From a virus, in the IMG/VR virus record IMGVR_UViG_3300033233_000033, positions 1-64,000 of that record: a stretch of DNA of 64,000 bases; one strand, 5' to 3'. Below, piece by piece: positions 1-64,000 of the stretch. Position 1 is the first letter of the stretch. Every line of letters begins with the position of its first letter. The notes beneath the pieces are model-generated. The model ran no database searches and was not told where the DNA came from. It saw only the letters and a list, made by a program, of their open reading frames with translations. The translations under genes and the position numbers were made by a program.

Positions 1-120
1 ATCATCTGGGTATAAAACGTAAATAGATTTTTGGCCACCCATAAGATAGTAAGCAGCAAGCCTGTATGAAATTATTTTAAATACAAACCCATCAGGTAAA
101 ACTTTATATTTACTTTTCAT
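1..120 (-). CDS. Partial hypothetical protein (N-terminal 40 residues)
   Basis: An open frame starts at the ATG at 118-120 and runs off the left edge of the window without a stop. Its start overlaps the end of the upstream gene (ATGAAAAGTAA), a coupling arrangement common in this operon. The visible residues contain no motif that I recognise. Confidence 0.6.
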   Translation of the reverse strand, partial: MKSKYKVLPDGFVFKIISYRLAAYYLMGGQKSIYVLYPDD

Positions 121-529
121 AATAATACTCATCAAAGTTATAGGGCGCTTTCATAATCAACCAAGGATAAGATTCTAATACTAAATAAGCTGGTCCCCAA
201 AGACTGTCGAGTTTTACGGTGTATTCATCAAAATCTTTTCTTATTAATCGATTAAAGTAATCAGTGTCATAACGAGATGCTTCATAGTGTTGTTTAGTAA
301 TAACATCAAAAATTGCAGCTTCAAAAATAATTTTATCATTTCTTTCATCTGGGGCTGGACTAAAGCACATACCTTCAGCTATACAACTATAATCACAAAC
401 TTCTATAAGCTCATCTTCATTACATTGTAAATCACCGGCAATTTTTCTTTTCAAATCATCTATCCAAGAATCGTATTGTTTATCTGACTTTTCTAAATTT
501 TCTTTTAATTTTTCTAATTCTTCTTTCAT
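110..529 (-). CDS. Hypothetical protein, 139 aa
   Basis: Acidic, soluble-looking protein with an N-terminal Lys/Glu-rich coiled-coil-like stretch (about residues 1-30) and a Tyr-rich C terminus. No signal peptide or membrane segment is visible and I do not recognise a family. It lies in the compact minus-strand operon; the 11-base gap to the next gene and the 11-base overlap with the previous one indicate co-transcription. Confidence 0.7.
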   Translation of the reverse strand: MKEELEKLKENLEKSDKQYDSWIDDLKRKIAGDLQCNEDELIEVCDYSCIAEGMCFSPAPDERNDKIIFEAAIFDVITKQHYEASRYDTDYFNRLIRKDFDEYTVKLDSLWGPAYLVLESYPWLIMKAPYNFDEYYYEK

Positions 530-540
530 TTTAAATTGTT

Positions 541-867
541 TTAATAACCATCACTAATAGCATAATTTATCTTTACTTTCTTATTATATTCTCTAATGAT
601 ATTTACTTCTTTTTCAAATATTTTTGCAAGCTCATCGTTATTTTCTTCAAATCTATCTGAATCTTCTTCATCATATTCTCCTGCATAATAATTTAAATAA
701 ATACGATCATCGCCACCATGAAAACCTAAAAAAGGCATTTTGCAAAATCTAAGAGTTGCGCCATTACATTCAATTCCATCCTCTTCATCTATAAAATCTA
801 AAGTAAGATAAATTTCATAATTTATATCTTTATATTTTTCAAATAATAGTTCTAATTCTTCTTTCAT
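541..867 (-). CDS. Hypothetical acidic protein, 108 aa
   Basis: Small, strongly acidic protein (Asp/Glu runs around residues 60-85) without membrane segments or recognisable motifs. Its ATG overlaps the TGA of the upstream gene (ATGA), so the two are probably translationally coupled. Function unknown. Confidence 0.7.
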   Translation of the reverse strand: MKEELELLFEKYKDINYEIYLTLDFIDEEDGIECNGATLRFCKMPFLGFHGGDDRIYLNYYAGEYDEEDSDRFEENNDELAKIFEKEVNIIREYNKKVKINYAISDGY

Positions 868-1121
868 TTTAAATCTTTTACTAATTTATACATTTTTGTA
901 AGTGTTCCATATAATTCTTCATATGCTTCTAAAAACGAAAATTTGTCTTTATGCTGGCCCATTTTATACCAAGTTGCTACAGGTATATGATAGACCCTTT
1001 CATAATGAAAATATATAGAGCGCCATACATCTTTGTATTTAAGATTATTAACTTCGCAAAAAGAGGCTACTATACTAACTATAGTAGCTCTCATTTCTTT
1101 TTTAGTCATTGTCTGCTCCAA
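864..1121 (-). CDS. Hypothetical protein, 85 aa
   Basis: Basic, helical-looking protein with several aromatic residues. The pattern around residues 12-75 (V..F...N....D.W..IY....Y) could be a small all-helical domain of the type seen in phage proteins related to ORF6C or BRO tails, but this is weak. It overlaps both neighbours by a few bases. Confidence 0.65.
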   Translation of the reverse strand: MEQTMTKKEMRATIVSIVASFCEVNNLKYKDVWRSIYFHYERVYHIPVATWYKMGQHKDKFSFLEAYEELYGTLTKMYKLVKDLK

Positions 1122-1365
1122 AAGCTACGTAAGAATTATTTAACATAAAATTAAAAATTAAATCCACACAAGCATATTCTAAATTTTCAACTACTTTACT
1201 AGAATCATAATTAGTAAAAGATACTTGAGCAATTATATTTTCATTAGATTTAATAACTAATTCTGCAAAATCTGCTTTTACAGTTAACTCACGAGAAAAT
1301 ATAATTTTTTTACCGTTAACTCTAGCTATAGAACTTAATTTATTCAGCAGTTGATTCAGCTCCAT
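1102..1365 (-). CDS. Hypothetical protein, 87 aa
   Basis: Small mixed alpha/beta protein that I do not recognise. It overlaps the gene before and after it by about 20-26 bases, typical of this tightly packed operon. No cysteines pair into zinc motifs and no transmembrane segment is evident. Confidence 0.65.
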   Translation of the reverse strand: MELNQLLNKLSSIARVNGKKIIFSRELTVKADFAELVIKSNENIIAQVSFTNYDSSKVVENLEYACVDLIFNFMLNNSYVAFGADND

Positions 1366-1684
1366 TTTTTGTTTCTTTTAAGTTAGTTAATATTTTTGAC
1401 GTAATAGGATAAATTTTAGTGCCATCTGTTAAAAATTTAACACATGCTAAAGGCACGTAAAAACCTTTAAATTCATCACTTGTAGGATTATTAAAGAACT
1501 TGTCTATGCGAGTTATAGTGCCAGACCCAAATTTACTTTCTGGTTTTTTTCTAGCTTTCTCAATATTAGTTCTAATTTCAGTAGCCATTTTAATTTTATC
1601 AGCTAATTGCATATTTTCTGTAAAAGGTACAAAAAATGATTCAAATATTGGTGCTGTTGTTGTTGGGTTTTGTTCTTGTGTCAT
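1340..1684 (-). CDS. Hypothetical protein, 114 aa
   Basis: Begins with a Thr/Gln/Pro-rich flexible stretch and then a helical segment rich in Lys and Glu (residues 30-55). The C terminus is short and acidic. No family recognised. It is preceded by the Nudix gene and probably belongs to the same transcript. Confidence 0.65.
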   Translation of the reverse strand: MTQEQNPTTTAPIFESFFVPFTENMQLADKIKMATEIRTNIEKARKKPESKFGSGTITRIDKFFNNPTSDEFKGFYVPLACVKFLTDGTKIYPITSKILTNLKETKNGAESTAE

Positions 1685-1690
1685 TTTATT

Positions 1691-2131
1691 TTATCTTAAA
1701 AAGTTATCAATTTGGAACTCCACTTCAGGTTTTCCTTTAAATTTTACTAGTGCGAATTGCACACTTGTTTCTACGTTGGAAGAAAGGTTATTTTTATAAT
1801 ACATTTCTACAAGGTCATACCACCTAACTATTCCTTCGGACCCAGAGTATTCACTCAAATAGGCTTCTTTTACCATAGATACGTAAGTATGAACAATATA
1901 GTCCTTACCTGTATAAACACCTAATTTATTCCAATGTGCAACTACTTGACCAGTCTCTTCATGAAATTCTCTTATCATAGATTCTAATGGCATTTCTGTA
2001 GGATCTACTTTTCCGCCTACACCATTTATTAACCCATGACCTAATTTACCTGGTTTATCTATATGTAGTAAAAATACCTTGGATAAATCTTCTGTAAAAA
2101 CATAGCCTAAACTATAATGTATTTTTTCCAT
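1691..2131 (-). CDS. Nudix hydrolase
   Basis: Residues about 40-62 carry the complete Nudix box (G-x5-E-x7-R-E-x2-E-E-x-G), the Mg2+-binding and catalytic helix of enzymes that split nucleoside diphosphates linked to another moiety. At 146 aa it has the usual length of MutT/ADP-ribose pyrophosphatase-like phage Nudix proteins. The substrate cannot be read from sequence; house-cleaning of damaged nucleotides or cleavage of NAD/ADP-ribose or mRNA caps are family possibilities. It is cytoplasmic and sits near the DNA ligase gene. Confidence 0.93.
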   Translation of the reverse strand: MEKIHYSLGYVFTEDLSKVFLLHIDKPGKLGHGLINGVGGKVDPTEMPLESMIREFHEETGQVVAHWNKLGVYTGKDYIVHTYVSMVKEAYLSEYSGSEGIVRWYDLVEMYYKNNLSSNVETSVQFALVKFKGKPEVEFQIDNFLR

Positions 2132-2133
2132 AG

Positions 2134-2352
2134 TTATATTTTAATAAACGTCCAGTCTCTAGTAGTTCTGCATCTACCATCCATTATATATAATATCTCA
2201 TACTCATATTTTGGGCTTGGTTGTATATCTATTATAGTTTTTCTAGTTAGCGTAGGGCTCATACCAGTACCACCGTAAATTACATTGTCACCAACCCTTA
2301 CATGTGTACCTTCTGCATCTTGCGCATCTGCTAAAGCTTCTTCTCTAGTCAT
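2134..2352 (-). CDS. Hypothetical protein, 72 aa
   Basis: Short protein with an SH3/KOW-like beta pattern (G..V.VGD.V.Y.G.....L....I..I). Small barrels of this type are common in phage accessory genes, but I cannot assign a role. It is directly followed (2 bases) by the Nudix gene. Confidence 0.65.
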   Translation of the reverse strand: MTREEALADAQDAEGTHVRVGDNVIYGGTGMSPTLTRKTIIDIQPSPKYEYEILYIMDGRCRTTRDWTFIKI

Positions 2353-2357
2353 ATTGT

Positions 2358-2783
2358 TTAATTATTTAATTTTATATATTTTTCTCTTTCTCTTTTTAAT
2401 TCAGCTTGAAGTATTAAATTTTGTCTATGTTCTTGAAGAAGTAGAGCAAAAATTGTCACGCCAGAAACCGTAGAAATATTTTTGAATATATCTTTTAATA
2501 AATAACCATTTTTAGCTTTATAACAAAATATACTAGTGAAAGCTACACGTAACCAATTACAAGGATATTTATTTAATCCCCTATCATTTTTAATAGTGCC
2601 TATAATACCTTGTCTTTGCGGGTTTACATAAAAATATGGCCAAACATCTATTATAAATTCTGCATAATAATTTAAATCATGCGCTTTTTTAGGTTGAGGA
2701 GCTTCAATTATAGTTCTTTTTCTTTTGTTTCGGGTAATTTCAAACCCTACTTTTGTTCTATCTTTTACCTTTAACTCTGCCAT
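2358..2783 (-). CDS. Hypothetical protein, 141 aa
   Basis: Basic N terminus (Lys/Arg-rich, residues 1-30), then a mostly hydrophobic-aromatic core and a C-terminal charged helix. It lies one base from the end of the ligase gene, so it is co-transcribed with it. A nucleic-acid-binding role would fit the basic N terminus, but no motif supports this. Confidence 0.65.
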   Translation of the reverse strand: MAELKVKDRTKVGFEITRNKRKRTIIEAPQPKKAHDLNYYAEFIIDVWPYFYVNPQRQGIIGTIKNDRGLNKYPCNWLRVAFTSIFCYKAKNGYLLKDIFKNISTVSGVTIFALLLQEHRQNLILQAELKREREKYIKLNN

Positions 2784-2784
2784 A

Positions 2785-3933
2785 TTATTTATCCTTTACA
2801 TTGTCATGACGATTGATATCTTTTACAACTGGAAAACGTAATAAACCATCATTAGTTCTACCAAAGTAACACACTGTTGCTAATTTTCCTATTAATTGTT
2901 TTTTGTTTTTTAGCCTTTCAGCATTAACTTCAAATGTACCTTTCAATCCAGCACCTTGCACTTTACCATCAGCTAATTTAATCATAACTGTTTTAGCACA
3001 ACCTTTCCAAGTACTATCACCTTCAAGAATATCTACAATTTCAAATTCTTCATCTGTAAAGATTTTCTTTTTCAACAAATCAGCAGATCTGCCATCTACT
3101 TTATAAGGGGCATCAGGAACTCTCACCATAATCCCTTCATAACCGTCTGACAGGTAAGTTTCTTCCATATGTTCTAATTGAACAAGATTATTTATAATTG
3201 TAGTATCAGAAATTTCTATACATGGAATTGAAAATGTTAGTTTACCCTCAATAATTTTATTACGCTCAATAAAGATTAACTCAGGTTGTGCTTTATCATA
3301 TATATCATATACATACAATTTTAACATATTAGCTGATTCTTCTAATTCTTTAGTAGTAGGCTTAGTTTTACGAGATAAAGACATTAATTTTTCAAAATCA
3401 TCTTTTAATTGGTGATTATAAATTTCACCATCTATGATATGTGTAGGGTTATTTGTACAATATTCCGTTAATGCTTTTACAATGTGAGGACAAGATACTA
3501 CTTCTTTGCCTGTACGCGACATCATAATTACTCTATCTTCTTTTTGAGAATAATAAACATTAGCACGGGACCCATCATATTTAGGTTGTACATATAAAGG
3601 ATAAGTTAACTTAGCAGCTCTTTTTTCATACTTTTCAGCCAACATAGGTAAAAATAATTTGTTACTACGAGCTTCCTCAATAGTTTCAAAATAATTATTA
3701 CGTAGTTTAATACCAATTTCGTTATTAAACATAACTGCAGCTTGTTGATCAGGAGTAGTAGCATTAGCTTTACCCACATTCATTGCTACAGCACCTTTAA
3801 AAGTCCAATCTTTTATTTTACCATTTTCAAGACCATCACGGTATTGAATACCAGGTACTTGGCCAAGCGTCACAACTTCTATGTCCCAAACTCTTACGCG
3901 ATCTGCGCTGTCTATAGTATACAATCTTTTCAT
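2785..3933 (-). CDS. ATP-dependent DNA ligase with N-terminal WGR-like domain
   Basis: Seals nicks in duplex DNA through a lysine-AMP intermediate. The nucleotidyltransferase motifs are visible in order: motif I K-Y-D-G-S-R with the AMP-accepting lysine near residue 118, motif III (D-G-E-I) near 170, motif IV (D-G-Y-E-G-I-M-V) near 275 and motif V (L-L-K-K-K) near 300, followed by an OB-fold region. Residues 1-90 look like a WGR-type module (a conserved GKANATTP-like segment), an arrangement seen in other phage ligases. Its ATG overlaps the preceding gene (ATGA). It probably joins Okazaki fragments with the polymerase and exonuclease of the same operon. Confidence 0.95.
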   Translation of the reverse strand: MKRLYTIDSADRVRVWDIEVVTLGQVPGIQYRDGLENGKIKDWTFKGAVAMNVGKANATTPDQQAAVMFNNEIGIKLRNNYFETIEEARSNKLFLPMLAEKYEKRAAKLTYPLYVQPKYDGSRANVYYSQKEDRVIMMSRTGKEVVSCPHIVKALTEYCTNNPTHIIDGEIYNHQLKDDFEKLMSLSRKTKPTTKELEESANMLKLYVYDIYDKAQPELIFIERNKIIEGKLTFSIPCIEISDTTIINNLVQLEHMEETYLSDGYEGIMVRVPDAPYKVDGRSADLLKKKIFTDEEFEIVDILEGDSTWKGCAKTVMIKLADGKVQGAGLKGTFEVNAERLKNKKQLIGKLATVCYFGRTNDGLLRFPVVKDINRHDNVKDK

Positions 3934-4214
3934 AATTCAAGTTTATTTGTTGGTTCTGCTGGTTGATCCTCAGCGATTTCTTTTTCTAGGTTTTCTAATT
4001 GTTTAGCTCTTAAATCTTTTGCATCTAATTCACCTTCTACCGCCACCACTGTTTTAAGAGTGATGACGTACATAGGCTTATTAGAAGAATTTTTTACAAA
4101 GTTAACATAACCATCTTTTTTAAATTGTTTAAAAATTTCAACTTCATCTTCTTTAGGGAAGATATATTGAGATGTTACTCCTTTTGTAATTTTATATAAA
4201 TCTTCTACTGTCAT
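3930..4214 (-). CDS. Hypothetical protein with C-terminal K-L-x-L tail, 94 aa
   Basis: Small acidic protein between the chaperonin and ligase genes, overlapping both by 4 bases. It ends in NKLEL, resembling the C termini KKLSL, KNLTL and QKLNL of other replication genes in this window. Its length is close to that of a GroES co-chaperonin, but I see no GroES mobile-loop pattern, so I do not call it GroES. Confidence 0.7.
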   Translation of the reverse strand: MTVEDLYKITKGVTSQYIFPKEDEVEIFKQFKKDGYVNFVKNSSNKPMYVITLKTVVAVEGELDAKDLRAKQLENLEKEIAEDQPAEPTNKLEL

Positions 4215-5782
4215 AATAGTATTGTTTCTGTATTTTTGGCTATACAGCCTGTTGTAATAATCATAGTTGCAATTGATACTGCATTTCTTAAAGCACTAGT
4301 TGTCACTAAGAAAGGATCTACTACACCTGATACAATCATATCTTGTTCTGTTAAAGACATCAAATCATAACCTACATTAAACTCAGTAGTTTTTAGTTTA
4401 TGATTAGGAATATCAGCATTTTTAAGTATAGTACTATAAGGAGACATTAAACTTTTAGATAAGCATTCTACTGCGTGTATATAATCTTCATTCAAAGATT
4501 CTTTACTTAGTATAAACATACTAGCTTTGTATAAGGCTGTTCCACCCCCTGGCAATACACCATGCTTAATAGCTGCTTGCATAGAACCTAAAGCATCTTC
4601 ATAACGATCAAACTTCTCTTTAATCTCAGCTTCAGTGTAACCACCTACATTAATAGTAGCTAAACCTGAAGTCAATCTAGAAATACGATCTTTGATTTTA
4701 CTTTTTGATATTTCATTATCAGTTTTAGTTAGTAAATTTTTCAATTGTTTTACCTTTAAAACTACTTTATCTTTATTAACTGTTGATTTAATAGTAGTAT
4801 AATTTTGACTAATCTTTATTTCGTCAATTGCACCTACTCTACCAGTACCTTCCTTGAGCTGGCCAGTTGTAAGAACTTCGCCATCACAATATAAGGCTAA
4901 ATCTTCTAAATTTTTAATAAGGTCATCATTATAGCCTTCAGCAAATATAGGAATTATAACGGTACCCAAAGACATATTCTTTGCACACACACTTAAAAAT
5001 TCTTCGCTGAAATCTTTAGCTACAATTACTAGAGCCTGTTTAGAATTTAAAGCGCTTTCTAGTAAAGGTTTAACCAATTTAAATTGTTCTAGCCTTTCAT
5101 TTACTATTAATAATAAACAATTACTTAATAAGGTAGTGTTGTCTTCTGGAGAATTGACAAAATATGAACTAATCAAGCCTCTATTTAATCTATAACCGGA
5201 ATCATAAACTACACTTGTTGCATTTTGTTTGGATTTATTAATTCTAATTAAACCATCTAAACCAATTAATTTAAAAGATTCGAATAATTTATCTACTACT
5301 TCTTGATCTTGATTACTAGAAGTAAACAAAATATTTTTTATTAGCTCTTCGTTTTTAAGTTCTAAAGTAGTCTTATTATCTTCTAAAAATTCAATTATTG
5401 CATCTCTTAAAGTTTCTAAATATTTCTTATATTGATTTATATTAGAAACACTTTTGACATCAGTATTATTGATTATTGCTTGTGTAAGAACCATAGAAGT
5501 AGTAGTTCCATCGCCAACATCGTCTACAGTTTTTCTTGAAACTTGTTTTAAGATTTCTGCTGCCATGTTTTCAATAGGATCTATTAACCTAATATAGTTA
5601 GAAACTGATACGCCATCTTTAGTTATAACTGGGCCACCTTCCATATCAAATATGACATTTCTACCGTAAGGGCCTAAAGTAACTTTTACTGCGTTTACTA
5701 TTTTATCTATACCTGATTTTAATTTTAATAATGCATCTTCATTATAGTAAATTAAATCTTGATATTTATTATTATCTAACAT
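4211..5782 (-). CDS. groL-like: GroEL-like chaperonin (HSP60)
   Basis: At 523 aa it is close to bacterial GroEL (about 545). Equatorial ATP-site signatures are present: G-P-Y-G-R-N-V near residue 37, T-K-D-G-V near 55, D-G-T-T-T near 90 and the conserved L-P-G-G-G-T-A near 410. The apical domain is more divergent, and the C terminus lacks the Gly-Gly-Met tail of bacterial GroEL, so it is a diverged phage form. Family knowledge: phage chaperonins fold phage structural proteins, sometimes without GroES. Its place in the replication arm rather than the late arm suggests early synthesis. The start overlaps the next upstream gene by 7 bases. Confidence 0.95.
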   Translation of the reverse strand: MLDNNKYQDLIYYNEDALLKLKSGIDKIVNAVKVTLGPYGRNVIFDMEGGPVITKDGVSVSNYIRLIDPIENMAAEILKQVSRKTVDDVGDGTTTSMVLTQAIINNTDVKSVSNINQYKKYLETLRDAIIEFLEDNKTTLELKNEELIKNILFTSSNQDQEVVDKLFESFKLIGLDGLIRINKSKQNATSVVYDSGYRLNRGLISSYFVNSPEDNTTLLSNCLLLIVNERLEQFKLVKPLLESALNSKQALVIVAKDFSEEFLSVCAKNMSLGTVIIPIFAEGYNDDLIKNLEDLALYCDGEVLTTGQLKEGTGRVGAIDEIKISQNYTTIKSTVNKDKVVLKVKQLKNLLTKTDNEISKSKIKDRISRLTSGLATINVGGYTEAEIKEKFDRYEDALGSMQAAIKHGVLPGGGTALYKASMFILSKESLNEDYIHAVECLSKSLMSPYSTILKNADIPNHKLKTTEFNVGYDLMSLTEQDMIVSGVVDPFLVTTSALRNAVSIATMIITTGCIAKNTETILL

Positions 5783-6336
5783 TCTTCACCGTTTTTATTT
5801 ATTGATAAATAATCCATATAGTTGGAATACAAAAAAGAAACTTGTTTACATTTTTTTAATGCTTCTATATAATCTAGGGAATCCCTTGGTATTTTAAAAC
5901 TAGTTTCTCGTAAATCATCTATTTTATCCCAATAAGGCTTTGGGCACATTGGAAAATATTTCATAAAGTGACCTGGAGAAATCTTGTATAAATACAGCAT
6001 TTTATTTAAAAAGTCTAAAAATTCTTGTAAATCATTAAAGTTTCTTAATGTAAACTCTTTAGTATTATTTATATATTTTAATTTATTTTGTTTGTACACT
6101 AAACACAAATAATTTGTGTGTATTTCCCGCGCGTAATCTACATTTTCTTCATCTAATTCTAAGAAATATCTACTATCTCTTAAAAACTTTATGATTGGAT
6201 AAGGTAGTCTTTTATACACTTCTATGAACCTATCTTCAGACAAACTATATAATCTAGATAAAGAATCTAGAAAATCTAAGAATTTCGGGCTATCTCTAAA
6301 AAGGAACTCTTCTTCTTCGTTTCCGTTGGTTTGCAT
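5776..6336 (-). CDS. Hypothetical protein overlapping the primase gene, 186 aa
   Basis: Helical, aromatic-rich protein without recognisable motifs. Its 5' end overlaps the primase 3' end by 61 bases in another frame; internal starts exist, but none removes the overlap without a large truncation. A role as primase partner is only suggested by position. Confidence 0.7.
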   Translation of the reverse strand: MQTNGNEEEEFLFRDSPKFLDFLDSLSRLYSLSEDRFIEVYKRLPYPIIKFLRDSRYFLELDEENVDYAREIHTNYLCLVYKQNKLKYINNTKEFTLRNFNDLQEFLDFLNKMLYLYKISPGHFMKYFPMCPKPYWDKIDDLRETSFKIPRDSLDYIEALKKCKQVSFLYSNYMDYLSINKNGEEC

Positions 6337-7430
6337 ATATACCAGTTTTTAATTAAATTTAAACTCTCATCTAGCCCGTTGTTAGTCAAGTAATCTGACA
6401 TATCTTTATCAATAACTTTCATTTTATTATTTACTAATATACGATTGGTATCAACAAATTTAATATTAAATCCAAGCTTCTTACACTGATTTGCAAATCT
6501 AACTCCTGCTAAATCAAAATCTGATACACAAGTTATATCATCATAATTAGCTTTGATTAACTCTACAAACTCAGGTGATAAATTAATACTTTCAGCATGT
6601 GGAGCAACAATATCCACTTTAGTATCTAAATAAGTATTGAACAGCTTATAAAAAACCATTACATCTTTGTAAGATTTTGTAATAATTAATTTGCTTACAC
6701 CTTCTTTTTTACCGCGTAATTGTTGAAATCCTTGATAGTATTGATAATCATTACCTGGGCAAGTATTCCTAAATTTAAAACTTTTAGGGGCCTCTGGTTG
6801 ATACAGTTTTTCTTTATCCCAAAATCTATATACAAATGCTAATTCAGTTTTCTTAAATTCTTTACGTATAGAATTGTCGTCCTTTAATAAGTATTGTATA
6901 GATTTTATTTTCCAAAATTCTAGATCAGATTTAGTTTGATGTAATTTTTCCCAATATAATAAATCTCTCCTAGTAAATGGTCTAGATTGATAATATAAAT
7001 CTTTTACTTTTATTTCATAGTTATAAACTTTACGTTCTCTATGAGTCTTAACATTGTTTTTAAACAAACCTAATTCTAGGTGCTCATCAATAAATTTTAT
7101 GACTTCATATTGTGATTCAAGTTCAACACTATAATGGAAAAAAGCAAAACATTTAACAAATTTAAATATATTCCCAGATCGACCATCAGCTAAATCTTTA
7201 AACCAAATTTCTTCGGCTCTTAGCTTATAGCCAAATGATTTTAATCTAGTAGGAATATATATTGCAAATGAAGGGTGTTCATCGTAAGGCCGAATAGGAG
7301 AAGACATTACCTCTCCTATTTCGATATCACGACCTATTAAAGTAGAATAGATTTCATAATCATCAGTGTATTGAAACAACTTATCTGTAAGATTACTTTT
7401 ATTTTTTAAAAGTTCTCTTAAGAATGGCAT
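6276..7430 (-). CDS. DnaG-type primase with TOPRIM domain
   Basis: Makes RNA primers for replication. Residues about 35-95 align by pattern with the DnaG N-terminal domain (R-P-x-D-x-x-P-S-F near the start, then a W-x-x-D-L-x-x-G-R-S-G-N segment) but the zinc-binding cysteine/histidine set is absent. Residues about 250-340 form the TOPRIM domain: the K-S-Y-K-D-V-M-V-F segment stands where DnaG has E-G-x-x-D, and S-D-F-D-L-A-G matches the metal-binding D-x-D. Missing the first Glu and the zinc site are deviations from cellular DnaG. It is encoded next to the DnaB-like ATPase and putative ssDNA-binding genes. Confidence 0.82.
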   Translation of the reverse strand: MPFLRELLKNKSNLTDKLFQYTDDYEIYSTLIGRDIEIGEVMSSPIRPYDEHPSFAIYIPTRLKSFGYKLRAEEIWFKDLADGRSGNIFKFVKCFAFFHYSVELESQYEVIKFIDEHLELGLFKNNVKTHRERKVYNYEIKVKDLYYQSRPFTRRDLLYWEKLHQTKSDLEFWKIKSIQYLLKDDNSIRKEFKKTELAFVYRFWDKEKLYQPEAPKSFKFRNTCPGNDYQYYQGFQQLRGKKEGVSKLIITKSYKDVMVFYKLFNTYLDTKVDIVAPHAESINLSPEFVELIKANYDDITCVSDFDLAGVRFANQCKKLGFNIKFVDTNRILVNNKMKVIDKDMSDYLTNNGLDESLNLIKNWYICKPTETKKKSSFLEIARNS

Positions 7431-7435
7431 TTATA

Positions 7436-8101
7436 TTATAATGATAATTTTTTAATTGGCGCTGCATCTGGAGCGTCTCCTTTAGTATCTGCTGTAGCAA
7501 CAGGTTCTTCCATGGATTTTGCTCTGTTTTTAATCTCAGTAGGAGTCATTACTAAATTACATGGATTTTCCATTAATTCAGCATAAGTAGCATATTTAGG
7601 TAATTGTAAATATTTACCCAATTTAGAGTCAGATACAACCTTTAATCTCAATAATGGGCTTTCGATACCAAGTGTACCTTTAACTGCTTTTTCAAATTGT
7701 TCGTAAATTACATCATTAAAGAATTTACAACCTTTTCTACTTTTTAAATCTTTCTTGATTTCATCCATAGATTCGTAACCATCTGTAGGATCAATTACTG
7801 CATCTGGATTAAACAATTTTGCTAAAGAAGTTAACTGAGAAATTTGCTCAATAAAGTTATTGAATATCAAATCATCTGATAATTCTGGGTTGAAGTTGAA
7901 GTAAGAAAATTCAGACACTGCAACAACTACACCTTTAGCGTCAAATTGTTGGAAAGTCATGTATGTATTTTTAGGTACAACTTCACCTTCTCTGATACGT
8001 TCTTCGTTGGTAATAGAAATCAATCTTACGTTGTCATTGATACCGAATTTTAATCCTGCTCTTACAGGTTTTTCTGCTAATAGTTTTCTTAAAAAAGCCA
8101 T
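7436..8101 (-). CDS. Replication-arm protein A, paralogue of 8358-9044; possible ssDNA-binding protein
   Basis: This 221 aa protein is clearly homologous to the protein at 8358-9044: shared blocks include F-G-(I/V)-x-(D/E)-N near residue 20, S-x-F-x-Y/W-F-N near 65, F-x-N-F-x-x-Q-(I/L) near 82 and K-Y-L-Q-x-P-K-Y near 165. It ends in a flexible acidic/Ala-rich linker and a KKLSL tail, an arrangement like the partner-binding tails of ssDNA-binding proteins. That role is inference from tail, position and abundance-type gene context; no OB-fold motif can be proven by eye. Confidence 0.75.
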   Translation of the reverse strand: MAFLRKLLAEKPVRAGLKFGINDNVRLISITNEERIREGEVVPKNTYMTFQQFDAKGVVVAVSEFSYFNFNPELSDDLIFNNFIEQISQLTSLAKLFNPDAVIDPTDGYESMDEIKKDLKSRKGCKFFNDVIYEQFEKAVKGTLGIESPLLRLKVVSDSKLGKYLQLPKYATYAELMENPCNLVMTPTEIKNRAKSMEEPVATADTKGDAPDAAPIKKLSL

Positions 8102-8106
8102 AAATT

Positions 8107-8358
8107 TTAGTTTTTAATATTATTTTCAAATAAAGTTAATGTTGAAATAACCCATATTCCTTCTGCTGGGCTAAACTTCACAACTGGTTGGTTCTTTGTA
8201 ACATGCTCAAAGCCTGGAACTACAAAATAAGTACTGTTAGGTAAACCTTCTGGGTATTTATCTTGAACTAGTTTTAAATGTAGCTTTAAAAACTTTTCAA
8301 TCTTACCTTTAGTCCATTTCCAATTGTGAATTTTTACTGTTTTTATCGCCTCTTCCAT
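8107..8358 (-). CDS. Hypothetical protein between two paralogues, 83 aa
   Basis: Small basic protein with a Trp-Lys-rich N terminus (N-W-K-W-T-K). It lies between the two paralogous putative ssDNA-binding genes and its ATG overlaps the stop of the upstream one. Function unknown. Confidence 0.7.
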   Translation of the reverse strand: MEEAIKTVKIHNWKWTKGKIEKFLKLHLKLVQDKYPEGLPNSTYFVVPGFEHVTKNQPVVKFSPAEGIWVISTLTLFENNIKN

Positions 8359-9044
8359 TAAAGTGTTAAGTTTTTAGCTGCAGGTTTTGCATTACTTACT
8401 GCAGGAGCTCCATTTTTTGCCTTATTAGCTTGGTCACTGTCTAGGATTTTCAAACGAGAATCTTCTAAAGAAATCTCCATACTTTCTACAAAACCATTAT
8501 ATTTTGGTTGTTGTAAGTATTTACCATTAGAATCAAAAACAACTTTAAAACGAACTTGTTGGGAAGTTTTACCTACCAATGGTTTAAGTAGTTCCACATA
8601 AGTATCGCCTAAAGCTTTCATAATTTCTACACAAACTTTTTTAGTTTTAATAGCTTTTTCTAAAGATTCTTTAGTAAATTCAATATCATTTTCTTTTAAG
8701 ATAGCCTCAAAAGCTAAATCCCATACATCTTTTTCTTCGTCGCTAACTACATATAATGCATCAACAATAGCCGTCATTTGATCTAATTGGTTGAAAAAAT
8801 TATCATAAGCATAATCTGTGCTAGAATCAATGTTAAACCAAGAAACTTCTCTTTCAGCAACAATTTCTCCAGCCTCATTTTTCTTACCAAACACTGTAAA
8901 GCAATTTCTTTTAATTACTTCATTGTCTTTATTTTTACGCACATCATTAGCAACACTAAGAATAACACAATTTTCGTGTACACCAAAACCAATCTCTGAT
9001 TTTTTAGATTGACTTAACAAGTCATTTAATAAACTAACTTTCAT
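8358..9044 (-). CDS. Replication-arm protein B, paralogue of 7436-8101; possible ssDNA-binding protein
   Basis: This 228 aa protein shares the conserved blocks listed for its neighbour at 7436-8101, including the K-Y-L-Q-Q-P-K-Y segment near residue 180, and also ends in a low-complexity Ala/Asn linker with a KNLTL tail. Relative to its paralogue it has an inserted segment around residues 100-150. The duplicated pair suggests a heteromer or specialised forms. Its start follows an A/T-only leader without Shine-Dalgarno. Confidence 0.75.
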   Translation of the reverse strand: MKVSLLNDLLSQSKKSEIGFGVHENCVILSVANDVRKNKDNEVIKRNCFTVFGKKNEAGEIVAEREVSWFNIDSSTDYAYDNFFNQLDQMTAIVDALYVVSDEEKDVWDLAFEAILKENDIEFTKESLEKAIKTKKVCVEIMKALGDTYVELLKPLVGKTSQQVRFKVVFDSNGKYLQQPKYNGFVESMEISLEDSRLKILDSDQANKAKNGAPAVSNAKPAAKNLTL

Positions 9045-9078
9045 TTTGTTTTTTATTTATAAATTATTATTTAAAATT

Positions 9079-9717
9079 TTAATCTTCTTGAACTTCTTCT
9101 GCATCTTGTATAATAGAAACATCTCCATCTTCTGTAAGAGTTACTTTTACATTTTCTGATAAGGCATCAACAATTTCGGTATCTGTATAAAGACCCATAA
9201 GGATTTCTGGAAAGTAAGCTCTTACCCCGTATGCCATACATCTAGCACGCATCATTTCTTTAGGATACTTTTTCCAGTTTTCTTTTGTAGTATATCCTGC
9301 TACTTCCATCTGAGTCCAAGACACATTGAATTTAACAGTTTTAGGCCTTTTAGTGACCCTAGATATATACTCAAATTCTATTTCAGTGATTATTCGCTCA
9401 TCATCTGAACCGACTACAGACTCAGTTACCCAATCTTTAGACCAATTCCATTCAATATCTCGAGCTTTTAATAAAGCACCTAACATTGTTGAAGAAATTA
9501 CTGTTCTACCTTTAATAATATTGATATTATTAATAGATACTAATGGAGGTAAACCTAATTCTTTACCCATTTGTACAACAGTCATTAATTTTTCTGGTGT
9601 GTCAAAAGATGAAGGTATTGCTCCGGATTCTAATAGAATAGCATACTCTTCCCGCGTCTTAAAATTCGCGATCATTGAATTATCCACTGTGGATAACTCT
9701 TTACTTTCATTATTCAT
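9079..9717 (-). CDS. RecT-like recombination protein (putative ssDNA annealing)
   Basis: The pattern matches a phage family often annotated as RecT-like: an N-terminal helix pair with P-x-x-x-x-(T/S)-P-E-K, then G-K-E-L-G-L-P-P near residue 50, an I-x-x-I-x-G-R segment near 68, and the conserved R-A-R-x-x-A-x-x-x-x-R-x-x-F-P-E segment near 165 followed by G-L-Y-T. Such proteins anneal single strands during recombination. At 212 aa it is short for RecT, and the C terminus is acidic. It directly follows a candidate Bacteroidetes promoter. Confidence 0.55.
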   Translation of the reverse strand: MNNESKELSTVDNSMIANFKTREEYAILLESGAIPSSFDTPEKLMTVVQMGKELGLPPLVSINNINIIKGRTVISSTMLGALLKARDIEWNWSKDWVTESVVGSDDERIITEIEFEYISRVTKRPKTVKFNVSWTQMEVAGYTTKENWKKYPKEMMRARCMAYGVRAYFPEILMGLYTDTEIVDALSENVKVTLTEDGDVSIIQDAEEVQED

Positions 9718-9737
9718 ATTATTCTTATTTATGATTA

Positions 9738-9745
9738 CAAAGGTA
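9738..9745 (-). promoter_or_regulatory. Candidate Bacteroidetes -7 promoter box (TACCTTTG)
   Basis: On the minus strand the octamer TACCTTTG fits the Bacteroidetes -7 consensus TAnnTTTG, 20 bases upstream of the RecT-like start. No convincing -33 TTG box is seen at the expected spacing. The same octamer precedes the minus arm at 48689. Confidence 0.45.
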
Positions 9746-9764
9746 ATAAAAAATTTTGTATCTT

Positions 9765-10823
9765 TTAATGTAGTTGTCTCAGAATTTCTAATTTTTCTTC
9801 AAATTTATCTTTTTCAGTTGGATGAGGGGCTTCCGCAAAATATCCGCACTCACCTACAAAAAATAAACCTAAAGTTTGATTTTCTAAACCTTCTTGATTT
9901 GACACTACAGTTAAAGTTCTAAATCTATTCTTACCATTAATAAACAAAGATTCTACTGGATATCCATTATATTTAAGATTATTTTCATTAAAAGGATTGT
10001 ATAAAACAATGCCTAAATCTGCAATATTATTAAATACGCCTAAATCTTTGTAAGTTGGTTCACTGTCCTTATAACTACGTGTATAAGTGTTTCTAGTAGG
10101 TACATTAACAACGTTTATTAAGTTATATTTATTTTTAAGTAAATCTAAATACTCACAAAATTTTGACTTTAATAAATCAGGGGTTAATAAACCAAATCCA
10201 TCATGCTCAGTCATTAAATACTCAACATTGTCAATAATTACAAAAGTATATTGACCTGCGTGTTTATCATCTAGTTTAAAAGTATGATCGTATTCATTTT
10301 CATGACCAATAGTTTTCATATAACCCTCAACAGTATCATATATATCACTGGGAGTTCTTCTACCATTATACAATAAAAGATGGTTATCTTCTAAGTCATT
10401 AAAAAATTCACATGCAGACAATACTTGAGCTTCTGTTTCTTCATCTAAATCATATAATTTACCTATACCATTGTTCAATGTTGGTATATCAATTAGTACG
10501 TTATATTCTAATTTTAAATAAAGACAAAGCCATTTTTGTAATTTAACTCTAACATTACGACGCATATTAAAGTACAAAAATTTTAATTTAGGTCTTTCTT
10601 CTTCTGGTAAACTAGTCCACCATTTAAATACATTGATAAAGTAGTTATAATCGATAAAACTAGATTTACCTGAATTTGGCCTACCGCCAATAATGATATT
10701 TTTCTGGGGTTCTATAAAGTTTGTAACTTTGCTTAGTTTAGCCAAAGGTATTGGTATACCTGAAAACCCTTTATTTTTATTAATGTTAAGGGGCTTAACA
10801 ACACATTCTTTAAATAAACTCAT
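9765..10823 (-). CDS. DnaB-like replicative helicase / RecA-fold ATPase
   Basis: A Walker A motif (G-G-R-P-N-S-G-K-S-S) lies near residue 47 and a Walker B-like F-V-I-I-D-N-V near 196, the order and spacing of the RecA-fold domain of DnaB-type helicases. At 352 aa it lacks most of an N-terminal DnaB domain, so it is a core-only helicase or a related loader ATPase. It sits in the same operon as primase and polymerase and overlaps the upstream gene by 4 bases. Confidence 0.75.
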   Translation of the reverse strand: MSLFKECVVKPLNINKNKGFSGIPIPLAKLSKVTNFIEPQKNIIIGGRPNSGKSSFIDYNYFINVFKWWTSLPEEERPKLKFLYFNMRRNVRVKLQKWLCLYLKLEYNVLIDIPTLNNGIGKLYDLDEETEAQVLSACEFFNDLEDNHLLLYNGRRTPSDIYDTVEGYMKTIGHENEYDHTFKLDDKHAGQYTFVIIDNVEYLMTEHDGFGLLTPDLLKSKFCEYLDLLKNKYNLINVVNVPTRNTYTRSYKDSEPTYKDLGVFNNIADLGIVLYNPFNENNLKYNGYPVESLFINGKNRFRTLTVVSNQEGLENQTLGLFFVGECGYFAEAPHPTEKDKFEEKLEILRQLH

Positions 10824-11560
10824 AGTACATTTGTATTTGTTTTGTGTCTTGATTCTTTTGGTAAAGATATAGTATTTTTAGGCGAATAATCATTAAGTTT
10901 ATCTGCAGCTACATTATACCAATAATCATATTCTTTAAAATAATTTTCTAAAGATTTAATAAAGAACTTGTTATTATTCTCGTTTCTAGATGAAGTTATA
11001 AAGATATAAGTACCTAATAAAAATAAACCTATATCTTTTGATTTCCATATTTTTTGGAACTTTTTAATAGACCCAGCACTTATCCTCCTTAACGTTATAT
11101 TATCCCAATCAGTTTCAAAATGTTCATTCCAAATTTTATTTTTGGATTTGTCTGCTGTAGGAAATAACTCTAGAAATATAAATAAAAATGGTATTTGTAT
11201 AGGATTTTTTGTATAAACACTTAATCTTTTATACTCTTTATCATCAAGATTTTTTAAGAATGTTTTAGCAAGATCTTTAACAATGTCACCAGAAGCTAAA
11301 GACAATTTAGGGTACAAGTTATTATGTATAACTTCTTGTTCTTCTTTGTCACTTAAAATAATGTCTAGTAAGTTATGGCCAATAGTAGTCAATTGATTAT
11401 TATTTACTAAGTCTAATTCTATTAACTTTAATAAATCAACATTTGCTATTAATACATTTTCATTTAAACCAAATTTTAAATTAAGCAAATATAAAGATTG
11501 TGCATAATTTATATCAATAGACTTTGATAATTTAATTATTTTAGTGACTGCATATTCCAT
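10820..11560 (-). CDS. Hypothetical protein between polymerase and helicase, 246 aa
   Basis: Leucine-rich helical protein with no motif I recognise. Position between DNA polymerase and DnaB-like helicase, with a 4-base overlap to the helicase, would suit a loader or processivity factor, but nothing in the sequence shows this. Confidence 0.7.
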   Translation of the reverse strand: MEYAVTKIIKLSKSIDINYAQSLYLLNLKFGLNENVLIANVDLLKLIELDLVNNNQLTTIGHNLLDIILSDKEEQEVIHNNLYPKLSLASGDIVKDLAKTFLKNLDDKEYKRLSVYTKNPIQIPFLFIFLELFPTADKSKNKIWNEHFETDWDNITLRRISAGSIKKFQKIWKSKDIGLFLLGTYIFITSSRNENNNKFFIKSLENYFKEYDYWYNVAADKLNDYSPKNTISLPKESRHKTNTNVL

Positions 11561-11561
11561 A

Positions 11562-14054
11562 TTATTTCTCCCATACGTTTGTTATTTCCCCTTCAGCTTT
11601 CAATAATTCATTTCCTAAAATAAACTTTGCGGCATCTTCCATTTTATCCACTACAATCTTTAAACCTTCTTCAGCAAAATCTTTTCTACATAAGTATCTG
11701 ATTTCATCATGAAGAGGTAATGCAAATTTTAGTTTATTGCTTAATTCATTGTCCTCTATATATTTTTTAATTAAACATATAGCATACTTTGTCATATTGG
11801 CACTAGAACCTTGTATAGGGAAATTTTGAGCCGCTCTTTTTATAGAGTTTGCTTCTGAATTATCTCTTGGCTTACTAAAGAATCTTATTCTTTTAATTGG
11901 ATCTGGAGTTTTAATATACCTATCTTGTACTGCTTGTTCCGCACATTGCGTTAAATAAGAATAAATATTTGGAAAAGTACCATAAAACCTGTCAATAAGA
12001 TCATCTGCAGTAGTAATATCAGATAAAAATCTTTTTTGCTTATGCTCTTGCTTTAAAAAGTCATGCATAGACGTATTAGATGCTCTACCTTTATAATATG
12101 TCCTACAATAAAGATCATAACCTTCATGATTTTGTTCTAAATAAACTTCTACTTCTTCCGGGTATTTATCAATTAAATCTTTTGTTGTAGCAGGAATATT
12201 TAAACTTTCACCTAAACCTACAGCAGATTTACCGTAAAATAAACCAAAACTTGTTGTCTTAGAACTGTTTCTAAGTTTCTGTAAAGTCTTATCTTCCGGT
12301 TTACCTTTAGGTTTAGGCTCTCCACCTAGTTTTTTCCATTCATCAGGGAACATTAATGAAGCACAAGTACTATGAAAATCACAACCTTCAGCAATTGCAT
12401 CCATTAAAGATGTTTCATTACAAAATGTGGCAGCTACAACAGCTTCTTGAGAAGCATAATCCGCTCCCACTACTAACCATTCATGTCCATCATCTCTAGT
12501 TCCTGTTTCAGGATTATTGGGTTTAAAAGGATTTCTATACACTGCTTGTCCTGGTAATAATTGTAATTTATCCATACTACTACGACCTGTGTTAAGAATT
12601 TGTTTAAAACCAGATATTCTAAACATACCGTCTGGATTAATAGCATTTAAGAAATTTTGGCCATAAGAAGTTGCCATCTTTGATGCTTTGTTATATTCTT
12701 TCAATTTATAAGCCAAAGGATGGTCAATTTTGGAAATAACTTCTTTGTTGGTACTTTCTATATCTGGCTTAATACACATAAACAAATGTAATTTTTGTAT
12801 AGGTGAATTTAAATTAATTAAAACTGTACCTGCAGGCGTAAATACTTCTAATTCTTGTAAAAGATCTTTATAATTAGCAATAAAATAAGATTCTACTGAT
12901 TCAAAATTTTTAGATAAAATATTTTTTAATACATTTAATTCATCAAATCTTTCAAAAGTTTCATCTTGTAGCCTTATCTTAATATAATCATGGTAATCTT
13001 TTACTTTAGCATGTTCACTAATTTCTGGAAATAATGTTCTAATAATAGTCTTTTTTAATTTTGGAGACGACCATTTAAAATCGTATTTATTTTCCAATTG
13101 TACAAAATGACTAACCATTTGATAATGTATTAAATCAACATCACTTTTACTTCCTTCATATTGTTCTCCAGCGGCTAAAATAAAATCTGGTAAGTGTTCT
13201 TTTAATAAATTGTGAAAATCCTCTTTGGTACGTTCTACTTCACTTTGCTGAAAATGCATAGTTTTAGACCATTCTTCAGAATTTAAATAAAGGTTTTCAC
13301 ACATACCATCTCCATAAGATCTGATAAGGGCACACTCTAAATCAACAGCGTTATTTAGTTTTAGTTTAGTTATTTCAAGCATCATTTTTTCATAGATACT
13401 ACCTAACACTGTAACATCTATAGCAGCGTATTTAATTTGCTCAACAGTTAATGGAGAACCATTAAAACTTGTTTGTTCGGCTTTGGATAAGTCTTGATTT
13501 GAATATCTTTCAACACAACCAACTAAACTATGATAACCTTTAGGTAAATCTTCTCCTACTTCTAAACCAGTATTTAGTATTTGTGATATAAGAAAAGTAT
13601 CTCTAATCTTGTCAATGTCAACATTAAAACACCATTTAATAGTAGTATAATCAAATAAACCATTGTGTATAAGTTTTTCTCTTTTAGAAGAGAACACTGT
13701 ATGTAATGCGTTTAACATATCTACACTGGCATTTGGTATATCAAATAACCATTGATGTTCTCCTTCTAAATCACCTATTTGAACTACATAACATTCTCTT
13801 TTTTGAGGAATACGTTGTTCATTTTCATCTAATTCTTCATGAAAATCTTTGTTAATACCTTTTAAAAAACCTTTCCAACCATACACACCTACAACAATAT
13901 TTGTCTCAGTATCTAATTGTATAGGGCCTCTATAAGTATTCCACCAATAATTAAAGTTTTTTAAATTATCTTCAATGCTAACATGGAATGTTGCATTATT
14001 ACTTATATTATTGATATCATATTGATCAATTCTATTAGTTATTAGCGTAACCAT
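11562..14054 (-). CDS. Family A DNA polymerase with 3'-5' exonuclease domain
   Basis: Replicative polymerase of the Pol I/T7 type. The proofreading domain shows Exo I (Q-L-D-T-E-T-N) near residue 47 and Exo II (H-N-G-L-F-D) near 130. The polymerase domain has motif A (G-A-D-Y-A-S-Q-E), motif B (T-T-S-F-G-L-F-Y-G) and motif C (L-P-L-H-D-E) near residue 790. There is no 5' nuclease domain; a separate gene at 19871-20680 supplies that. I choose the ATG at 14054 (830 aa), which overlaps the upstream stop by 20 bases; an in-frame ATG at 14114 would overlap by 80 bases. Confidence 0.97.
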   Translation of the reverse strand: MVTLITNRIDQYDINNISNNATFHVSIEDNLKNFNYWWNTYRGPIQLDTETNIVVGVYGWKGFLKGINKDFHEELDENEQRIPQKRECYVVQIGDLEGEHQWLFDIPNASVDMLNALHTVFSSKREKLIHNGLFDYTTIKWCFNVDIDKIRDTFLISQILNTGLEVGEDLPKGYHSLVGCVERYSNQDLSKAEQTSFNGSPLTVEQIKYAAIDVTVLGSIYEKMMLEITKLKLNNAVDLECALIRSYGDGMCENLYLNSEEWSKTMHFQQSEVERTKEDFHNLLKEHLPDFILAAGEQYEGSKSDVDLIHYQMVSHFVQLENKYDFKWSSPKLKKTIIRTLFPEISEHAKVKDYHDYIKIRLQDETFERFDELNVLKNILSKNFESVESYFIANYKDLLQELEVFTPAGTVLINLNSPIQKLHLFMCIKPDIESTNKEVISKIDHPLAYKLKEYNKASKMATSYGQNFLNAINPDGMFRISGFKQILNTGRSSMDKLQLLPGQAVYRNPFKPNNPETGTRDDGHEWLVVGADYASQEAVVAATFCNETSLMDAIAEGCDFHSTCASLMFPDEWKKLGGEPKPKGKPEDKTLQKLRNSSKTTSFGLFYGKSAVGLGESLNIPATTKDLIDKYPEEVEVYLEQNHEGYDLYCRTYYKGRASNTSMHDFLKQEHKQKRFLSDITTADDLIDRFYGTFPNIYSYLTQCAEQAVQDRYIKTPDPIKRIRFFSKPRDNSEANSIKRAAQNFPIQGSSANMTKYAICLIKKYIEDNELSNKLKFALPLHDEIRYLCRKDFAEEGLKIVVDKMEDAAKFILGNELLKAEGEITNVWEK

Positions 14055-14460
14055 TTTCTTTATGTTTTGAGTAAAAATAATTTGATACTTCCCATTCACG
14101 GCTAGCTTTATCAAAGTCTAGAAAAGTTAAATTTGGTTTACTTGTAACTAAATAACCTTTTTCTGAATACTTTTTAATTATACTTACATCTTTATCTGAT
14201 AAAGAATGTTCTTTTGGTACAATTAATTGATTTTCTGGCACATAATAATAACCCATCAAAAAACAAAATAACTTGTTATCTTCTTCTTTATTTTTATTCT
14301 TAACCATTGTCACACCATAATAATTAGAGTTTAATTTTTTATGTAAACCCTGATCTAATATGGTAACTTTAAAAGGAGATATAAACGGAAAAACTCTTCC
14401 TTTCGAAATTGTTTGATAAAGGTTATTTATTTCTTCTTTCTTTACTTCATAATTAATCAT
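14035..14460 (-). CDS. Hypothetical protein, 141 aa
   Basis: Basic protein just upstream of the polymerase gene, overlapping its start. No motif recognised and no membrane segment. It begins 8 bases inside the end of the preceding gene, so it is part of the replication operon. Confidence 0.7.
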   Translation of the reverse strand: MINYEVKKEEINNLYQTISKGRVFPFISPFKVTILDQGLHKKLNSNYYGVTMVKNKNKEEDNKLFCFLMGYYYVPENQLIVPKEHSLSDKDVSIIKKYSEKGYLVTSKPNLTFLDFDKASREWEVSNYFYSKHKENGYANN

Positions 14461-14911
14461 TTTCTAATTTTAATATATCGTTTAATAATTTTCTACTTTT
14501 GCAAACATCTTGCAGCTGTAGAATGTTTAATTCCTTCCTCGGAACTAATGTCATTGAAATACATCTCATCTCATCTTCTAAAAAATTAAAAGTAGCAATA
14601 ACTTCTTCATTTTTTATTGGCAAGTCCAACTCTGATATTATTTGATTTTCCCAGATAACACCTGTAAATAAATAAGGTCTAATATACTTAAATGGTATTT
14701 GCTCATTGTTACCAAACAAATCTAAACACTTTTGAATATCATCTTTATAGATTACTTTTAAAGAAACTAAATATCTTGGGTGATCATCTTCTGTATATAA
14801 ATGATTACTGTTTATATTATTGTTTACTTTAACAAAATAGGTTCCGGGTTCGTCAACTACATGAAATGTTTTTAATGATTCTTTATTGAATAAATAGTCA
14901 TTAATTGTCAT
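14453..14911 (-). CDS. Hypothetical protein, 152 aa
   Basis: Mixed alpha/beta protein between the Dda-like helicase and the polymerase operon segment; 4-base overlap with the helicase stop. I do not recognise it. Confidence 0.7.
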   Translation of the reverse strand: MTINDYLFNKESLKTFHVVDEPGTYFVKVNNNINSNHLYTEDDHPRYLVSLKVIYKDDIQKCLDLFGNNEQIPFKYIRPYLFTGVIWENQIISELDLPIKNEEVIATFNFLEDEMRCISMTLVPRKELNILQLQDVCKSRKLLNDILKLEND

Positions 14912-16329
14912 ATACCTAATTCGTTTCTTAAATCTTCTGGTAAACCACTATTATCAACTTTGTATTTAGTATTGAAAATATATACTCTTCTAGATGCACG
15001 TGTACAAGCAACATATAAAGATTGTAGCTTTACCTTAACATCTATTTTAGATACATCTAATATATCTTTTTCTAATACTATAACATCTCGATAAGTTCTC
15101 CCTTGACTTTTATGGCTACTCTGAGTATATGTGTAATTAAATTCGGCAAAGTTATCCCTAAATAAATAGTAATTTCTCCACAAACTTCCGTTTTCTCTAG
15201 CTTTAGTTTGCAAAGATTTTAAAATACTATCATATTTTTCTCTACCCTTTTCATCTACAATATATATTCTTTCACCTTGCTGTAATGCTACAGGAGGATC
15301 TAATACAGGCATAAGAGCAGGTATATCATAAGGCCCATTAGTTTTTACTGTGCTTGAAATCCTAAAGATCTCATTATTGTAAATACATGGTCTGGGTTTA
15401 GAGTTGAATTCTTTTTTTGCACTATAACCTCCATCACATATAACTAATTCGCCTTCCATAAATTGTTGTAGATCATCACCATATAATAAATGTCTGATTT
15501 TTTCATTTATTATTTTAATAGTGGTGTTTCTAAACGCAATAATACGCATATCATCAGTATTGTGGCTATTTTCAGAAAAACCTTTTACAGCAATATTCAT
15601 CATCACATCAAGATCATTAAGAAAAATATAACCATTACCGTGTTCATCTACTTCAGATGTACGACAAGAGTTACCTAATTCTGATGTTTGCCATTCATTG
15701 ATAACATATTGGCTACATTGTTCACCTTCATTATATTTGCGGATTTCTTCTCTTAAACGATCTCCTAAAATAGTATTTAAACCTTTATATCTCATAGCTT
15801 TAGTTAAAGTAGCTCGAGTATGGTTAAATGTAGGAGAATCAGAGTTTTCATCTCCAATAGGAGGTAGCTGACTAGGATCACCAAGATAAATTATCTTTGC
15901 GCCTTTCTTAGATTTTTTAATAATAGCACTATGCAACTCTTCATCCAACATACTACACTCATCAATAAGTACAATATCTGCGTCTAAAAGAGGTGATTTA
16001 TTCATAGATTTTTTAACTGGTTTGAAAGATATTTCACCAGTTTCCTCATCTATAATTTGAGTCAACTCTAATAATTGCGCTACTGTATAACATCTAATTT
16101 TAGCACGCTCTAAAGCCTTATCTAATACTACCTTAGCACTATGTGAAATAGTACCACCTACAATAACTTTTCTTTGTTTATAAGGATCTAACGCATAGAT
16201 TATGGTACTAGTTTTACCGCTACCGCCTACACCTTGTAATGTAAAAATGTTATTGTCTAAATCTGGATCATCTAAAAATTTCTTAATAGAATCTACAGCT
16301 TCTTCTTGTTCTACTGTTAGTTTTAACAT
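14908..16329 (-). CDS. Superfamily 1 DNA helicase (Dda/RecD2-like)
   Basis: 5'-3' helicase of the T4 Dda/RecD type. Motifs in order: Walker A G-V-G-G-S-G-K-T-S near residue 33, Walker B D-E-C-S-M-L near 122, motif III G-D-P-S-Q-L-P-P near 150, motif V T-Q-S-S-H-K-S-Q-G near 405 and motif VI V-A-C-T-R-A near 443. The 473 aa length fits Dda. Family role: clearing proteins from DNA and supporting origin firing and recombination. Confidence 0.95.
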   Translation of the reverse strand: MLKLTVEQEEAVDSIKKFLDDPDLDNNIFTLQGVGGSGKTSTIIYALDPYKQRKVIVGGTISHSAKVVLDKALERAKIRCYTVAQLLELTQIIDEETGEISFKPVKKSMNKSPLLDADIVLIDECSMLDEELHSAIIKKSKKGAKIIYLGDPSQLPPIGDENSDSPTFNHTRATLTKAMRYKGLNTILGDRLREEIRKYNEGEQCSQYVINEWQTSELGNSCRTSEVDEHGNGYIFLNDLDVMMNIAVKGFSENSHNTDDMRIIAFRNTTIKIINEKIRHLLYGDDLQQFMEGELVICDGGYSAKKEFNSKPRPCIYNNEIFRISSTVKTNGPYDIPALMPVLDPPVALQQGERIYIVDEKGREKYDSILKSLQTKARENGSLWRNYYLFRDNFAEFNYTYTQSSHKSQGRTYRDVIVLEKDILDVSKIDVKVKLQSLYVACTRASRRVYIFNTKYKVDNSGLPEDLRNELGI

Positions 16330-16333
16330 ATCG

Positions 16334-17353
16334 TCATATTTTAATATATTTACCTTTGTTTATGTTTATAAATTTTTGCATTGTAGGATTGTTCACATTA
16401 GTAACGCAGTTGATTACAATACCGGCTTTTAAATTAGCAGGTACAAAATCTTCTGCATCTGTAACTAACAATGCTGTTCCTTTACTATGTAAGTTTGATA
16501 CTTTTTGAAATACTTTGTAGTAATTACAATTAGATTGTCGAAATTTGATAGGCTCACTAAAATATTTTAATAGCTTTTCTTTACTGTCTAATAAGACTGC
16601 TTCATTTAGACCAAAATCGAACGTATAAAATAATACTTTTTTATTTAACTTCAAGAGAGCATATCTACAAGCTACAATTAAATTTAAGGAATTTGTCATA
16701 GAATAAGTATTATCTTCTAAATATATAATTGTTTCTTCAGAGGTTTGATGCTCTTCTTCAACTATAACTATATGTTCTCGTTTAATTACTTTTTCTATAA
16801 AATCATGTCGGATCCATTTGGATTTATTTAATTTAAAAATATCTTTTACGCTTTTTAAATTTTCATAAGTGTCTTTGATGGAGTTATTGACTGAATTGTT
16901 TATAATAAAGAAGCTAAGGTTTAATATTTTAGCTACATCTTCATTATTAATATCTTTTGGTAAGATAGTTAATAATTCTTTTGTTTCCTCTTCATTAAGT
17001 TCTTCTCTTAAATTTAAATGATCCCCTGGTTCTACTATACTTTCTAATTCTAAACTTCTAAGATTATAAGATTTGTTTAAATAAATCAATAATTTCATTG
17101 CTTGATGCAACGGCGTATCTTTTTTAAATAAACTTAAATCTAAGCTCTTAAAAAATTCATCTTTTACAGAAGCATTTACAGTATTCAAATCAATTTTTAA
17201 TTCAGTATTTAATTGATTAGTTATCAACAAAGTTAATAAATCTATAAAAATATTAAAGGGTATGTAATTATTGTAATCATAAGATCTACATAATTCTTCT
17301 ATTTCTTCTTTTGACGGATATTTATAAAAACAACTTAGGTCGTATATCCTCAT
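16334..17353 (-). CDS. VWA-domain protein paired with MoxR ATPase
   Basis: The C-terminal part (from about residue 200) has a von Willebrand A fold pattern: a beta strand I-I-Y-L-E-D-N-T-Y-S-M at the MIDAS position (canonical D-x-S-x-S is degenerate, D-N-T-Y-S), followed by L-F-Y-T-F-D-F and A-L-L-V-T-D-A-E-D. The N-terminal 180 residues are helical. Its start overlaps the stop of the MoxR gene by 4 bases. MoxR/VWA pairs act as chaperone-like ATPases that remodel partner complexes or insert metal; the target here is unknown. Confidence 0.7.
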   Translation of the reverse strand: MRIYDLSCFYKYPSKEEIEELCRSYDYNNYIPFNIFIDLLTLLITNQLNTELKIDLNTVNASVKDEFFKSLDLSLFKKDTPLHQAMKLLIYLNKSYNLRSLELESIVEPGDHLNLREELNEEETKELLTILPKDINNEDVAKILNLSFFIINNSVNNSIKDTYENLKSVKDIFKLNKSKWIRHDFIEKVIKREHIVIVEEEHQTSEETIIYLEDNTYSMTNSLNLIVACRYALLKLNKKVLFYTFDFGLNEAVLLDSKEKLLKYFSEPIKFRQSNCNYYKVFQKVSNLHSKGTALLVTDAEDFVPANLKAGIVINCVTNVNNPTMQKFININKGKYIKI

Positions 17354-18504
17354 TCTTTATAAAATAAATTATCTATATAGTTATTAACTTTATCAGTATG
17401 TAACATCTTAGAACTTATTAAAGATAAATTATCATCTATCAAAGTTAGAATATCTAGCACCTGAGTGAAAGAGTTATCTGAGTGAGGTAGGCTGGATAAT
17501 TTTTTCTTTATAGCCATTAACATACCATAATTAATGAAAGTTTGATCACTATTTAAATTACCTTTTAATAAAGCAGTTATATCATCTACTTCTTTTTTAA
17601 TTTTAGCTAAAAATTCAGATTCAGATTGTAATTGTTCATTTTTCCTAATTTGACTCAATGAAGATTTTAAAAATGTAGAATCAAAAGCAGTTATTGTATC
17701 TAGGAAATCAACTCCCAGTGAAAGAGCAACAGAAGATGCATATATAGATAATCTAGGAGACACTCTATTATTCTGCAAATTTGATGCCTCACATACTTTA
17801 GCTACTAATAATAACTTTTTAAATTCTTCCTCATAAACAGGAACGGGATATACAACAGAAAATAATCTTAAATAATCAGATTCTAAATGACTTTTCCAAA
17901 TCATGTTGTATCTATAAGGGAAACGTTCTAGATAAAAGGCTTTAATACTTTCATCTATACTCTCATCTTCTGGGTCTTTGTTACCTGTAATAATAATGGA
18001 AGATATTAAGCTATCTTTCTTATTGGCCCCTTCTCGGAATCCTTTTTCAGTAATAATATCTTTTAAAGATGCTGCAGTTTGTGGACTTAAATCCATGCCT
18101 TCTTCTAAACACAAAACTCCAGGTATGCAAAATACACTATTTTCAAAGGCAGTTTCATATTTACTGTCATTCATAAGACTTTTCATATTGGGTACCCCGA
18201 ATAATTCTTCTGGAGTCATTCCTTTATATCCTATTTTACAGATCAAAGGTATGCCTAAATATTCACAGACAGCTTTCACAATCTCTGATTTAGCATAACC
18301 TCCGGGCCCGTATAATATAGAATTGTTATTCATAGCTAAAGCAGTATAAATAGTTCTAACAGCTTCTTCATGATAAACAAAACTTTCGGATAAACCTGAT
18401 ATTAATTCATCTACTGGTATTTGTAATACTCTTTCTTTTATTAATTTACATACTTCTTGGCTTGTTTTGCAATGTTTTAGATTTAATAATTCTAATTTGC
18501 TCAT
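17350..18504 (-). CDS. MoxR-type AAA+ ATPase
   Basis: AAA+ ATPase with Walker A G-P-G-G-Y-A-K-S-E near residue 65, Walker B V-L-C-L-E-E-G near 130 and sensor 1 I-I-I-T-G-N-K near 170. The G-x-P-L-I and G-M-T-P-E-E-L-F-G segment between Walker A and B is characteristic of MoxR/RavA-like proteins. The adjacent VWA gene is the usual partner. Substitution of the second Walker B acidic context (E-E-G instead of D-E) is within MoxR variation. Confidence 0.88.
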   Translation of the reverse strand: MSKLELLNLKHCKTSQEVCKLIKERVLQIPVDELISGLSESFVYHEEAVRTIYTALAMNNNSILYGPGGYAKSEIVKAVCEYLGIPLICKIGYKGMTPEELFGVPNMKSLMNDSKYETAFENSVFCIPGVLCLEEGMDLSPQTAASLKDIITEKGFREGANKKDSLISSIIITGNKDPEDESIDESIKAFYLERFPYRYNMIWKSHLESDYLRLFSVVYPVPVYEEEFKKLLLVAKVCEASNLQNNRVSPRLSIYASSVALSLGVDFLDTITAFDSTFLKSSLSQIRKNEQLQSESEFLAKIKKEVDDITALLKGNLNSDQTFINYGMLMAIKKKLSSLPHSDNSFTQVLDILTLIDDNLSLISSKMLHTDKVNNYIDNLFYKE

Positions 18505-19181
18505 TACTTCTCAATTGCTATAGATAAAGGAATATAACCTACATTAAATAGCTCATTAAATGGTTGTTCACAGCAAATTAAATCTTTAACTTCTTCAGGC
18601 ATATTAACATAAGCATTTCTGTCAGGAGCTACAGTGTTATTTCTCTCTGCTTCAATTTTAAGTTTAAAATGTCTTGCTGCTTTTTGATACCAAGATTTTT
18701 TAATAAGGTCTTTTTCTGCAGGTACACCAGCTTTTTCACCTGCGCGCCCAGCATACTTGTCTACATTACCTATACAAAATAAATAAGCAACAATTGTACC
18801 GTATTTTCTTTCTTGTTCTCTTACCAATTCCATGAATTGTTTTTGATAATGCTCAGAATTACCAGCTGTATCATAATTACCGCCGTCTTTAGCATCTGCT
18901 AATGCTTTTTCTTTTTCTTGTACCATTTTATTCTTTAATTTTAAATTACAAACTTTAATTTTACTATATTGTTCATTGGTATAAGTTGTTTTATAGACTC
19001 TGTAGTCATTATTTACTTCTACCCCAAAACGTTTATTTAACGTAAAACTAAATGTTAAACCACATTGCTCTTTAAAAAGTTTAACTAAATAATCAAGTTG
19101 ATTATCGTTGTACGGCAAAGTAAAAACGATAGAACCTGAATTGTCATATACAATCCAATATTCGTTTAAAGTAGATGCCAT
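18504..19181 (-). CDS. Hypothetical protein upstream of the MoxR gene, 225 aa
   Basis: Soluble protein with an N-terminal beta-rich region and a Lys/Glu-rich middle (residues 80-130). Its stop overlaps the MoxR start by one base, so it may be part of the MoxR-VWA unit. No family recognised. Confidence 0.7.
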   Translation of the reverse strand: MASTLNEYWIVYDNSGSIVFTLPYNDNQLDYLVKLFKEQCGLTFSFTLNKRFGVEVNNDYRVYKTTYTNEQYSKIKVCNLKLKNKMVQEKEKALADAKDGGNYDTAGNSEHYQKQFMELVREQERKYGTIVAYLFCIGNVDKYAGRAGEKAGVPAEKDLIKKSWYQKAARHFKLKIEAERNNTVAPDRNAYVNMPEEVKDLICCEQPFNELFNVGYIPLSIAIEK

Positions 19182-19186
19182 TTTGT

Positions 19187-19699
19187 TTACAAATTAGTTA
19201 AATAACTTTTAGTTTTTGGAGCAATTTCTTCTTCCTTTGGCTCTTCTTTATCCTCAGAAAAATTAATTTCATCAAATAAGCCATCATAATAATAAATCCA
19301 CTTTATACCAGTTGGATCTACATATTTAGCTTTAGATCTATTTCTACAAGTTGTTTGATGTATACCTTTAGTATTTTGAGCTTGAACCGCATCACTAAAC
19401 ACATTTATAACTTTTAAGGTATTAACATTGTACAAAATTATAGTCTTATTTGGCACTAAAATAACATCTAGTTTAGGTAAATTTTCTAAATTATTGATTT
19501 CAGAATGTTCTTCTTCCACCTCTTCTCTAGATATTTCACCTCTTTCTACAGCTGTTTCAGCAACTACAACGTCGCCTAGGTCTGTAAATTCTTTTTTCAA
19601 AGGGTTAGATGTGATACTTCCGTTCTCTACACCTTCGATTATATTATCAACTAATTCACAAAATTCATTGTAATCAGTTATTTTCATTGAATAATCCAT
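19187..19699 (-). CDS. Protein with NUMOD-like DNA-binding region, 170 aa
   Basis: Residues about 100-145 (V-F-S-D-A-V-Q-A, G-I-H-Q-T-T-C-R-N-R-S-K, then a G-I-K-W-x-Y end) resemble the short helix-turn-helix NUMOD/IENR-type repeats that recognise DNA in intron-endonuclease-like proteins. No GIY-YIG or HNH nuclease part is visible, so a regulatory DNA-binding role is more likely. An in-frame ATG at 19687 is an alternative start. Confidence 0.6.
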   Translation of the reverse strand: MDYSMKITDYNEFCELVDNIIEGVENGSITSNPLKKEFTDLGDVVVAETAVERGEISREEVEEEHSEINNLENLPKLDVILVPNKTIILYNVNTLKVINVFSDAVQAQNTKGIHQTTCRNRSKAKYVDPTGIKWIYYYDGLFDEINFSEDKEEPKEEEIAPKTKSYLTNL

Positions 19700-19874
19700 C
19701 TTCGTTTAAAATTTCGTTAAAAATCATTTCATTTATTTCTTCTTGCAACAAGCTAGCTATCTTAAATTTATTTTTATTATAAGTTGATGGCTCTTTGTCA
19801 AAAGATAAAATAATGTTGTCTTTATCTCTTACAATTTTACCGCTGTCTTTATAGACTAACACATAACCCATCAT
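19674..19874 (-). CDS. Hypothetical protein, 66 aa
   Basis: Small protein overlapping the exonuclease stop and the following gene. Beta-strand start (G-Y-V-L-V-Y-K-D-S-G-K) and acidic C terminus. Not recognised. Confidence 0.6.
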   Translation of the reverse strand: MMGYVLVYKDSGKIVRDKDNIILSFDKEPSTYNKNKFKIASLLQEEINEMIFNEILNEDGLFNENN

Positions 19875-20680
19875 AAATTTAATTTTTGTAATTTTTCTTC
19901 TAATACTTGCTCTTTGAAATCAGTAATTTTAATTTGAGTTGGATAATCAAAACTTGGTTTAGACACCATTGTCAGTAAAATATGATTTTCTATTAGATAA
20001 TATAGATAGTCTTCTCCATGTTTATTGATATAAAAATCTCTGATCATAGTAAATGCTTCATCTTCATTGTATGGAGACAGTTCATTAATACGATCTTTTA
20101 ATTTAGATTTTTTACCTTCACCTGGAATACCAGTAATATTATCTGCTGTATCACCTTCAATATGTTGACACCAATAGAATTTTCTACCATCTTCATGGGT
20201 TAAATATCTAGTGCTATTATCTTTAGGATTATACCATGTAAAACCACCCATTTGGTGCATATCTTTATCTTCACCTACCATTATAAGATCATATTCATCT
20301 TTATATTGGTGGTAAGCAATGATAACAGCATCATCAGCCTCTAAACGCGATAAACCATAAAATCCCCATTTTTCTCCAAAATGTTCTTTTATAATAGGTT
20401 TATAGTATTCTTGCCAAGGCTCAGATTTCCTAGATCCTTTATAAGGTCTAACAGTAGCAAATGCGTGCCTAAATGTAGCTGAGCTTTTTACTCCGTAAAA
20501 TCCTATAAAGCAATCAGCGCCTGATTTTTTAAGTATAGAATTAACAATTTGATCTACTTTGCTTTTAACAGCTAAAGCACCAAATTTTGTCATATTATCA
20601 CGGTATTCCCAAGCTGCATAAAACAAAAGCCCATCAGCATCTATAATTGCAAGTTTCTTTTTTGTTTTTTCAGTAGTCAT
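19871..20680 (-). CDS. 5'-3' exonuclease / flap endonuclease (T4 RNase H-like)
   Basis: Removes RNA primers and 5' flaps. The PIN/FEN metal ligands are seen in I-I-D-A-D-G near residue 12, R-P-Y-K-G-S-R near 75, L-E-A-D-D-A near 110, the V-G-E-D-K-D-M segment near 130, and the helix-hairpin-helix region D-T-A-D-N-I-T-G-I-P-G near 180. The protein ends in LQKLNL, like other replication-gene tails here. I choose the ATG at 20680 (269 aa, 11-base overlap); an upstream in-frame ATG at 20701 would add a Met/Ile-rich stub. Confidence 0.92.
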   Translation of the reverse strand: MTTEKTKKKLAIIDADGLLFYAAWEYRDNMTKFGALAVKSKVDQIVNSILKKSGADCFIGFYGVKSSATFRHAFATVRPYKGSRKSEPWQEYYKPIIKEHFGEKWGFYGLSRLEADDAVIIAYHQYKDEYDLIMVGEDKDMHQMGGFTWYNPKDNSTRYLTHEDGRKFYWCQHIEGDTADNITGIPGEGKKSKLKDRINELSPYNEDEAFTMIRDFYINKHGEDYLYYLIENHILLTMVSKPSFDYPTQIKITDFKEQVLEEKLQKLNL

Positions 20681-20855
20681 AATCATCATCAAAATATTCA
20701 TTACCTAGTTCATCACCTGTAATTTTATCATCCTCACCATCTACATCATTTATAAAAGGAGTAGATTTAGACATGCATCTTTCACAAATGTCGAACTCAT
20801 CTTCTACTAGAGTTGTATTACAACTTTCGCATTTTTTCTTTCCTGTACCTCTCAT
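20670..20855 (-). CDS. Small zinc-ribbon protein, 61 aa
   Basis: Two CxxC pairs (C-E-S-C near residue 9 and C-E-R-C near 24) form a short zinc ribbon, followed by an acidic Asp/Tyr-rich tail. It overlaps the exonuclease start. DNA- or protein-binding accessory role is likely but unspecified. Confidence 0.75.
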   Translation of the reverse strand: MRGTGKKKCESCNTTLVEDEFDICERCMSKSTPFINDVDGEDDKITGDELGNEYFDDDYDY

Positions 20856-20857
20856 TA

Positions 20858-21298
20858 TTAATTGTACTTAGAGTTAAAATCAGGTTTAACGTCCCATGAA
20901 CCTTCTTCAATAATATCTTGTATCATGCCATCTATCATTTTCCAATTCATACTTTTTGTTTGAGCTTTGAAATGTAAAGATGTATCATCTATAAGTATAT
21001 CGTGATATAATTTACGAGATATTGGATGATGCGGATCAAAATATTCTTGCTTAATAAAAGGAGCATGATCATTTATAACATGATAAGGTATTTGATTTTC
21101 AAATAAAAAAGTAGCTAATTCCCATTCAGCTTTACCATTTCTGCAACTGTGTATTTGGATAAATATACCTTGTTTATACCATTTAGTTATTACTTCTTTT
21201 GCATAAGGTTTAAGGCCTAGAATGTCTGGGTATTTACTGTCAACAATAGTATTATCAAAGTCTATACCAATTATTAAATGTTTAAGTTTTTCACTCAT
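20858..21298 (-). CDS. HAD-superfamily phosphatase, possible deoxyribonucleotidase
   Basis: The HAD nucleophile motif D-F-D-N-T-I is near residue 13, a motif II-like H-S-C-R near 53 and a D-D-T-S acid motif near 118. At 146 aa it lacks a large cap domain, like phage 5'-nucleotidase or polynucleotide-phosphatase relatives. Substrate is inferred only from phage context: nucleotide pool control or DNA end processing. Confidence 0.8.
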   Translation of the reverse strand: MSEKLKHLIIGIDFDNTIVDSKYPDILGLKPYAKEVITKWYKQGIFIQIHSCRNGKAEWELATFLFENQIPYHVINDHAPFIKQEYFDPHHPISRKLYHDILIDDTSLHFKAQTKSMNWKMIDGMIQDIIEEGSWDVKPDFNSKYN

Positions 21299-21476
21299 CT
21301 TTTTTCATTTTTACAGAATTAACAATTATACCTGATCCATGTACCCAACCCATTTCAGCATCTATAATACTTTCTATAGTGCCATCAAATTCTTCAGGCT
21401 TTATATTTCGTAATTCTAAATGATTATTAAGTAAAGAATCTTCATCTACTTCTACTTCTATGATATACGTAGCCAT
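21291..21476 (-). CDS. Hypothetical acidic protein, 61 aa
   Basis: Short acidic protein; the ending G-I-I-V-N-S-V is beta-like. Overlaps the HAD gene by 8 bases and the preceding gene by 19. Not recognised. Confidence 0.6.
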   Translation of the reverse strand: MATYIIEVEVDEDSLLNNHLELRNIKPEEFDGTIESIIDAEMGWVHGSGIIVNSVKMKKDE

Positions 21477-21865
21477 TTTGAAATCTTTTGTAAAACATTT
21501 AATTTAATAGGCTCTGGTAACTTTTGAGTAGGTACTTCAGTTTTATCTATATCAAAATCACATCCTTTATCTTCATTGAGTTTTTCTACATACGCATATA
21601 TAGGATTTAATTCTTTACCTTTTAGTAAAATCTGGTTTAAAATTTCATCATCAATAGGAGATAACAGTAAAGATTGTAAAAAATGTTTGTTGTTAGATAT
21701 AACACGTACTTGTATAAATTTTAAATCTATCATAGCCTGTAAATGATAAGAATTTACCTTATATTTTTGAGTATAATAAGATTTGTTTTTTAATTCAACT
21801 GTAGTTTGTAGTTCATTTAAACACGCACTAATTTTTGCTTTAACTTTTTCGTCTCTTTTAGTCAT
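21458..21865 (-). CDS. Hypothetical protein, 135 aa
   Basis: Lys-rich N-terminal helix, then a region that could be a winged helix (residues 25-65). No clear motif. Part of the minus operon, 17 bases after its upstream neighbour. Confidence 0.65.
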   Translation of the reverse strand: MTKRDEKVKAKISACLNELQTTVELKNKSYYTQKYKVNSYHLQAMIDLKFIQVRVISNNKHFLQSLLLSPIDDEILNQILLKGKELNPIYAYVEKLNEDKGCDFDIDKTEVPTQKLPEPIKLNVLQKISKWLRIS

Positions 21866-21882
21866 TTTTTTTTAATTTTAGT

Positions 21883-22395
21883 TTACCACACAAATAAATA
21901 CTTACCTAATTTTTGGTCTTGGGAAGGTTTGTATATAATCTCAGCTTCTAATCGCTTAAAGTTTACAGGTCGTTTAATAAGTACTATATATGTATTTCTT
22001 TTCTCTGCTTCTGATGCAGCTCTTGCAATATCTATGCACTCTTTTTTTATAGTCTTTTCACTTCCTGGTACAGCTTTAAAGTTTGTTTTGTAATCATAAA
22101 CAGCTATATACGCACTCTCCCATTTCTTTTCACCTTCTTTCGGGTGATTCTTTATACTAACTAGTACTTTATTAGAATTATCGCCGGACGGATTTTGGGT
22201 GCAGCCATACAATATCCCTTTTCCTTCTAAATCCTGCATTATATCTTCATCTGTATTTTTAATACCATGTTGGTCTAAATCTACAAATGAAGTATATAAC
22301 TTAGGCCTTTTGCTTTCTTCTATTTCAAGAACTATTTCTTTTTTAAACCATAAAAATGCTTCATGTAAAGATAAAGCTTCTACCACTTGTCTCAT
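21883..22395 (-). CDS. Hypothetical protein, 170 aa
   Basis: Alpha/beta protein with a possible nucleotide-handling fold (strands S-F-V-D-L-D, A-V-Y-D-Y, Y-I-V-L-I-K) but no diagnostic catalytic motif. It overlaps the upstream gene by 4 bases. Function unknown. Confidence 0.65.
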   Translation of the reverse strand: MRQVVEALSLHEAFLWFKKEIVLEIEESKRPKLYTSFVDLDQHGIKNTDEDIMQDLEGKGILYGCTQNPSGDNSNKVLVSIKNHPKEGEKKWESAYIAVYDYKTNFKAVPGSEKTIKKECIDIARAASEAEKRNTYIVLIKRPVNFKRLEAEIIYKPSQDQKLGKYLFVW

Positions 22396-22733
22396 TTTAC
22401 CTTAAAGAATATTTTACGATTATTAAAACTTATGATCTCATCATTGATTTTAATTTTGAGAAGGCCATTGAAGTTTCTAATAGTTATAGACGTTTGAAAA
22501 CCTGTTATTATATTTCTGTACTGCCAAACTTCGCCGTTTTGATATTTAATTTGCACAAGATTTTTCTTAGTATCTATAATATCTGACTCTATAATTAAAT
22601 TATTATTTTTACCGTAGTATAAATTTATTTTATCAAGATATTTATTACCTAAAATATAACCACTAACAGCCTGATATCTGAATTCTATTCCAAACAACCA
22701 TCCTTTTAAAGAATAAATAAAATTTTTCCACAT
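22392..22733 (-). CDS. Hypothetical protein, 113 aa
   Basis: Beta-rich protein (repeated I/V-x-I-K patterns) with a moderately hydrophobic N terminus (about residues 5-20) that is too short and charged-flanked for a confident membrane anchor. Not recognised. Confidence 0.6.
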   Translation of the reverse strand: MWKNFIYSLKGWLFGIEFRYQAVSGYILGNKYLDKINLYYGKNNNLIIESDIIDTKKNLVQIKYQNGEVWQYRNIITGFQTSITIRNFNGLLKIKINDEIISFNNRKIFFKVK

Positions 22734-22735
22734 AA

Positions 22736-23995
22736 TTATTTTCTTTTAGTTATTAACCACAAATCATGGAATATTTGTCTTTTTGATTGTAAAGCATAAT
22801 ATTCCTCTATAAATTCTATATCACGCTCATCTATACGATCGTCTTCTTCTACATCAAAAAAGTCAGGGTGTACATATAAAGTTTTACTTCTAGGATGAGC
22901 TACTGTATATTTAGAATCGTTAACGCATATAGCCTCTTTAATAGTGATATCGGTAAAATTTAGTTTATTCTCTTCTTCAAAATGTAGTCTTATTTTATCT
23001 ACAAGAGTTAAAGAAGGAGTTTTAACCTCTTTTACAGTTACATACTTATCACCATAAGAAGCAGATTCTCTTAGTAAAGCCTTAAAACCTACACTAAATC
23101 TTGGGTCGCGTTGTACACAATTCTTGTAAGAAGAACCTAATGTAAACTCACCTTCTCTAGCATAACGTTCATTAATAAGTTTTACCCAAGTCTCTGAAAA
23201 GTTAACTCTAGCTTCACCTAGTAATTTACTAGCTTCATAAGAATTAGGATTATCTAATATAGTATTGATAATATCTACATCATTACAAGATCGTAACATA
23301 TTACAAAGATCCCACTCAGTACTGCTTAAGTGACGTAAAACACGCATTTCATCTATTTCAGCCATCAAGTCATCGTATACAAACAAATTATTAGTAATAT
23401 TCTCTTCCAAGTATATTCTAATACCATTTTTGTATATAGTATAGGGTTGAAAAGATTTCTTTTTGTATATAGACCTTCTATTAGCTTGGTATATGTAAGT
23501 ATTTGTTCTGAAATAAAAATCCCAATCTTCTAGTATTTGCGCTATTTCAGGAGTAATTTCTATACTAAAGCAAGTATCAAAATCACCTGCAGGTTCATCA
23601 TCAGTTACCTGCATATTACCTCCTTCATCTAAACAATTACTATAAATCTCTCTAATAGCCATCCATAGTTCCCAATGTATACCAAGATTTTTAGCAAAAG
23701 CAGTTCTTATTATTCTATCTTCAACATTGTTAGAAAGATCTTCAAAATCAATATGTACTAATTCTTTTGTTTTGCCAGTAATATCTAAAACTTCTTCTGT
23801 ATAAAAAGAATATCTGCGATCACCGCTTTTAATTTTAAGATCTACATTATGGCGTAATAATATAGAGATAGCGTACTTAAGGCCGGAATCATAAGTACCA
23901 ATTTTTGAACTATCATCTCTTTTTACTGAATCTCCCATAGTAGAAAGATCCATAAGAGATATAATTCCTTTGTTTACAAAATATAATCTTTGCAT
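22736..23995 (-). CDS. GHKL-like ATP-binding protein, 419 aa
   Basis: The N-terminal 150 residues resemble the Bergerat fold: a G-T-Y-D-S-G-L-K-Y-A segment near residue 32 and a helix E-I-Y-S-N-C-L-D-E-G-G near 118 that matches the N-box pattern (E-x-x-x-N-x-x-D). A full MutL, gyrase or Hsp90 architecture is not evident. It overlaps the sigma factor gene by 22 bases, suggesting a linked regulatory role, for example an anti-sigma-like or partner ATPase. That link is inference from position. Confidence 0.55.
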   Translation of the reverse strand: MQRLYFVNKGIISLMDLSTMGDSVKRDDSSKIGTYDSGLKYAISILLRHNVDLKIKSGDRRYSFYTEEVLDITGKTKELVHIDFEDLSNNVEDRIIRTAFAKNLGIHWELWMAIREIYSNCLDEGGNMQVTDDEPAGDFDTCFSIEITPEIAQILEDWDFYFRTNTYIYQANRRSIYKKKSFQPYTIYKNGIRIYLEENITNNLFVYDDLMAEIDEMRVLRHLSSTEWDLCNMLRSCNDVDIINTILDNPNSYEASKLLGEARVNFSETWVKLINERYAREGEFTLGSSYKNCVQRDPRFSVGFKALLRESASYGDKYVTVKEVKTPSLTLVDKIRLHFEEENKLNFTDITIKEAICVNDSKYTVAHPRSKTLYVHPDFFDVEEDDRIDERDIEFIEEYYALQSKRQIFHDLWLITKRK

Positions 23996-24846
23996 AATAA
24001 TTCTTTTAAATTAGGATGTTTCCTTAATAATCTTATTGAATATTTTAATATTTGTCTACAACGTTCTCTAGTTAGATTTAAATCACCTGCTAATTCTTCT
24101 AAACACTTTTCTTTATTACCAAATAAACCATAATAATGTACAACCACATAATAATACTTATCTAATTTTGGTTTAGCCCCAAAAATATTTTTTATAACTT
24201 GTTGTAATACTTCACTAGAATTGTCATATTCAGTATCGGAATCAGAAACAATAAATTCAATAGCTTCCATAGAGTCATTATCGCCGTAGCAAACATTTAA
24301 ACTCTTGGCTAACCTATTGTAATTTCTCATTTCGTCAATATGCCTTTCAGTATATTTTTCAGAATTAGTCAATTCTACTACTTTTTCTAATATAACAGCA
24401 TTAGAATAAGTATCAAAATCTCTATCTTGAAATCTTAAACTGCTTATAACGTTTAATAAATTAATTTTGTTTAACGGTAAAGTTACCGCGTCATTTTCAC
24501 CTAAAAATTGTTGTATTCTTTGTCTTATCCACCATACAGCAAAAGATATAAATCTAAAGCCTTTAGACGGGTCAAAATGCTCGGAAGCAATTATTAAACC
24601 TTCATTACCCGCTTGTAAAATGTCTTGAAAATCATCATCGGTTTTTGCATAATATTTATTACCTACTGATATAACAAACTTTAAATTATGCAATACTAAT
24701 TTAGCTCTCCAATCTGGATCGTTTGTAATTAAATCTTGCTCTTCTAAAGCAGTTAACGTAGGATATTGATTTACATCATCAAAATATCTATTAATATTTA
24801 CACTTCTACGAGTAATTTCAGGCGTTTTTACATTTATCTGTCTCAT
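23974..24846 (-). CDS. RNA polymerase sigma-70 family factor
   Basis: Redirects host RNA polymerase. Region 1.2/2.1 (P-T-L-T-A-L-E-E-Q-D-L), region 2.3-2.4 (G-F-R-F-I-S-F-A-V-W-W-I-R-Q-R) near residue 100 and region 4.2 helix-turn-helix (L-T-R-E-R-C-R-Q-I-L) near 262 are evident. The start M-R-Q-I-N-V and the following S/T-N-x-x-x-x-x-Y segment match the N terminus of Bacteroidetes primary sigma (RpoD, M-R-Q-L-K-I), which supports the ATG at 24846. A small gene ending two bases upstream (TAATATG) also supports this start over one at 24879. Such a factor would drive phage promoters during infection. Confidence 0.93.
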   Translation of the reverse strand: MRQINVKTPEITRRSVNINRYFDDVNQYPTLTALEEQDLITNDPDWRAKLVLHNLKFVISVGNKYYAKTDDDFQDILQAGNEGLIIASEHFDPSKGFRFISFAVWWIRQRIQQFLGENDAVTLPLNKINLLNVISSLRFQDRDFDTYSNAVILEKVVELTNSEKYTERHIDEMRNYNRLAKSLNVCYGDNDSMEAIEFIVSDSDTEYDNSSEVLQQVIKNIFGAKPKLDKYYYVVVHYYGLFGNKEKCLEELAGDLNLTRERCRQILKYSIRLLRKHPNLKELLCKDYIL

Positions 24847-24847
24847 A

Positions 24848-24949
24848 TTAGTCCCATTCAGGGTTTTTAGGCGTACCATAATATCCTTTTGGAGTATGCA
24901 TTAACCTTTTACCCAAATTAAAATTTCTGTGATAATTGTCTCTTTTCAT
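24848..24949 (-). CDS. Small ORF upstream of the sigma gene, 33 aa
   Basis: Runs from ATG at 24949 to TAA at 24848, overlapping the preceding small gene by 4 bases (ATGA) and ending two bases before the sigma ATG. Basic at the start, with G-Y-Y-G-T-P-K-N-P near the end. The coupling on both sides argues that it is real. Confidence 0.5.
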   Translation of the reverse strand: MKRDNYHRNFNLGKRLMHTPKGYYGTPKNPEWD

Positions 24950-25083
24950 ATCTTTTCTTTTAAGTAACTGTATTTAATTAGTTCTTCAATAGCAGAATCT
25001 TTAAAATATTTTGTTATTTGTTCAACTTCTAATTCATCGCCCTTACAAAACCATAATAATGGCCTAATCACTATATACTTCAT
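24946..25083 (-). CDS. Small hypothetical protein, 45 aa
   Basis: Frame from ATG 25083 to TGA 24946, overlapping the next small gene by 4 bases. Hydrophobic start (I-V-I-R-P-L-L-W-F) then a helical charged tail. No family recognised; it fills the gap between the upstream gene and the sigma region. Confidence 0.55.
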   Translation of the reverse strand: MKYIVIRPLLWFCKGDELEVEQITKYFKDSAIEELIKYSYLKEKI

Positions 25084-25085
25084 AA

Positions 25086-25316
25086 TTATTGTTTTAATTT
25101 GGTTTCTATATACTCTTTAGCAGCTTGCTCAGTAAACATCAATACCCAACCTTTATCATCAGCTATATACTTCCAACCAGACCAAAAGCTAGTTTTATAC
25201 ATAATATAATAATCATTAGGAAATGATGGATAATCTACTACTATTTTATATTTTGGGAATCTATCACGCTTAAAATGAGGCGCTCGTAACCCAAGTCTTT
25301 GCAATATCTTGTACAT
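25086..25316 (-). CDS. Hypothetical protein, 76 aa
   Basis: Basic N terminus, then aromatic-rich beta segment (Y-Y-I-M-Y-K, S-G-W-K-Y) and a C-terminal helix. Its 5' part overlaps the 3' end of the endolysin gene by 76 bases in another frame. No motif recognised. Confidence 0.6.
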   Translation of the reverse strand: MYKILQRLGLRAPHFKRDRFPKYKIVVDYPSFPNDYYIMYKTSFWSGWKYIADDKGWVLMFTEQAAKEYIETKLKQ

Positions 25317-25774
25317 AATCTATTTAAATATTCTTGTTTAGAATGAATTTTATGTATAAAAGTCATTTGATATAGTTTATAATCTATAATAGATTCTTCT
25401 ATACTTTTAAAACTTACAAATTCACCAACTTCACCGTCACCAAGAGTACTTCTTTGCATAGCTTTACGCATACCAAAAATGTTATTCTTTTTTGTAAAAT
25501 GTTTACTTTTAAAATGAGCGGATTCTATAAGTGCTTGAGCATAAACTACGTCAGGGTATTTTATACCAACTTCTTTAATAAAAGATAATACTCTTTTTTG
25601 TAAAGGAGCATTTACTTTTATGTGTATTTTAGGCACACTAACTTTTTCAATTGTTTCTTTTACAATTTTATCCTTTTTTGGAGGAGTTAAAAAAATAGCT
25701 ATAGATAGTAAAATACTTATAGCTAAACCTAAAATTGTTAATTGGCCTTCTCGGCTATCCAGAAATTCTTTCAT
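25241..25774 (-). CDS. Membrane-anchored glucosaminidase-like endolysin
   Basis: Residues about 12-30 form a hydrophobic segment (an uncleaved signal anchor is likely), followed by a Lys-rich linker. From residue 70 the pattern V-V-Y-A-Q-A-L-I-E-S-A-H-F-x-S, then K-N-N-I-F-G-M-R, is the catalytic Glu and N-x-F-G signature of FlgJ/LytD-type endo-beta-N-acetylglucosaminidases. It would cut peptidoglycan from the periplasmic face, exported by the host Sec system without needing a holin. It is encoded in the minus (early) arm, unlike the murein enzymes of the late arm. Confidence 0.82.
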   Translation of the reverse strand: MKEFLDSREGQLTILGLAISILLSIAIFLTPPKKDKIVKETIEKVSVPKIHIKVNAPLQKRVLSFIKEVGIKYPDVVYAQALIESAHFKSKHFTKKNNIFGMRKAMQRSTLGDGEVGEFVSFKSIEESIIDYKLYQMTFIHKIHSKQEYLNRLCTRYCKDLGYERLILSVIDSQNIK

Positions 25775-26120
25775 GCTTTTCTACTTTTTTTATAAAATCT
25801 GAATTAATACTTACATTTCTTTTAGTATAATAAGCACTTTGGAATAAAAATACTTCAATCTCACTTCCTTGTATAGATGTAATTGTATATTGATTAATAG
25901 GATTAAACCTACAATAAAAATATAAATTGTCTATATTAGTCATAGTAAATTGTGGATTTTTTGTTATCCATTTAAAAGCCTCATTGCGTTGTTGATCATT
26001 CATTTTATGATAGTGCACATCACACAAGTCATACCAAAAAGAATGTCTAGCAATAGGTGTCGGTTGTATACATGCTTCGGCAAGAAACATTAATTCAAAA
26101 AAATCTATTTTAAATTCCAT
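25755..26120 (-). CDS. Hypothetical protein, 121 aa
   Basis: I choose the ATG at 26120 (M-E-F-K-I-D), which overlaps the upstream stop by 11 bases; a longer frame to 26156 exists. The protein is aromatic-rich with N-P-x-F near residue 65. Function unknown. Confidence 0.6.
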   Translation of the reverse strand: MEFKIDFFELMFLAEACIQPTPIARHSFWYDLCDVHYHKMNDQQRNEAFKWITKNPQFTMTNIDNLYFYCRFNPINQYTITSIQGSEIEVFLFQSAYYTKRNVSINSDFIKKVEKHERISG

Positions 26121-26307
26121 ATTTTTCTTGTATTTGTTTAGGTGTAAGATATTCAACTATAGGTTCTAAACCATAAGCGTCTTCTCTAACTAATAAGTTT
26201 AAATCATTAGATAATTTAACTATTGTTAAAAGAGTATCTCCTTCGCCATCATCATTTCTAAATCTCTGTGTTTCAGGTTTAGATATTTCTTTCCAATTAT
26301 TTTTCAT
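26110..26307 (-). CDS. Hypothetical protein, 65 aa
   Basis: Small protein ending in a possible short helix P-K-Q-I-Q-E-K-Y-G-I. No family recognised. One base separates it from the upstream gene. Confidence 0.6.
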   Translation of the reverse strand: MKNNWKEISKPETQRFRNDDGEGDTLLTIVKLSNDLNLLVREDAYGLEPIVEYLTPKQIQEKYGI

Positions 26308-26308
26308 A

Positions 26309-26596
26309 TTACTTAAATCCTAAATCTATTAATACCTGTTCTTCATCAGAAACTTTAAGCTTATATTTTTCATCTACATACTTTTTAACCTTAATTTCTT
26401 CTAATTCAATTAGTTCTTTAAGATTTAATCTTGCGTTAGGGTAAGATTTAACATAATATTGATCATGGCCTACGCAATTAGTAACAATTTGATGATAAGT
26501 TTTGCCATCAATACATTTTTCTACAGTATGATTTAAAGTAACAGAAATATTAAATTTCATATTATCATACTCAAATTGTTTATTATACTGTTTCAT
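26309..26596 (-). CDS. Hypothetical protein, 95 aa
   Basis: Beta-rich first half (I-S-V-T-L-N) and a Lys-rich second half. Overlaps the YopX-like gene by 4 bases. Not recognised. Confidence 0.6.
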   Translation of the reverse strand: MKQYNKQFEYDNMKFNISVTLNHTVEKCIDGKTYHQIVTNCVGHDQYYVKSYPNARLNLKELIELEEIKVKKYVDEKYKLKVSDEEQVLIDLGFK

Positions 26597-26889
26597 AAAT
26601 TTTTATCTTTAGATATTAGGAAATACATTGATAAATTTAAATCTGTCATAGGCATAAAGCTATCTATAATACTTTTAACTCCAAAACAACCTTGTTCAAA
26701 AAATACAATTTCTGTATAAGCTGCATCTTCAGCATCTAGCTGATCACCTTCCCAGATTTCCTTACCATCTCTGTCATAACAACCTGTAAATTGTTCTATA
26801 ATACCATCAGGTACATTTTGACCTAAAGTAAAGTAGTGTAAGATTCCATTAGTATCTACACATCTGAATTTAAATTCTCTATTCTTCAT
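26593..26889 (-). CDS. YopX-like protein, 98 aa
   Basis: Carries the YopX pattern: E-F-K-F-R at the start, then Q-F-T-G-C-Y-D-R-D-G-K-E-I-W-E-G-D near residues 34-50, followed by beta strands. YopX proteins are common small phage/prophage proteins of unknown function, possibly nucleic-acid-binding. Overlaps the next upstream gene by 11 bases. Confidence 0.75.
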   Translation of the reverse strand: MKNREFKFRCVDTNGILHYFTLGQNVPDGIIEQFTGCYDRDGKEIWEGDQLDAEDAAYTEIVFFEQGCFGVKSIIDSFMPMTDLNLSMYFLISKDKNL

Positions 26890-27142
26890 CCGCTTCTTCG
26901 TATTGTGTTAATAAAAATATAAGATCATCAGTACAGATATCTAACCATGCAACTACGTTACCATTTACAACAGGTTTATCCTCCTCATTGATATAAAATT
27001 CTACTTCGTCAGCAGTATTGAATATAGATCTCTCTTGAAAATGTATAGGTTTGTTTTGATATCCTTCTAATTCAGCAACTACAAATACCCTCAGTGTTCT
27101 TATTTTTTCTTCGTACATATCAGCTATTTTATAATATTTCAT
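26879..27142 (-). CDS. Hypothetical acidic protein, 87 aa
   Basis: Acidic C terminus (E-E-A-D-E-E) and alternating beta pattern. It lies between the KOW-like and YopX-like genes and overlaps both. Not recognised. Confidence 0.6.
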   Translation of the reverse strand: MKYYKIADMYEEKIRTLRVFVVAELEGYQNKPIHFQERSIFNTADEVEFYINEEDKPVVNGNVVAWLDICTDDLIFLLTQYEEADEE

Positions 27143-27414
27143 ACTTTTTCTAAAGTGTTAAAACCCCACCAACCAGTTTTTCCTGGTATACCTTCTAACA
27201 TAGCGCTGTCTCCATAGATATCAACTATAGTTCCTTCTTTACCTGCTAATTCTGGCATAATGTCTACATATAATCTAGGATTATTATCAGCATGCAAAGT
27301 TCTCTTTTCTATTACAGGGTAAGTTAAACGTAATGCTACATATTCAGTTTCAGCCATCATAGCTATGTGCCCATAAAGTATCTTTACTTTATCACCTATT
27401 TTAAATTCCTTCAT
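27139..27414 (-). CDS. Small SH3/KOW-like protein, 91 aa
   Basis: Starts with F-K-I-G-D-K-V-K-I-L, then a second strand pair around G-K-E-G-T-I-V-D-I and a W-W-G end. This is the layout of small SH3-like barrels found in phage accessory proteins. Specific role unknown. Confidence 0.6.
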   Translation of the reverse strand: MKEFKIGDKVKILYGHIAMMAETEYVALRLTYPVIEKRTLHADNNPRLYVDIMPELAGKEGTIVDIYGDSAMLEGIPGKTGWWGFNTLEKV

Positions 27415-27589
27415 CAGTCTTAAATTTTTCTAAAACAGTTAAATTTAATATATCAACAAATTTAGCTTTACGCCATTTTTTAACAGGTACATTGGACGGA
27501 TGCTCAATTTCTTGAACAAGAACATCATAACCTCCAAAAAATCTTTCTCTTAATTTCCATTTACCGGAAAGTTCTTTATAACACTTCAT
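27401..27589 (-). CDS. Hypothetical basic protein, 62 aa
   Basis: Short basic beta-rich protein (G-K-W-K-L-R-E-R, then V-K-K-W-R-K-A-K-F-V). It overlaps the neighbours by 14 bases on each side. Function unknown. Confidence 0.6.
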   Translation of the reverse strand: MKCYKELSGKWKLRERFFGGYDVLVQEIEHPSNVPVKKWRKAKFVDILNLTVLEKFKTDEGI

Positions 27590-27752
27590 GTTTTTCTAAT
27601 TTTAAAAGTTCAATTCTTATTGCGTGAAGATGCATGATATCTTTATCTATTTGTGCCACAGCACTTCTTTTACGAGAATTAAATGGCTTAAATTTTTTAT
27701 ACCACTTAATGCATTTTTTATAATATTCTGCTGCTTCTTCTTTAATTGTCAT
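27576..27752 (-). CDS. Small hypothetical protein, 58 aa
   Basis: Frame from ATG 27752 to TAA 27576, overlapping both neighbours by 11-14 bases. Helical, Lys-rich (Y-Y-K-K-C-I-K-W-Y-K-K) with a second helix H-L-H-A-I-R-I-E-L-L-K-L. The tight overlaps match the operon pattern and support it. Confidence 0.6.
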   Translation of the reverse strand: MTIKEEAAEYYKKCIKWYKKFKPFNSRKRSAVAQIDKDIMHLHAIRIELLKLEKHEVL

Positions 27753-27933
27753 CTTTATCTAAAGTTTCTACACCTAATTGATGTAATTGAAACATGATAT
27801 TACTATTGCGTTCATCAGCTTGTTTCATTTGAGTATAACTGTCTATATACATAGTGTTAAAATCATAACCACGAGCTATATTCATAATTTCTGGAGTAAC
27901 TTCTCCTTTACCTTCTTGCATAATTATTTTCAT
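27742..27933 (-). CDS. Hypothetical protein, 63 aa
   Basis: Small soluble protein with Met/Gln-rich middle. Overlaps the upstream gene by 4 bases. No family recognised. Confidence 0.6.
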   Translation of the reverse strand: MKIIMQEGKGEVTPEIMNIARGYDFNTMYIDSYTQMKQADERNSNIMFQLHQLGVETLDKDDN

Positions 27934-28190
27934 TCTACTTTCTTTTTTAAACGTTTATATTTCTTAGGGAACTTTTCACCTCCCCATAGTATAGGCTTAG
28001 TCATAGCCTCTTTCATAGCATTCAATTGCCAACGTAAAGACTTTTTATTCATACCATACAATGTAGTTCCTTCTTCACAAAAAGCAGTAGGTACACCATC
28101 TGTGTAATATACTGTTCTACATTCGAAATAGCTTTCTTCTGGTCTACGCTTGTCAATAAATGCTAATATTCTAAAATCCCAAGTTGTCAT
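27930..28190 (-). CDS. Hypothetical phage protein, 86 aa
   Basis: Beta-rich start (W-D-F-R-I-L-A-F) with an E-x-x-Y-F-E-C-R-x-V-Y-Y pattern and a C-terminal W-G-G-E-K-F-P segment. It resembles small proteins I recall from phages where a similar fold ends in a basic tail. Function unknown. Confidence 0.6.
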   Translation of the reverse strand: MTTWDFRILAFIDKRRPEESYFECRTVYYTDGVPTAFCEEGTTLYGMNKKSLRWQLNAMKEAMTKPILWGGEKFPKKYKRLKKKVE

Positions 28191-28396
28191 AAATAATGCT
28201 TTTTATAATATTCTTCTGCTAATTCTGTTACTCCTACATAATGATCAACTTCTTTAGCATCACAATAAGCTCTAATATAAGCACTCATAATTTCTCTTTT
28301 ATGTTGATTTTCAGTAGCAGCAACAACTTCAAGCCATTCTTTTTGGGTTAAACCTTTGTTAGCATGATCTACTAACCATTCTATAGATGTTATCAT
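28187..28396 (-). CDS. Hypothetical helical protein, 69 aa
   Basis: Predicted helical, with an L-T-Q-K-E-W-L pattern near residue 16. Overlaps the upstream membrane protein gene by 4 bases. Not recognised. Confidence 0.6.
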   Translation of the reverse strand: MITSIEWLVDHANKGLTQKEWLEVVAATENQHKREIMSAYIRAYCDAKEVDHYVGVTELAEEYYKKHYL

Positions 28397-28695
28397 ATTA
28401 CTTTTTTAAGTTTTACTACAAATGTTGAAAATCCATGCGCAATGTAAGTTTCTTGAGATATAGATAAGCAAGTGATTTGAAAATTGTCATCTTTATAAAG
28501 CGTTTCATTAACCTCTTCTATTGAACTTTCACCATACTTGTTTATTCTTCTAAGAAATATCAGTTCATGTCCTTTCATTACATTCTGAGGTCTGAACATT
28601 TCAATAAGGTTGCTTTGCTCAATAATTCTTTTTCTAATAGTCCAAATTCCTATTGCTAATTGCAATGATAGAATTACAAAATATACTATTTCCAT
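28393..28695 (-). CDS. Small membrane protein, 100 aa
   Basis: Residues 1-20 form a hydrophobic segment (I-V-Y-F-V-I-L-S-L-Q-L-A-I-G-I-W) followed by Arg/Lys, consistent with an inner-membrane anchor with the rest cytoplasmic. The soluble part is beta-like. Role unknown. Confidence 0.65.
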   Translation of the reverse strand: MEIVYFVILSLQLAIGIWTIRKRIIEQSNLIEMFRPQNVMKGHELIFLRRINKYGESSIEEVNETLYKDDNFQITCLSISQETYIAHGFSTFVVKLKKVI

Positions 28696-28697
28696 AA

Positions 28698-28982
28698 TTA
28701 CTTAATATTACTTAATGGATAACTGTTTAAGATTGAATCTTTATTTACTCTAATAGTAATAGAATCAACTAATTGTCCCGGATGAATTGTTTCTTCTTTT
28801 CTAATCCAGTCTTTGCCAAGTGATGCCTTTGCATTTTCACTTGCTTCTTTCAATGCAGCTTCTACGTGCATTTCAGCAAATGCAATCATCATTTCAGAAA
28901 CATTTCTGCCTGACATTGATAATCTGAAATCTTTATCATCATTAATGATTAAAAATGCATTTGCTGTTGGAATTTCTGCCAT
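28698..28982 (-). CDS. Hypothetical protein, 94 aa
   Basis: Central amphipathic helix M-M-I-A-F-A-E-M-H-V-E-A-A-L with surrounding strands. I recall similar small proteins in flavobacterial phages, without a function. Two bases from its upstream neighbour. Confidence 0.65.
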   Translation of the reverse strand: MAEIPTANAFLIINDDKDFRLSMSGRNVSEMMIAFAEMHVEAALKEASENAKASLGKDWIRKEETIHPGQLVDSITIRVNKDSILNSYPLSNIK

Positions 28983-28993
28983 ACTATTTCTTT

Positions 28994-29601
<608 letters not shown>

Positions 29602-29614
<13 letters not shown>

Positions 29615-29895
29615 TCTGAAACAGCTTCAATATTAAAAATAGCTTTTTCTGTACACGGTATAATTTGAATAACATTTAAAATTGTTATTTCTTCTACCAC
29701 TACTGTAAACTTGCAATCGTCTGCTTTTGTTGTACCACTTACTGACAACTCTTCCACTGCATTAGCACCATTCCAATAGAATAGTTTACGTGCGTTTTCT
29801 AACTGAACCTCTCCTTTTTTCTTTGCTACCAATGTACCAAAAAATACACCAGCTCTATCAGCTCTTACAATTACTTTTTTTCCTAAATTTTTCAT
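29602..29895 (-). CDS. DUF6948-like phage protein, 97 aa
   Basis: Matches a family I recall by its start (V-I-V-R-x-x-x-A-G-V-F-x-G) and the segment V-x-L-x-N-A-R-x-L-x-Y-W-x-G-A, then a C-terminal A-x-F-x-I-E-A-V-x-x-W. It is typically found near the Gly-rich repeat protein in Bacteroidetes mobile elements. Function unknown; overlaps that gene by 13 bases. Confidence 0.7.
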
Positions 29896-29929
29896 ACTAT
29901 TATTTTATTTTATTTATTATTGGTTTATG

Positions 29930-30775
29930 CTATTTATTTTTAGTTTGTTCAAACCATTTATCTAAATCAAATTCAAAATCTTCTTGCCATTTTTGAACAC
30001 CAGACTTAAATACTAACCTTAGTTTTTGCAATGCACTATACATCTCTTCCTCACTATACATTCTTTCAGCTTGCCATTTAGCACCAGATATAAAATCCTT
30101 AATTTGTTTATCACTCATCAAACCATCCTTATTTACTTTTAATTTGGAATAGTTTTCAGCAGCTTCTTCTAATGTTTCTTGTTTAGGTTGTGATTTTAAT
30201 TTATTTAAATCTTTAGAAAAATTTTCAATATGTTCTAATGTTTCAGGAATTGTTTTACCTAAATTAGTTGAAATTTCTTGAATAAAACTTTCAGGAGTCA
30301 GTTGTTCAGGTTCTTCTTGTGGCATGATGGTTTTGTAACTTATTTTATCATATCTTCCATCACTACACTCTTTTGCTGACCAACATTCATCAACATCATC
30401 ACTATAACATCTCGCACAAAAATTTACTTTTTCAACTTCAACAAACTCACAAGAACTATTCTTAACAAACCATTCCAAGAACTCATCATTAATACTCTGA
30501 ACACCATCAGCAATTAGAGTTGTATTTGTTGTTAATACAATCACCTGTAATTTAGACCCATATTCAGCACCATTTGAATTCATTGGTTTATCTAAGAACT
30601 TATCTAAATACCATTGTCTTACCCCTTTCTTAACATTTTCATAAGATGTGATGTATAACACTAAAGGATTTTTTATCGGAGTAAATCCAGGATTCAATCC
30701 CAAATTACCAATAGCATTAATATGTAGCCTACTTGGACTATTTTCTTTTGCTGGTAGTATGTGTATATTTTTCAT
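29930..30775 (-). CDS. Flavobacterial-phage-type hypothetical protein, 281 aa
   Basis: The N-terminal region (I-L-P-A-K-x-x-x-P-S-R-L, Y-I-T-S-x-E, I-V-L-T-T-N, D-E-F-L-E-W-F-V-K-N-x-S-C-E) is a layout I recall from many flavobacterial phages and elements. The C-terminal module (G-A-K-W-Q-A-E-R-M-Y-S-E-E-E then W-F-E-Q) recurs in the 31371 gene. No catalytic motif. Strong indicator of a flavobacterial host; the biochemical role is unknown. Confidence 0.72.
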   Translation of the reverse strand: MKNIHILPAKENSPSRLHINAIGNLGLNPGFTPIKNPLVLYITSYENVKKGVRQWYLDKFLDKPMNSNGAEYGSKLQVIVLTTNTTLIADGVQSINDEFLEWFVKNSSCEFVEVEKVNFCARCYSDDVDECWSAKECSDGRYDKISYKTIMPQEEPEQLTPESFIQEISTNLGKTIPETLEHIENFSKDLNKLKSQPKQETLEEAAENYSKLKVNKDGLMSDKQIKDFISGAKWQAERMYSEEEMYSALQKLRLVFKSGVQKWQEDFEFDLDKWFEQTKNK

Positions 30776-31134
30776 GATTTCTTTTCTTTAATAAGTTCAA
30801 TAAGTTTATCTATACAAGCTGATTCAGCTTCTTCATAAGTACCAACTTCCCAATTAATATGTAAATAATTTCTATTACCATCAATAAAGTTACTAATGCA
30901 ATAACCATTTATTTCTTCTCTTGAGTCACTTGTTGTTCCATAACTTCCATGTATTTTATGTACCTTTCTAAACCACTTGAAGACTTGTGATTTGAGTGGT
31001 CCATCAATAGTAATATCTGAATCAGGATGCCACCACCAATCTCCAGGTTTATCCCAACCGCCTAAACAAGGTTCGTCAAACCCTAATTCCTTTAAGGTTA
31101 ATGCTTGATTATAATTTACAAAGTGCTCTTCCAT
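30772..31134 (-). CDS. 'ALxLKELGFDE'-type phage protein, 120 aa
   Basis: The ATG at 31134 (M-E-E-H-F) gives the family start; an upstream frame to 31167 exists. Contains Q-A-L-T-L-K-E-L-G-F-D-E-P-C near residue 9, an F-R-K-V-H-K-I-H segment and a C-terminal Glu-rich A-C-x-D-K-L-I-E-L-I. I recall the family from Bacteroidetes phages; function unknown. Overlaps the upstream neighbour family by 4 bases. Confidence 0.7.
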   Translation of the reverse strand: MEEHFVNYNQALTLKELGFDEPCLGGWDKPGDWWWHPDSDITIDGPLKSQVFKWFRKVHKIHGSYGTTSDSREEINGYCISNFIDGNRNYLHINWEVGTYEEAESACIDKLIELIKEKKS

Positions 31135-31135
31135 C

Positions 31136-31369
31136 TTATTTCTTTTTAAATAACCTAATCCAACCATTTACCCATCTTAAATATTTGCCTTTACCATATT
31201 TAATTGTATACCAACTATTAGCAGCTTTCCAATCTGGTGGGATATTTAACCCATAATGCATTTTATTTTGACCACTAATCCAACTTTTACAATAAGAACA
31301 ATCACAATTAATTTCATGATGTTCTTTAAACATCCAAATGTATTTATTTTTGAAAATATCTTTTTCCAT
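31136..31369 (-). CDS. Hypothetical protein with C-x-C-x2-C motif, 77 aa
   Basis: A C-D-C-S-Y-C cluster near residue 23 could bind a metal with nearby His. Trp-rich, basic C terminus ending in LFKKK. The end/start junction (AAAAAGAAATAAGATGG) is shared with two neighbouring gene junctions. Confidence 0.6.
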   Translation of the reverse strand: MEKDIFKNKYIWMFKEHHEINCDCSYCKSWISGQNKMHYGLNIPPDWKAANSWYTIKYGKGKYLRWVNGWIRLFKKK

Positions 31370-31370
31370 C

Positions 31371-31658
31371 TTATTTCTTTTTAAATTGTTCTAATATTCT
31401 TTTTCTAACCTCTGTAAAAGTTTCACCTTCATTATCTTCACAGCTTATCCAAACTGCGGATATAATTTCATTAACTTCCTCTTTTGAAAACATTCTTTCA
31501 GCTTTCCATTTAGCACCTTCTATAAAACCTTCATTAAAAATTGGGGCTTTAGTATCTTTGGCATAAAGCTTATAACCATTTGCTTTATCAGCAGATTCTT
31601 CTATTTCTTTTAATTCATCCAACCTTTCAGTTTTCCACTTTCTTCCTGCACCTTTCAT
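31371..31658 (-). CDS. Short relative of the 29930 gene C-terminal module, 95 aa
   Basis: Residues about 50-95 (E-G-A-K-W-K-A-E-R-M-F-S-K-E-E, then E-Q-F-K-K-K) match the C-terminal module of the protein at 29930-30775. It may be a truncated or minimal member of that family. Ends in KKK at the repeated junction. Confidence 0.65.
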   Translation of the reverse strand: MKGAGRKWKTERLDELKEIEESADKANGYKLYAKDTKAPIFNEGFIEGAKWKAERMFSKEEVNEIISAVWISCEDNEGETFTEVRKRILEQFKKK

Positions 31659-31659
31659 C

Positions 31660-32307
31660 TTATTTCTTTTTAAGTATTAAACAACCATTTTCATCAAGCT
31701 TGTTTTTTGTTTGGCCAATACAATAATCTTTAATATAAGGAACATCAAATCTCAATGGTCTTTTTGGATCACAATGATAAGGATAACAAAAAGGATCTTT
31801 GCTCTTAGATGTAAATTTTAGCACTTTACAATTTTCTCCATGTTTACAGTAAATTGTTTCCATCTCAATCTCAACCTCAATCTCTGTTAGTTGTTGTAGT
31901 GATTGGATAAATCTTTTTTGAATTTCTCTTAATTCATTTTCATCAGTTTTATCAAAATGTCTTTGATTCCAACCATATTCAAATGCTTTAATTATATCAA
32001 ATTCAGTAAACAACTTATCTTTATTCAACTCTATTGCTTTGTTGAAGCCTTTAATGAAACCACCAACTAGTGCTTCAAATCCATGTTCATTTAATGATTT
32101 ACCTGATTTTAAAGTTTGGATAATTTTATATGCCTCAATATCTATATGACATTCATCACACGCTAATTTCTCAACATCAACAACTCCAAATATCTCATCA
32201 CAGTTTTGTTTTGATAGTCTTTTATATGGTGACTCTTGAGTTGTAGCCACACAACTATCATCTTTTTCATAGAGCTTATACTCTGTTCCTATTTTCTTTA
32301 ATATCAT
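31660..32307 (-). CDS. Hypothetical protein with Cys-rich C terminus, 215 aa
   Basis: The middle (residues 60-110) is helical; cysteines cluster after residue 150 (C-K-H-G-E-N-C then C-x-Y-H-C), which could form a zinc site. Contains a Y-G-W-N-Q-R-H segment near 115 like other family members around tRNA modules. Its stop meets the following lipoprotein gene by one base overlap. Confidence 0.6.
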   Translation of the reverse strand: MILKKIGTEYKLYEKDDSCVATTQESPYKRLSKQNCDEIFGVVDVEKLACDECHIDIEAYKIIQTLKSGKSLNEHGFEALVGGFIKGFNKAIELNKDKLFTEFDIIKAFEYGWNQRHFDKTDENELREIQKRFIQSLQQLTEIEVEIEMETIYCKHGENCKVLKFTSKSKDPFCYPYHCDPKRPLRFDVPYIKDYCIGQTKNKLDENGCLILKKK

Positions 32308-32426
32308 TATTTTCCTGGTTTATGATTAGGATTACCACTCCAGTAAGCATCACAAGTTTTATCAAACTTTACTGTTTTGCAAGCTGTGAAGAGTAAACCT
32401 AAAGTTAATACTACAATTATTTTCAT
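32307..32426 (-). CDS. Very small lipoprotein, 39 aa
   Basis: Starts at ATG 32426 with a typical signal (M-K-I-I-V-V-L-T-L-G-L-L) and lipobox L-F-T-A-C, giving a mature lipoprotein of about 24 residues (C-K-T-V-K-F ... H-K-P-G-K). A longer frame upstream reads through the tRNA and is a shadow. Possible roles: outer spanin-like lysis protein or superinfection exclusion lipoprotein; no evidence to choose. Confidence 0.65.
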   Translation of the reverse strand: MKIIVVLTLGLLFTACKTVKFDKTCDAYWSGNPNHKPGK

Positions 32427-32446
32427 ACTTTTTGATTTTAAATTAG

Positions 32447-32516
32447 GAGCCGCGGAAGGATTCGAACCCCCGGCCCTCTGCGTAACAGTCACTCTACCAA
32501 CTGAGATTACACGACT
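32447..32516 (-). tRNA. tRNA-like gene, possibly Asn(GTT), with non-pairing anticodon stem
   Basis: Acceptor strands AGTCGTG/CGCGGCT pair over 7 positions with G-T wobbles, the D region reads CTCAGTTGGTAGAG and the T arm GGGGG-TTCGAAT-CCTTC is intact. The anticodon region CTGTTAC would give GTT (Asn), but the flanking bases do not form a 5-base-pair stem and the gene is about 4 bases short there. Either a decayed Asn tRNA or an unusual one. No CCA is encoded. Confidence 0.55.
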
Positions 32517-32646
32517 CACCGACTATTTGACAAATAATCCCATACAAAGCACTCCCAACCAATGGGACACCTTTTCTACCTGTAAGGCTCTATTGAGCTA
32601 TTGACACTCTTGTACTATATGGATCTCTGGAATCGAACCAGTCTCG
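32517..32646 (-). other. Noncoding stretch with tRNA fragments
   Basis: No gene is seen. On the minus strand it contains a D-arm-like TAGCTCAATAGAGC, an isolated T-arm-like CTGGTTCGATTCCAG (about 32626-32640) and a hairpin GTCCCAT/ATGGGAT. No complete cloverleaf can be drawn, so these look like remnants or parts of an unrecognised structured RNA. Confidence 0.4.
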
Positions 32647-32785
32647 TAGTCCTAGTGGGAATCGAACCCACCTGATTACCTGCATGTTTTCACACTTACT
32701 TCTTTATCTAGAATATTGAGCAGTAATCAAAAACCATCAGTAAACCACTAGCGACAAGTTAATTACTCTTATCGTTTATAGGACC
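32647..32785 (-). tRNA. Oversized tRNA-like gene, 139 bases
   Basis: Acceptor strands GGTCCTA and TAGGACT pair over 7 positions, followed by TA at the usual positions 8-9; the T arm GTGGG-TTCGATT-CCCAC is perfect. Between them are about 106 bases instead of about 40, including an internal helix TGATTAC-TGC/GCAG-GTAATCA (32720-32729 with 32673-32683). No anticodon can be assigned. Could be a tRNA with an inserted element or a chance pairing around a lone T arm. Confidence 0.45.
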
Positions 32786-32857
32786 ATTTTGCAGGAATCC
32801 CACCTGCTATACTCTGTTGTTATCCGCAGAGTTTAGAGCTACTTATTCACCCCCGTG
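32786..32857 (-). other. Noncoding stretch with tRNA-like hairpins
   Basis: On the minus strand it holds GTAGCTC, a hairpin CTCTG...CAGAG with a 10-base loop containing GGATAACA, and a perfect stem GCAGG/CCTGC with loop TGGGATT. These resemble anticodon and T arms but the T loop is non-canonical and acceptor strands do not pair. Not called a tRNA. Confidence 0.4.
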
Positions 32858-32928
32858 TAGTTACGATAGGATTCGAACCTACATACTCCAACTTAAAAGG
32901 CTGGGCTTTAACTTTAAGCTACATAACC
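32858..32928 (-). tRNA. tRNA-Lys(TTT)
   Basis: 71 bases. Acceptor GGTTATG/CGTAACT (7 pairs with wobbles), positions 8-9 TA, short D arm GCTT/AAGC, anticodon arm CCAGC-CTTTTAA-GTTGG with anticodon TTT, T arm GTAGG-TTCGAAT-CCTAT, discriminator A. CCA is not encoded. The small D loop (7 bases, no GG pair) is unusual. Lys AAA codons are very common in this AT-rich genome. Confidence 0.85.
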
Positions 32929-32949
32929 ACCGCGCTTGTTTTTGAAACC

Positions 32950-32976
32950 TAGTGAGATGTTAGTCGCCCCTCACTA
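32950..32976 (-). terminator. Hairpin downstream of the 32978 gene, weak terminator candidate
   Basis: TAGTGAG pairs with CTCACTA (7 base pairs, 13-base loop) immediately after the stop of the minus-strand gene. The following GGTTTCAAAAAC is not a clean T tract, so it could instead separate the mRNA from the downstream tRNA transcript by processing. Confidence 0.35.
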
Positions 32977-32977
32977 C

Positions 32978-33430
32978 TTACCATTTAAAACGTAATAAAC
33001 CCCACATTAACGAAAACTCTTTAAGGGCTTTTTTCTCTTCTTTAATTATTTTTGTTATTGTTTTAGGTTTTTTAACAACTTCAATTACAGTTTCTGCTCT
33101 TTTAACTTCTTGTTGTTGTTTCTTTTTATCAGCTAATTTTGCGTCATTATAAACCTTATTTTGAGCCCTCATAATACTTATTATTTTACGAGCTGTGTTT
33201 ATATTAGGCTTAGTAGTATTCCATAAATAAGTTTTTAAAACACCTTGAACGTCTACAATTTTTATTAATTTATTATCGTTTAATATTTTAGTTATACCTT
33301 TATGTATTTTATACCCACTACAAAATCTTGATAATGAAAATGTTTTAGGAGTAAGAGTTTCTTTGTATAAATCATTTAAAAGATCTAAACATCTTTGTTC
33401 TTGATTTGTGATTTGTATTTTACTTGTCAT
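32978..33430 (-). CDS. Winged-helix-like basic protein, 150 aa
   Basis: Residues 10-70 have a winged-helix pattern (Q-R-C-L-D-L-L, F-S-L-S-R-F-C, G-I-T-K-I-L), then a Lys-rich, coiled-coil-like C terminus. A DNA-binding regulator is plausible. It is flanked on both sides by tRNA-like genes. Confidence 0.6.
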   Translation of the reverse strand: MTSKIQITNQEQRCLDLLNDLYKETLTPKTFSLSRFCSGYKIHKGITKILNDNKLIKIVDVQGVLKTYLWNTTKPNINTARKIISIMRAQNKVYNDAKLADKKKQQQEVKRAETVIEVVKKPKTITKIIKEEKKALKEFSLMWGLLRFKW

Positions 33431-33450
33431 ACTTGTTTATTTTAAATTAG

Positions 33451-33535
33451 AAGTTGTTGGGAGATTCGAACTCCCATCTAGCCTTGCGACCATGTTATCC
33501 CTAGAGTGTTTTCAAGCACTTTACACCAAACAACT
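33451..33535 (-). tRNA. Unusual tRNA-like gene, 85 bases, possibly Phe(GAA)
   Basis: Acceptor AGTTGTT/AACAACT and T arm GGGAG-TTCGAAT-CTCCC are perfect. A hairpin AGTG-CTTGAAAA-CACT carries the sequence of a Phe(GAA) anticodon loop, but it begins only 8 bases after positions 8-9, leaving no room for a D arm, and a second hairpin TCTAG...CTAGA with a 19-base loop fills the variable region. Alternatively GTGT/ACAC is a D stem and the 19-base loop is an enlarged anticodon loop. Confidence 0.6.
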
Positions 33536-33698
33536 TACTACACTTCCTCACCATTTCCTCTTATGAAATTACACGTCTAGGGTTTATCTACTCTATAAAT
33601 ACAACTTAAAATCTAAGTACCAGGATATTTATAAATAAGATGGATCGGCCCAAGTCCTTGTGTATAGGAGCTTTTTAGAGACGCAACCTGAAGTATTT
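33536..33698 (-). other. Noncoding 160 bases upstream of a tRNA-like gene
   Basis: No ORF or T arm. A small hairpin TCCTATACACAAGGA is visible on the minus strand. It may be the leader of the tRNA-like transcript or part of an uncharacterised RNA. Confidence 0.4.
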
Positions 33699-34154
33699 TT
33701 ACAAAGAGTTTAACTTTGCTAAACGAGCTTGTAAAGTAGCAGTTTCGTCACTGAACAATTCTAAATGTTTAGCATGGCTTTTTTCTAAAAACTCAATAGC
33801 ATTTTTAATATTAATTACTTCAGCTTCTGCATTTTCGATATGTGCTACATATTGTACAGTATAATCTTTTTCAGCAGATTTAGTAACTAGTTTCTCAGGA
33901 TTCACATTGATCCATGCATCTTCTAACGCTTGTTCAGCATCTACTAACTGATCTTGTAATTTAGATAATTTTTCTTCATATTCAAACTCTATGGTTTTAA
34001 TATTGTGCTCACGAGTTTTAATTTCGCGATTCCACTCTTTCTCTAAACCAATAAAGAAACTATCTACTTTTGCATCTTCAGTAATTTTAAAAAATGCCAT
34101 TACTTTTTGTGTTAAAGTAAATTTTGATTTTGTTGTTGTGTTTTCTGTACTCAT
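33699..34154 (-). CDS. Coiled-coil protein, 151 aa
   Basis: Residues 35-150 are almost continuous heptad-like helix rich in Glu, Lys, Leu and Ala (for example L-S-K-L-Q-D-Q-L-V-D-A-E-Q-A-L-E), giving a long coiled coil. The N-terminal 20 residues are Thr/Lys-rich. A scaffold or structural accessory role is possible. Confidence 0.7.
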   Translation of the reverse strand: MSTENTTTKSKFTLTQKVMAFFKITEDAKVDSFFIGLEKEWNREIKTREHNIKTIEFEYEEKLSKLQDQLVDAEQALEDAWINVNPEKLVTKSAEKDYTVQYVAHIENAEAEVINIKNAIEFLEKSHAKHLELFSDETATLQARLAKLNSL

Positions 34155-34155
34155 T

Positions 34156-35334
34156 TTATTTGTTTTTAAGATTTACGTATTTATACCCTGTAACTTTTAC
34201 AGGTTTTGTTGCTATTAAATTAGCAGCGGCTTTTGTGAATGTGCCTGCTGGCGTCCATCCATCAGGTGTTGTCAGATAACATTCAGAAGGAGCTAAAGGA
34301 TTGCTAAATAAAAGCGACTCGGTAATTTTTTGATCTTCTTCAAATATTCTTTGCCTTTCAAGCATGAGTTTATCATACTGTGCATTATGTCCTATTAGCT
34401 TAGAAGTAGTAGAAATAATATCTTTGTCGCTTGTATCAATAGTCTCAAAACTTAGTTTTGATTTCACCGCAAAGGTTTTTGGTAACACTAGGAGAGTTGA
34501 TTCTGATTTACTAACAACATCTCTTATATACTCTTCATTAGTTTTTATATCTGTATAATTAGAATGTTCTATACACCAGCTACCATCTACACAAGGTTTA
34601 CCGGCCACAAGGCTTACTACTTGTTGCCATGTGCCAAAATATTTATTCATATCAGGATGCCAATTTGGTGGCCTACTACCATCAATAGGTTCATTTATAA
34701 TATTTATCCAATCACCAATTTTTAAGCTTTGTTCTAAGTTTAATATTTCTGAGATATAACTAAAAGGTTTGATTACTTTAAAATCTTCTATAGACTCGCT
34801 ATAATCAAATTGGCCTTTTTTATCTATACCATAATAACTATGAGAACCATTACCACCAACACTAAGCCCGCTCTCACTATTAAACCAATTTATATAGTTT
34901 TTCCATAACTCGTTAGTACTATAATCTATTGGGCATTTTATTGCAAATGACATAGAGTTTTCTAAAGGAGTTTTTACACTAACTTCAGGTTGAGAGATTA
35001 TTTCAGCCCAAGTGTTAGTTTCTTTATAGTAAGCAAAGCCAGGTCCGACATCAATAGATCCATTACTTATTATAGGTTTACGACATGCTTCTGCTATATC
35101 ATTATTTACTTTACTAGCAGTTTTGTACTTAGTCCCTATAGGATACATCTTTGCAGCATACTTTAATAACTCTTCATCTGTGTATATAGGCCTAAAATAA
35201 CTACAATTATAAGCTATACCACTTTTGTTACCACTTTCAAATACTATAAAACCTTTTCCATCAACAGAATAAATTTTACCCCCATCAAAAGAACCATTTG
35301 TTTGAATACACTTTACTTTTTTAGGAACTAACAT
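34156..35334 (-). CDS. Multi-module hypothetical protein, 392 aa
   Basis: Contains a segment Y-P-I-G-T-K-Y-K-x-A near residue 65 that recurs in flavobacterial phage proteins, Trp-rich turns near residues 200-240 and a C-terminal D-G-W-T-P-A-G-T-F-T-K-A-A. No enzyme motif. Its start lies inside the end of a small upstream gene (14-base overlap). Confidence 0.65.
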   Translation of the reverse strand: MLVPKKVKCIQTNGSFDGGKIYSVDGKGFIVFESGNKSGIAYNCSYFRPIYTDEELLKYAAKMYPIGTKYKTASKVNNDIAEACRKPIISNGSIDVGPGFAYYKETNTWAEIISQPEVSVKTPLENSMSFAIKCPIDYSTNELWKNYINWFNSESGLSVGGNGSHSYYGIDKKGQFDYSESIEDFKVIKPFSYISEILNLEQSLKIGDWINIINEPIDGSRPPNWHPDMNKYFGTWQQVVSLVAGKPCVDGSWCIEHSNYTDIKTNEEYIRDVVSKSESTLLVLPKTFAVKSKLSFETIDTSDKDIISTTSKLIGHNAQYDKLMLERQRIFEEDQKITESLLFSNPLAPSECYLTTPDGWTPAGTFTKAAANLIATKPVKVTGYKYVNLKNK

Positions 35335-35488
35335 ATTGTTTCTTTTTAGTTTTTATCATATCCTCAGCATCCTCCTTACCAATAATCTTATAAGGTAAAG
35401 ATTTAAAAGGAGAAAAATAAACATAATCTCCATTTTCTAACAACAACACTTCACCATTTGCTACTAACCATCTTTCTACAATTTTCAT
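35321..35488 (-). CDS. Small hypothetical protein, 55 aa
   Basis: Frame from ATG 35488 to TAA 35321, overlapping both neighbours. Beta-rich (G-E-V-L-L-L-E-N-G-D-Y-V-Y-F-S-P-F) and basic at the C terminus. Overlaps on both sides and the absence of any other frame here support it. Confidence 0.6.
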   Translation of the reverse strand: MKIVERWLVANGEVLLLENGDYVYFSPFKSLPYKIIGKEDAEDMIKTKKKQYVSS

Positions 35489-35748
35489 AAGTACATGGAG
35501 TTTAAGTGAACATTTAAATCTAAAGCAATAATTTGCTCCGCCCTTATATTATGTATCATACCATCTTCAAATTTTACTTTGTATAAAGTTCTACCTTTGG
35601 TGTCATAACCTATATAGGTAAGTTTTTCTATAATATAATCTCCGTAGTTTTTATCAAAGTCTATTCTTAATTTTTTTATATTTAACTTGTCTACATCACC
35701 GCCTGCAGCACTGTAATCTTTTAAATTTATATCTGCTGTCATTGTCAT
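35485..35748 (-). CDS. Hypothetical protein, 87 aa
   Basis: Small alpha/beta protein with a second possible start two codons in (M-T-M-T). Contains G-R-T-L-Y-K-V-K-F-E-D-G-M, a beta hairpin pattern. Not recognised. Confidence 0.62.
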   Translation of the reverse strand: MTMTADINLKDYSAAGGDVDKLNIKKLRIDFDKNYGDYIIEKLTYIGYDTKGRTLYKVKFEDGMIHNIRAEQIIALDLNVHLNSMYL

Positions 35749-35758
35749 AATCTATTTT

Positions 35759-35971
35759 TTAATTTTTTATAACTTTACGATTTACTTTTGAGGGAGGTTT
35801 AATCAACCCCTTCATCTGCTCTAAAATCTCAAATTGGATTATCTCTAACTGACCCATTAATTCTACAGCTGTAAAGCCGTCGTTAATGCGATTCATAGTA
35901 GCTGAACCATCTACATATTCTATAATTTCTATAGTGTATACTTTTTTCTTTAATACTTCTTTCTTTGCCAT
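35759..35971 (-). CDS. Hypothetical protein, 70 aa
   Basis: Begins with a Lys-rich strand (K-K-V-Y-T-I-E-I-I-E-Y) and then one helix with E-L-M-G-Q-L-E. Similar short proteins are frequent in Bacteroidetes phages. One-base overlap with its upstream gene. Confidence 0.62.
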   Translation of the reverse strand: MAKKEVLKKKVYTIEIIEYVDGSATMNRINDGFTAVELMGQLEIIQFEILEQMKGLIKPPSKVNRKVIKN

Positions 35972-36567
35972 TATTTCAAGAATTTAGTAGTTAAAAACTT
36001 CTGTAAAGATTTATTTTCAGATACAGCTTTACGTGTAAATTCAGATTTTAATTGTCTAACCATAGCAGGCCTAGATAATTTATCTGGTAATGTTTTAATA
36101 AATTCATCTATTTCAGCTTGCAAAATTCTAATTTCTTCTGTGTTTACAGGAACTTCCATAACAATGTTTGCAACATGTGTGATTTTAGTGTTATCATCTA
36201 GATCCTCAACCTTTTGAAATGTAGCTGTAATTTTACCATAAAGGCGGTATACACAATTGTTTAATTCTGAATTAGAATTATAAGTGCTTATAGTTTTAAA
36301 TTTTAATTCAGCTATTTGATTACCAGAATGTTTGTTGTTGTGAACATATGCATAACCTGCTTTAGCTAATTTAGGATGTAATTTAGCAAATGTTTCTTTA
36401 GCAAATTCACAAGTGTACTTGTCATTAAGCCTTTTTGCTTCAGCTGCAAAATTATTTGTTTTCTCTACAATATGATTAAATCTATCATCTACTAACATTT
36501 CAATAATGTCATTTTGTGTAATACGAAAGTCTACTTCCGTGTTTACTTTTACGTTTTTGTTTTCCAT
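35971..36567 (-). CDS. Hypothetical protein, 198 aa
   Basis: Mixed helix and strand content with Lys-rich stretches; no motif recognised. It follows a strong intrinsic terminator upstream, so it must have its own promoter; none matching TAnnTTTG is visible between 36568 and 36700. Confidence 0.65.
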   Translation of the reverse strand: MENKNVKVNTEVDFRITQNDIIEMLVDDRFNHIVEKTNNFAAEAKRLNDKYTCEFAKETFAKLHPKLAKAGYAYVHNNKHSGNQIAELKFKTISTYNSNSELNNCVYRLYGKITATFQKVEDLDDNTKITHVANIVMEVPVNTEEIRILQAEIDEFIKTLPDKLSRPAMVRQLKSEFTRKAVSENKSLQKFLTTKFLK

Positions 36568-36591
36568 TTTATTTATATTTGTTTTAAATTT

Positions 36592-36642
36592 TAAAAATAA
36601 AAAAGCCCTCTACTCTTTGGTTATACTATCTTCAAGGGCTTT
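36592..36642 (-). terminator. Intrinsic terminator after the tRNA-like cluster
   Basis: On the minus strand AAAGCCCT (36635-36642) pairs with AGGGCTTT (36602-36609) and runs into TTTTTTATTTTT. The loop is about 25 bases. It ends the transcript carrying the tRNA-like genes at 36.7-37.3 kb. It also reads as a hairpin in the plus direction but without a T tract. Confidence 0.8.
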
Positions 36643-36711
36643 ATAAGAATTAATTCGCCTAGTCTCATCAGAGATAAATTTTAACGTCTCCTAGGTGACG
36701 GATTTTATTCG

Positions 36712-36828
36712 TGGTCAAAGGCGGACTCGAACCACCGACCTATCGGCAGGAATCATATAATACTCTCAGGTCATGACCTCCCTACCCTCTTATACCCACC
36801 AATCGCTCTGCCACTGAGCTATTTGACA
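36712..36828 (-). tRNA. tRNA-like gene with about 45-base insert in the anticodon loop, 117 bases
   Basis: Canonical outside the anticodon loop: acceptor TGTCAAA/TTTGACC (first pair mismatched), TA, D arm GCTC-AGTGGCA-GAGC, anticodon stem ATTGG (36799-36803) with CCGAT (36742-36746), variable AGGTC, T arm GGTGG-TTCGAGT-CCGCC, discriminator A. The loop between the stem strands is 52 bases instead of 7 and contains the palindrome AGGTCATGACCT and TATAA/TTATA. The AGGTCGGTGG-TTCGAGTCC end is typical of Met tRNAs, but the anticodon depends on splicing. Confidence 0.75.
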
Positions 36829-36850
36829 CTGTTATACCTACAAACAATAG

Positions 36851-36963
36851 TAGCCAAGGTAGGATTCGAACCTACATTTATACCACCATATAACTTACTG
36901 ATTTTACAGACGAGCATGCACCTACTCTCGTTATATGTGCCTTACCAATTCAGCCACTTGACT
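36851..36963 (-). tRNA. tRNA-like gene with enlarged anticodon arm, 113 bases
   Basis: Acceptor AGTCAAG/CTTGGCT pairs fully, D region GCTGAATTGGTAAGGC is of the long-variable-arm (Leu-like) type, T arm GTAGG-TTCGAAT-CCTAC is perfect. The anticodon stem CATAT/ATATG (36933-36937 with 36887-36891) is prolonged by AAC/GTT and encloses 41 bases that themselves hold a CGAG/CTCG hairpin. The variable region is 11 bases. Anticodon not assignable without the mature RNA. Confidence 0.7.
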
Positions 36964-37197
36964 AAATACCACTTACTAAAAATACCGCTGCGGCAAACTT
37001 CAGTGGTTATACATACACATATCTAAATTTACACAGCATCTTATAGAGTAAAACTATATTGTGGAATCCATTTTTGAATGTGTAGTACAGTTTGTTTTCA
37101 AGTTGCAGAGGTTGGTGTGAGTATTTGTTGCTTTTAAAACACTCCATTCACATGAGATGATAAGATACCAATCTCTCCCATTAACCAGCGAACTTCG
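36964..37197 (-). other. Noncoding 230 bases between tRNA-like genes
   Basis: No ORF. On the minus strand there are hairpins CCACT...AGTGG with an inner CCGC/GCGG, and GAGTGTTTTAAAAGC...ACTC. No T arm is present. Could be a structured RNA or processing signals of the tRNA-like transcript. Confidence 0.4.
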
Positions 37198-37304
37198 TGG
37201 TGAGAATAGGATTCGAACCTATACAGGGTGTCATCCCTCGGAGTATCTAAAGTTTTGACTTACTTATTATCGAACTCCTACATTACCAATTCTGCCACCT
37301 CACC
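37198..37304 (-). tRNA. tRNA-like gene, probably Leu, with insert in the anticodon loop, 107 bases
   Basis: Acceptor GGTGAGG/TCTCACC, D region GCAGAATTGGTAATGT, a long variable arm (GGG-ATGACA-CCC) and T arm ATAGG-TTCGAAT-CCTAT give a class II tRNA. Anticodon stem GGAGT (37274-37278) pairs with ACTCC (37240-37244), but encloses 29 bases. Keeping only the last bases leaves a 7-base loop TTTAGAT with anticodon TAG (Leu), T33 and A37 in place, which suggests a 22-base insertion before position 33. Confidence 0.75.
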
Positions 37305-37422
37305 ATAAAAAGTAAATCTAACTATAACTTTCGTAGACATATTATCATCAATCATACTCAAGATTTTTATTTATAGTTTTGCTTCAACCCGACTTTGACA
37401 ACTTTACCAGGCTTTACTTCCA

Positions 37423-37797
37423 TTATTTTAAACCTTTTACTACTTCTGTGATAGTTCTTAATGCACCAAATTCAGGATTCATAAAACCTGTAAGCATAGC
37501 AGAGAAATAATATGCAGAAAAAGAAGACAAGATTATACATACTATAGCGTGTACAATTAAAATTGCTTTAGCTGTATCTGTTGATTTATAAGGTACTTCT
37601 TGTGTCTGCAATAAAGATTTATATCTATTATATTCATTTTCATCTGAAAGATATCTACTATCGCTATAATTAGGATTTGGTATATTTGAAGGCATTAATT
37701 TTTTTACGGTTTTATTATTTGCAGTAGCACTGAAATTTCTATGCCACAATAACCACCAATTAAATAAACTTGCTAAAGTAAGTAGTAATAAAGCCAC
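37423..37797 (-). CDS. Membrane protein, holin-associated candidate, 124 aa
   Basis: Two hydrophobic segments: residues 1-16 (A-L-L-L-L-T-L-A-S-L-F-N-W-W-L-L-W) and about 80-105 (A-I-L-I-V-H-A-I-V-C-I-I-L-S). Asp/Asn-rich loop between. It overlaps the next gene, a holin-like protein, by 25 bases; the pair may act in lysis. Confidence 0.6.
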   Translation of the reverse strand: MALLLLTLASLFNWWLLWHRNFSATANNKTVKKLMPSNIPNPNYSDSRYLSDENEYNRYKSLLQTQEVPYKSTDTAKAILIVHAIVCIILSSFSAYYFSAMLTGFMNPEFGALRTITEVVKGLK

Positions 37798-38057
37798 AGA
37801 ATATACCTTTGTTGTTTAATTAATACATCCCATAAATAATCAGTAGTTACTTTCATTTCAGTAGCTAAACTTTGAAAAGCTTGTTTTACTTGAGGAGATA
37901 CATTTTTGATTTCTTCATAAGCAGTTTTAACTACTTGCTTACCATCAGAATAAACTGTGCTCACTCCATCCGCAGTATGTTCTACAATTACATCTGCTGT
38001 TTTTGCTTGTGTAAATATACTTACAACTAGCATCGTTACTAATAATACATTTTTCAT
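37773..38057 (-). CDS. Holin-like secreted/membrane protein, 94 aa
   Basis: N-terminal signal (V-L-L-V-T-M-L-V-V-S-I-F-T-Q-A), a soluble middle with V-Y-S-D and a helix ending in D-V-L-I-K-Q-Q followed by an aromatic hydrophobic C terminus. The (V/I)-L-(V/I)-K-Q-Q segment before a C-terminal hydrophobic patch is a pattern I recall from putative holins of Bacteroidetes phages. Function is inferred from this resemblance. Confidence 0.5.
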   Translation of the reverse strand: MKNVLLVTMLVVSIFTQAKTADVIVEHTADGVSTVYSDGKQVVKTAYEEIKNVSPQVKQAFQSLATEMKVTTDYLWDVLIKQQRYILWLYYYLL

Positions 38058-38083
38058 AGTTTTTGTTTTAAAGTTTTTAATTT

Positions 38084-38107
38084 AAATAAAAACAGGAAGC
38101 ACCTGTT
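38084..38107 (-). terminator. Intrinsic terminator of the 38.1-38.6 kb noncoding transcript
   Basis: On the minus strand AACAGG-TGCTT-CCTGTT forms a tight 6-base-pair hairpin and runs into TTTTTATTT. It lies upstream of the holin-like gene, separating it from the noncoding region. Confidence 0.75.
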
Positions 38108-38603
38108 CAGATTGTATGTGATACTACCACATCTAAACCTCAACCCATGCCTTTGGGTCAATTTGTTTTAAGTTTTAGGCAACGTTATGTCCCAGTCAAC
38201 TTCAACTTTAAGCTACCGCTTCCTTTTATACAGTGTAAACGAGAACTATCTGTTTTGTAGTTTTCCCTAAGGCTGCATGACTTTAACTACAAAAGTTCTT
38301 GCGTTAATTTAATTCCACGCACCGGAATAAGGTTAAGAACCTCTGTGTTGAAAGATACAATGTTTTTGAAAACAGCTTATCTCCTTTATCTACTCCTTTC
38401 TCAAGGGAACAACACATATTAAAATTAACCTACTAAATATAGCTTATTTACGCTTATGCTATATTCCCATTATCCATGATGATAAATTCGTAACTCTTAC
38501 CATCCCTTATTACTTACTTCTTTTTCAGCACCTCAGTTAATTTTAAATTCGTAACCCCCTACTTCCACATTACTATGGCTCTTACGAGAGGGGGTTGTTG
38601 TTC
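38108..38603 (-). ncRNA. Candidate structured noncoding RNA, about 500 bases
   Basis: No ORF on either strand between the 38604 gene and the terminator at 38084. Minus-strand reading shows several strong helices: TTTTGTAGTT/AACTACAAAA (10 pairs, 38285-38294 with 38253-38262), GTTCTT/AAGAAC enclosing ATTCC-GGTGCGT-GGAAT, ACCCA/TGGGT and CCCCCT/AGGGGG near 38560-38595. It ends in the intrinsic terminator, so it is probably a discrete RNA. No known RNA family is recognised by eye. Confidence 0.55.
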
Positions 38604-39470
38604 TTAATTTAATAAAGTAGGATTAGAAACTATAGGATCTAAATAACTTTGATCATCATCTGTACCCCATTTAGTTATTATTCTAATTATACCATGCTGG
38701 CAATATTGATAAACAATAGGATCTTTAAGAACTTTTTCAACACCTGTAAATTCTAAAAATTTTGGATGCATATTAAAAAATCCTTTTTCAAAATGATTAG
38801 AAGGAGCCGCAATATAAAATCCATCTATATCTACTCTTTCACGACCTGTTCTCCAACTTACATCTCTAATATCAGAAACTTTAAGTTTTGGTTTTGCTTT
38901 AAGAAATTTTTTAATTATATCTTTGTCCATTTTAGCTATTAAACTTTCATAAGCGTAAGTATGAGCATGATTTTCCGTCGTTAATATTCTATGTTCTTCA
39001 TCAAAATTAGGATTATATACCATATCTTTTGCTAGATAATGTTTAATATTACCTTTTTTATTAAATACTGATATATTCCATACTTGAGCTTGTAAACATG
39101 ATATTTTATCTTCTTCTTTTAATGGTTTAGCATTTTTCATTTCAGAGACATTCTTTTCAGGTACATCTTTAACGTAAGAAGACACATGGCTAGTACTTAA
39201 ATCATATTTTTTAAGTAGCTTTTTAAAATCCTTTAAAGTTACAAACTTTTCTAAAGGGTATGTAGCTTTTAAATATGCTAAATAATTTACAACAATTTTT
39301 TCTTTAGTTTCTAACCCTTGTGTTTTTACTTTTTTAAAGCCTAAAGATTTTAAGTTTTGATCTTTATTTATAGCTTTAGAATCAATAGGCGTAGATATAG
39401 ACATTAATTTATCACTATAAGCATCTAATTTAGCATGTATTTCTTCTGTGGTAATTACATTATTTTCCAT
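38604..39470 (-). CDS. Hypothetical protein, 288 aa
   Basis: N-terminal part (residues 60-110) has a pattern F-V-T-L-K-D-F-K-K-L-L-K-K-Y-D-L then I/V-P-E-K-N seen in a family of Bacteroidetes phage proteins I recall. C-terminal half is rich in His/Trp and ends S-N-P-T-L-L-N. No catalytic motif. It ends directly before the noncoding RNA region. Confidence 0.65.
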   Translation of the reverse strand: MENNVITTEEIHAKLDAYSDKLMSISTPIDSKAINKDQNLKSLGFKKVKTQGLETKEKIVVNYLAYLKATYPLEKFVTLKDFKKLLKKYDLSTSHVSSYVKDVPEKNVSEMKNAKPLKEEDKISCLQAQVWNISVFNKKGNIKHYLAKDMVYNPNFDEEHRILTTENHAHTYAYESLIAKMDKDIIKKFLKAKPKLKVSDIRDVSWRTGRERVDIDGFYIAAPSNHFEKGFFNMHPKFLEFTGVEKVLKDPIVYQYCQHGIIRIITKWGTDDDQSYLDPIVSNPTLLN

Positions 39471-39495
39471 AACTTTAATTTTTTAATTAACATTA

Positions 39496-39621
39496 TTATT
39501 CTTCTTCCTCCTCGTCATTATCATCATCCTCTTCATCGTGATCATCCTGACTATCAAGATATTTATCTAGTTGTCTTTCAAAGTACCTATCTTCACTACT
39601 ACTTCCGTAACATCCTGCCAT
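39496..39621 (-). CDS. 'M-x-G-C-Y-G' small acidic phage protein, 41 aa
   Basis: Frame from ATG 39621 to TAA 39496. Begins M-A-G-C-Y-G then D-R-Y-F-E-R-Q-L-D-K-Y-L-D-S, a short sequence I recall from many unrelated phages, followed by an almost pure Asp/Glu tail. Function unknown, but the conserved head argues that it is real. Confidence 0.7.
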   Translation of the reverse strand: MAGCYGSSSEDRYFERQLDKYLDSQDDHDEEDDDNDEEEEE

Positions 39622-39622
39622 T

Positions 39623-39925
39623 TTACAAATTTAAAAATTGTTTTTGTAAATCTTGTATTTCTGCTTCTATATCAGCTATAACACCTACTAAAAACTTTCT
39701 ATATTTCGGCCTCAAAGTTTTAGCTTTGAAAAATAAAACGTGGTCATTATCATCTTTCAAGTCGTTTATAAACATATCTACAAATATACTTCTTTTGTAG
39801 TTTATTTTCATACAGTACCCGTAATCAGCAGCTTCCAAAGCATTTACATATTTTACACGTTCTTTTTTTAATTGCTCTATACCTTCTGTCAGCTTTTTTG
39901 CTATTTCATATGTTTCTACATTCAT
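39623..39925 (-). CDS. Small coiled-coil phage protein, 100 aa
   Basis: N-terminal helix (A-K-K-L-T-E-G-I-E-Q-L-K-K-E-R) and C-terminal helix (I-A-D-I-E-A-E-I-Q-D-L-Q-K-Q-F) frame a short beta part. The same layout is seen in the interrupted gene at 40433-40705, so they are likely paralogues. Confidence 0.65.
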   Translation of the reverse strand: MNVETYEIAKKLTEGIEQLKKERVKYVNALEAADYGYCMKINYKRSIFVDMFINDLKDDNDHVLFFKAKTLRPKYRKFLVGVIADIEAEIQDLQKQFLNL

Positions 39926-39935
39926 AATTTTTATT

Positions 39936-40151
39936 TTAATCCCAACGATATCTACGTTTAGGAAATTGGTTACAAAATATATTTGTGAGATCTATTAATA
40001 ATTCATTATCACTTATTTTTATCTCGTCAAACACTATCTTACCATGGTACATCTTTACAGGATTAGAAAACCATTCCTGCACATCTTCCATGGTTTTTAT
40101 ATCTTTTGCATTGTGCTGATTAGGCCCTACATGCATATACATTTTTACCAT
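39936..40151 (-). CDS. Hypothetical protein, 71 aa
   Basis: Starts M-V-K-M-Y like its neighbour at 40152, suggesting a duplicated start region. No motif recognised; basic C terminus. Confidence 0.6.
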   Translation of the reverse strand: MVKMYMHVGPNQHNAKDIKTMEDVQEWFSNPVKMYHGKIVFDEIKISDNELLIDLTNIFCNQFPKRRYRWD

Positions 40152-40430
40152 TTAAATTATTTTTATAGGTTCATAAACAATATCATAAATATAATGTGCA
40201 TCTCCATATTTACACCATAAATCATTAAAATGTGATCTATTTGTTAAAGAAGTCATGTTTTCTTCTATATAAGTATAAAAATCCTTTGCAGTCTTTAATA
40301 AATTATTAGCTTTTTTTACATAAGCTTTTGCTTTTTCTTCATCTGTAATTACACATATATTTTTGTATATTGATAAACTTTCACCCCATACATCAATCTC
40401 TCTACAAGATATTATATACATTTTTACCAT
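40152..40430 (-). CDS. Hypothetical protein, 92 aa
   Basis: Starts M-V-K-M-Y-I-I-S-C, followed by a Lys-rich helix. It abuts the 39936 gene, which shares its first five residues. Function unknown. Confidence 0.6.
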   Translation of the reverse strand: MVKMYIISCREIDVWGESLSIYKNICVITDEEKAKAYVKKANNLLKTAKDFYTYIEENMTSLTNRSHFNDLWCKYGDAHYIYDIVYEPIKII

Positions 40431-40432
40431 TT

Positions 40433-40705
40433 TTACAATTTTTCTAGTTCTACTTTCAATCTTTCTATATCTAGATACAAAATATGTGCCTTATCTTCTA
40501 AAAATTTAGCTAAATCTTTGTTTCATCTACAGTCTAAATCCAAACTATCCTTACTACCACCATAATGATGATGCTCCATATACACTATGTAGTCATAATT
40601 ACTGCTTATAGCTTGTACCATGCGTAAGAGTTTATTTCTTTCCTCTTCTAGATCATCTATACGCGTTTTCAAATGCAAAGCCGTTTCTAAAGTTTTTTGT
40701 GTCAT
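40433..40705 (-). pseudogene. Coiled-coil gene interrupted by in-frame TGA
   Basis: The frame from ATG 40705 stops at TGA 40523-40525 after 60 residues. The same frame continues for 29 more codons, ending at TAA 40433, and reads as a helix (D-L-A-K-F-L-E-D-K, then L-D-I-E-R-L-K-V-E-L-E-K-L) that matches the C-terminal helix of the paralogue at 39623-39925. So the full-length gene was about 90 codons and TGA is a recent nonsense change, a readthrough site, or a sequencing error. TGA is used as a normal stop elsewhere in the window. Confidence 0.65.
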
Positions 40706-40721
40706 ATTTATTTTTATTTTA

Positions 40722-40937
40722 CTATAAACAACATCTTTTATATTTCACCCCACTATCACAAGGACAAGGATCATTACGGTTTATTATACTTCTAGACTCT
40801 ACATTTATTATATTACCTACTTGCCTAGTATTACTACCTAAACTAGACCGCAATCTAGAAGGATTAAGACTAAGCACTGCCATAGAATAAGCATCTTTAG
40901 TACTACCTTTTACGGCTTTATTCATTATCATTCTCAT
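40722..40937 (-). CDS. SEC-C motif protein, 71 aa
   Basis: Ends with R-N-D-P-C-P-C-D-S-G-V-K-Y-K-R-C-C, the SEC-C zinc motif of SecA C termini and many accessory proteins. I choose the ATG at 40937; a frame to 40970 adds a hydrophobic stub. The motif binds zinc and probably mediates interaction with ribosome- or SecB-like partners. Specific function unknown. Confidence 0.75.
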   Translation of the reverse strand: MRMIMNKAVKGSTKDAYSMAVLSLNPSRLRSSLGSNTRQVGNIINVESRSIINRNDPCPCDSGVKYKRCCL

Positions 40938-40970
40938 AAAATATTTATATTTAAAAATTATTATATACAT

Positions 40971-41306
40971 AAAAAGGCGAGAGGCTTTATAGTATAGAAA
41001 ATAGTATATCTGTTTTCTGGGCCTGCGTCTGCTACTGATGTATGAACTTTTGTAAGGAGGTAAAGTTGTAGGGGTAGTAGAGGATGTAAGGTGGTAGTTT
41101 CCAGCACTTTACGTTTATTTATTATATATAATATATATATTAATAATATATAACTACTTTTCTACTAGCCCCTTACACTCTTTTACCTTATCCTTTACAT
41201 CCAGTAACATATATTATATACCTGATATACAATATTATACTATTCTAAACTATCACCTATTACCCATATAAAGCAGATTACTAATACTAGTAGTACTTCA
41301 TGCATT
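40971..41306. other. Noncoding region with imperfect inverted repeat around an AT palindrome
   Basis: No gene. A G-rich arm (41052-41100, GTAGGGGTAGTAG, GGATGTAAGG) and a C-rich arm (41151-41202, CTACTAGCCCC, CCTTTACATCC) are roughly inverse of one another around a 38-base A/T-only centre (TATATATAATATATATATTA). The C-rich arm contains CTTTTCTACT, which recurs exactly at 49059. Candidate promoter/operator or origin-like dyad. Confidence 0.5.
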
Positions 41307-41732
41307 TTACTTGGAGTTTACATATTCAGCGTACTCAGCATCTAAGTCTATATCGGCGTCACCTGTACCTAAATTCCAAATGTGCTGTAAAAAACCCATA
41401 GCATGTTCTTTCATACGGATTTCTTCTACCATATCTTTAGTAGTAGCATTATGAAACTCTATTTCTTCAAAAGTTCCTTTATACTCAAGATCTTGTACAT
41501 TAAAATCTAGTACAGGGTTACTAGATAGTATACTTATAGCCTCTTCTACTTCTAAAAGATACGGATCTACTATTATAGGCTCATTACCATCCCATCTTAA
41601 CAGGTTGCTAACGTGCATATTATCCTTTGTGAAGGGGTTGTAGATGCATACATCGCCGTGAGCGTTCTCTACTACTCCTACTGTCATTCCTCTGAACTTT
41701 GCAGAAGATAATCTCATTTGTGTTGGTTCCAT
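41307..41732 (-). CDS. Hypothetical protein, 141 aa
   Basis: Acidic C terminus (D-A-D-I-D-L-D-A-E-Y-A-E-Y). Contains L-D-F-N-V-Q-D near residue 77, a string that also occurs in the protein at 48364 (S-L-D-F-N-V-Q-D-P), so the two are probably related. No other motif. Confidence 0.65.
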   Translation of the reverse strand: MEPTQMRLSSAKFRGMTVGVVENAHGDVCIYNPFTKDNMHVSNLLRWDGNEPIIVDPYLLEVEEAISILSSNPVLDFNVQDLEYKGTFEEIEFHNATTKDMVEEIRMKEHAMGFLQHIWNLGTGDADIDLDAEYAEYVNSK

Positions 41733-41787
41733 AATTTTACATTTTAGTTTTAAATTTACATATCACTCTTTTATCTCAGTCGCGAAC

Positions 41788-41821
41788 AAAAAAAAATGAG
41801 GAACACCATTACAGTGTCCTC
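41788..41821 (-). terminator. Strong intrinsic terminator of the 41.8-42.3 kb noncoding transcript
   Basis: On the minus strand GAGGACAC pairs with GTGTTCCTC around a short loop (TGTAATG) and is followed by TTTTTTTTT after CA. One of the clearest rho-independent terminators in the window. Confidence 0.85.
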
Positions 41822-42331
41822 CATGTTTCCACCACGAAACGTGTGAGTAGCGAGGAATCGAACCTCAGACAAATGTCCACTACCAGTCTACTCTCCCTGT
41901 CTTTTCTCGGCATCAGCACTCCGTCTACTGGTTTGAACTAGTAGCAGCCCCTCCCGTTTGTATCTTGGCCGTAGAGTTTGTTCACCATTCTATGTTGTTT
42001 AGTCATAGACACCTAGTCGCTGATACTGCAACGACAACCGTTTCCCTACCTACTAGGCGGAACTACCCGACGTCAGCTTGAGCCCAACATTACCCTTCAC
42101 ATGGACTTATTGACTAGCCATGCACACCCTTGACTGATCAGGCCACTGGATTTTCTGCATAGTGACCAGGAAAGGATTCACCCTCACCTGGCCATGTAAT
42201 CCATCACCTCTACCCACTCAATCATAGCCCCTAGGGAAGGTTACCAGCCTTCGATGTAGCATGCAAAACAAACAATAACCAAAAAACATATATGAAAAAC
42301 ACATACTACATTGGTAACTAAGGGCATATGA
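41822..42331 (-). ncRNA. GC-rich structured RNA with tRNA-like 3' end, about 500 bases
   Basis: No ORF; base composition is visibly GC-richer than the rest of the arm. Near the 3' end a perfect T arm (TGAGG-TTCGATT-CCTCG, 41851-41867) is followed by CTACTCA (41844-41850), which can pair with TGAGTGG at 42214-42220, closing a 378-base tRNA-like element. Inner helices include TCTATG/CATAGA, CCAGG/CCTGG and CTACT/AGTAG. It ends in the terminator at 41788. A tmRNA-like RNA or an intron-bearing tRNA are possible, but no ALAA-type tag ORF and no group I core is recognised. Confidence 0.6.
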
Positions 42332-42568
42332 TTAGTTTAGATTCTTTTCAATAAGAATCTTGTATTGCTGCTTTACGCATTTCAACGTGGACAACATACT
42401 ATTCAAGTTAATACACGTCTTGTAATCTTCTAAAAGATTAGCCATACGTATATCTTCTTCAATTTCTGTAATATCATTTTCGATATTGGCTTTTATTTCC
42501 TGGTACTCAACTATAAATAGTTGCGGGAAATCTTGTTCTTTACAAGCGTAAAATTCTTTTGTCTTCAT
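42332..42568 (-). CDS. Small helical protein, 78 aa
   Basis: I choose the ATG at 42568 (M-K-T-K-E-F), whose CGCCATG context matches other starts here; a longer frame to 42625 runs through a poly-Lys/Gly stub. Predicted two-helix coiled coil with Cys residues. Function unknown. Confidence 0.55.
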   Translation of the reverse strand: MKTKEFYACKEQDFPQLFIVEYQEIKANIENDITEIEEDIRMANLLEDYKTCINLNSMLSTLKCVKQQYKILIEKNLN

Positions 42569-42676
42569 GGCGAAAGTTTTAACATATTCATACTCGAGCT
42601 TACATGACGGGAACCCCACCCCCACTTTAAAAAAAAAGTGAGAGTACCATATTTCTATGATACCCTCAAATTCATA

Positions 42677-43144
42677 CTATAACGCTTTCACGGTATAGTT
42701 TTGTACAGCTGGTCCGTTGTACGTTTCTTTCACTCCAGATGCTTTCAACCATTCGTAATCATACGCTCTAGTACCAGCTGAAATTTCAGCAAATCCTACG
42801 TAAGCTTGCGATGGGTAAACAATCTCACCGTCACGATCTTTACGATCTTCAGATGATACAATCTCGAAGTTCTGGTGGATTGCAATCTCACCTTCAGCTA
42901 CACCCTCAGTAGTATAAGAACTTGCACCTTCGATCGACATTTTGAAGTACTCTCTTAATGGCAATTTGATTAAACCATTAGGACCTTCACACAATAGTTG
43001 ATCGTTGAATACATCGTCTTTACCTTGTACAGTACCTGTCATGATCTCCATGATCTGTAACTTGTCTCCAGCATTAAGCTTTACACTTTTAATACTAGTT
43101 GCAGGTGTTTGTGCAAATGAACGATTTTTTTGTAACTTTAACAT
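42677..43144 (-). CDS. Accessory protein, first of three paralogues, 155 aa
   Basis: The start at 43144 follows an A-rich leader; an upstream frame to 43240 passes a GC-rich hairpin and is unlikely. The core (D-Q-L-L-C-E-G-P-N-G-L-I-K-L-P-L-x-E-Y-F near residue 60, F-E-I-V near 100, V-Y-P-x-x-A-Y near 115, then Y-x-V-x-x-(L/I)) is repeated in the 44630 gene and partly in the 46494 gene. Beta-rich; no enzymatic motif. Confidence 0.72.
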   Translation of the reverse strand: MLKLQKNRSFAQTPATSIKSVKLNAGDKLQIMEIMTGTVQGKDDVFNDQLLCEGPNGLIKLPLREYFKMSIEGASSYTTEGVAEGEIAIHQNFEIVSSEDRKDRDGEIVYPSQAYVGFAEISAGTRAYDYEWLKASGVKETYNGPAVQNYTVKAL

Positions 43145-43208
43145 AATTTTTTGTTTTAATATATTTTTAACACCGTGACACCCTGTCCCGGCAAAATAAA
43201 GCAAGGCC

Positions 43209-43238
43209 GGGGGGAAGACTGCGCGCGCAGAGGCCCCC
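43209..43238 (-). promoter_or_regulatory. GC-rich hairpin in the leader of the 42677 gene
   Basis: GGGGG (43234-43238 on the complement) and CCCCC (43209-43214) enclose the 12-base palindrome CTGCGCGCGCAG (43219-43230). It stands about 65 bases upstream of the start codon in an otherwise A/T-rich leader. Possible attenuator, protein-binding site or roadblock. Confidence 0.5.
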
Positions 43239-43305
43239 AAATTTGCTATAGACTTTTACGTGTGTCGTTACCTAGCACAACCTTATTACAGGAAAGTTTC
43301 GTCTA

Positions 43306-43476
43306 TTAAAGACTCATCAGTATAGCTGCTACTTCATAACCTTTTTGATTACTTTCAAACACTTCTTGTTGTGCTTTTATTGAAAGATAATCTTCAAAGG
43401 TTACTAAATCCTTCCAATTATACTCGTAATCTAACCTCAAAGTTTCCTCTGGGTTCAATATTATTATTTTTTTCAT
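43306..43476 (-). CDS. Small hypothetical protein, 56 aa
   Basis: Frame from ATG 43476 to TAA 43306. Starts with a strand (K-K-I-I-I-L-N-P-E-E-T-L-R-L) and continues with an acidic helix. No other frame occupies this stretch and it is spaced regularly with the next two small genes. Function unknown. Confidence 0.6.
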   Translation of the reverse strand: MKKIIILNPEETLRLDYEYNWKDLVTFEDYLSIKAQQEVFESNQKGYEVAAILMSL

Positions 43477-43495
43477 AGCGTTTATTTTTTACTAG

Positions 43496-43663
43496 TTAAA
43501 ACATTCTATCTATTTCTAAAGACATTCTTGCTGCTTCTTGTTGCAGAAACAGTTGATCTTCATAATAAGCAGTTGTTAAAGATGGGACTCTTCTGATATC
43601 CCAAGTTTTTCTGATTTGTTTTTTAACATCAGCAAATCGTTGTTTTTTAGTTTTAGTTTTCAT
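43496..43663 (-). CDS. Small basic protein, 55 aa
   Basis: Frame from ATG 43663 to TAA 43496, start context ACACCATG. Lys-rich N terminus (K-T-K-T-K-K-Q-R-F) and a C-terminal helix L-F-L-Q-Q-E-A-A-R-M. A nucleic-acid-binding role is possible from charge only. Confidence 0.6.
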   Translation of the reverse strand: MKTKTKKQRFADVKKQIRKTWDIRRVPSLTTAYYEDQLFLQQEAARMSLEIDRMF

Positions 43664-43673
43664 GGTGTTTATT

Positions 43674-43913
43674 TTATTTGGATTTAATTTCTAACTCTGC
43701 GATTAATTTCGCAAACTCTAACTCATTTGCTCTATGCTTAGCTGCTATTTCTTTAGCTAACTTGTGTAGACACTCTGTAGACGGAGCATACTCATCTACA
43801 GTAAGCTTTCTCTCCTTTTTCTTAGGAGTGTACTTTACTTTTGTTACTACCTTAGTAGTAATGAACATACCAAACCCTTGGTTTATTCTTTTTCTTTTTT
43901 CTTTGTTTTTCAT
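43674..43913 (-). CDS. Small basic helical protein, 79 aa
   Basis: ATG at 43913 in ACACCATG context (a longer frame to 43946 runs through the A-rich leader). Lys-rich N terminus and a C-terminal helix with A-K-E-I-A-A-K-H-R. Not recognised. Confidence 0.6.
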   Translation of the reverse strand: MKNKEKRKRINQGFGMFITTKVVTKVKYTPKKKERKLTVDEYAPSTECLHKLAKEIAAKHRANELEFAKLIAELEIKSK

Positions 43914-43939
43914 GGTGTTTATTTTAATTTTAATTTTAA

Positions 43940-44185
43940 TTACCAACTAGGCTCTAATCCGCCGTCATATTTTAAATTATATTGAGTTGTATTGAGCTTA
44001 TCAAACCCAATTTTCTTACCCATTTCTTCTATCATATCATCCCACTCTTTGTGGTTGATCTTTTCAATTACACCATTTTTTAGTGCAATCTTTAAAAACT
44101 CTATAGTTACAGTATTACCTCCAAATGGAGTTCTATAACTTGTTATGTGAGTGTAATAACACCCATTGTAAATCAGTCTTTCCAT
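43940..44185 (-). CDS. Hypothetical protein, 81 aa
   Basis: Small alpha/beta protein (strand T-V-T-I-E-F, then charged helix). Five bases downstream of the 44191 gene. Function unknown. Confidence 0.6.
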   Translation of the reverse strand: MERLIYNGCYYTHITSYRTPFGGNTVTIEFLKIALKNGVIEKINHKEWDDMIEEMGKKIGFDKLNTTQYNLKYDGGLEPSW

Positions 44186-44190
44186 ATTAT

Positions 44191-44481
44191 TTAGTTTATT
44201 TCTGGTTCTCTGTTATCATGTATGTCGCATGCTATATAATGCAACCCGTTGTCTTGGATTACATAATAATCCATATTACCATGTTCATGCAACATGAAAT
44301 CATTAAACTCTATTGTGTAATCTGAGTTGTTTCCGATGCGGCCTATTTCTACCATAAGGTCGTATAGGTCTACATCTGGATCCTCACTTGATAACACACA
44401 TGCAGTAGGTGTCACCATGATACCATACTCTTCCATGAGAATATCTATATCCTCAGGGGTAATTGTCTTGTAAATCAACAT
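44191..44481 (-). CDS. Hypothetical acidic protein, 96 aa
   Basis: Very acidic, His-containing small protein (D-D-I/L runs, H-E-H-G, H-D-N-R-E). Its ATG overlaps the upstream stop (ATGTTGA). Possibly an inhibitor-type acidic protein, but nothing specific supports this. Confidence 0.6.
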   Translation of the reverse strand: MLIYKTITPEDIDILMEEYGIMVTPTACVLSSEDPDVDLYDLMVEIGRIGNNSDYTIEFNDFMLHEHGNMDYYVIQDNGLHYIACDIHDNREPEIN

Positions 44482-44633
44482 AACTTTGTTATTTTTATTT
44501 TGTTTTTAACTATTGTGGCTCTGTAACCACTATCTAATTTACTATTCACATGGGCACAGAATTCCCATGCTGTTTCACAATACCTAGTGAACGTCTGTCC
44601 ACTAGGTAGTTTTACTTGATAATACTTACTCAT
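44475..44633 (-). CDS. Small hypothetical protein, 52 aa
   Basis: Start at ATG 44633 (M-S-K-Y-Y-Q), overlapping the upstream stop (ATGA); a longer frame to 44675 lies inside the upstream gene. Beta-like start K-L-P-S-G-Q-T-F. Not recognised. Confidence 0.55.
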   Translation of the reverse strand: MSKYYQVKLPSGQTFTRYCETAWEFCAHVNSKLDSGYRATIVKNKIKITKLC

Positions 44634-45076
44634 ATTGTTCTTACAGAGTAATTTTTTAAGCAACCATAAGTCCAATCTGTGTTTAAACCAGAATCTTTAA
44701 GCTCTTGGAACTCATAAGTGTCCTCCTCAGGTTCCTCAAACATGTAACCATTGTAGGCTGCATGAGGATAAATAATGTCCCCATTTAAATCTGTACGATC
44801 TTTGATATCTACAACCTCAAATTGAGTGTGTATCTCTACGTTGCCTTCTTCGTCTAAATCAAATAAACGATCATTTATGAAATGCAGTCTGAAATACTCG
44901 TTTACCGATAAACGTAAAATACCTCCTTGGTGCTCGCAGATTAATTGGTCTGCAGGCCTACCATTGTATTCACCTATCATATAATCTCGCACTTTGATCA
45001 CAGTTCCTACTGTAATTGTACCTTGAACATTAGCCATTTGAGCATATGCTCTTACTTTTTTAACTGTTAGTTTCAT
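44630..45076 (-). CDS. Accessory protein, second of three paralogues, 148 aa
   Basis: Shares with the 42677 gene the core D-Q-L-I-C-E-H-x-G-G-I-L-R-L-x-x-x-E-Y-F-R-L near residue 47, I-H-x-x-F-E-V-V near 90 and I-I-Y-P-x-A-A-Y-N-G near 108, and ends N-Y-S-V-R-T-I (versus N-Y-T-V-K-A-L). Probably arose by duplication; function unknown. Confidence 0.72.
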   Translation of the reverse strand: MKLTVKKVRAYAQMANVQGTITVGTVIKVRDYMIGEYNGRPADQLICEHQGGILRLSVNEYFRLHFINDRLFDLDEEGNVEIHTQFEVVDIKDRTDLNGDIIYPHAAYNGYMFEEPEEDTYEFQELKDSGLNTDWTYGCLKNYSVRTI

Positions 45077-45192
45077 CTTTTTTAATTTTAAATATAATGC
45101 GCTTATACTCTACAACTTGCGCTTATTGTAAAGATAGTTTGGTTTACAGCACTTCTCAACCCCGACTATGACGGACATGCTTTGTTAGTAGA

Positions 45193-45681
45193 TTAGAATC
45201 CTAACTTAACAGTAGGATCTATGCCTGGTATAGATAAATTGTCTATAATTACTGGTTCTACATAGCCTAAATGTTCAACACAACCATTAAAGCGTTCTTC
45301 TGAGCCCATTACTCTGGCCCAGTTCACTCGAACTTTAGTGCGGTCTACAAGTATAGATTCTGTTATTTCTTTACCTTCAGCATCTCTTTTGATACTTATA
45401 GTAATAGGTTGTGGCTTAACATCTTCACTAATCACATGCTTTTCTTGCCTAAAGTCATGCTCTTCTCCGTAAAGAAGATCTTTAATTGTGTATTCTATTG
45501 CTATAAAGCCTTGAGCGTTTTTAGCCCTTACGCTATACACATAATCCCTACCATAGTCAGTTTCTTTTACCCTCCAACTTCTTTCATTGAAGTCAGGACT
45601 TTGCACTAAATCTAATACAACATTTAAATTTAATGCTCTGTTGTTACCGTTTCGGGTTAAATTTAAATTTTTAGTTTTCAT
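45193..45681 (-). CDS. Hypothetical protein, 162 aa
   Basis: Beta-rich protein with no motif recognised. Its leader contains the hairpin ATGCG/CGCAT and the start is in ACACCATG context. About 115 noncoding bases separate it from the 44630 gene. Confidence 0.65.
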   Translation of the reverse strand: MKTKNLNLTRNGNNRALNLNVVLDLVQSPDFNERSWRVKETDYGRDYVYSVRAKNAQGFIAIEYTIKDLLYGEEHDFRQEKHVISEDVKPQPITISIKRDAEGKEITESILVDRTKVRVNWARVMGSEERFNGCVEHLGYVEPVIIDNLSIPGIDPTVKLGF

Positions 45682-45728
45682 GGTGTTATTTATTTATATG
45701 CGTTACAGATGCGCATCCCCTGTGTTTA

Positions 45729-46415
45729 TTATAATTTACCTGTGTACTCTTGTAAATATACAGGTTCTATGCCACGAGCTTCTAACTCTTTAGCGCAGTT
45801 CGTACATGGTGATAGTGTACAGTACATTCTACCACCTCTGGCTTTACGAAATGTTTTCTTCTCGTAGCGTCTAATTGCTGTAATTTCTGCATGGCCACAG
45901 TATGACCTATGGTGATTGTGACCACTAATCTGCATGTCATCTACAACATACACAGCACCAACCTGATATCTTTCAGGCGACATAGCAGCAGCCTGCTGTA
46001 CCTTAGCCCATATGATCTGATCTTGGTATTTGCCACTACCTAATTTAGAGGCGTAGTACTCACGTGCAGCCCAAATGTTAGCTTGGTTACAGAACTGCAG
46101 ACCTTGGTTAGGACTTCTAAAGCCCCCAGTAGGATCTATAAAAAATTCTACTTTATAACCGTTCCTTAGTTTGTATGACTTACGTAAGTCATATTTACCT
46201 CTTGGTGAGAAGTCGTGTATGACAGTAGCACCAACAGACCTTAATATCCTATCGCAATAGGACAATATCTGCTCGTTTGCTACTATGCAATCAAGATCAT
46301 TACCAATCTTGGCTAGGCCTTGGTGATGGTAGAGCGCTGTACTTCCGCACACTACCACTAATGGAAAGATGCCACTAGCTGTAGTGTATCTTTCCTTTAT
46401 TAGTTTTTTATTCAT
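45729..46415 (-). CDS. Fusion of nucleotidyltransferase-like domain and cytidine/dCMP-deaminase-like domain
   Basis: The N-terminal half (residues 18-110) fits a nucleotidyltransferase fold: V-C-G-S-T-A-L, about 12 residues, then N-D-L-D-C-I, with a third acidic strand V-E-F-F-I-D near 93 (pattern G-S...D-x-D...D/E). The C-terminal half (from about 145) has the deaminase zinc site: G-H-A-E-I-T near 175 and L-S-P-C-T-N-C-A near 202, in V-G-A-V-Y-V-V context. Each is a complete catalytic pattern. dCMP deaminases supply dUMP/dTMP; the fusion to a nucleotidyltransferase is not one I know, and a base- or nucleotide-modifying or defence-related role is possible. Confidence 0.8.
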   Translation of the reverse strand: MNKKLIKERYTTASGIFPLVVVCGSTALYHHQGLAKIGNDLDCIVANEQILSYCDRILRSVGATVIHDFSPRGKYDLRKSYKLRNGYKVEFFIDPTGGFRSPNQGLQFCNQANIWAAREYYASKLGSGKYQDQIIWAKVQQAAAMSPERYQVGAVYVVDDMQISGHNHHRSYCGHAEITAIRRYEKKTFRKARGGRMYCTLSPCTNCAKELEARGIEPVYLQEYTGKL

Positions 46416-46440
46416 AACTTTATTTTGTGGTGAAACACAT

Positions 46441-46488
46441 CTTTCACTAAGCTTCTGTGATGTGTAAATACCGTGTAGCTCCGGCTTA
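46441..46488 (-). repeat. Intergenic repeat element, copy 1
   Basis: Nearly the same as 48312-48359: both start CTTTCACTAAGCT (plus strand), then TGTG, TGTA and a small hairpin with loop T-R-Y-A-G-C-T-C. The hairpin stem changes compensatorily (CCG/CGG here, CCCA/TGGG there). It lies between the stop of one gene and the start of the next. Confidence 0.6.
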
Positions 46489-46493
46489 TTGTT

Positions 46494-46787
46494 TTACTCT
46501 ACTACTGGCTGTAATATCAACGGATATGCTAATATTACTTTGTAAGTGCCTGGTATATCAGGGCACTTATGAATCTCCGTCTCCGGAGTCAGTGCATCAA
46601 AAAATTGACGATATGTCAAATGATGCAACTTTGGACCTGATTCGAAAATCATTAGATCGCATCCTTTGTTTATTTCTTCATCGTAAGAGGCATCCTCTAA
46701 CACCTCCATGAGGTGTACAATTGAACCTACTACAAATTCATCAGGTAATACCTGCATAAACACTCTTCTTTTGTTTAAAGTAATCAT
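46494..46787 (-). CDS. Accessory protein, third of three paralogues, 97 aa
   Basis: Core V-G-S-I-V-H-L near residue 20 and D-L-M-I-F-E-S-G-x-x-L-H-H-L-x-x-R-x-F-F near 45 fits the D-Q-L-x-C-E-x-x-G-x-x-x-L-x-x-x-E-Y-F core of the 42677 and 44630 proteins, but the C-terminal half is shorter. Function unknown. Start context ACGCCATG. Confidence 0.6.
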   Translation of the reverse strand: MITLNKRRVFMQVLPDEFVVGSIVHLMEVLEDASYDEEINKGCDLMIFESGPKLHHLTYRQFFDALTPETEIHKCPDIPGTYKVILAYPLILQPVVE

Positions 46788-46798
46788 GGCGTTTGTTT

Positions 46799-47077
46799 TT
46801 ATTGGTTATATTTACTAATTTTATCTTTTTCCAAATTTACCTTGAGTCTTTCCGTGAGAATCTCAGTAGAAAGAGCAAACCCTGGTAAATTTGCACTCAA
46901 CCTGCCATCTTCTCTCATAATAGCGGTTACACCAGAGTTCGTTATTTTCATACCAGCTGGGAGTTCTCCCTTAGCTACCCTGAGCAGAATTGCTCTAGCT
47001 TCGTACTCATTAAATATGAATCTACCTACTCTGAATTTTGGTGCTGCTATTGCACCTGTTAAATCTTGTCTTTTCAT
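46799..47077 (-). CDS. Hypothetical protein, 92 aa
   Basis: Soluble, with F-R-V-G-R-F-I-F-N-E-Y-E-A-R-A-I-L-L near residue 14 and a Lys-rich C terminus. ACACCATG start context. No family recognised. Confidence 0.62.
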   Translation of the reverse strand: MKRQDLTGAIAAPKFRVGRFIFNEYEARAILLRVAKGELPAGMKITNSGVTAIMREDGRLSANLPGFALSTEILTERLKVNLEKDKISKYNQ

Positions 47078-47110
47078 GGTGTTTTATTTAATTAATTATT
47101 ATTATTTATT

Positions 47111-48064
47111 TTATAGTATACTTAGTATAAATTCATCAGTAGGAAATTCTTGTGAAAAAGTCCTTGGTTGACCTTCTATTCTAAGAAAGAAAGATCTACC
47201 GCCATATGACTCAATTACCACATTTGGTATTTTGGGGAAAATAACCCAAGGGGAATCTTCACAATACGTTACGTTGTTGATTATTCTCTTATTTCTCTTC
47301 ATTGGATAGGTAGAAGCTAACGTCAATATATAATCGTCGTTTACATAATTACCATTATCGTCTATTTGTTCATAAAAGAATAATGAACCGCATATTACTT
47401 TTAAATATCTTGGTTTTTGTAATTCCTGAACTCCCTCATAATTTGAGGTAATAGCCGCAACCATTTCTTCTGATAACGGTATATGATCACAATCATTAAC
47501 TGAATGGTTATACCTACTTATAGATTTGTAGTATCTACACTTATAATTTACTTGTAAAAATATTATAGACTTGGAATAGCTGTCATTTCGATTTGCTGTT
47601 GTTGAAGGCAATGTGTTTACATCCTTCACAAGTAAGCAAAAGATATCTAATCCTAATGCTCTGTAATCAAAATCCTGGAAAGTGCACGGCAACTCGCCGT
47701 TTCTGTAATATTTTTTCATCGCTTTTATTTCGCGGTGATCGGTTATTATTTGATAGCCTTCTTTTCTAGCTACTTCTAACGGGTCTAAAATTTCTTTAGG
47801 TTTTGGTGTTAAAATCAAACCTAAAAAGGTTTTAGCTAATTCAATAGTGTGATTGATACACCATTGATCAGACAAAGCTTTATCTAAGCATTTCCTTGTA
47901 AAAGCTAAATTTTGGAAAAAATCTATTAACATATCTACGTCTACTTGATGCGCAAACTCAAATGTCTTTAGAATTTTGTCCGCAAGGCTTTCACCAAACT
48001 TCTTCTTCAGCTTTTTTCTAATTTCTACTCTACTTATTGGAGTAGTTAACACTGCTGTTTCCAT
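47111..48064 (-). CDS. Hypothetical protein, 317 aa
   Basis: Largest accessory gene of this cluster. The N-terminal third is helical (K-K-L-K-K-K-F-G-E-S-L-A-D-K-I-L), the remainder beta-rich with scattered Cys/His (C-H/D-H-I-P). No catalytic motif recognised. It precedes the 46799 gene by 33 bases. Confidence 0.65.
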   Translation of the reverse strand: METAVLTTPISRVEIRKKLKKKFGESLADKILKTFEFAHQVDVDMLIDFFQNLAFTRKCLDKALSDQWCINHTIELAKTFLGLILTPKPKEILDPLEVARKEGYQIITDHREIKAMKKYYRNGELPCTFQDFDYRALGLDIFCLLVKDVNTLPSTTANRNDSYSKSIIFLQVNYKCRYYKSISRYNHSVNDCDHIPLSEEMVAAITSNYEGVQELQKPRYLKVICGSLFFYEQIDDNGNYVNDDYILTLASTYPMKRNKRIINNVTYCEDSPWVIFPKIPNVVIESYGGRSFFLRIEGQPRTFSQEFPTDEFILSIL

Positions 48065-48067
48065 TTT

Positions 48068-48280
48068 TTAATTTTTTTGTAGTTTAAAGTTTCTGAACAA
48101 CCTATCGAAAGTTTCATCTTCAATTGACACTCTTTCCTCTATGAGCTCTATAGAAGTAATATTCTTTTGGCTTTTTTTACAAGCAGAATTATTTAATCTG
48201 TCTGCAAAAGTTTCAGTTTTGTTTACCCACATAGCTGAAGAGTGCCCATCTTCGTAATGGATATAATACAATTTGTTCAT
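48068..48280 (-). CDS. Hypothetical protein, 70 aa
   Basis: Begins with a strand Y-Y-I-H-Y-E-D-G-H-S-S-A-M-W and ends with a basic helix. The upstream intergenic region holds copy 2 of the repeat element. Function unknown. Confidence 0.6.
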   Translation of the reverse strand: MNKLYYIHYEDGHSSAMWVNKTETFADRLNNSACKKSQKNITSIELIEERVSIEDETFDRLFRNFKLQKN

Positions 48281-48311
48281 GGCTTTTATATTTATTTATT
48301 AATAATCAAGG

Positions 48312-48359
48312 CTTTCACTAAGCTATTGTGCCTTGTATTTCCCATACAGCTCTGGGTAA
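48312..48359 (-). repeat. Intergenic repeat element, copy 2
   Basis: Counterpart of 46441-46488 with the same leading 13-mer CTTTCACTAAGCT, conserved TGTG and TGTA, and a hairpin CCCA-TACAGCTC-TGGG. AGCT in the loop could pair with AGCT of the leading 13-mer, forming a pseudoknot. A regulatory RNA element or protein-binding site is likely. Confidence 0.6.
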
Positions 48360-48363
48360 TTAC

Positions 48364-48651
48364 CTAGTCTACAATGTACTTGTAGTTAGGATCTTGGACA
48401 TTGAAGTCCAAAGAGTCAATCCATTGACCCTCTCTAAGTGCCTCATCTAACACGGAGCATGGCACCAGACCACCTCCTAGTGATAAATTCCATATCAGAT
48501 CTAAATCTGAGTGAGAATCCACCTGTAAGAAAATGGCACCTCCTGTGCCTAGCTTGAGGTCTACTAATAAGATACCTGTCGCTCCAGGTTTGTTGATAAG
48601 CTCAATGCTGAAACATTCAACAATTAGTTTGTTCGGGAATAAACTTGTCAT
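48364..48651 (-). CDS. First gene of the minus arm, hypothetical, 95 aa
   Basis: Beta-rich protein with L-D-F-N-V-Q-D-P near the C terminus, as in the 41307 protein. It is the first gene after the divergent region, 38 bases from the candidate promoter at 48689, so it is probably among the first expressed. ACACCATG-like start context. Confidence 0.65.
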   Translation of the reverse strand: MTSLFPNKLIVECFSIELINKPGATGILLVDLKLGTGGAIFLQVDSHSDLDLIWNLSLGGGLVPCSVLDEALREGQWIDSLDFNVQDPNYKYIVD

Positions 48652-48688
48652 GGTGTATTGTGATGCGTTTAACCTATACTACGCTAAT

Positions 48689-48696
48689 CAAAGGTA
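48689..48696 (-). promoter_or_regulatory. Candidate promoter -7 box for the minus arm (TACCTTTG)
   Basis: On the minus strand the octamer TACCTTTG, preceded by ATT, is identical to the one at 9738 and fits the Bacteroidetes TAnnTTTG consensus, 38 bases before the first minus-arm start. No clear -33 box was found. It sits at the edge of the GC-rich divergent region. Confidence 0.55.
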
Positions 48697-48699
48697 ATT

Positions 48700-48975
48700 G
48701 CATTAAATAAAGTGTGAACCAGGCGCACACAACACGCACAAGCCGGAGCCCGACCAAGGCAGACGCAGTCTAGCCGAACTGATTTGATTCCGATTCGATT
48801 TGTAACTAGTAAGCAGCAAGGCCACCACCAGCAGGACAGGCAGCAAGGCCCAGCAAGACTAAAAAGCCAAACCGACCCCCCAGCCACGCAGGAGACAACA
48901 ACCCCCCAACGAGCAGCAAAACGCCACAACGTAGACCGAAACCCCGGCGACGAACCAGCGGGGCCCATATAGACT
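48700..48975. other. GC-rich, T-depleted divergent region
   Basis: No credible gene. Base use is radically different from the genome: from 48811 to 48966 (156 bases) only two T occur on the plus strand, at 48860 and 48932. It contains GCAGCAAGGCC twice (48813-48823 and 48840-48850) and related GCAGCAA at 48912. Frames through it are artefacts, rich in Trp/Cys. It divides the two transcription arms and may be an origin, terminator-like barrier or promoter region. Confidence 0.6.
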
Positions 48976-49010
48976 AAGGCTCCCACTACCCGTATTTTTC
49001 AATATACATA

Positions 49011-49070
49011 TTCTACTCCCTCTATTTCTACTCCCCCCCCTTTTGTATACAACTTCCACTTTTCTACTCC
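49011..49070. repeat. Three copies of TTCTACTCC, candidate late-arm control sites
   Basis: Exact 9-mers at 49011-49019, 49026-49034 and 49062-49070 in a pyrimidine-rich, G-poor stretch just before the first plus-strand gene. The extended form CTTTTCTACT is identical at 49059 and 41157. Could be binding sites for a late regulator or replication initiator. Confidence 0.5.
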
Positions 49071-49178
49071 TCACCTTCTCTCACAAACACGGGGGGCCTT
49101 TTCTACAGGTACCCATATATATATAAACAGTGCGGGTTTTTACTCTACTTTTACACTCTTTATACTTAACTTCACACT

Positions 49179-49556
49179 ATGATATTATATACAGAGAGAA
49201 TAGAGGACAATACTTATGAGTATCCATCTTACGAACATAAACATCACTTGTTATTAGAAGAAAGTGATTTTGCTCTTACAGCTGAGGAAGTAGATAGTAG
49301 ATTTACTATAGGTGAAAGGGTACATTATCTTTACATACCTAGAGCTTTATTTATACGTTTTGTAGAAGAGCCACACGTGTTTAAGGGGTTGAAATATCGA
49401 ACTACAGGTATGATGGGTGGCCAAATCTGGAATGCGCAAATACATATTACCTACACTACCAAACCTAAAGATGCTCTAGAAAAAATATTTGGTGTAGGTA
49501 GGGAGTTAGTAGAAAATAGAGTTCCGGAATCTTTACGCCATATAAAAATCCAGTAA
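49179..49556 (+). CDS. First late-arm protein, 125 aa
   Basis: Starts M-I-L-Y, related to the tag seen in the following genes, but without the full K-Y-Q-x-G-G. The remainder is beta-rich with His/Tyr; no enzymatic motif recognised. Preceded by the pyrimidine-rich control region; stop TAA then a 110-base gap. Confidence 0.68.
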   Translation: MILYTERIEDNTYEYPSYEHKHHLLLEESDFALTAEEVDSRFTIGERVHYLYIPRALFIRFVEEPHVFKGLKYRTTGMMGGQIWNAQIHITYTTKPKDALEKIFGVGRELVENRVPESLRHIKIQ

Positions 49557-49619
49557 AAAAATTTACTCCACATTTACATCTACTTTTATCATATTTCTAC
49601 CACACACAAAGATATATAC

Positions 49620-49655
49620 CCGACAAGGTAGTCCCTGGAAACGGGGGCGTGTCGG
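49620..49655 (+). promoter_or_regulatory. Stable hairpin in the leader of the protease-like gene
   Basis: CCGACA (49620-49625) pairs with TGTCGG (49650-49655) and encloses GTCCC/GGGGGC around TGGAAAC. It ends 13 bases before the ATG at 49669 and has no T tract, so translational control or RNA processing is more likely than termination. Confidence 0.5.
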
Positions 49656-49668
49656 ATAAAAAGATTTT

Positions 49669-50160
49669 ATGGCATTACTATACACATATCAAAAAGGAGG
49701 ATTACTATACAAGCACCCTGTAATTTACGTGTCTAAAAATACAGAGCGTAGTTATTACAGCCCTGTAGAAAAAGCTATGCATTTATCTGAAAATGATGCA
49801 AAAAATAAAGAAGTCCTAGCCCACGAGTATATACATTATTTACAAGATATATCTGGGGATATGCATGTTCCGCAAGGAGGGCCAGTAAAAGTTCCCACTA
49901 TTCCTATGGCAGATGAAGCTTCAGCTTACTATTACAACCGTAGAGGTATGGAAGTTCAAGATCGTATAAATTATATTAAGGGTTTACCTACTGAATTTAA
50001 ATTTGTACCTGAAGATGTGATCTATGATAGAGAAGTAGATGGTATGATGTATAGTGAGCCTAATACTATTGAAGGGCAAGCCCAACACGCGCAAAAAAAT
50101 GTATCAGAAAATAATCCTATGTTTAAGGAATTTTACAATACTTTTATAAAACGTAAATAA
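49669..50160 (+). CDS. Zincin-like metallopeptidase with double tag, 163 aa
   Basis: Residues 1-15 read as the tag twice over: M-A-L-L-Y-T-Y-Q-K-G-G-L-L-Y-K. Near residue 55 the sequence L-A-H-E-Y-I-H-Y-L-Q-D has the HExxH zinc motif of metallopeptidases. It could be a virion-processing or cell-wall-digesting protease. The third zinc ligand is not obvious. Its place at the head of the tagged gene series makes it a candidate for processing tagged proteins, an inference. Confidence 0.75.
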   Translation: MALLYTYQKGGLLYKHPVIYVSKNTERSYYSPVEKAMHLSENDAKNKEVLAHEYIHYLQDISGDMHVPQGGPVKVPTIPMADEASAYYYNRRGMEVQDRINYIKGLPTEFKFVPEDVIYDREVDGMMYSEPNTIEGQAQHAQKNVSENNPMFKEFYNTFIKRK

Positions 50161-50161
50161 T

Positions 50162-50830
50162 ATGCTATTATACAAATACAAAGACGGGGATAAGTTAAAG
50201 GAGGAAAAAAATGTATTGACTTCTGAGGAATTCTTGGCTATAAAAGCAAAAGAAGAGCAACCTTCTATTGTAAGTAGAAAAAAAGTAAATATGTTTCCTA
50301 CAGGGGTAGCTCCTTACCAAGGCAGTAAGACTTATAGTTACGGATTTAGTACGCCTGGAGGCAATGCAAGTGGAGTAGGTTATAATGTAAATGATAAATT
50401 GGATTTAGGTCTACTTACTATGGAATCTAGTGGTGAGGGAGATCCCGACCAACCTTGGCAATTACCTCTACACAAACAATATATGTTTATGCCTAGTGCA
50501 TCTTATAAATTGCCTGGTAAAAGCGGTAGTATAGGTTTAAATAAGTTGGCTTTTTTGAATGAAGGGGCTCCTAATAGCTTTTATAATTTTAGTTTACCAG
50601 ATACATCTGTTGTATATTCTAACAATTTCAATAAAAAAATTAACGATAATCTTTCTTTGGGCGGTAATGGCTCAATTGCTATTAGTGATAAAAACAGAAT
50701 GTATAATGGCTCTTTAAATGCTGATTTAGTATTTAAAAAATTAGGGTTAGAAGGTTCCGTATTTGTTAGTAAAAGAAATGAAGATAAACCTTTTGTAGGA
50801 GTAGAAGGTAAAATAAAATATAATTTTTAG
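50162..50830 (+). CDS. Tagged protein with beta-barrel-like pattern, 222 aa
   Basis: N-terminal tag M-L-L-Y-K-Y-K-D-G-D-K-L. From about residue 60 the sequence alternates small and hydrophobic residues with many Gly/Asn turns (G-F-S-T-P-G-G-N-A-S-G-V-G-Y, L-S-L-G-G-N-G-S-I-A-I) and ends in K-I-K-Y-N-F, a terminal Phe as in outer-membrane barrels. No signal peptide. A virion-carried barrel that reaches the host outer membrane is an inference. Confidence 0.65.
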   Translation: MLLYKYKDGDKLKEEKNVLTSEEFLAIKAKEEQPSIVSRKKVNMFPTGVAPYQGSKTYSYGFSTPGGNASGVGYNVNDKLDLGLLTMESSGEGDPDQPWQLPLHKQYMFMPSASYKLPGKSGSIGLNKLAFLNEGAPNSFYNFSLPDTSVVYSNNFNKKINDNLSLGGNGSIAISDKNRMYNGSLNADLVFKKLGLEGSVFVSKRNEDKPFVGVEGKIKYNF

Positions 50831-50833
50831 AGT

Positions 50834-51559
50834 ATGTTGCTATACAAATACCAAAAAGGAAATAAATTAACTGGTTCTACAGATGGTTTTAAAAAGCGTC
50901 TTATGAAAAGGTATCCAGGTATGCAAGGTGTATATGGAGAAAAAGGAGAGAATTTAAATATTATAAAAGATCCTACCTACGACGCAGCTGCTCATGGTTT
51001 TGGAAATATTGAATTTATGTTCCCTGGCCAAGATGTTGTAAGATATTCTGATGATTTTCAATATGTTAACCCTACACCTGATGTATATACAAGTGTATAC
51101 AATCCTAAGGGAGCTAATAAAGGAGATGTATTTTTAGATATGATGCATGGTATGCGTGATGATGAAGGTTATCAAAAATTATTAGGTAATTTTGTTGCAG
51201 CTACTAAAAAAGGTAGAGGTAAAGATATGGATCATTGGTATAACGAAGATGCAAAAAGAAATCCAAATTTTGTAATGGATGGTAGAGAATCTTGGGATAA
51301 TAATTTTGTAGACGGAATTTTAAGAGCTGAACTAGCTAATAAAACTTTTGGTAGAAGAGCCCATGGAGCTAAAGATTATAAGTTGGAGAGATCAGGGTCT
51401 ACAGATGAGATGCGGGAAGCTGCAAAAGACATAAAAAAATATTTAAAAACTAAACAACCAAAAACATCTAGTGAATTACCAGCTCACCTAAAAGAATATT
51501 CAGAATTACCTACAGATCAAATACGTGGTCTGAAAAAAGGTGGAGTATTATATAAATAA
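50834..51559 (+). CDS. Tagged protein with N- and C-terminal tags, 241 aa
   Basis: Starts M-L-L-Y-K-Y-Q-K-G-N-K-L and ends K-K-G-G-V-L-Y-K. The middle holds a helical region with D-H-W-Y-N-E-D-A near residue 135 and F-G-R-R-A-H-G-A near 175, where His/Asp/Arg residues could form an active site, but no family is recognised. One-base overlap with the following gene. Confidence 0.65.
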   Translation: MLLYKYQKGNKLTGSTDGFKKRLMKRYPGMQGVYGEKGENLNIIKDPTYDAAAHGFGNIEFMFPGQDVVRYSDDFQYVNPTPDVYTSVYNPKGANKGDVFLDMMHGMRDDEGYQKLLGNFVAATKKGRGKDMDHWYNEDAKRNPNFVMDGRESWDNNFVDGILRAELANKTFGRRAHGAKDYKLERSGSTDEMREAAKDIKKYLKTKQPKTSSELPAHLKEYSELPTDQIRGLKKGGVLYK

Positions 51560-51816
51560 TGTATACAATATATTGCATATCATCAGTAGCTACTAACTTT
51601 TTCTACCTGAATGCGGCGGAAGATTATGAAGCGTGTGTAAGTATGCATAATAAAATGCTCTTAACTAATAAACACCCTATAAGAGATCTACAAAAAATTT
51701 ACAATGCTCATGGTGCACATGATATATACTATACACCTTTAGATGATACAATCATGGCCAAAAATAAAGATAGTATGGTATTAGCGTACCGCGCGGCTAT
51801 GAGTCGGGGAAATTAA
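51559..51816 (+). CDS. Untagged small late protein, 85 aa
   Basis: Small alpha/beta protein with the end A-Y-R-A-A-M-S-R-G-N. It has no tag, unlike its neighbours, and is not recognised. Its start overlaps the stop of the preceding gene (TAATG). Confidence 0.6.
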   Translation: MYTIYCISSVATNFFYLNAAEDYEACVSMHNKMLLTNKHPIRDLQKIYNAHGAHDIYYTPLDDTIMAKNKDSMVLAYRAAMSRGN

Positions 51817-51875
51817 TTTCCCTTCCACTTACAAAACATTTTGATAACCTTTGGGAATTAATAACCCAGAAAGTC

Positions 51876-52244
51876 ATGATTTTATATAAATATCAAAACG
51901 GAGACACGCTTACCGTTAGGAAATTTCCTACACCACCTGCTTCATCCATAGGAGTTGGGATTAATACATTAGGCAATGCAGCCCATCTAGCTTCTATAGC
52001 TGAAGAAAGAGCAAAAGCAAGAGCAAAAAAAGATTTATATTCTGCTCGTAATTTAAGAGTAGCAGCACCAGCACCAAATACAGCTGTGTCTATAGCTGAT
52101 CAAAATGCAATGATGAATAAAGCTTTGTCTAATGATGCAGATAATTTACGAGGTTATGCTGGAACACAAAATAATGCAATGCCTGCCCGTCATCCTAATT
52201 ATTATTCATCAGATGCTATTATGAATATTTTAAAAAGCAAATAA
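51876..52244 (+). CDS. Tagged small protein, 122 aa
   Basis: Starts M-I-L-Y-K-Y-Q-N-G-D-T-L, then a flexible Ala/Pro/Asn-rich body (A-P-A-P-N-T-A, G-Y-A-G-T-Q-N). Low complexity suggests a disordered cargo or linker protein. Function unknown. Confidence 0.65.
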   Translation: MILYKYQNGDTLTVRKFPTPPASSIGVGINTLGNAAHLASIAEERAKARAKKDLYSARNLRVAAPAPNTAVSIADQNAMMNKALSNDADNLRGYAGTQNNAMPARHPNYYSSDAIMNILKSK

Positions 52245-52258
52245 AAAAAATAAATACT

Positions 52259-52420
52259 ATGTTATTATACAGTAAAAAACCTAGCAAAGCTGTTAAGAAG
52301 GCAGCAAAGTTAGCATCTAGTGAAAAACAAACTTACACTGATACTTACTCAGATCGTTTAGCAAAATTGGCTGCTTATAATCCTGGACGTAAAGGCTTAG
52401 AAGATTACATTAAAAAATAA
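52259..52420 (+). CDS. Small tagged-type protein, 53 aa
   Basis: Frame from ATG 52259 to TAA 52420. Begins M-L-L-Y-S-K-K-P-S-K-A-V, a degenerate tag, with a Lys/Ala-rich helix and D-Y-I-K-K end. Too short for most gene calls, but it fits the spacing between two tagged genes. Confidence 0.6.
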   Translation: MLLYSKKPSKAVKKAAKLASSEKQTYTDTYSDRLAKLAAYNPGRKGLEDYIKK

Positions 52421-52425
52421 GCACT

Positions 52426-53178
52426 ATGCAAGTTAGTAGTAGATACACACAAAAATTTGGTAAAGGTAAATCTTTAAAACCTAAGGCTTTAAAGTACCAA
52501 AAAGGAGCAACGCTTCAAGCTGGTGCCGGAGTACGAGGATTAAATCTTGAGTATACAACTCCCAGTCGTAAAGTTGATGACGATAGTTGGAGCTCAAAAT
52601 ATGGTTTAACTATCCCCATGTCTAAAGACCAAAAATTTGCTGCTTCTGCTACTGGAATGTGGGGAGGCCAAGGTGCAGGAGTTAAAGGCATAGGTGAATT
52701 ATCTTATATTGAAGGTCAAGGTTTAAAAGGTCGTATTGATGCAGGATATACAATGCAACTTGGTAAAGATAAATTACGCACAGGAAAAGGGAAATTACAA
52801 GTAACACCTTATGTAGGCGCACAACCAAATCTTAATGCTTTTGCTGATGAATTTCTAGAAAAAGACGTAGATAGTGAATTAGGTAGTAGAGATTATAATA
52901 ATAATAAACGCGGAGATCTTCACGGAGGTTTAAAAATTGAAGGCGAATATAAACCTTCAAAATATCCTTTGTACCTTTATGGGAAAGGTCAAGCTGAAAT
53001 CTCTACTAAAGGGCCTCAAGAAGACAACCACGGAGAGATACGTCACGGTTCTTTATCTGACCCAAATATTAATTTTAATGCAGAAGCCGGTATAAGATAC
53101 AAACTTGGTGAAAAAACTGAACGAGGCAGAATTAAAAAACGTTTTGCTGACGGCGGAATTTTACTATACAAAAAATAA
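52426..53178 (+). CDS. Tagged beta-barrel-like protein, 250 aa
   Basis: Internal tag-like L-K-Y-Q-K-G-A-T-L near residue 22 and C-terminal D-G-G-I-L-L-Y-K-K. The middle shows strand-turn repeats typical of porin-like barrels (V-T-P-Y-V-G-A-Q-P, L-K-I-E-G-E-Y, F-N-A-E-A-G-I-R-Y). No signal peptide. Similar in style to the 50162 and 53185 proteins. Confidence 0.62.
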   Translation: MQVSSRYTQKFGKGKSLKPKALKYQKGATLQAGAGVRGLNLEYTTPSRKVDDDSWSSKYGLTIPMSKDQKFAASATGMWGGQGAGVKGIGELSYIEGQGLKGRIDAGYTMQLGKDKLRTGKGKLQVTPYVGAQPNLNAFADEFLEKDVDSELGSRDYNNNKRGDLHGGLKIEGEYKPSKYPLYLYGKGQAEISTKGPQEDNHGEIRHGSLSDPNINFNAEAGIRYKLGEKTERGRIKKRFADGGILLYKK

Positions 53179-53184
53179 AATACT

Positions 53185-53952
53185 ATGGGCAATATAAAAG
53201 GAATATTAAGTACTAATGTAGATCAAACAGGTAATCTTACAACTCCTAGTATACAATATACTAGCCCTAGTTGGAAAATGGCTGGCCATCAAGGTGGTAA
53301 AGCAGGCCAATATACTTTTACAGGTAATTTAGGATACAATGACAAAGGCTTAAGTGCTGGGATTGGTCTTACAAATGCAGGAAAAGTAAACAAATTTATA
53401 TCTGATGAAGTAAATACAAACCTTACTTATAATGGTAACCAAGGTGCTGCACTTAGTGCTAAGGCAGGTTTAAATTTCAATGTGCTTAAATCACCTATGA
53501 AGCGCGCTGGAGATACTAGTTTAAGTATTAGTCCTTATTTAGGAATGACAGCTACTAGTAGATCTATTGCTGAAGGTGGTGGTCACAATTTAAATAACCA
53601 ATATACTCCAAGTGGGCAAACTAGAAGTTTAGTAGAAACAGGAGGAGATGTTAAATTTAAGACAATGCTGTCTAAAAATTTAAGTTTAGGGGCTCAAGCA
53701 GGTTTAGGAATTTCTGGCACAGGCTTTACTGGTACTGGGGATGATATGGTAAGAAATGCTGGAGATTATGGCACAAATTTAAGAGTTATGCCTAATGCTA
53801 GTGTAAGTTTAAATTATAACCTTGCTGGGGTAAAAAACCTTTTATACAAAAAACCTTCACCGTCAAATTCAAGACCAAGACCACAAGGCATTCCTGAATC
53901 TACAAAAGATCAAGCTGGAACAACAATTACACCACGATCTAGACCTTTCTAA
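53185..53952 (+). CDS. Beta-barrel-like protein with internal tag, 255 aa
   Basis: Repeated alternating strands with Gly turns (G-N-L-G-Y-N-D-K-G-L-S-A-G-I-G-L, A-G-L-N-F-N-V, L-S-I-S-P-Y-L-G-M) suggest a barrel of about 200 residues. A tag-like N-L-L-Y-K-K occurs near residue 217 followed by a Pro/Ser/Arg-rich disordered tail. Role unknown; likely a virion component. Confidence 0.6.
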   Translation: MGNIKGILSTNVDQTGNLTTPSIQYTSPSWKMAGHQGGKAGQYTFTGNLGYNDKGLSAGIGLTNAGKVNKFISDEVNTNLTYNGNQGAALSAKAGLNFNVLKSPMKRAGDTSLSISPYLGMTATSRSIAEGGGHNLNNQYTPSGQTRSLVETGGDVKFKTMLSKNLSLGAQAGLGISGTGFTGTGDDMVRNAGDYGTNLRVMPNASVSLNYNLAGVKNLLYKKPSPSNSRPRPQGIPESTKDQAGTTITPRSRPF

Positions 53953-53953
53953 T

Positions 53954-54610
53954 ATGGATGCAAAACAAGTTTTAAATAAATTGCGTAAGCATTTAGGGGA
54001 ATATTCTCACGGGAATTTCCCTACTACTGCGCCTTTATCTTTTCAAGATGGAGGAGAAGTTGTAATAAGTGCAGCTGATAGAATGAATTCTTTAGTGCAA
54101 AACCAAAAATTTAAAGAAAGCTTCGCAGAAAGAACTAAAAATGTTAATGAGTCTTTTAAAAAAATGCTTCCTGAAGAGGTCAAAAAAATTGCAGGTCAAA
54201 AAGCAGTCAAAGCGTTTAATGAAAAATTTAAACCAGGGCCTTTATATTTACCAAAAACTCTAGAAAGTAATAGAAGGGGAGGTATGTTATTATATAAAAA
54301 AGGCGGGACACTTAAATCTAGAATAGAATGCCATAACCCAAAATGTAATCATGATTGGGATAGAAAAGATGGTGGAGATGATATGTATATTTGCCATGAA
54401 TGTGGTACAGACAATACAAAGTTTTACGGGAAAGGCGGATCTATCCATATAGATAAAAATAAAAGAGGTACCTTTACAGCAGCAGCTACTAAACACAATA
54501 AAAGTGTGCAAGGATTTGCTAAACAAGTTTTAGCTAATAAAGAAAATTATAGTCCTGCTATGGTTAAAAAAGCTAATTTTGCGCGCAACGCAAGTAAATG
54601 GAAACATTGA
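53954..54610 (+). CDS. Tagged zinc-ribbon protein with phage 'GTFTAAA' C-terminal motif, 218 aa
   Basis: Tag R-G-G-M-L-L-Y-K-K-G-G near residue 113, then a zinc ribbon (C-x4-C near 130, C-x2-C near 148) and the conserved block G-T-F-T-A-A-A-T-K-H-N-K-S-V-Q near 173 through V-L-A-N-K...M-V-K-K-A-N-F-A-R-N-A at the end. I recall the last block from many Bacteroidetes phage proteins as a C-terminal motif of unknown function. The gene ends TGA-TAA in tandem. Confidence 0.72.
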   Translation: MDAKQVLNKLRKHLGEYSHGNFPTTAPLSFQDGGEVVISAADRMNSLVQNQKFKESFAERTKNVNESFKKMLPEEVKKIAGQKAVKAFNEKFKPGPLYLPKTLESNRRGGMLLYKKGGTLKSRIECHNPKCNHDWDRKDGGDDMYICHECGTDNTKFYGKGGSIHIDKNKRGTFTAAATKHNKSVQGFAKQVLANKENYSPAMVKKANFARNASKWKH

Positions 54611-54614
54611 TAAT

Positions 54615-54800
54615 ATGGATTTAGACGATTTACACGACATGGAAGATACTTTTGAAGTATTTTCTGATGAAAAGAAAGAGCTGAAAACGGCTCAAATTGA
54701 AAATGAAAAAATTGAAAATAACGGATTAACCTCTGCAAAACGTATTACACCTAGTAATGATGTAGATGTAGATAGTAGATGGAGTAAGTTTCAAATGTAA
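54615..54800 (+). CDS. Small acidic helical protein, 61 aa
   Basis: ATG at 54615 follows the preceding stops; an upstream in-frame ATG at 54579 lies inside the previous gene. Asp/Glu-rich (M-D-L-D-D-L-H-D-M-E-D), then helix and D-V-D-V-D-S-R-W end. No tag. Possible scaffold or chaperone for tagged proteins, an inference. Confidence 0.62.
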   Translation: MDLDDLHDMEDTFEVFSDEKKELKTAQIENEKIENNGLTSAKRITPSNDVDVDSRWSKFQM

Positions 54801-54805
54801 ATTTT

Positions 54806-56308
54806 ATGATTTTAACTGACTATAATAAGCCTATTAAGCCAAGACCAATGAATAGTGGTACTATGACTTATAAACCTGTTCTAACGGATATTGAAAGAAG
54901 AGCAATAAACGACGACCCTAATAGATTTTCTGGTGATATATTTATAGGAAATGCAAAAGAATGCGCGGGAGATGCTTGTAAAAATTTAGCCCCTGTAGTT
55001 GGTTTAGCTGGTAGAAAAAATATTTACCAAATTCTTGCTGAAAATGAAAAAGCTGGTAAATTTCAAAATGTATCTAGAGATATATTTGGTGAGGGCCTTA
55101 CTAGTTCTTGGCACAGCGCAGGAATTTTTACAGACGCAGGAGCTGCAAATATTTTGTATAATGCAAAAGTAAATAAACCTGAAGAATTAAACAATGCTTT
55201 GAGTAGAGCCAATGTTGGGTCTGTAGTATTGTTAGGTACTGATATTCCAGCTTTACAAAGAAACTCTGAAGGTTATTCATCTAAAAAAGGATTTTTTCCG
55301 TCTAACCATACAGTTATGGTTTACGGTTATAAGCCTACTGGTGAACTATTATTTATGGATGGTTATGACAAACAAATTTATGACATCAATGATTTAAATA
55401 ATCGTTGGAGCGGTAAATATAAAATACAAACTATATATACACCTAAAGAATATGTAGGCTTAAATAAAGGCTATATGGAGGATGTGTATAATAATAAATT
55501 AATTTCAAGCTCAAAGGCTTTAAGTTTAGATGATAATAAACCAGTAAAAGCAGATGATAAAATTTATTATAATTCTGCTAAGTACTTTAAAAACTTAGAA
55601 GCTACAGGTAAAGAATTTCATAAAGGGGACATGGCTGTTTTCTTTAGATCACTACATGATCACGCTCCAGAAATAGCAAAAGACTTATATTTAAATAATA
55701 ATGACTATACTAGATTAGCTAACTTAGCTGCCTCTATTGCTATAAAAGAAACTAAAGGTGGTAAAAGCACACATGGATTTTTTAATGAAATTGCTGAAGC
55801 TCATGGTGATAGTAAAGGTTTAACCCAAATTAAGTGGGAAGCTTTATCTCCAGAAATACAAAGCGTATTATATAAGAAATTTGCTATTGCAAGTGATTAT
55901 GATTTACGTGTAAGCCCAGAAAAATCTGCTATTGCAACTATGTATCATCTTGGTGAATTAATAAACCAAGTTAATTCCAATTACGAAAAAGGCGTAGATA
56001 AGAAAACTTATATTGATAGTCGTACACGTGGATTAACAGAAGTAACAAAAAGAAAATTAAGAGGCCAAAAAGCAGATTGGAATGTAGAGGCCTATACTAC
56101 TGAGGGTAATGCTCCTTTAAGTATTGAACAAAAATTATTATATGGTTGGGGAGGTTTACACCGTTTAAAAACTGGTGACGCTCAAGGTAAAAATGAATAT
56201 ATAAAAGATGTATTGCATAGTTACAAAAACTTAAACTTAGGTAAGCCAGAAACACTTATTAGTGTTGTTAAGAAAGGTAAAGGTATAATTTATAAAAAGA
56301 AAAAATAA
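54806..56308 (+). CDS. Putative bifunctional virion enzyme: cysteine-peptidase-like and lysozyme-like, 500 aa
   Basis: N-terminal half: possible Cys in C-A-G-D-A-C near residue 50, then S-N-H-T-V-M-V-Y-G-Y near 170 and L-F-M-D-G-Y near 187, the Cys-His-Asp order of papain-like/C39 peptidases. C-terminal half: I-A-I-K-E-T-K-G-G near 310 with G-L-T-Q-I-K-W near 335, the catalytic Glu and G-(L)-T-Q-I pattern of lytic transglycosylases/lysozymes. Ends K-G-I-I-Y-K-K-K-K, a weak C-terminal tag. Likely cuts peptide cross-links and glycan strands during genome entry. Confidence 0.68.
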   Translation: MILTDYNKPIKPRPMNSGTMTYKPVLTDIERRAINDDPNRFSGDIFIGNAKECAGDACKNLAPVVGLAGRKNIYQILAENEKAGKFQNVSRDIFGEGLTSSWHSAGIFTDAGAANILYNAKVNKPEELNNALSRANVGSVVLLGTDIPALQRNSEGYSSKKGFFPSNHTVMVYGYKPTGELLFMDGYDKQIYDINDLNNRWSGKYKIQTIYTPKEYVGLNKGYMEDVYNNKLISSSKALSLDDNKPVKADDKIYYNSAKYFKNLEATGKEFHKGDMAVFFRSLHDHAPEIAKDLYLNNNDYTRLANLAASIAIKETKGGKSTHGFFNEIAEAHGDSKGLTQIKWEALSPEIQSVLYKKFAIASDYDLRVSPEKSAIATMYHLGELINQVNSNYEKGVDKKTYIDSRTRGLTEVTKRKLRGQKADWNVEAYTTEGNAPLSIEQKLLYGWGGLHRLKTGDAQGKNEYIKDVLHSYKNLNLGKPETLISVVKKGKGIIYKKKK

Positions 56309-56309
56309 A

Positions 56310-57089
56310 ATGATTTTACGCAAATATCAATCTGGCGGATTAGCGTTCAGCGAAGAACCTATGACAACTACTCAATTTCACAGAGCTAAAAATGGGGAAT
56401 TAACAGTTAGAACTCGCTCTATGGGTGGACCTGAAATTATTACTGTTAAAGATAAAAAAGGAAATGTCAGAGTTAAAACTATTGATGATGATAAAGAAAC
56501 TATAGGTTACTGGGATAATAAAAGTAAACCTGAATCAAAAATATTGTATAAAAAAGAAGATGACGGCTTTATTAATCTTATTGATACTAGAACTGTGTTA
56601 AGAACTACTGGTAATCCTTTAGTAGAAAATGAAACAAAAGACGGGAAGTATAAAAAAGAGCACGTTGTAGGAGTTATTAAAGCTGCAAAGAAATATAATG
56701 TTTCTCCAAAATTAGCACTAGCTGTAGCTTTACAAGAAACAGGTTTAGGTAATAGAGCCCCTGAAAATATTGGTCAAGTCACTAACTATGACCCAAACAA
56801 AAGCACTTACGATAATTTAGCTTATTCTCTTAAACAACATCTAGCGGAAGCAGATAAATTAAAGTACAAAGAAAAAGAATACCGTTTGCAAGTGTATAAT
56901 GGTATGGGTATTGCTGGTAGAGGAAAACTGGGTAAACATGCTTATGGTATGGACGTGCCAGAAGAAGGCTTCCACATGGGTAAAAATCCTTTATATGGTA
57001 AACAAGTTTACGACTTATTTGACAATGTTATTGATAAGAACCCTGAATTAATCAAATTAATTCGCGATATTTATAGTGAAAAGGTTTAA
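56310..57089 (+). CDS. Tagged lysozyme/transglycosylase-like protein, 259 aa
   Basis: Starts with the tag M-I-L-R-K-Y-Q-S-G-G-L-A. From residue 113 V-S-P-K-L-A-L-A-V-A-L-Q-E-T-G-L-G has the catalytic Glu context of SLT/lysozyme-like enzymes (L-A-x-A-x-x-x-Q-E-T/S). The C-terminal Y-N-G-M-G-I region fits the substrate cleft. It sits next to the bifunctional enzyme, suggesting an entry apparatus; localisation in the virion is inferred from the tag. Confidence 0.7.
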   Translation: MILRKYQSGGLAFSEEPMTTTQFHRAKNGELTVRTRSMGGPEIITVKDKKGNVRVKTIDDDKETIGYWDNKSKPESKILYKKEDDGFINLIDTRTVLRTTGNPLVENETKDGKYKKEHVVGVIKAAKKYNVSPKLALAVALQETGLGNRAPENIGQVTNYDPNKSTYDNLAYSLKQHLAEADKLKYKEKEYRLQVYNGMGIAGRGKLGKHAYGMDVPEEGFHMGKNPLYGKQVYDLFDNVIDKNPELIKLIRDIYSEKV

Positions 57090-57091
57090 TT

Positions 57092-59149
57092 ATGCTTTTA
57101 AGAAAATACCAACAAGGCGATAAATTTAAAAAACTAGAGCTTCCAAATAGTAAAAGTATTTCTAGTGAAACTACTAATAAAGCTGCAATAGCTCCTAAAC
57201 AAGCTGTGCAAGCTCAAAGAGAAGTTATTTATAGAAACACTCCTGCATATAAAGCTAAAAAACTAAAAGAAGAAAAAGATAAGAAAGCAGCTCAAGTTGC
57301 TTTTGAAAAAGAACGTTGGGATAAATATAATAAAGCGTCTTTAACAGACAAAATTGTAGATAGAACACAGGCTGCTTTTGTTAGCCCTTTATTGATGGCT
57401 TCTAATTTGATTTCTGGTAATCAAGCATATATACCAGGTATGGCACACGCTCTTAGTGATCCTACACACCCAGATTATGGCAAATATTTAAAAGCTGTAC
57501 ATCAAGAAGAAGGTACTATAGAACCTAATGATTTTTTTAATGGTATAAATCCATTTTATCAAGGTACTGCTATACGTAAAAAAGTAAATAATGGTGATTA
57601 CGTGGGGGCAGGTTTAGATGCAGCCCTTACTATTTTTGGGGCTAAAACAGTTAATCCTAATGCAGGAGCAGGTACCGCAAGATTATTAACAAAAGCAGGT
57701 AATAATCCTGTTATGCGTGGTTATAATAATATAGCAACAGGTAATTCTTTTATACCTTACGCTTGGAAAAGCCCAGCTGTAGGAAAGACTGAAGCAAGCA
57801 CTAGACAATTATTTGAAAAAGTTTTAAATAGCAAAGAAATTACTGATGCTGAAAGAGCGGTTTTAATAGATTACCAACAAAACAGTAGGCTTTATACCGG
57901 TAGAGCAGATAATTTAGACCTGGCAAAAAGAGAACTAATTAACAATATACTTAAAAAACATTCTTTAGAAGAAATAACAGACAATAATGTATTTTTAACT
58001 AGAAGAGTTAAAGCCTCAAACAAAGATGTCTTTCCACTAGAAGATAATAAATTATTGCTTGAAGATAGACCAACATCTTTTACAGTAGGGGTAGGACAAC
58101 GCGGCCATGCAAGCGCATCAGACAGAATTGTAATACCTAATAAATACACTAAAGCATTAAATAAAAATTTTATAAAACAATCTTACGAACCAGTTTCAGA
58201 AGAGACTTTAAATTTAATGGGAAAACCAAAAAACACGTACGAAACAAACGTACAAGAATTTGCCAAATTTATACATACTAATAAAAATCTACAATCTGAA
58301 AAAGAATTAATTGGTAGTGGTTTAAATTTAAAGAAAATAGGTAAAGTTAAAAATGATATAGGAGGCTATGATTATATAATGAAGCCTGTAGTTAACAAAA
58401 AAGTTAGCGTACCTGAGCCAGTGCTTATACCACCAGTAGTTAATGAGTTACCAGCTCCACCAGAAGTATTACATTTAGATCTCACAAGAAGACCAGGTAT
58501 TGATTTAACAAGAAATGCAGACAGACCTAGAAAAGTAAAGGCTGCAAAATTCCGAGATGAGACAGCATATGGAGATCTTACAGTGGTTAAGACTGGTAAA
58601 GACAAAGATAATATAAAACATTTTATAGTTAAAAGAGGAGATAATTTTATCGAGGCAGAAAGAAATGCAGACGGAACTTTTAAATTTCACAATAAATGGG
58701 TAAATACTGAAAACCCTAAAAGAGGAATGATAGAAGCAGGAAGAGCAATGAAATTATTAGACGAGCATTTACCAGCACACCCAGTAATACATGAAACTGT
58801 TTCTTTCTCACCAGATTCTTATTCTAATATCTTGACTTTAATGAAAGATAAGAAAAAATGGGAATATACCGTGGTGGGCTCTGTGCCTGTAAATAACAGC
58901 GCTGTTAATTCTACAATAACTCATGGTAGAATGAGTACAGAAGGGCCAACTCATTTCTTTAATACAATGGAAGACGCTAAAAAAGTAGCAGAAGAATTTA
59001 ATGCACTATTAAAAAGAAAAGGATATCAAAGTGAATTACATAAAGCAAAAGCAATTGAAACTGCTACAGGCTTTCAAGTAACAGTTCCTAATTTTAAGCT
59101 AAGAAGAAAATATTATTTAGGCGGACTACTTTACATTAAAAACAAATAG
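57092..59149 (+). CDS. Large tagged protein, paralogue of the next gene, 685 aa
   Basis: Tag M-L-L-R-K-Y-Q-Q-G-D-K-F at the start and G-G-L-L-Y-I-K-N-K at the end. Residues 75-185 (A-S-L-T-D-K-I-V-D-R-T, L-L-M-A-S-N-L-I-S-G-N-Q-A-Y-I-P-G-M, then D-P-x-x-P-x-Y-x-K-Y-L-K) align with the 59151 protein; the remainder differs. I recall this domain as widespread in Bacteroidetes phage proteins of unknown function. A Pro-rich linker near 440 leads to a distinct C-terminal domain. Confidence 0.7.
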   Translation: MLLRKYQQGDKFKKLELPNSKSISSETTNKAAIAPKQAVQAQREVIYRNTPAYKAKKLKEEKDKKAAQVAFEKERWDKYNKASLTDKIVDRTQAAFVSPLLMASNLISGNQAYIPGMAHALSDPTHPDYGKYLKAVHQEEGTIEPNDFFNGINPFYQGTAIRKKVNNGDYVGAGLDAALTIFGAKTVNPNAGAGTARLLTKAGNNPVMRGYNNIATGNSFIPYAWKSPAVGKTEASTRQLFEKVLNSKEITDAERAVLIDYQQNSRLYTGRADNLDLAKRELINNILKKHSLEEITDNNVFLTRRVKASNKDVFPLEDNKLLLEDRPTSFTVGVGQRGHASASDRIVIPNKYTKALNKNFIKQSYEPVSEETLNLMGKPKNTYETNVQEFAKFIHTNKNLQSEKELIGSGLNLKKIGKVKNDIGGYDYIMKPVVNKKVSVPEPVLIPPVVNELPAPPEVLHLDLTRRPGIDLTRNADRPRKVKAAKFRDETAYGDLTVVKTGKDKDNIKHFIVKRGDNFIEAERNADGTFKFHNKWVNTENPKRGMIEAGRAMKLLDEHLPAHPVIHETVSFSPDSYSNILTLMKDKKKWEYTVVGSVPVNNSAVNSTITHGRMSTEGPTHFFNTMEDAKKVAEEFNALLKRKGYQSELHKAKAIETATGFQVTVPNFKLRRKYYLGGLLYIKNK

Positions 59150-59150
59150 T

Positions 59151-60797
59151 ATGATTTTAAGAAAATATCAAAAAGGCAAAACCTTAAACATACCATTACC
59201 TGGTAAATCTATTGTTTCAGATAATACTAGAGCAGTAGCTCCTGGTATAGAAATGCATAAAAATAAAGACCGCCAATTTGAAACTAAAAAATCAGAATTA
59301 ATTAATAAAGCTTATCAACAATTACAAGCAGGCGCTATAACTGAAAACCAATATGAACAAGTACTTGGTAACAATAAAATGGCAACTAATAGACTATCTA
59401 GCGACAAATTAATAAATACTTCTGAAAAAGTAGTAAAAAAAGGAGACGTAAAATATAAAAAACAAGAAGCTCTTGCTGCAGAAAAGTTTAAAAAACAACT
59501 TTGGAATGAATATAAAAATGCATCATTAGCTGATAAATTAGTAGACAGAACTAAAGCAATTGTAACAGAGCCTTTATTAATGGCCTCAAACCTTATAACT
59601 GGTAACCAGGCTTATATTCCTGGTATGGCTGATGCTTTAAATGATCCTAATTCTCCTAATTATGATAAATATTTAAAATATACAAATCAACCTAAAGGGG
59701 GTATAACTACAAACAATTTGTTTAAATTAGTTAATCCTGGTGCGTGGGGTTATCATGCTGGCACAGAAGTTAATAAAGGAAATTACATGGCTGGTTATGG
59801 AGAAATGCTTGAAAATTCTGCCGGTTTAATTCTTGGTGGCCCTGCACTTACAGGGCTTAATGGAGTAAAAGCTATTAATACAGCCAAAAAATTACCACAA
59901 CAATTTTTTTATAATGCTATAGACCCAGTAGGTTATGGGGTTAAGCAAAAAATAATACAAGCGCCAGTTAATTTAACTAGAAATTTAATTTACCCTGAAT
60001 TAAGACCAGAAAGAATTGCAGGATTACTTAATAAACCTGGCCAACCTAGAATAGGCATGAATCGACTTGATGCATTTAGAACTGGTTTAGGTTTAGAACA
60101 AAAATACGGCACTTTTATAAAGGATGGCTCTAAATATAGTATTAGAGATTTTAATATGACCCCAGATGAAAAGCAATATTATATATCAGAAATTGAAGCT
60201 TTTGATGCTTCTAAAAATCTAAGCGGTGAAGAATTAAAAGAAAAATTAAAAGAAGTATCTAGGATCAATGCATTAAACACAAGTCATAATAGACATTTTA
60301 TTGAAAAAACAGGCCAACCATTAGTAAATGAGCCAGTATCAAATTATAATCCGTGGGAGCAAAAAAGAGCTGTTGAAATAAGTAAAGATCCAAATTATGA
60401 TTTTTCTATTTATAGCGCAGATAATCATGGTATAATGGGTGGTTATAGAATGGATGTAAAAAGAAATTTAGATGGTACTTACGAATTTAAAGCAGCAGAT
60501 GTTTGGGATTTGCACCCAACAGCAAAATCAAGCACTATAAATAAAAGTCAACTCGAGCTTGAAAAACGTAATTTATTAAAACGTAAATTAGAAAATGTAG
60601 AATTTTTAAAATTAATGGGAGGCAAACCTTTTGAAATAGAAAATAAATTTTCTCATAAAGTATTTAATTATAAAGAGCCAATGAGTACTTTTAATACAAA
60701 AGACCCTATAGAAAAATACAAAGAAATTTTTGAAAGGATGACTATTCCTAAAAATATAAATTACAATTCTTTTGTAATTAATAAAAAACAAAAATAA
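59151..60797 (+). CDS. Large tagged protein, paralogue of 57092-59149, 548 aa
   Basis: Tag M-I-L-R-K-Y-Q-K-G-K-T-L. Residues 120-230 contain the shared domain (A-S-L-A-D-K-L-V-D-R-T, L-L-M-A-S-N-L-I-T-G-N-Q-A-Y-I-P-G-M, N-P-x-x-x-x-x-H-A-G). After it the sequences diverge; the C-terminal domain has D-N-H-G-I-M-G-G-Y near 425. A conserved-module-plus-variable-domain design. No clear C-terminal tag. Confidence 0.7.
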   Translation: MILRKYQKGKTLNIPLPGKSIVSDNTRAVAPGIEMHKNKDRQFETKKSELINKAYQQLQAGAITENQYEQVLGNNKMATNRLSSDKLINTSEKVVKKGDVKYKKQEALAAEKFKKQLWNEYKNASLADKLVDRTKAIVTEPLLMASNLITGNQAYIPGMADALNDPNSPNYDKYLKYTNQPKGGITTNNLFKLVNPGAWGYHAGTEVNKGNYMAGYGEMLENSAGLILGGPALTGLNGVKAINTAKKLPQQFFYNAIDPVGYGVKQKIIQAPVNLTRNLIYPELRPERIAGLLNKPGQPRIGMNRLDAFRTGLGLEQKYGTFIKDGSKYSIRDFNMTPDEKQYYISEIEAFDASKNLSGEELKEKLKEVSRINALNTSHNRHFIEKTGQPLVNEPVSNYNPWEQKRAVEISKDPNYDFSIYSADNHGIMGGYRMDVKRNLDGTYEFKAADVWDLHPTAKSSTINKSQLELEKRNLLKRKLENVEFLKLMGGKPFEIENKFSHKVFNYKEPMSTFNTKDPIEKYKEIFERMTIPKNINYNSFVINKKQK

Positions 60798-60855
60798 AGA
60801 CCTTGAAACTTACTAAAAAAGTAACTATATTACCGCAAAATTTAAATAAGATAAT

Positions 60856-61095
60856 ATGTCAAATTTCGTTTATTTCCATGCGGGAGATTTAGTTACTCTC
60901 AAACAAAATATACCAAACAAACCTCAGATGTTAGTTTTGCGTATACCTAAGGCACGCCCTGTAAACTCTGAAGGGGAAAAAAGACCTCAAGCAATGCTTT
61001 TAGGAGTTACTTGTTGTTGGTTCACCAAAGATGGTCTATACCAAGAAAAAACTTTTAATACAAAAGATTTAGAGATTATTCCTGTAGAAAATTAA
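60856..61095 (+). CDS. Small beta-rich protein before the terminase genes, 79 aa
   Basis: SH3-like pattern (H-A-G-D-L-V-T-L, then P-Q-M-L-V-L-R-I) with a Cys-Cys-Trp motif near residue 55. I recall similar small proteins in phages encoded with terminase genes. Role unknown. Confidence 0.62.
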   Translation: MSNFVYFHAGDLVTLKQNIPNKPQMLVLRIPKARPVNSEGEKRPQAMLLGVTCCWFTKDGLYQEKTFNTKDLEIIPVEN

Positions 61096-61099
61096 TATT

Positions 61100-61702
61100 A
61101 TGCTAAAATTTCAAGTATACAATAATAAAGTATGCATTGATCCTAGCATAGTTCTACTTGAAGAATTTTCTAATATCCTTGCGTACGGTAAGAAAGAAAA
61201 AAATGAAGACTTAGCAAATCGAATGTTGCTATACGTTTTCTTTTGTTGTGATCTTACTGAAGATAATTTCATGCGTGATTTAGATTACAGGCTTAAACCT
61301 GAGCAAGCCATGGCCAGAGCTTTTTCTGGAACTATAAAGAAATTTGATGATACACAAAAAGATCTTGTAGATGCTGCTATAGATGCCTATAACTTTTTTA
61401 ACGAAACCTCTGCTGAAAGAGCTGTACTAGCCATTGATAAAAAAATTGATGAAGCTAGAACTATAATGGAAACTACAGATATTGAAATTATTCGTCATGT
61501 CAAAGAAAGTGGTGAAGTTAGTTTTGTATCTAATGAAACCATATTATTTAAGTTAGCAGAAAATATAGGTAAGCTTATGACTTTAAAATTATCTGTAGCT
61601 GCTGCTGCTAAAAAAATGGAAAATTCTGGGCGTGTGCGTGGTGGTAAAGGATCTTCTCTTTTAGAGCGAGGTGGATTAATACAAAAACCAGACGATGAGT
61701 AG
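61100..61702 (+). CDS. Putative small terminase subunit or terminase-associated protein, 200 aa
   Basis: Helical protein (F-L-L-L-L-F-Y at the start, long helices from 60 to 160) with a basic C terminus (G-R-V-R-G-G-K-G). Its stop overlaps the terminase start by 8 bases. The small-terminase assignment is from position and helical, basic-ended character, not from a motif. Confidence 0.5.
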   Translation: MLKFQVYNNKVCIDPSIVLLEEFSNILAYGKKEKNEDLANRMLLYVFFCCDLTEDNFMRDLDYRLKPEQAMARAFSGTIKKFDDTQKDLVDAAIDAYNFFNETSAERAVLAIDKKIDEARTIMETTDIEIIRHVKESGEVSFVSNETILFKLAENIGKLMTLKLSVAAAAKKMENSGRVRGGKGSSLLERGGLIQKPDDE

Positions 61703-63989
61703 TATTTCTAGTAAACCAAAATATAAGTTAAAAAAGGTTAACACTGCTAAGATACCAACTCTTATTGGTGTTGAAAACAAATATAAACCTTTTTCTTTAG
61801 ATTTTTTAAAGACTGATGAACAAGGGCGTATATGGAATGGAGAATTTGAGGTTACTAATGCGCCTGAAAAATTACACGGTGTAGTTTTAGGTGATGAAGA
61901 AATTAAACTTTCAGATTACCTTGTTTATAGGCCTATACCTAAAGAGCTTATAGCTTGGCGAGAAATTCCTAATTACCATCCTGATAGTTTAGACATGGAA
62001 GAATGGTATGCACCATTATTAAACTTTTGCTATCGCGGAGTTTGGGTAGATAGTGAATATTATAATCCTTTCTTTGTTTATTGGTTGAATATTTTTGTAT
62101 TCCCAGTTCCTATTTACGACTCTGAAGGAAAACCAACAGAAGATTTTACTACTTCTCACCCTCAATATTGTAATATTGACAGATACTTTTTTGATTACAG
62201 CTGGAAAGCTCATTTATGTAACAAAGATGTATCTATAATGGGAGGTCGTGGTGTCGGTAAATCTTATATGATCAACAACGTTTTAGATCGTGAATTTAGA
62301 TTATACCCAGGCAGTCATACGCTGGTGTCTTCTACTAATGAGGTAACTACAGATGAGGCTTGGCGTAAAATAGAAGAAGGCTTGGGTGCTATAGAACGTT
62401 TACACAGAGCGTTAAAACTTAAACTTATTGACGATTCTGCTGAAGTAAAATACTCAGGTGAAACTGTAGATCTTCCAGACGGAACTAAAGAAGAACGTGG
62501 TCATTTATCTAAACTTGAAAAAATTATATACGGTAAAAACTCAGGTAAAACAAGGGGTAAACGTCCTAGTAAACAATTAATAGAAGAGTTTGCAGCATTT
62601 CCTCCATCACACCAAAAAGGATCTCTTGGCGCTTGTAAAAGAGAAAGCCGTGGTTCTTGGTATGTAATGGGTAGTCTTAAGAAATGCCAAGTATATTATT
62701 CTGGTACAGGGGGTACTGTAGAAAATGACGAAGCTGAAGGGATATTTTGTAACCCTGACGCACACGAAATTTTACCTACATATGATTTTGGTGTTGCTAC
62801 TGGTTTCTTTTGCCCTACGCATATCAAACGAGCAGGTACTTGGGAAGTAACAGGTTGCCCTGATATACCTACAGAAACGCAAGAAGTAATGCAAGAGAGA
62901 GAAGCTGCTAAAGCCGATCCTACTGTTTACTTAGGTTTACTGCAAGAGTACCCAATGACTATCAAAGAAGTATTTATCCGTAAAGGTTCTAATATTTTTG
63001 ATCAAGATAAAATTGCAACTCAGCGTATTAATTTACAAATGAATCCAGATATTCCTAAACCAGAGAAAGGTTTTCTTAAATGGAAAAGAGCTGAAAATGG
63101 AAAAATTATAGGTGTAGATTGGGACCCTAGTCCACTGGGAGATATACATATATTAGAGCACCCACACTGGTTAACAGAAGGAGCTTTAGAAAACGAAAAA
63201 CAACCTCTGCCTAATTTGTACGTAGCCGGAGCCGATAGTATTGACCAAGGTACAGGAGATTCTTCTCATGCAACAAACAGTATAAAAGGTTCAGAATTAG
63301 CTATACTTATAAAGAAACGTATATTAGATAAAGGTTATTTTAGAACAACTTCTAATTTGTATGTTGCAAGTTATAAGAAAAGATCTCACGATGTCAGAAC
63401 AGACTGGGATAATGCTTTAAAACTAGCTTACTACTTTAATGCAGAGGTAAATATAGAGTATACTAAAATTGGTATTGTTGGACATTTCCGTGACCATGGT
63501 TTTTACCATCTATTAAAGAAAAGACCTACTATTAATTTACAAAACGCAGACCCAAATAAACAAACTCACCTTATAGGTACTACTGCTGGTGGGCCTATCA
63601 TAGATCACCAGGATCAGAAAATAAAAGCGTATATAGATGATTTCTATGACACAATTTATTTCTCAGACCTATTAGAGCAATTACAAGATTACAATCGTGA
63701 GGATCGTACTAAATTTGACTTTGTTATTGCTATGGGGTTATGTGAACTTTCTGATGAAGATTTAATGGGAGCTATAGCAAAACCTAGAGAAGCTGCAACT
63801 GAGCAATTTCAATTATTTGGTTATTATACTGATCCAGAAACGGGCCACAAAAAGTATGGAGTTATACCAAATAAATCTAATGCCCAAAAAGAATTAGATC
63901 AATCAATTGCCAAATCATTTAATGCGCATGGTGGAGTAAGGTGGATAGATATGAGCGATCCAAAAAACCCTCAATATATTTATGATTAA
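61695..63989 (+). CDS. terL: Terminase large subunit
   Basis: Packaging motor that cuts and translocates phage DNA. ATPase: Walker A G-G-R-G-V-G-K-S near residue 188, Walker B-like Q-L-I-E-E-F-A near 295. Nuclease: first acidic site A-G-A-D-S-I-D near 510 and the C-terminal D-D-F-Y-D-T near 650, with further Asp/Glu after. At 764 aa it is at the long end of the family. The stop at 63987 is followed by a few noncoding bases at the window end. Confidence 0.93.
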   Translation: MSSISSKPKYKLKKVNTAKIPTLIGVENKYKPFSLDFLKTDEQGRIWNGEFEVTNAPEKLHGVVLGDEEIKLSDYLVYRPIPKELIAWREIPNYHPDSLDMEEWYAPLLNFCYRGVWVDSEYYNPFFVYWLNIFVFPVPIYDSEGKPTEDFTTSHPQYCNIDRYFFDYSWKAHLCNKDVSIMGGRGVGKSYMINNVLDREFRLYPGSHTLVSSTNEVTTDEAWRKIEEGLGAIERLHRALKLKLIDDSAEVKYSGETVDLPDGTKEERGHLSKLEKIIYGKNSGKTRGKRPSKQLIEEFAAFPPSHQKGSLGACKRESRGSWYVMGSLKKCQVYYSGTGGTVENDEAEGIFCNPDAHEILPTYDFGVATGFFCPTHIKRAGTWEVTGCPDIPTETQEVMQEREAAKADPTVYLGLLQEYPMTIKEVFIRKGSNIFDQDKIATQRINLQMNPDIPKPEKGFLKWKRAENGKIIGVDWDPSPLGDIHILEHPHWLTEGALENEKQPLPNLYVAGADSIDQGTGDSSHATNSIKGSELAILIKKRILDKGYFRTTSNLYVASYKKRSHDVRTDWDNALKLAYYFNAEVNIEYTKIGIVGHFRDHGFYHLLKKRPTINLQNADPNKQTHLIGTTAGGPIIDHQDQKIKAYIDDFYDTIYFSDLLEQLQDYNREDRTKFDFVIAMGLCELSDEDLMGAIAKPREAATEQFQLFGYYTDPETGHKKYGVIPNKSNAQKELDQSIAKSFNAHGGVRWIDMSDPKNPQYIYD

Positions 63990-64000
63990 ATATACCCTTG

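Follow-up and report, generated by a model that had tools for sequence, protein, structure and literature searches.

A glycine-jointed terminal peptide shared by unrelated late proteins, a candidate loading motif for head-interior proteins in a crAss-like phage clade

The window analyzed here, a stretch of 64,000 nucleotides, comes from a virus record of 69,350 bases (IMG/VR IMGVR_UViG_3300033233_000033) that stops soon after the terminase gene. Its late arm contains a series of genes whose products share a short peptide, all copies being on the plus strand. Seven late-arm proteins begin with the consensus M-φ-L-[YRK]-K-Y-Q-x-G, as read from the window ORFs, and GG-φ-L-Y-K stands at the C-terminal end or inside at least four late proteins. 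The series opens with a 163 aa HExxH protein (49669-50160), which starts with an N-terminal tag (N-tag) followed by a tandem core (MALLYTYQKGGLLYK, 49669-49713). It continues with a beta-rich-looking protein of 222 aa that ends in KIKYNF (50162-50830; N-tag MLLYKYKDGDKL, 50162-50197), a 241 aa protein tagged at both ends (50834-51559; N-tag MLLYKYQKGNKL, 50834-50869; C-terminal tag, or C-tag, LKKGGVLYK, 51530-51556), and the product of 51876-52244 (N-tag MILYKYQNGDTL, 51876-51911). The protein encoded at 52426-53178 ends in the C-tag RFADGGILLYKK (53140-53175, including FADGGILLYKK), and also carries a displaced N-proximal tag, LKYQKGATL, at residues 22-30 (52489-52515). Inside 53185-53952 lies a weak, bare core LLYKK without GG (53839-53853), and inside 53954-54610 lie the internal motif GGMLLYKKGGTL and a double tag, RRGGMLLYKKGGTL (54272-54313), followed by the KGTF module (GKGGSIHIDKNKRGTF...KWKH, 54428-54607) that is common to the Crassvirales C1-position protein at up to 82% identity. 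A 61 aa protein, MDLDDLHDMED... (54615-54800), is a possible adaptor with an N-terminal DDLH motif like that of the scaffold-like protein of relatives. Downstream, the product of 54806-56308 ends in the C-tag KKGKGIIYKKKK (56270-56305, including KGKGIIYKKKK), which is aligned in its homologues. The protein at 56310-57089, with a weak Glucosaminidase/SLT match, starts with MILRKYQSGGLAF (56310-56348), that at 57092-59149 is tagged at its N-terminus (MLLRKYQQGDKF, 57092-57127) and its C-terminus (YYLGGLLYIKNK, 59111-59146), and that at 59151-60797 begins with MILRKYQKGKTL (59151-59186). The first-pass annotation had placed all seven N-tags, the C-tags of 50834, 52426 and 57092, and the tandem doubling in the first gene correctly. 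The internal copy that it reported in 53954 held up, that in 53185 came down to the bare core, and the copies at the C-terminus of 54806 and at residues 22-30 of 52426, together with two further GG motifs in 53954, had been missed.

In the internal copies (KKGG-VLLKKSQ-KGG-KL, NGG-RLLKYQT-GNK, RKGG-ILYIKKYQN-G, and EKGG-SLLHKYQK-G), the full unit is GG-core-GG, where the core is [ILV]L[LYRK]xK[YK]Q; across all positions it reduces to the shorter [LI]-L-[YRK]-x-K, with the final [YK]-Q optional. The unit occurs as core-Q-x-G-G-body at the N-terminus, as body-G-G-core at the C-terminus, and as body-GG-core-GG-body internally, and the N-tag and C-tag may be read as the right and left halves, respectively, of this single unit. 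The glycine joint (G-[GDNK]) lies between the core and the protein body. In one relative, a metallopeptidase is linked to another region through precisely this kind of GG-core-GG unit (L009:7197-8933), and several internal copies are present in the protein at G002:32891 and in 53954. Within the N-tag, only the first of the two glycine positions is fixed; the next may hold G, D, N, K, E, T or V, a variability more in keeping with a turn or hinge than with the site of a strict protease. We infer that the glycine serves as a hinge.

The terminase of the window (61695-63989) shares 23-24% identity with those of PhicrAss001 and other Crassvirales (E to 3e-17), and the capsid protein of the relative L009 matches those of the Crassvirales cr114_1 and cr125_1 at E 3e-6. 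These similarities indicate a distant crAss-like phage or a member of a sister group. Genes in G001-G003 follow the order terminase, portal, capsid, tail, cargo, and giant genes, with proteins of 3,400-3,570 aa that lack a polymerase family match. Two terminase genes (L017:2465-5854 and L018:3-2492) contain a long in-frame, intein-like insertion (1,129 aa vs. about 760), and the early arm of the window carries a paralogous pair of small genes (42677-43144 and 44630-45076) with a homologue in L012.

Relatives were drawn from IMG/VR by terminase and capsid queries, and the larger part of G001-G004 and G006 was read. A position matrix derived from the tags of the seven window proteins was run on the late-strand ORFs of the other phages and matched 39 of 459 proteins. 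Shuffled sequences gave a mean of 0.83 (maximum 4 in 200 shuffles) and random internal positions 0.2, and no match occurred among 27 minus-strand ORFs. When the termini were trimmed before clustering, 46 tagged proteins fell into 23 unrelated body clusters. The N-tag was found on 47 of 474 proteins of variable families and on none of 295 proteins of 13 conserved families, among them terminase, portal, scaffold-like and capsid proteins (Fisher p 7e-11). Local DNA duplication had been named beforehand as the case that would refute a functional tag, and it was not borne out. Identical codons in the tags number 73, against 74.5 ± 8.2 expected from codon usage, and the DNA upstream of the tags is unrelated between genes. 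Since the codon likeness is no higher than codon usage predicts, the tags are not recent DNA copies, and recent duplication was ruled out as their source.

The strict N-tag DNA pattern was not enriched across the phage collection, giving 42 stretches where a scrambled control gave 65. Its matches were mostly chance, the genuine ones being mainly members of this clade, and the idea of an N-tag widespread in all phages was dropped; any wider reach of the motif therefore depends on looser GG-φ motifs. A scan of 2.9 million viral contigs for the DNA pattern GG-φ-L-Y-K-K-stop, which is blind to homology, found 33 stretches, 17 of them in open frames, while the scrambled control gave 12 stretches and none in open frames. 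After removal of lambda-type tape-measure-like proteins, most open-frame matches belong to this clade. The scan also recovered two divergent members, G010 and G011, that are absent from the terminase scan results; four proteins of G010, including a 1,127 aa HExxH protein, have GGILYKK-like C-terminal tags. The lambda-type tape-measure-like proteins (L207, L210, L212, L215, L221, L222, L224, L226, and L228-L230) end in PGGLLYKK. Tape-measure proteins are likewise ejected, and the identical string in this one unrelated family is probably a coincidence.

The tags of the relatives occupy several genomic places. As in the window, they are found in the block from the strand switch to the terminase, the cargo block, whose gene content is hypervariable between relatives. 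In some relatives they also occur in the interval between portal and capsid (L009:15300 and L012:13442-16841), and in near-complete relatives immediately before the giant late genes (tags LIKKYQTGG and KINKFQTGG). In G003, proteins of 105 aa (KHQMGG...FRKGGRL), 998 aa (MYRLIKKYQTGG), and 678 aa (IVKRQDGGVI) are followed by proteins of 3,404 and more than 3,569 aa; the corresponding position of PhicrAss001 holds gp45 (C1), gp46 (C2) and the polymerase genes. Members of the 678 aa family are about 20% identical overall, yet all keep the K, Q, G, and G of the tag. In the gut phage MT835470, whose capsid protein shows only 40% identity, a 1,554 aa protein carries MSQAIRKYQTGGK and a 610 aa protein MEIINKIQKLQGGGIP, with KYQTGG retained. 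Finally, the scaffold-like protein of G011 starts with MKVQKFQEGGLIDEDDLFSDD. Among the late genes read in relatives, no terminal tag is present on the giant polymerase-like proteins, which also have to be packed, and the tag is likewise missing from some cargo-block neighbours, namely patatin-like and DUF192 proteins.

The DUF192 protein (L180:11293-11949; Pfam E 3e-21) is encoded directly 3' of a glycine-zipper C1-like protein and is syntenic in G001, G002 and G004. The patatin-like phospholipases were detected in several cargo blocks (L007:4581-5492, L012:6225-7133, L013:5939-6856, L019:4025-4954, and L132:6983-7897); the L007 copy scores 191.6 bits against the NCBIfam model CBASS_lipase (cut-off 200), an unexpected resemblance of a phage protein to a CBASS effector. 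A second terminal motif, [LI][DE]DLHxD, is present at both ends of the scaffold-like protein that precedes the capsid gene (L004:17553-18668 and G002:39214-40458) and at the N-terminus of a conserved cargo-block protein of about 60 aa (window 54615-54800). In G004, NLWDN stands at the scaffold C-terminus and DIWGD in the small protein. Possibly the DDLH motif identifies an adaptor that links the scaffold to the cargo.

The HExxH motif of 49669 is clear. The first-pass labels of 52426 as barrel-like (Pfam OMP_b-brl, E 0.0023) and of 56310 as lysozyme-like (Glucosaminidase, E 0.005) correspond to matches below the curated cut-offs. Elsewhere, an SLT transglycosylase (L174:1972-2862, E 5e-17) and a phage lysozyme (L132:4179, E 1e-6) are among the tagged proteins. 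A kit of peptidases and murein hydrolases is expected for proteins ejected into a Gram-negative envelope. HExxH is present in 11 of 62 tagged proteins, belonging to several families, vs. 12 of 693 untagged ones, with 0.26 expected in shuffles; at the L006 locus, tags occur without any HExxH. The earlier suggestion that the HExxH protein 49669 is a dedicated tag protease is not favoured, because the motif occurs in several tagged families and is absent at the L006 locus. The 54806 protein and its homologues share a conserved set of C-x-G-D-A-C, H-T, and M-D, and could be cysteine peptidases. Several of the small beta-rich carriers end in aromatic-x-F/L like outer-membrane barrels (KYNF, KYRF, and RYRF), without a signal peptide. 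Small beta-rich proteins, mostly tagged, are encoded at 50162-50830, 52426-53178 and 53185-53952 of the window, at L013:903-1472 and L013:6890-7447, and at G001:63206-63952; if they are barrels, the head may carry outer-membrane proteins. Structure predictions were too poor for use, with a pLDDT of 35 for 52426 from its single sequence and of 45 for 54806 from three sequences, the latter without a Foldseek match below E 0.29, so that both the barrel and the cysteine-peptidase readings stay unconfirmed.

In PhicrAss001, C1 (gp45) is an established cargo protein, detected in virions by mass spectrometry, and cryo-EM places it in the portal and tail (PMC10172136). The C-terminal 60 residues of 53954, its KGTF module, share 82% identity with a portion of the C1-position protein of cr128_1 and 63% with that of Rudgehvirus jaberico, and the module is also recognizable in DAC15 and in PhicrAss001 gp45. 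The crassvirus C1 profile matches 53954 at E 7e-25 and a tagged protein of a relative (G001:60148) at E 1e-17. Suoliviridae encode the module in a small gene that lies between those for portal and capsid; one Crevaviridae phage has it joined to a lysozyme-annotated protein. Most copies follow [YF]xxGGxI or a close variant. The cr128_1 C1-position protein starts with MNKRYQTGYIK and ends with SKGGYLTIKKKK. A GG-φ within the last 26 residues is found in six of seven C1-position proteins vs. 0.94 expected, a count that is suggestive only, since these sequences are related. GG motifs inside PhicrAss001 gp45 are not enriched (three vs. 1.2 expected from composition, p 0.12). The 218 aa protein 53954 contains neither the glycine-zipper segment nor the portal-binding domain of full-length C1, and in relatives the glycine-zipper protein is encoded by a separate gene from the KGTF module. 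The glycine-zipper protein (A4/A5; hhalign probability 85, E 6e-6, partly low complexity) and the KGTF module are the sole C1/C2 homologies found. The C1- and C2-position proteins of the clade were rejected as direct homologues of crassvirus C1 and C2, none being detected for A7/A6 or A8/A5, and its C2-position proteins have no detectable homology to crassvirus C2.

Taken together, the peptide is probably a short loading motif for head-interior (cargo) proteins in this crAss-like clade. An address label for packing into the virion, one of the functions suggested by the first-pass annotation, is the reading best supported by the sequences, through C1 homology and synteny, the lack of N-tags on conserved structural families, and a tagged scaffold-like protein. 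The core would dock on a partner lining the procapsid, which may be the scaffold, the portal or the portal-bound cargo protein C1, and the glycine would form a hinge between the docking core and the protein body. A tagged protein of any kind would then be enclosed in the head and later ejected into the host, allowing hypervariable envelope-digesting and effector proteins to be swapped with the loading machinery unchanged. We offer more tentatively, as a possibility short of an even chance, a fuller scheme in which a two-ended LYK-GG code, read by the scaffold, portal or C1, acts with a DDLH code on the scaffold-like protein and the 61 aa adaptor to pack and inject fast-changing peptidases, murein hydrolases and perhaps outer-membrane barrels. 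Loading may be followed by cutting, as in T4.

A different role for the same glycine is that of a processing site, at which a maturation or post-injection protease would cut between core and body, either as the sole function of the tag or after loading as in T4. The glycine does stand at the right position for such a cut, both ends of T4 Alt are cleaved off (PMC9026906), and zincin peptidases have been proposed to process the polyvalent proteins of phages (PMC5512222). HExxH is enriched among the tagged proteins. However, the second residue of the N-tag varies among G, D, N, K, E, T and V, unlike the sites of GG-specific proteases, and the PhicrAss001 structure paper nowhere mentions cleavage (PMC10172136). 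Together with the tagged yet HExxH-free L006 locus and the failure to recognize a prohead protease among the genes between portal and capsid, this makes processing an unlikely explanation. It is quite improbable that the tag is a self-association motif, its aromatic, basic and glycine residues gluing the cargo together and to C1 in one enclosed mass that needs no dedicated receptor. The composition of the tag resembles that of adhesive low-complexity segments, tags at both ends could cross-link, and the multiple internal copies in G002:32891 and 53954 would suit such a role, but most carriers have one or two copies at fixed terminal positions and in a strict residue order, which is more docking-like.

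Many carriers are murein hydrolases or peptidases and some resemble outer-membrane barrels, and Bacteroidota, the presumed host phylum, have C-terminal sorting signals. These points would suit a tag that acts after ejection, as a host-envelope, tail-passage, sorting or secretion signal in the recipient cell. We regard this as very improbable: no signal peptides lie beside the tag, which is found at either end and at internal junctions, and the tagged scaffold-like protein should stay in the producing cell. Hardly credible, and largely refuted, is the view that the shared ends are left over from duplicated genes or from a recombination cassette by which the middles of genes are exchanged. The hypervariable gene content of the cargo block would accord with it, but the codons of the tags are no more alike than expected from codon usage, the DNA upstream of them shows no relationship, and tags also occur far from this block, both in the portal-capsid interval and adjacent to the giant late genes.

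The loading reading matters because crAss-like phages, which rank with the commonest viruses in the human gut, load several MDa of protein beside their DNA. A recognizable tag would allow the cargo of uncultured phages to be listed from sequence alone, would make loading directly testable, and could offer a way to deliver proteins of choice into Bacteroidota. Searches of the open-access literature found no tag of this kind described for crAss-like phages.

Several known systems invite comparison. Polyvalent proteins are injected multidomain phage effectors with zincin peptidases (PMC5512222). The tagged proteins resemble them in being variable, putatively virion-linked and often of the HExxH type; however, polyvalent proteins are defined by their multidomain architecture, lack a shared terminal tag, and belong to domain families unmatched here. 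Maturation sites of the adenovirus and ASFV type need a strict di-glycine before the cut, unlike the N-tag with its variable second residue. The protein 53954 is like Crassvirales C1 (gp45) in its KGTF module of about 60 aa (63-82% identity), and C1-position proteins also have GG-φ ends, but 53954 is small and stand-alone, with a zinc ribbon and tags. In P1, an N-terminal DarB peptide alone can carry a reporter into the head (PMC9024508); the P1 Dar proteins share no common consensus, whereas that of the crAss-like clade is obvious and two-ended. The capsid targeting sequence (CTS) of T4 IPI-III and Alt is an N-terminal peptide of 10-19 aa on unrelated, variable, injected proteins of the head interior, and Alt is cleaved at its C-terminus as well (PMC9026906, PMC7411985). 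Like it, the tag is a short terminal peptide common to non-homologous late proteins, here of 23 body clusters. Unlike it, the tag is also C-terminal and internal and has a glycine joint; no sequence relationship between the two was found, no T4-type prohead protease or cleavage motif was recognized, and the phage is a crAss-like one. The tag, known from sequence alone, probably works like the T4 CTS and the P1 DarB signal by analogy, and is not classed as a member of the former, which is defined in part by carriers lying inside the head and by a peptide that suffices for packing. If it is indeed a loading tag, it would be an answer, arrived at independently, to the problem for which T4 uses its capsid targeting sequence.
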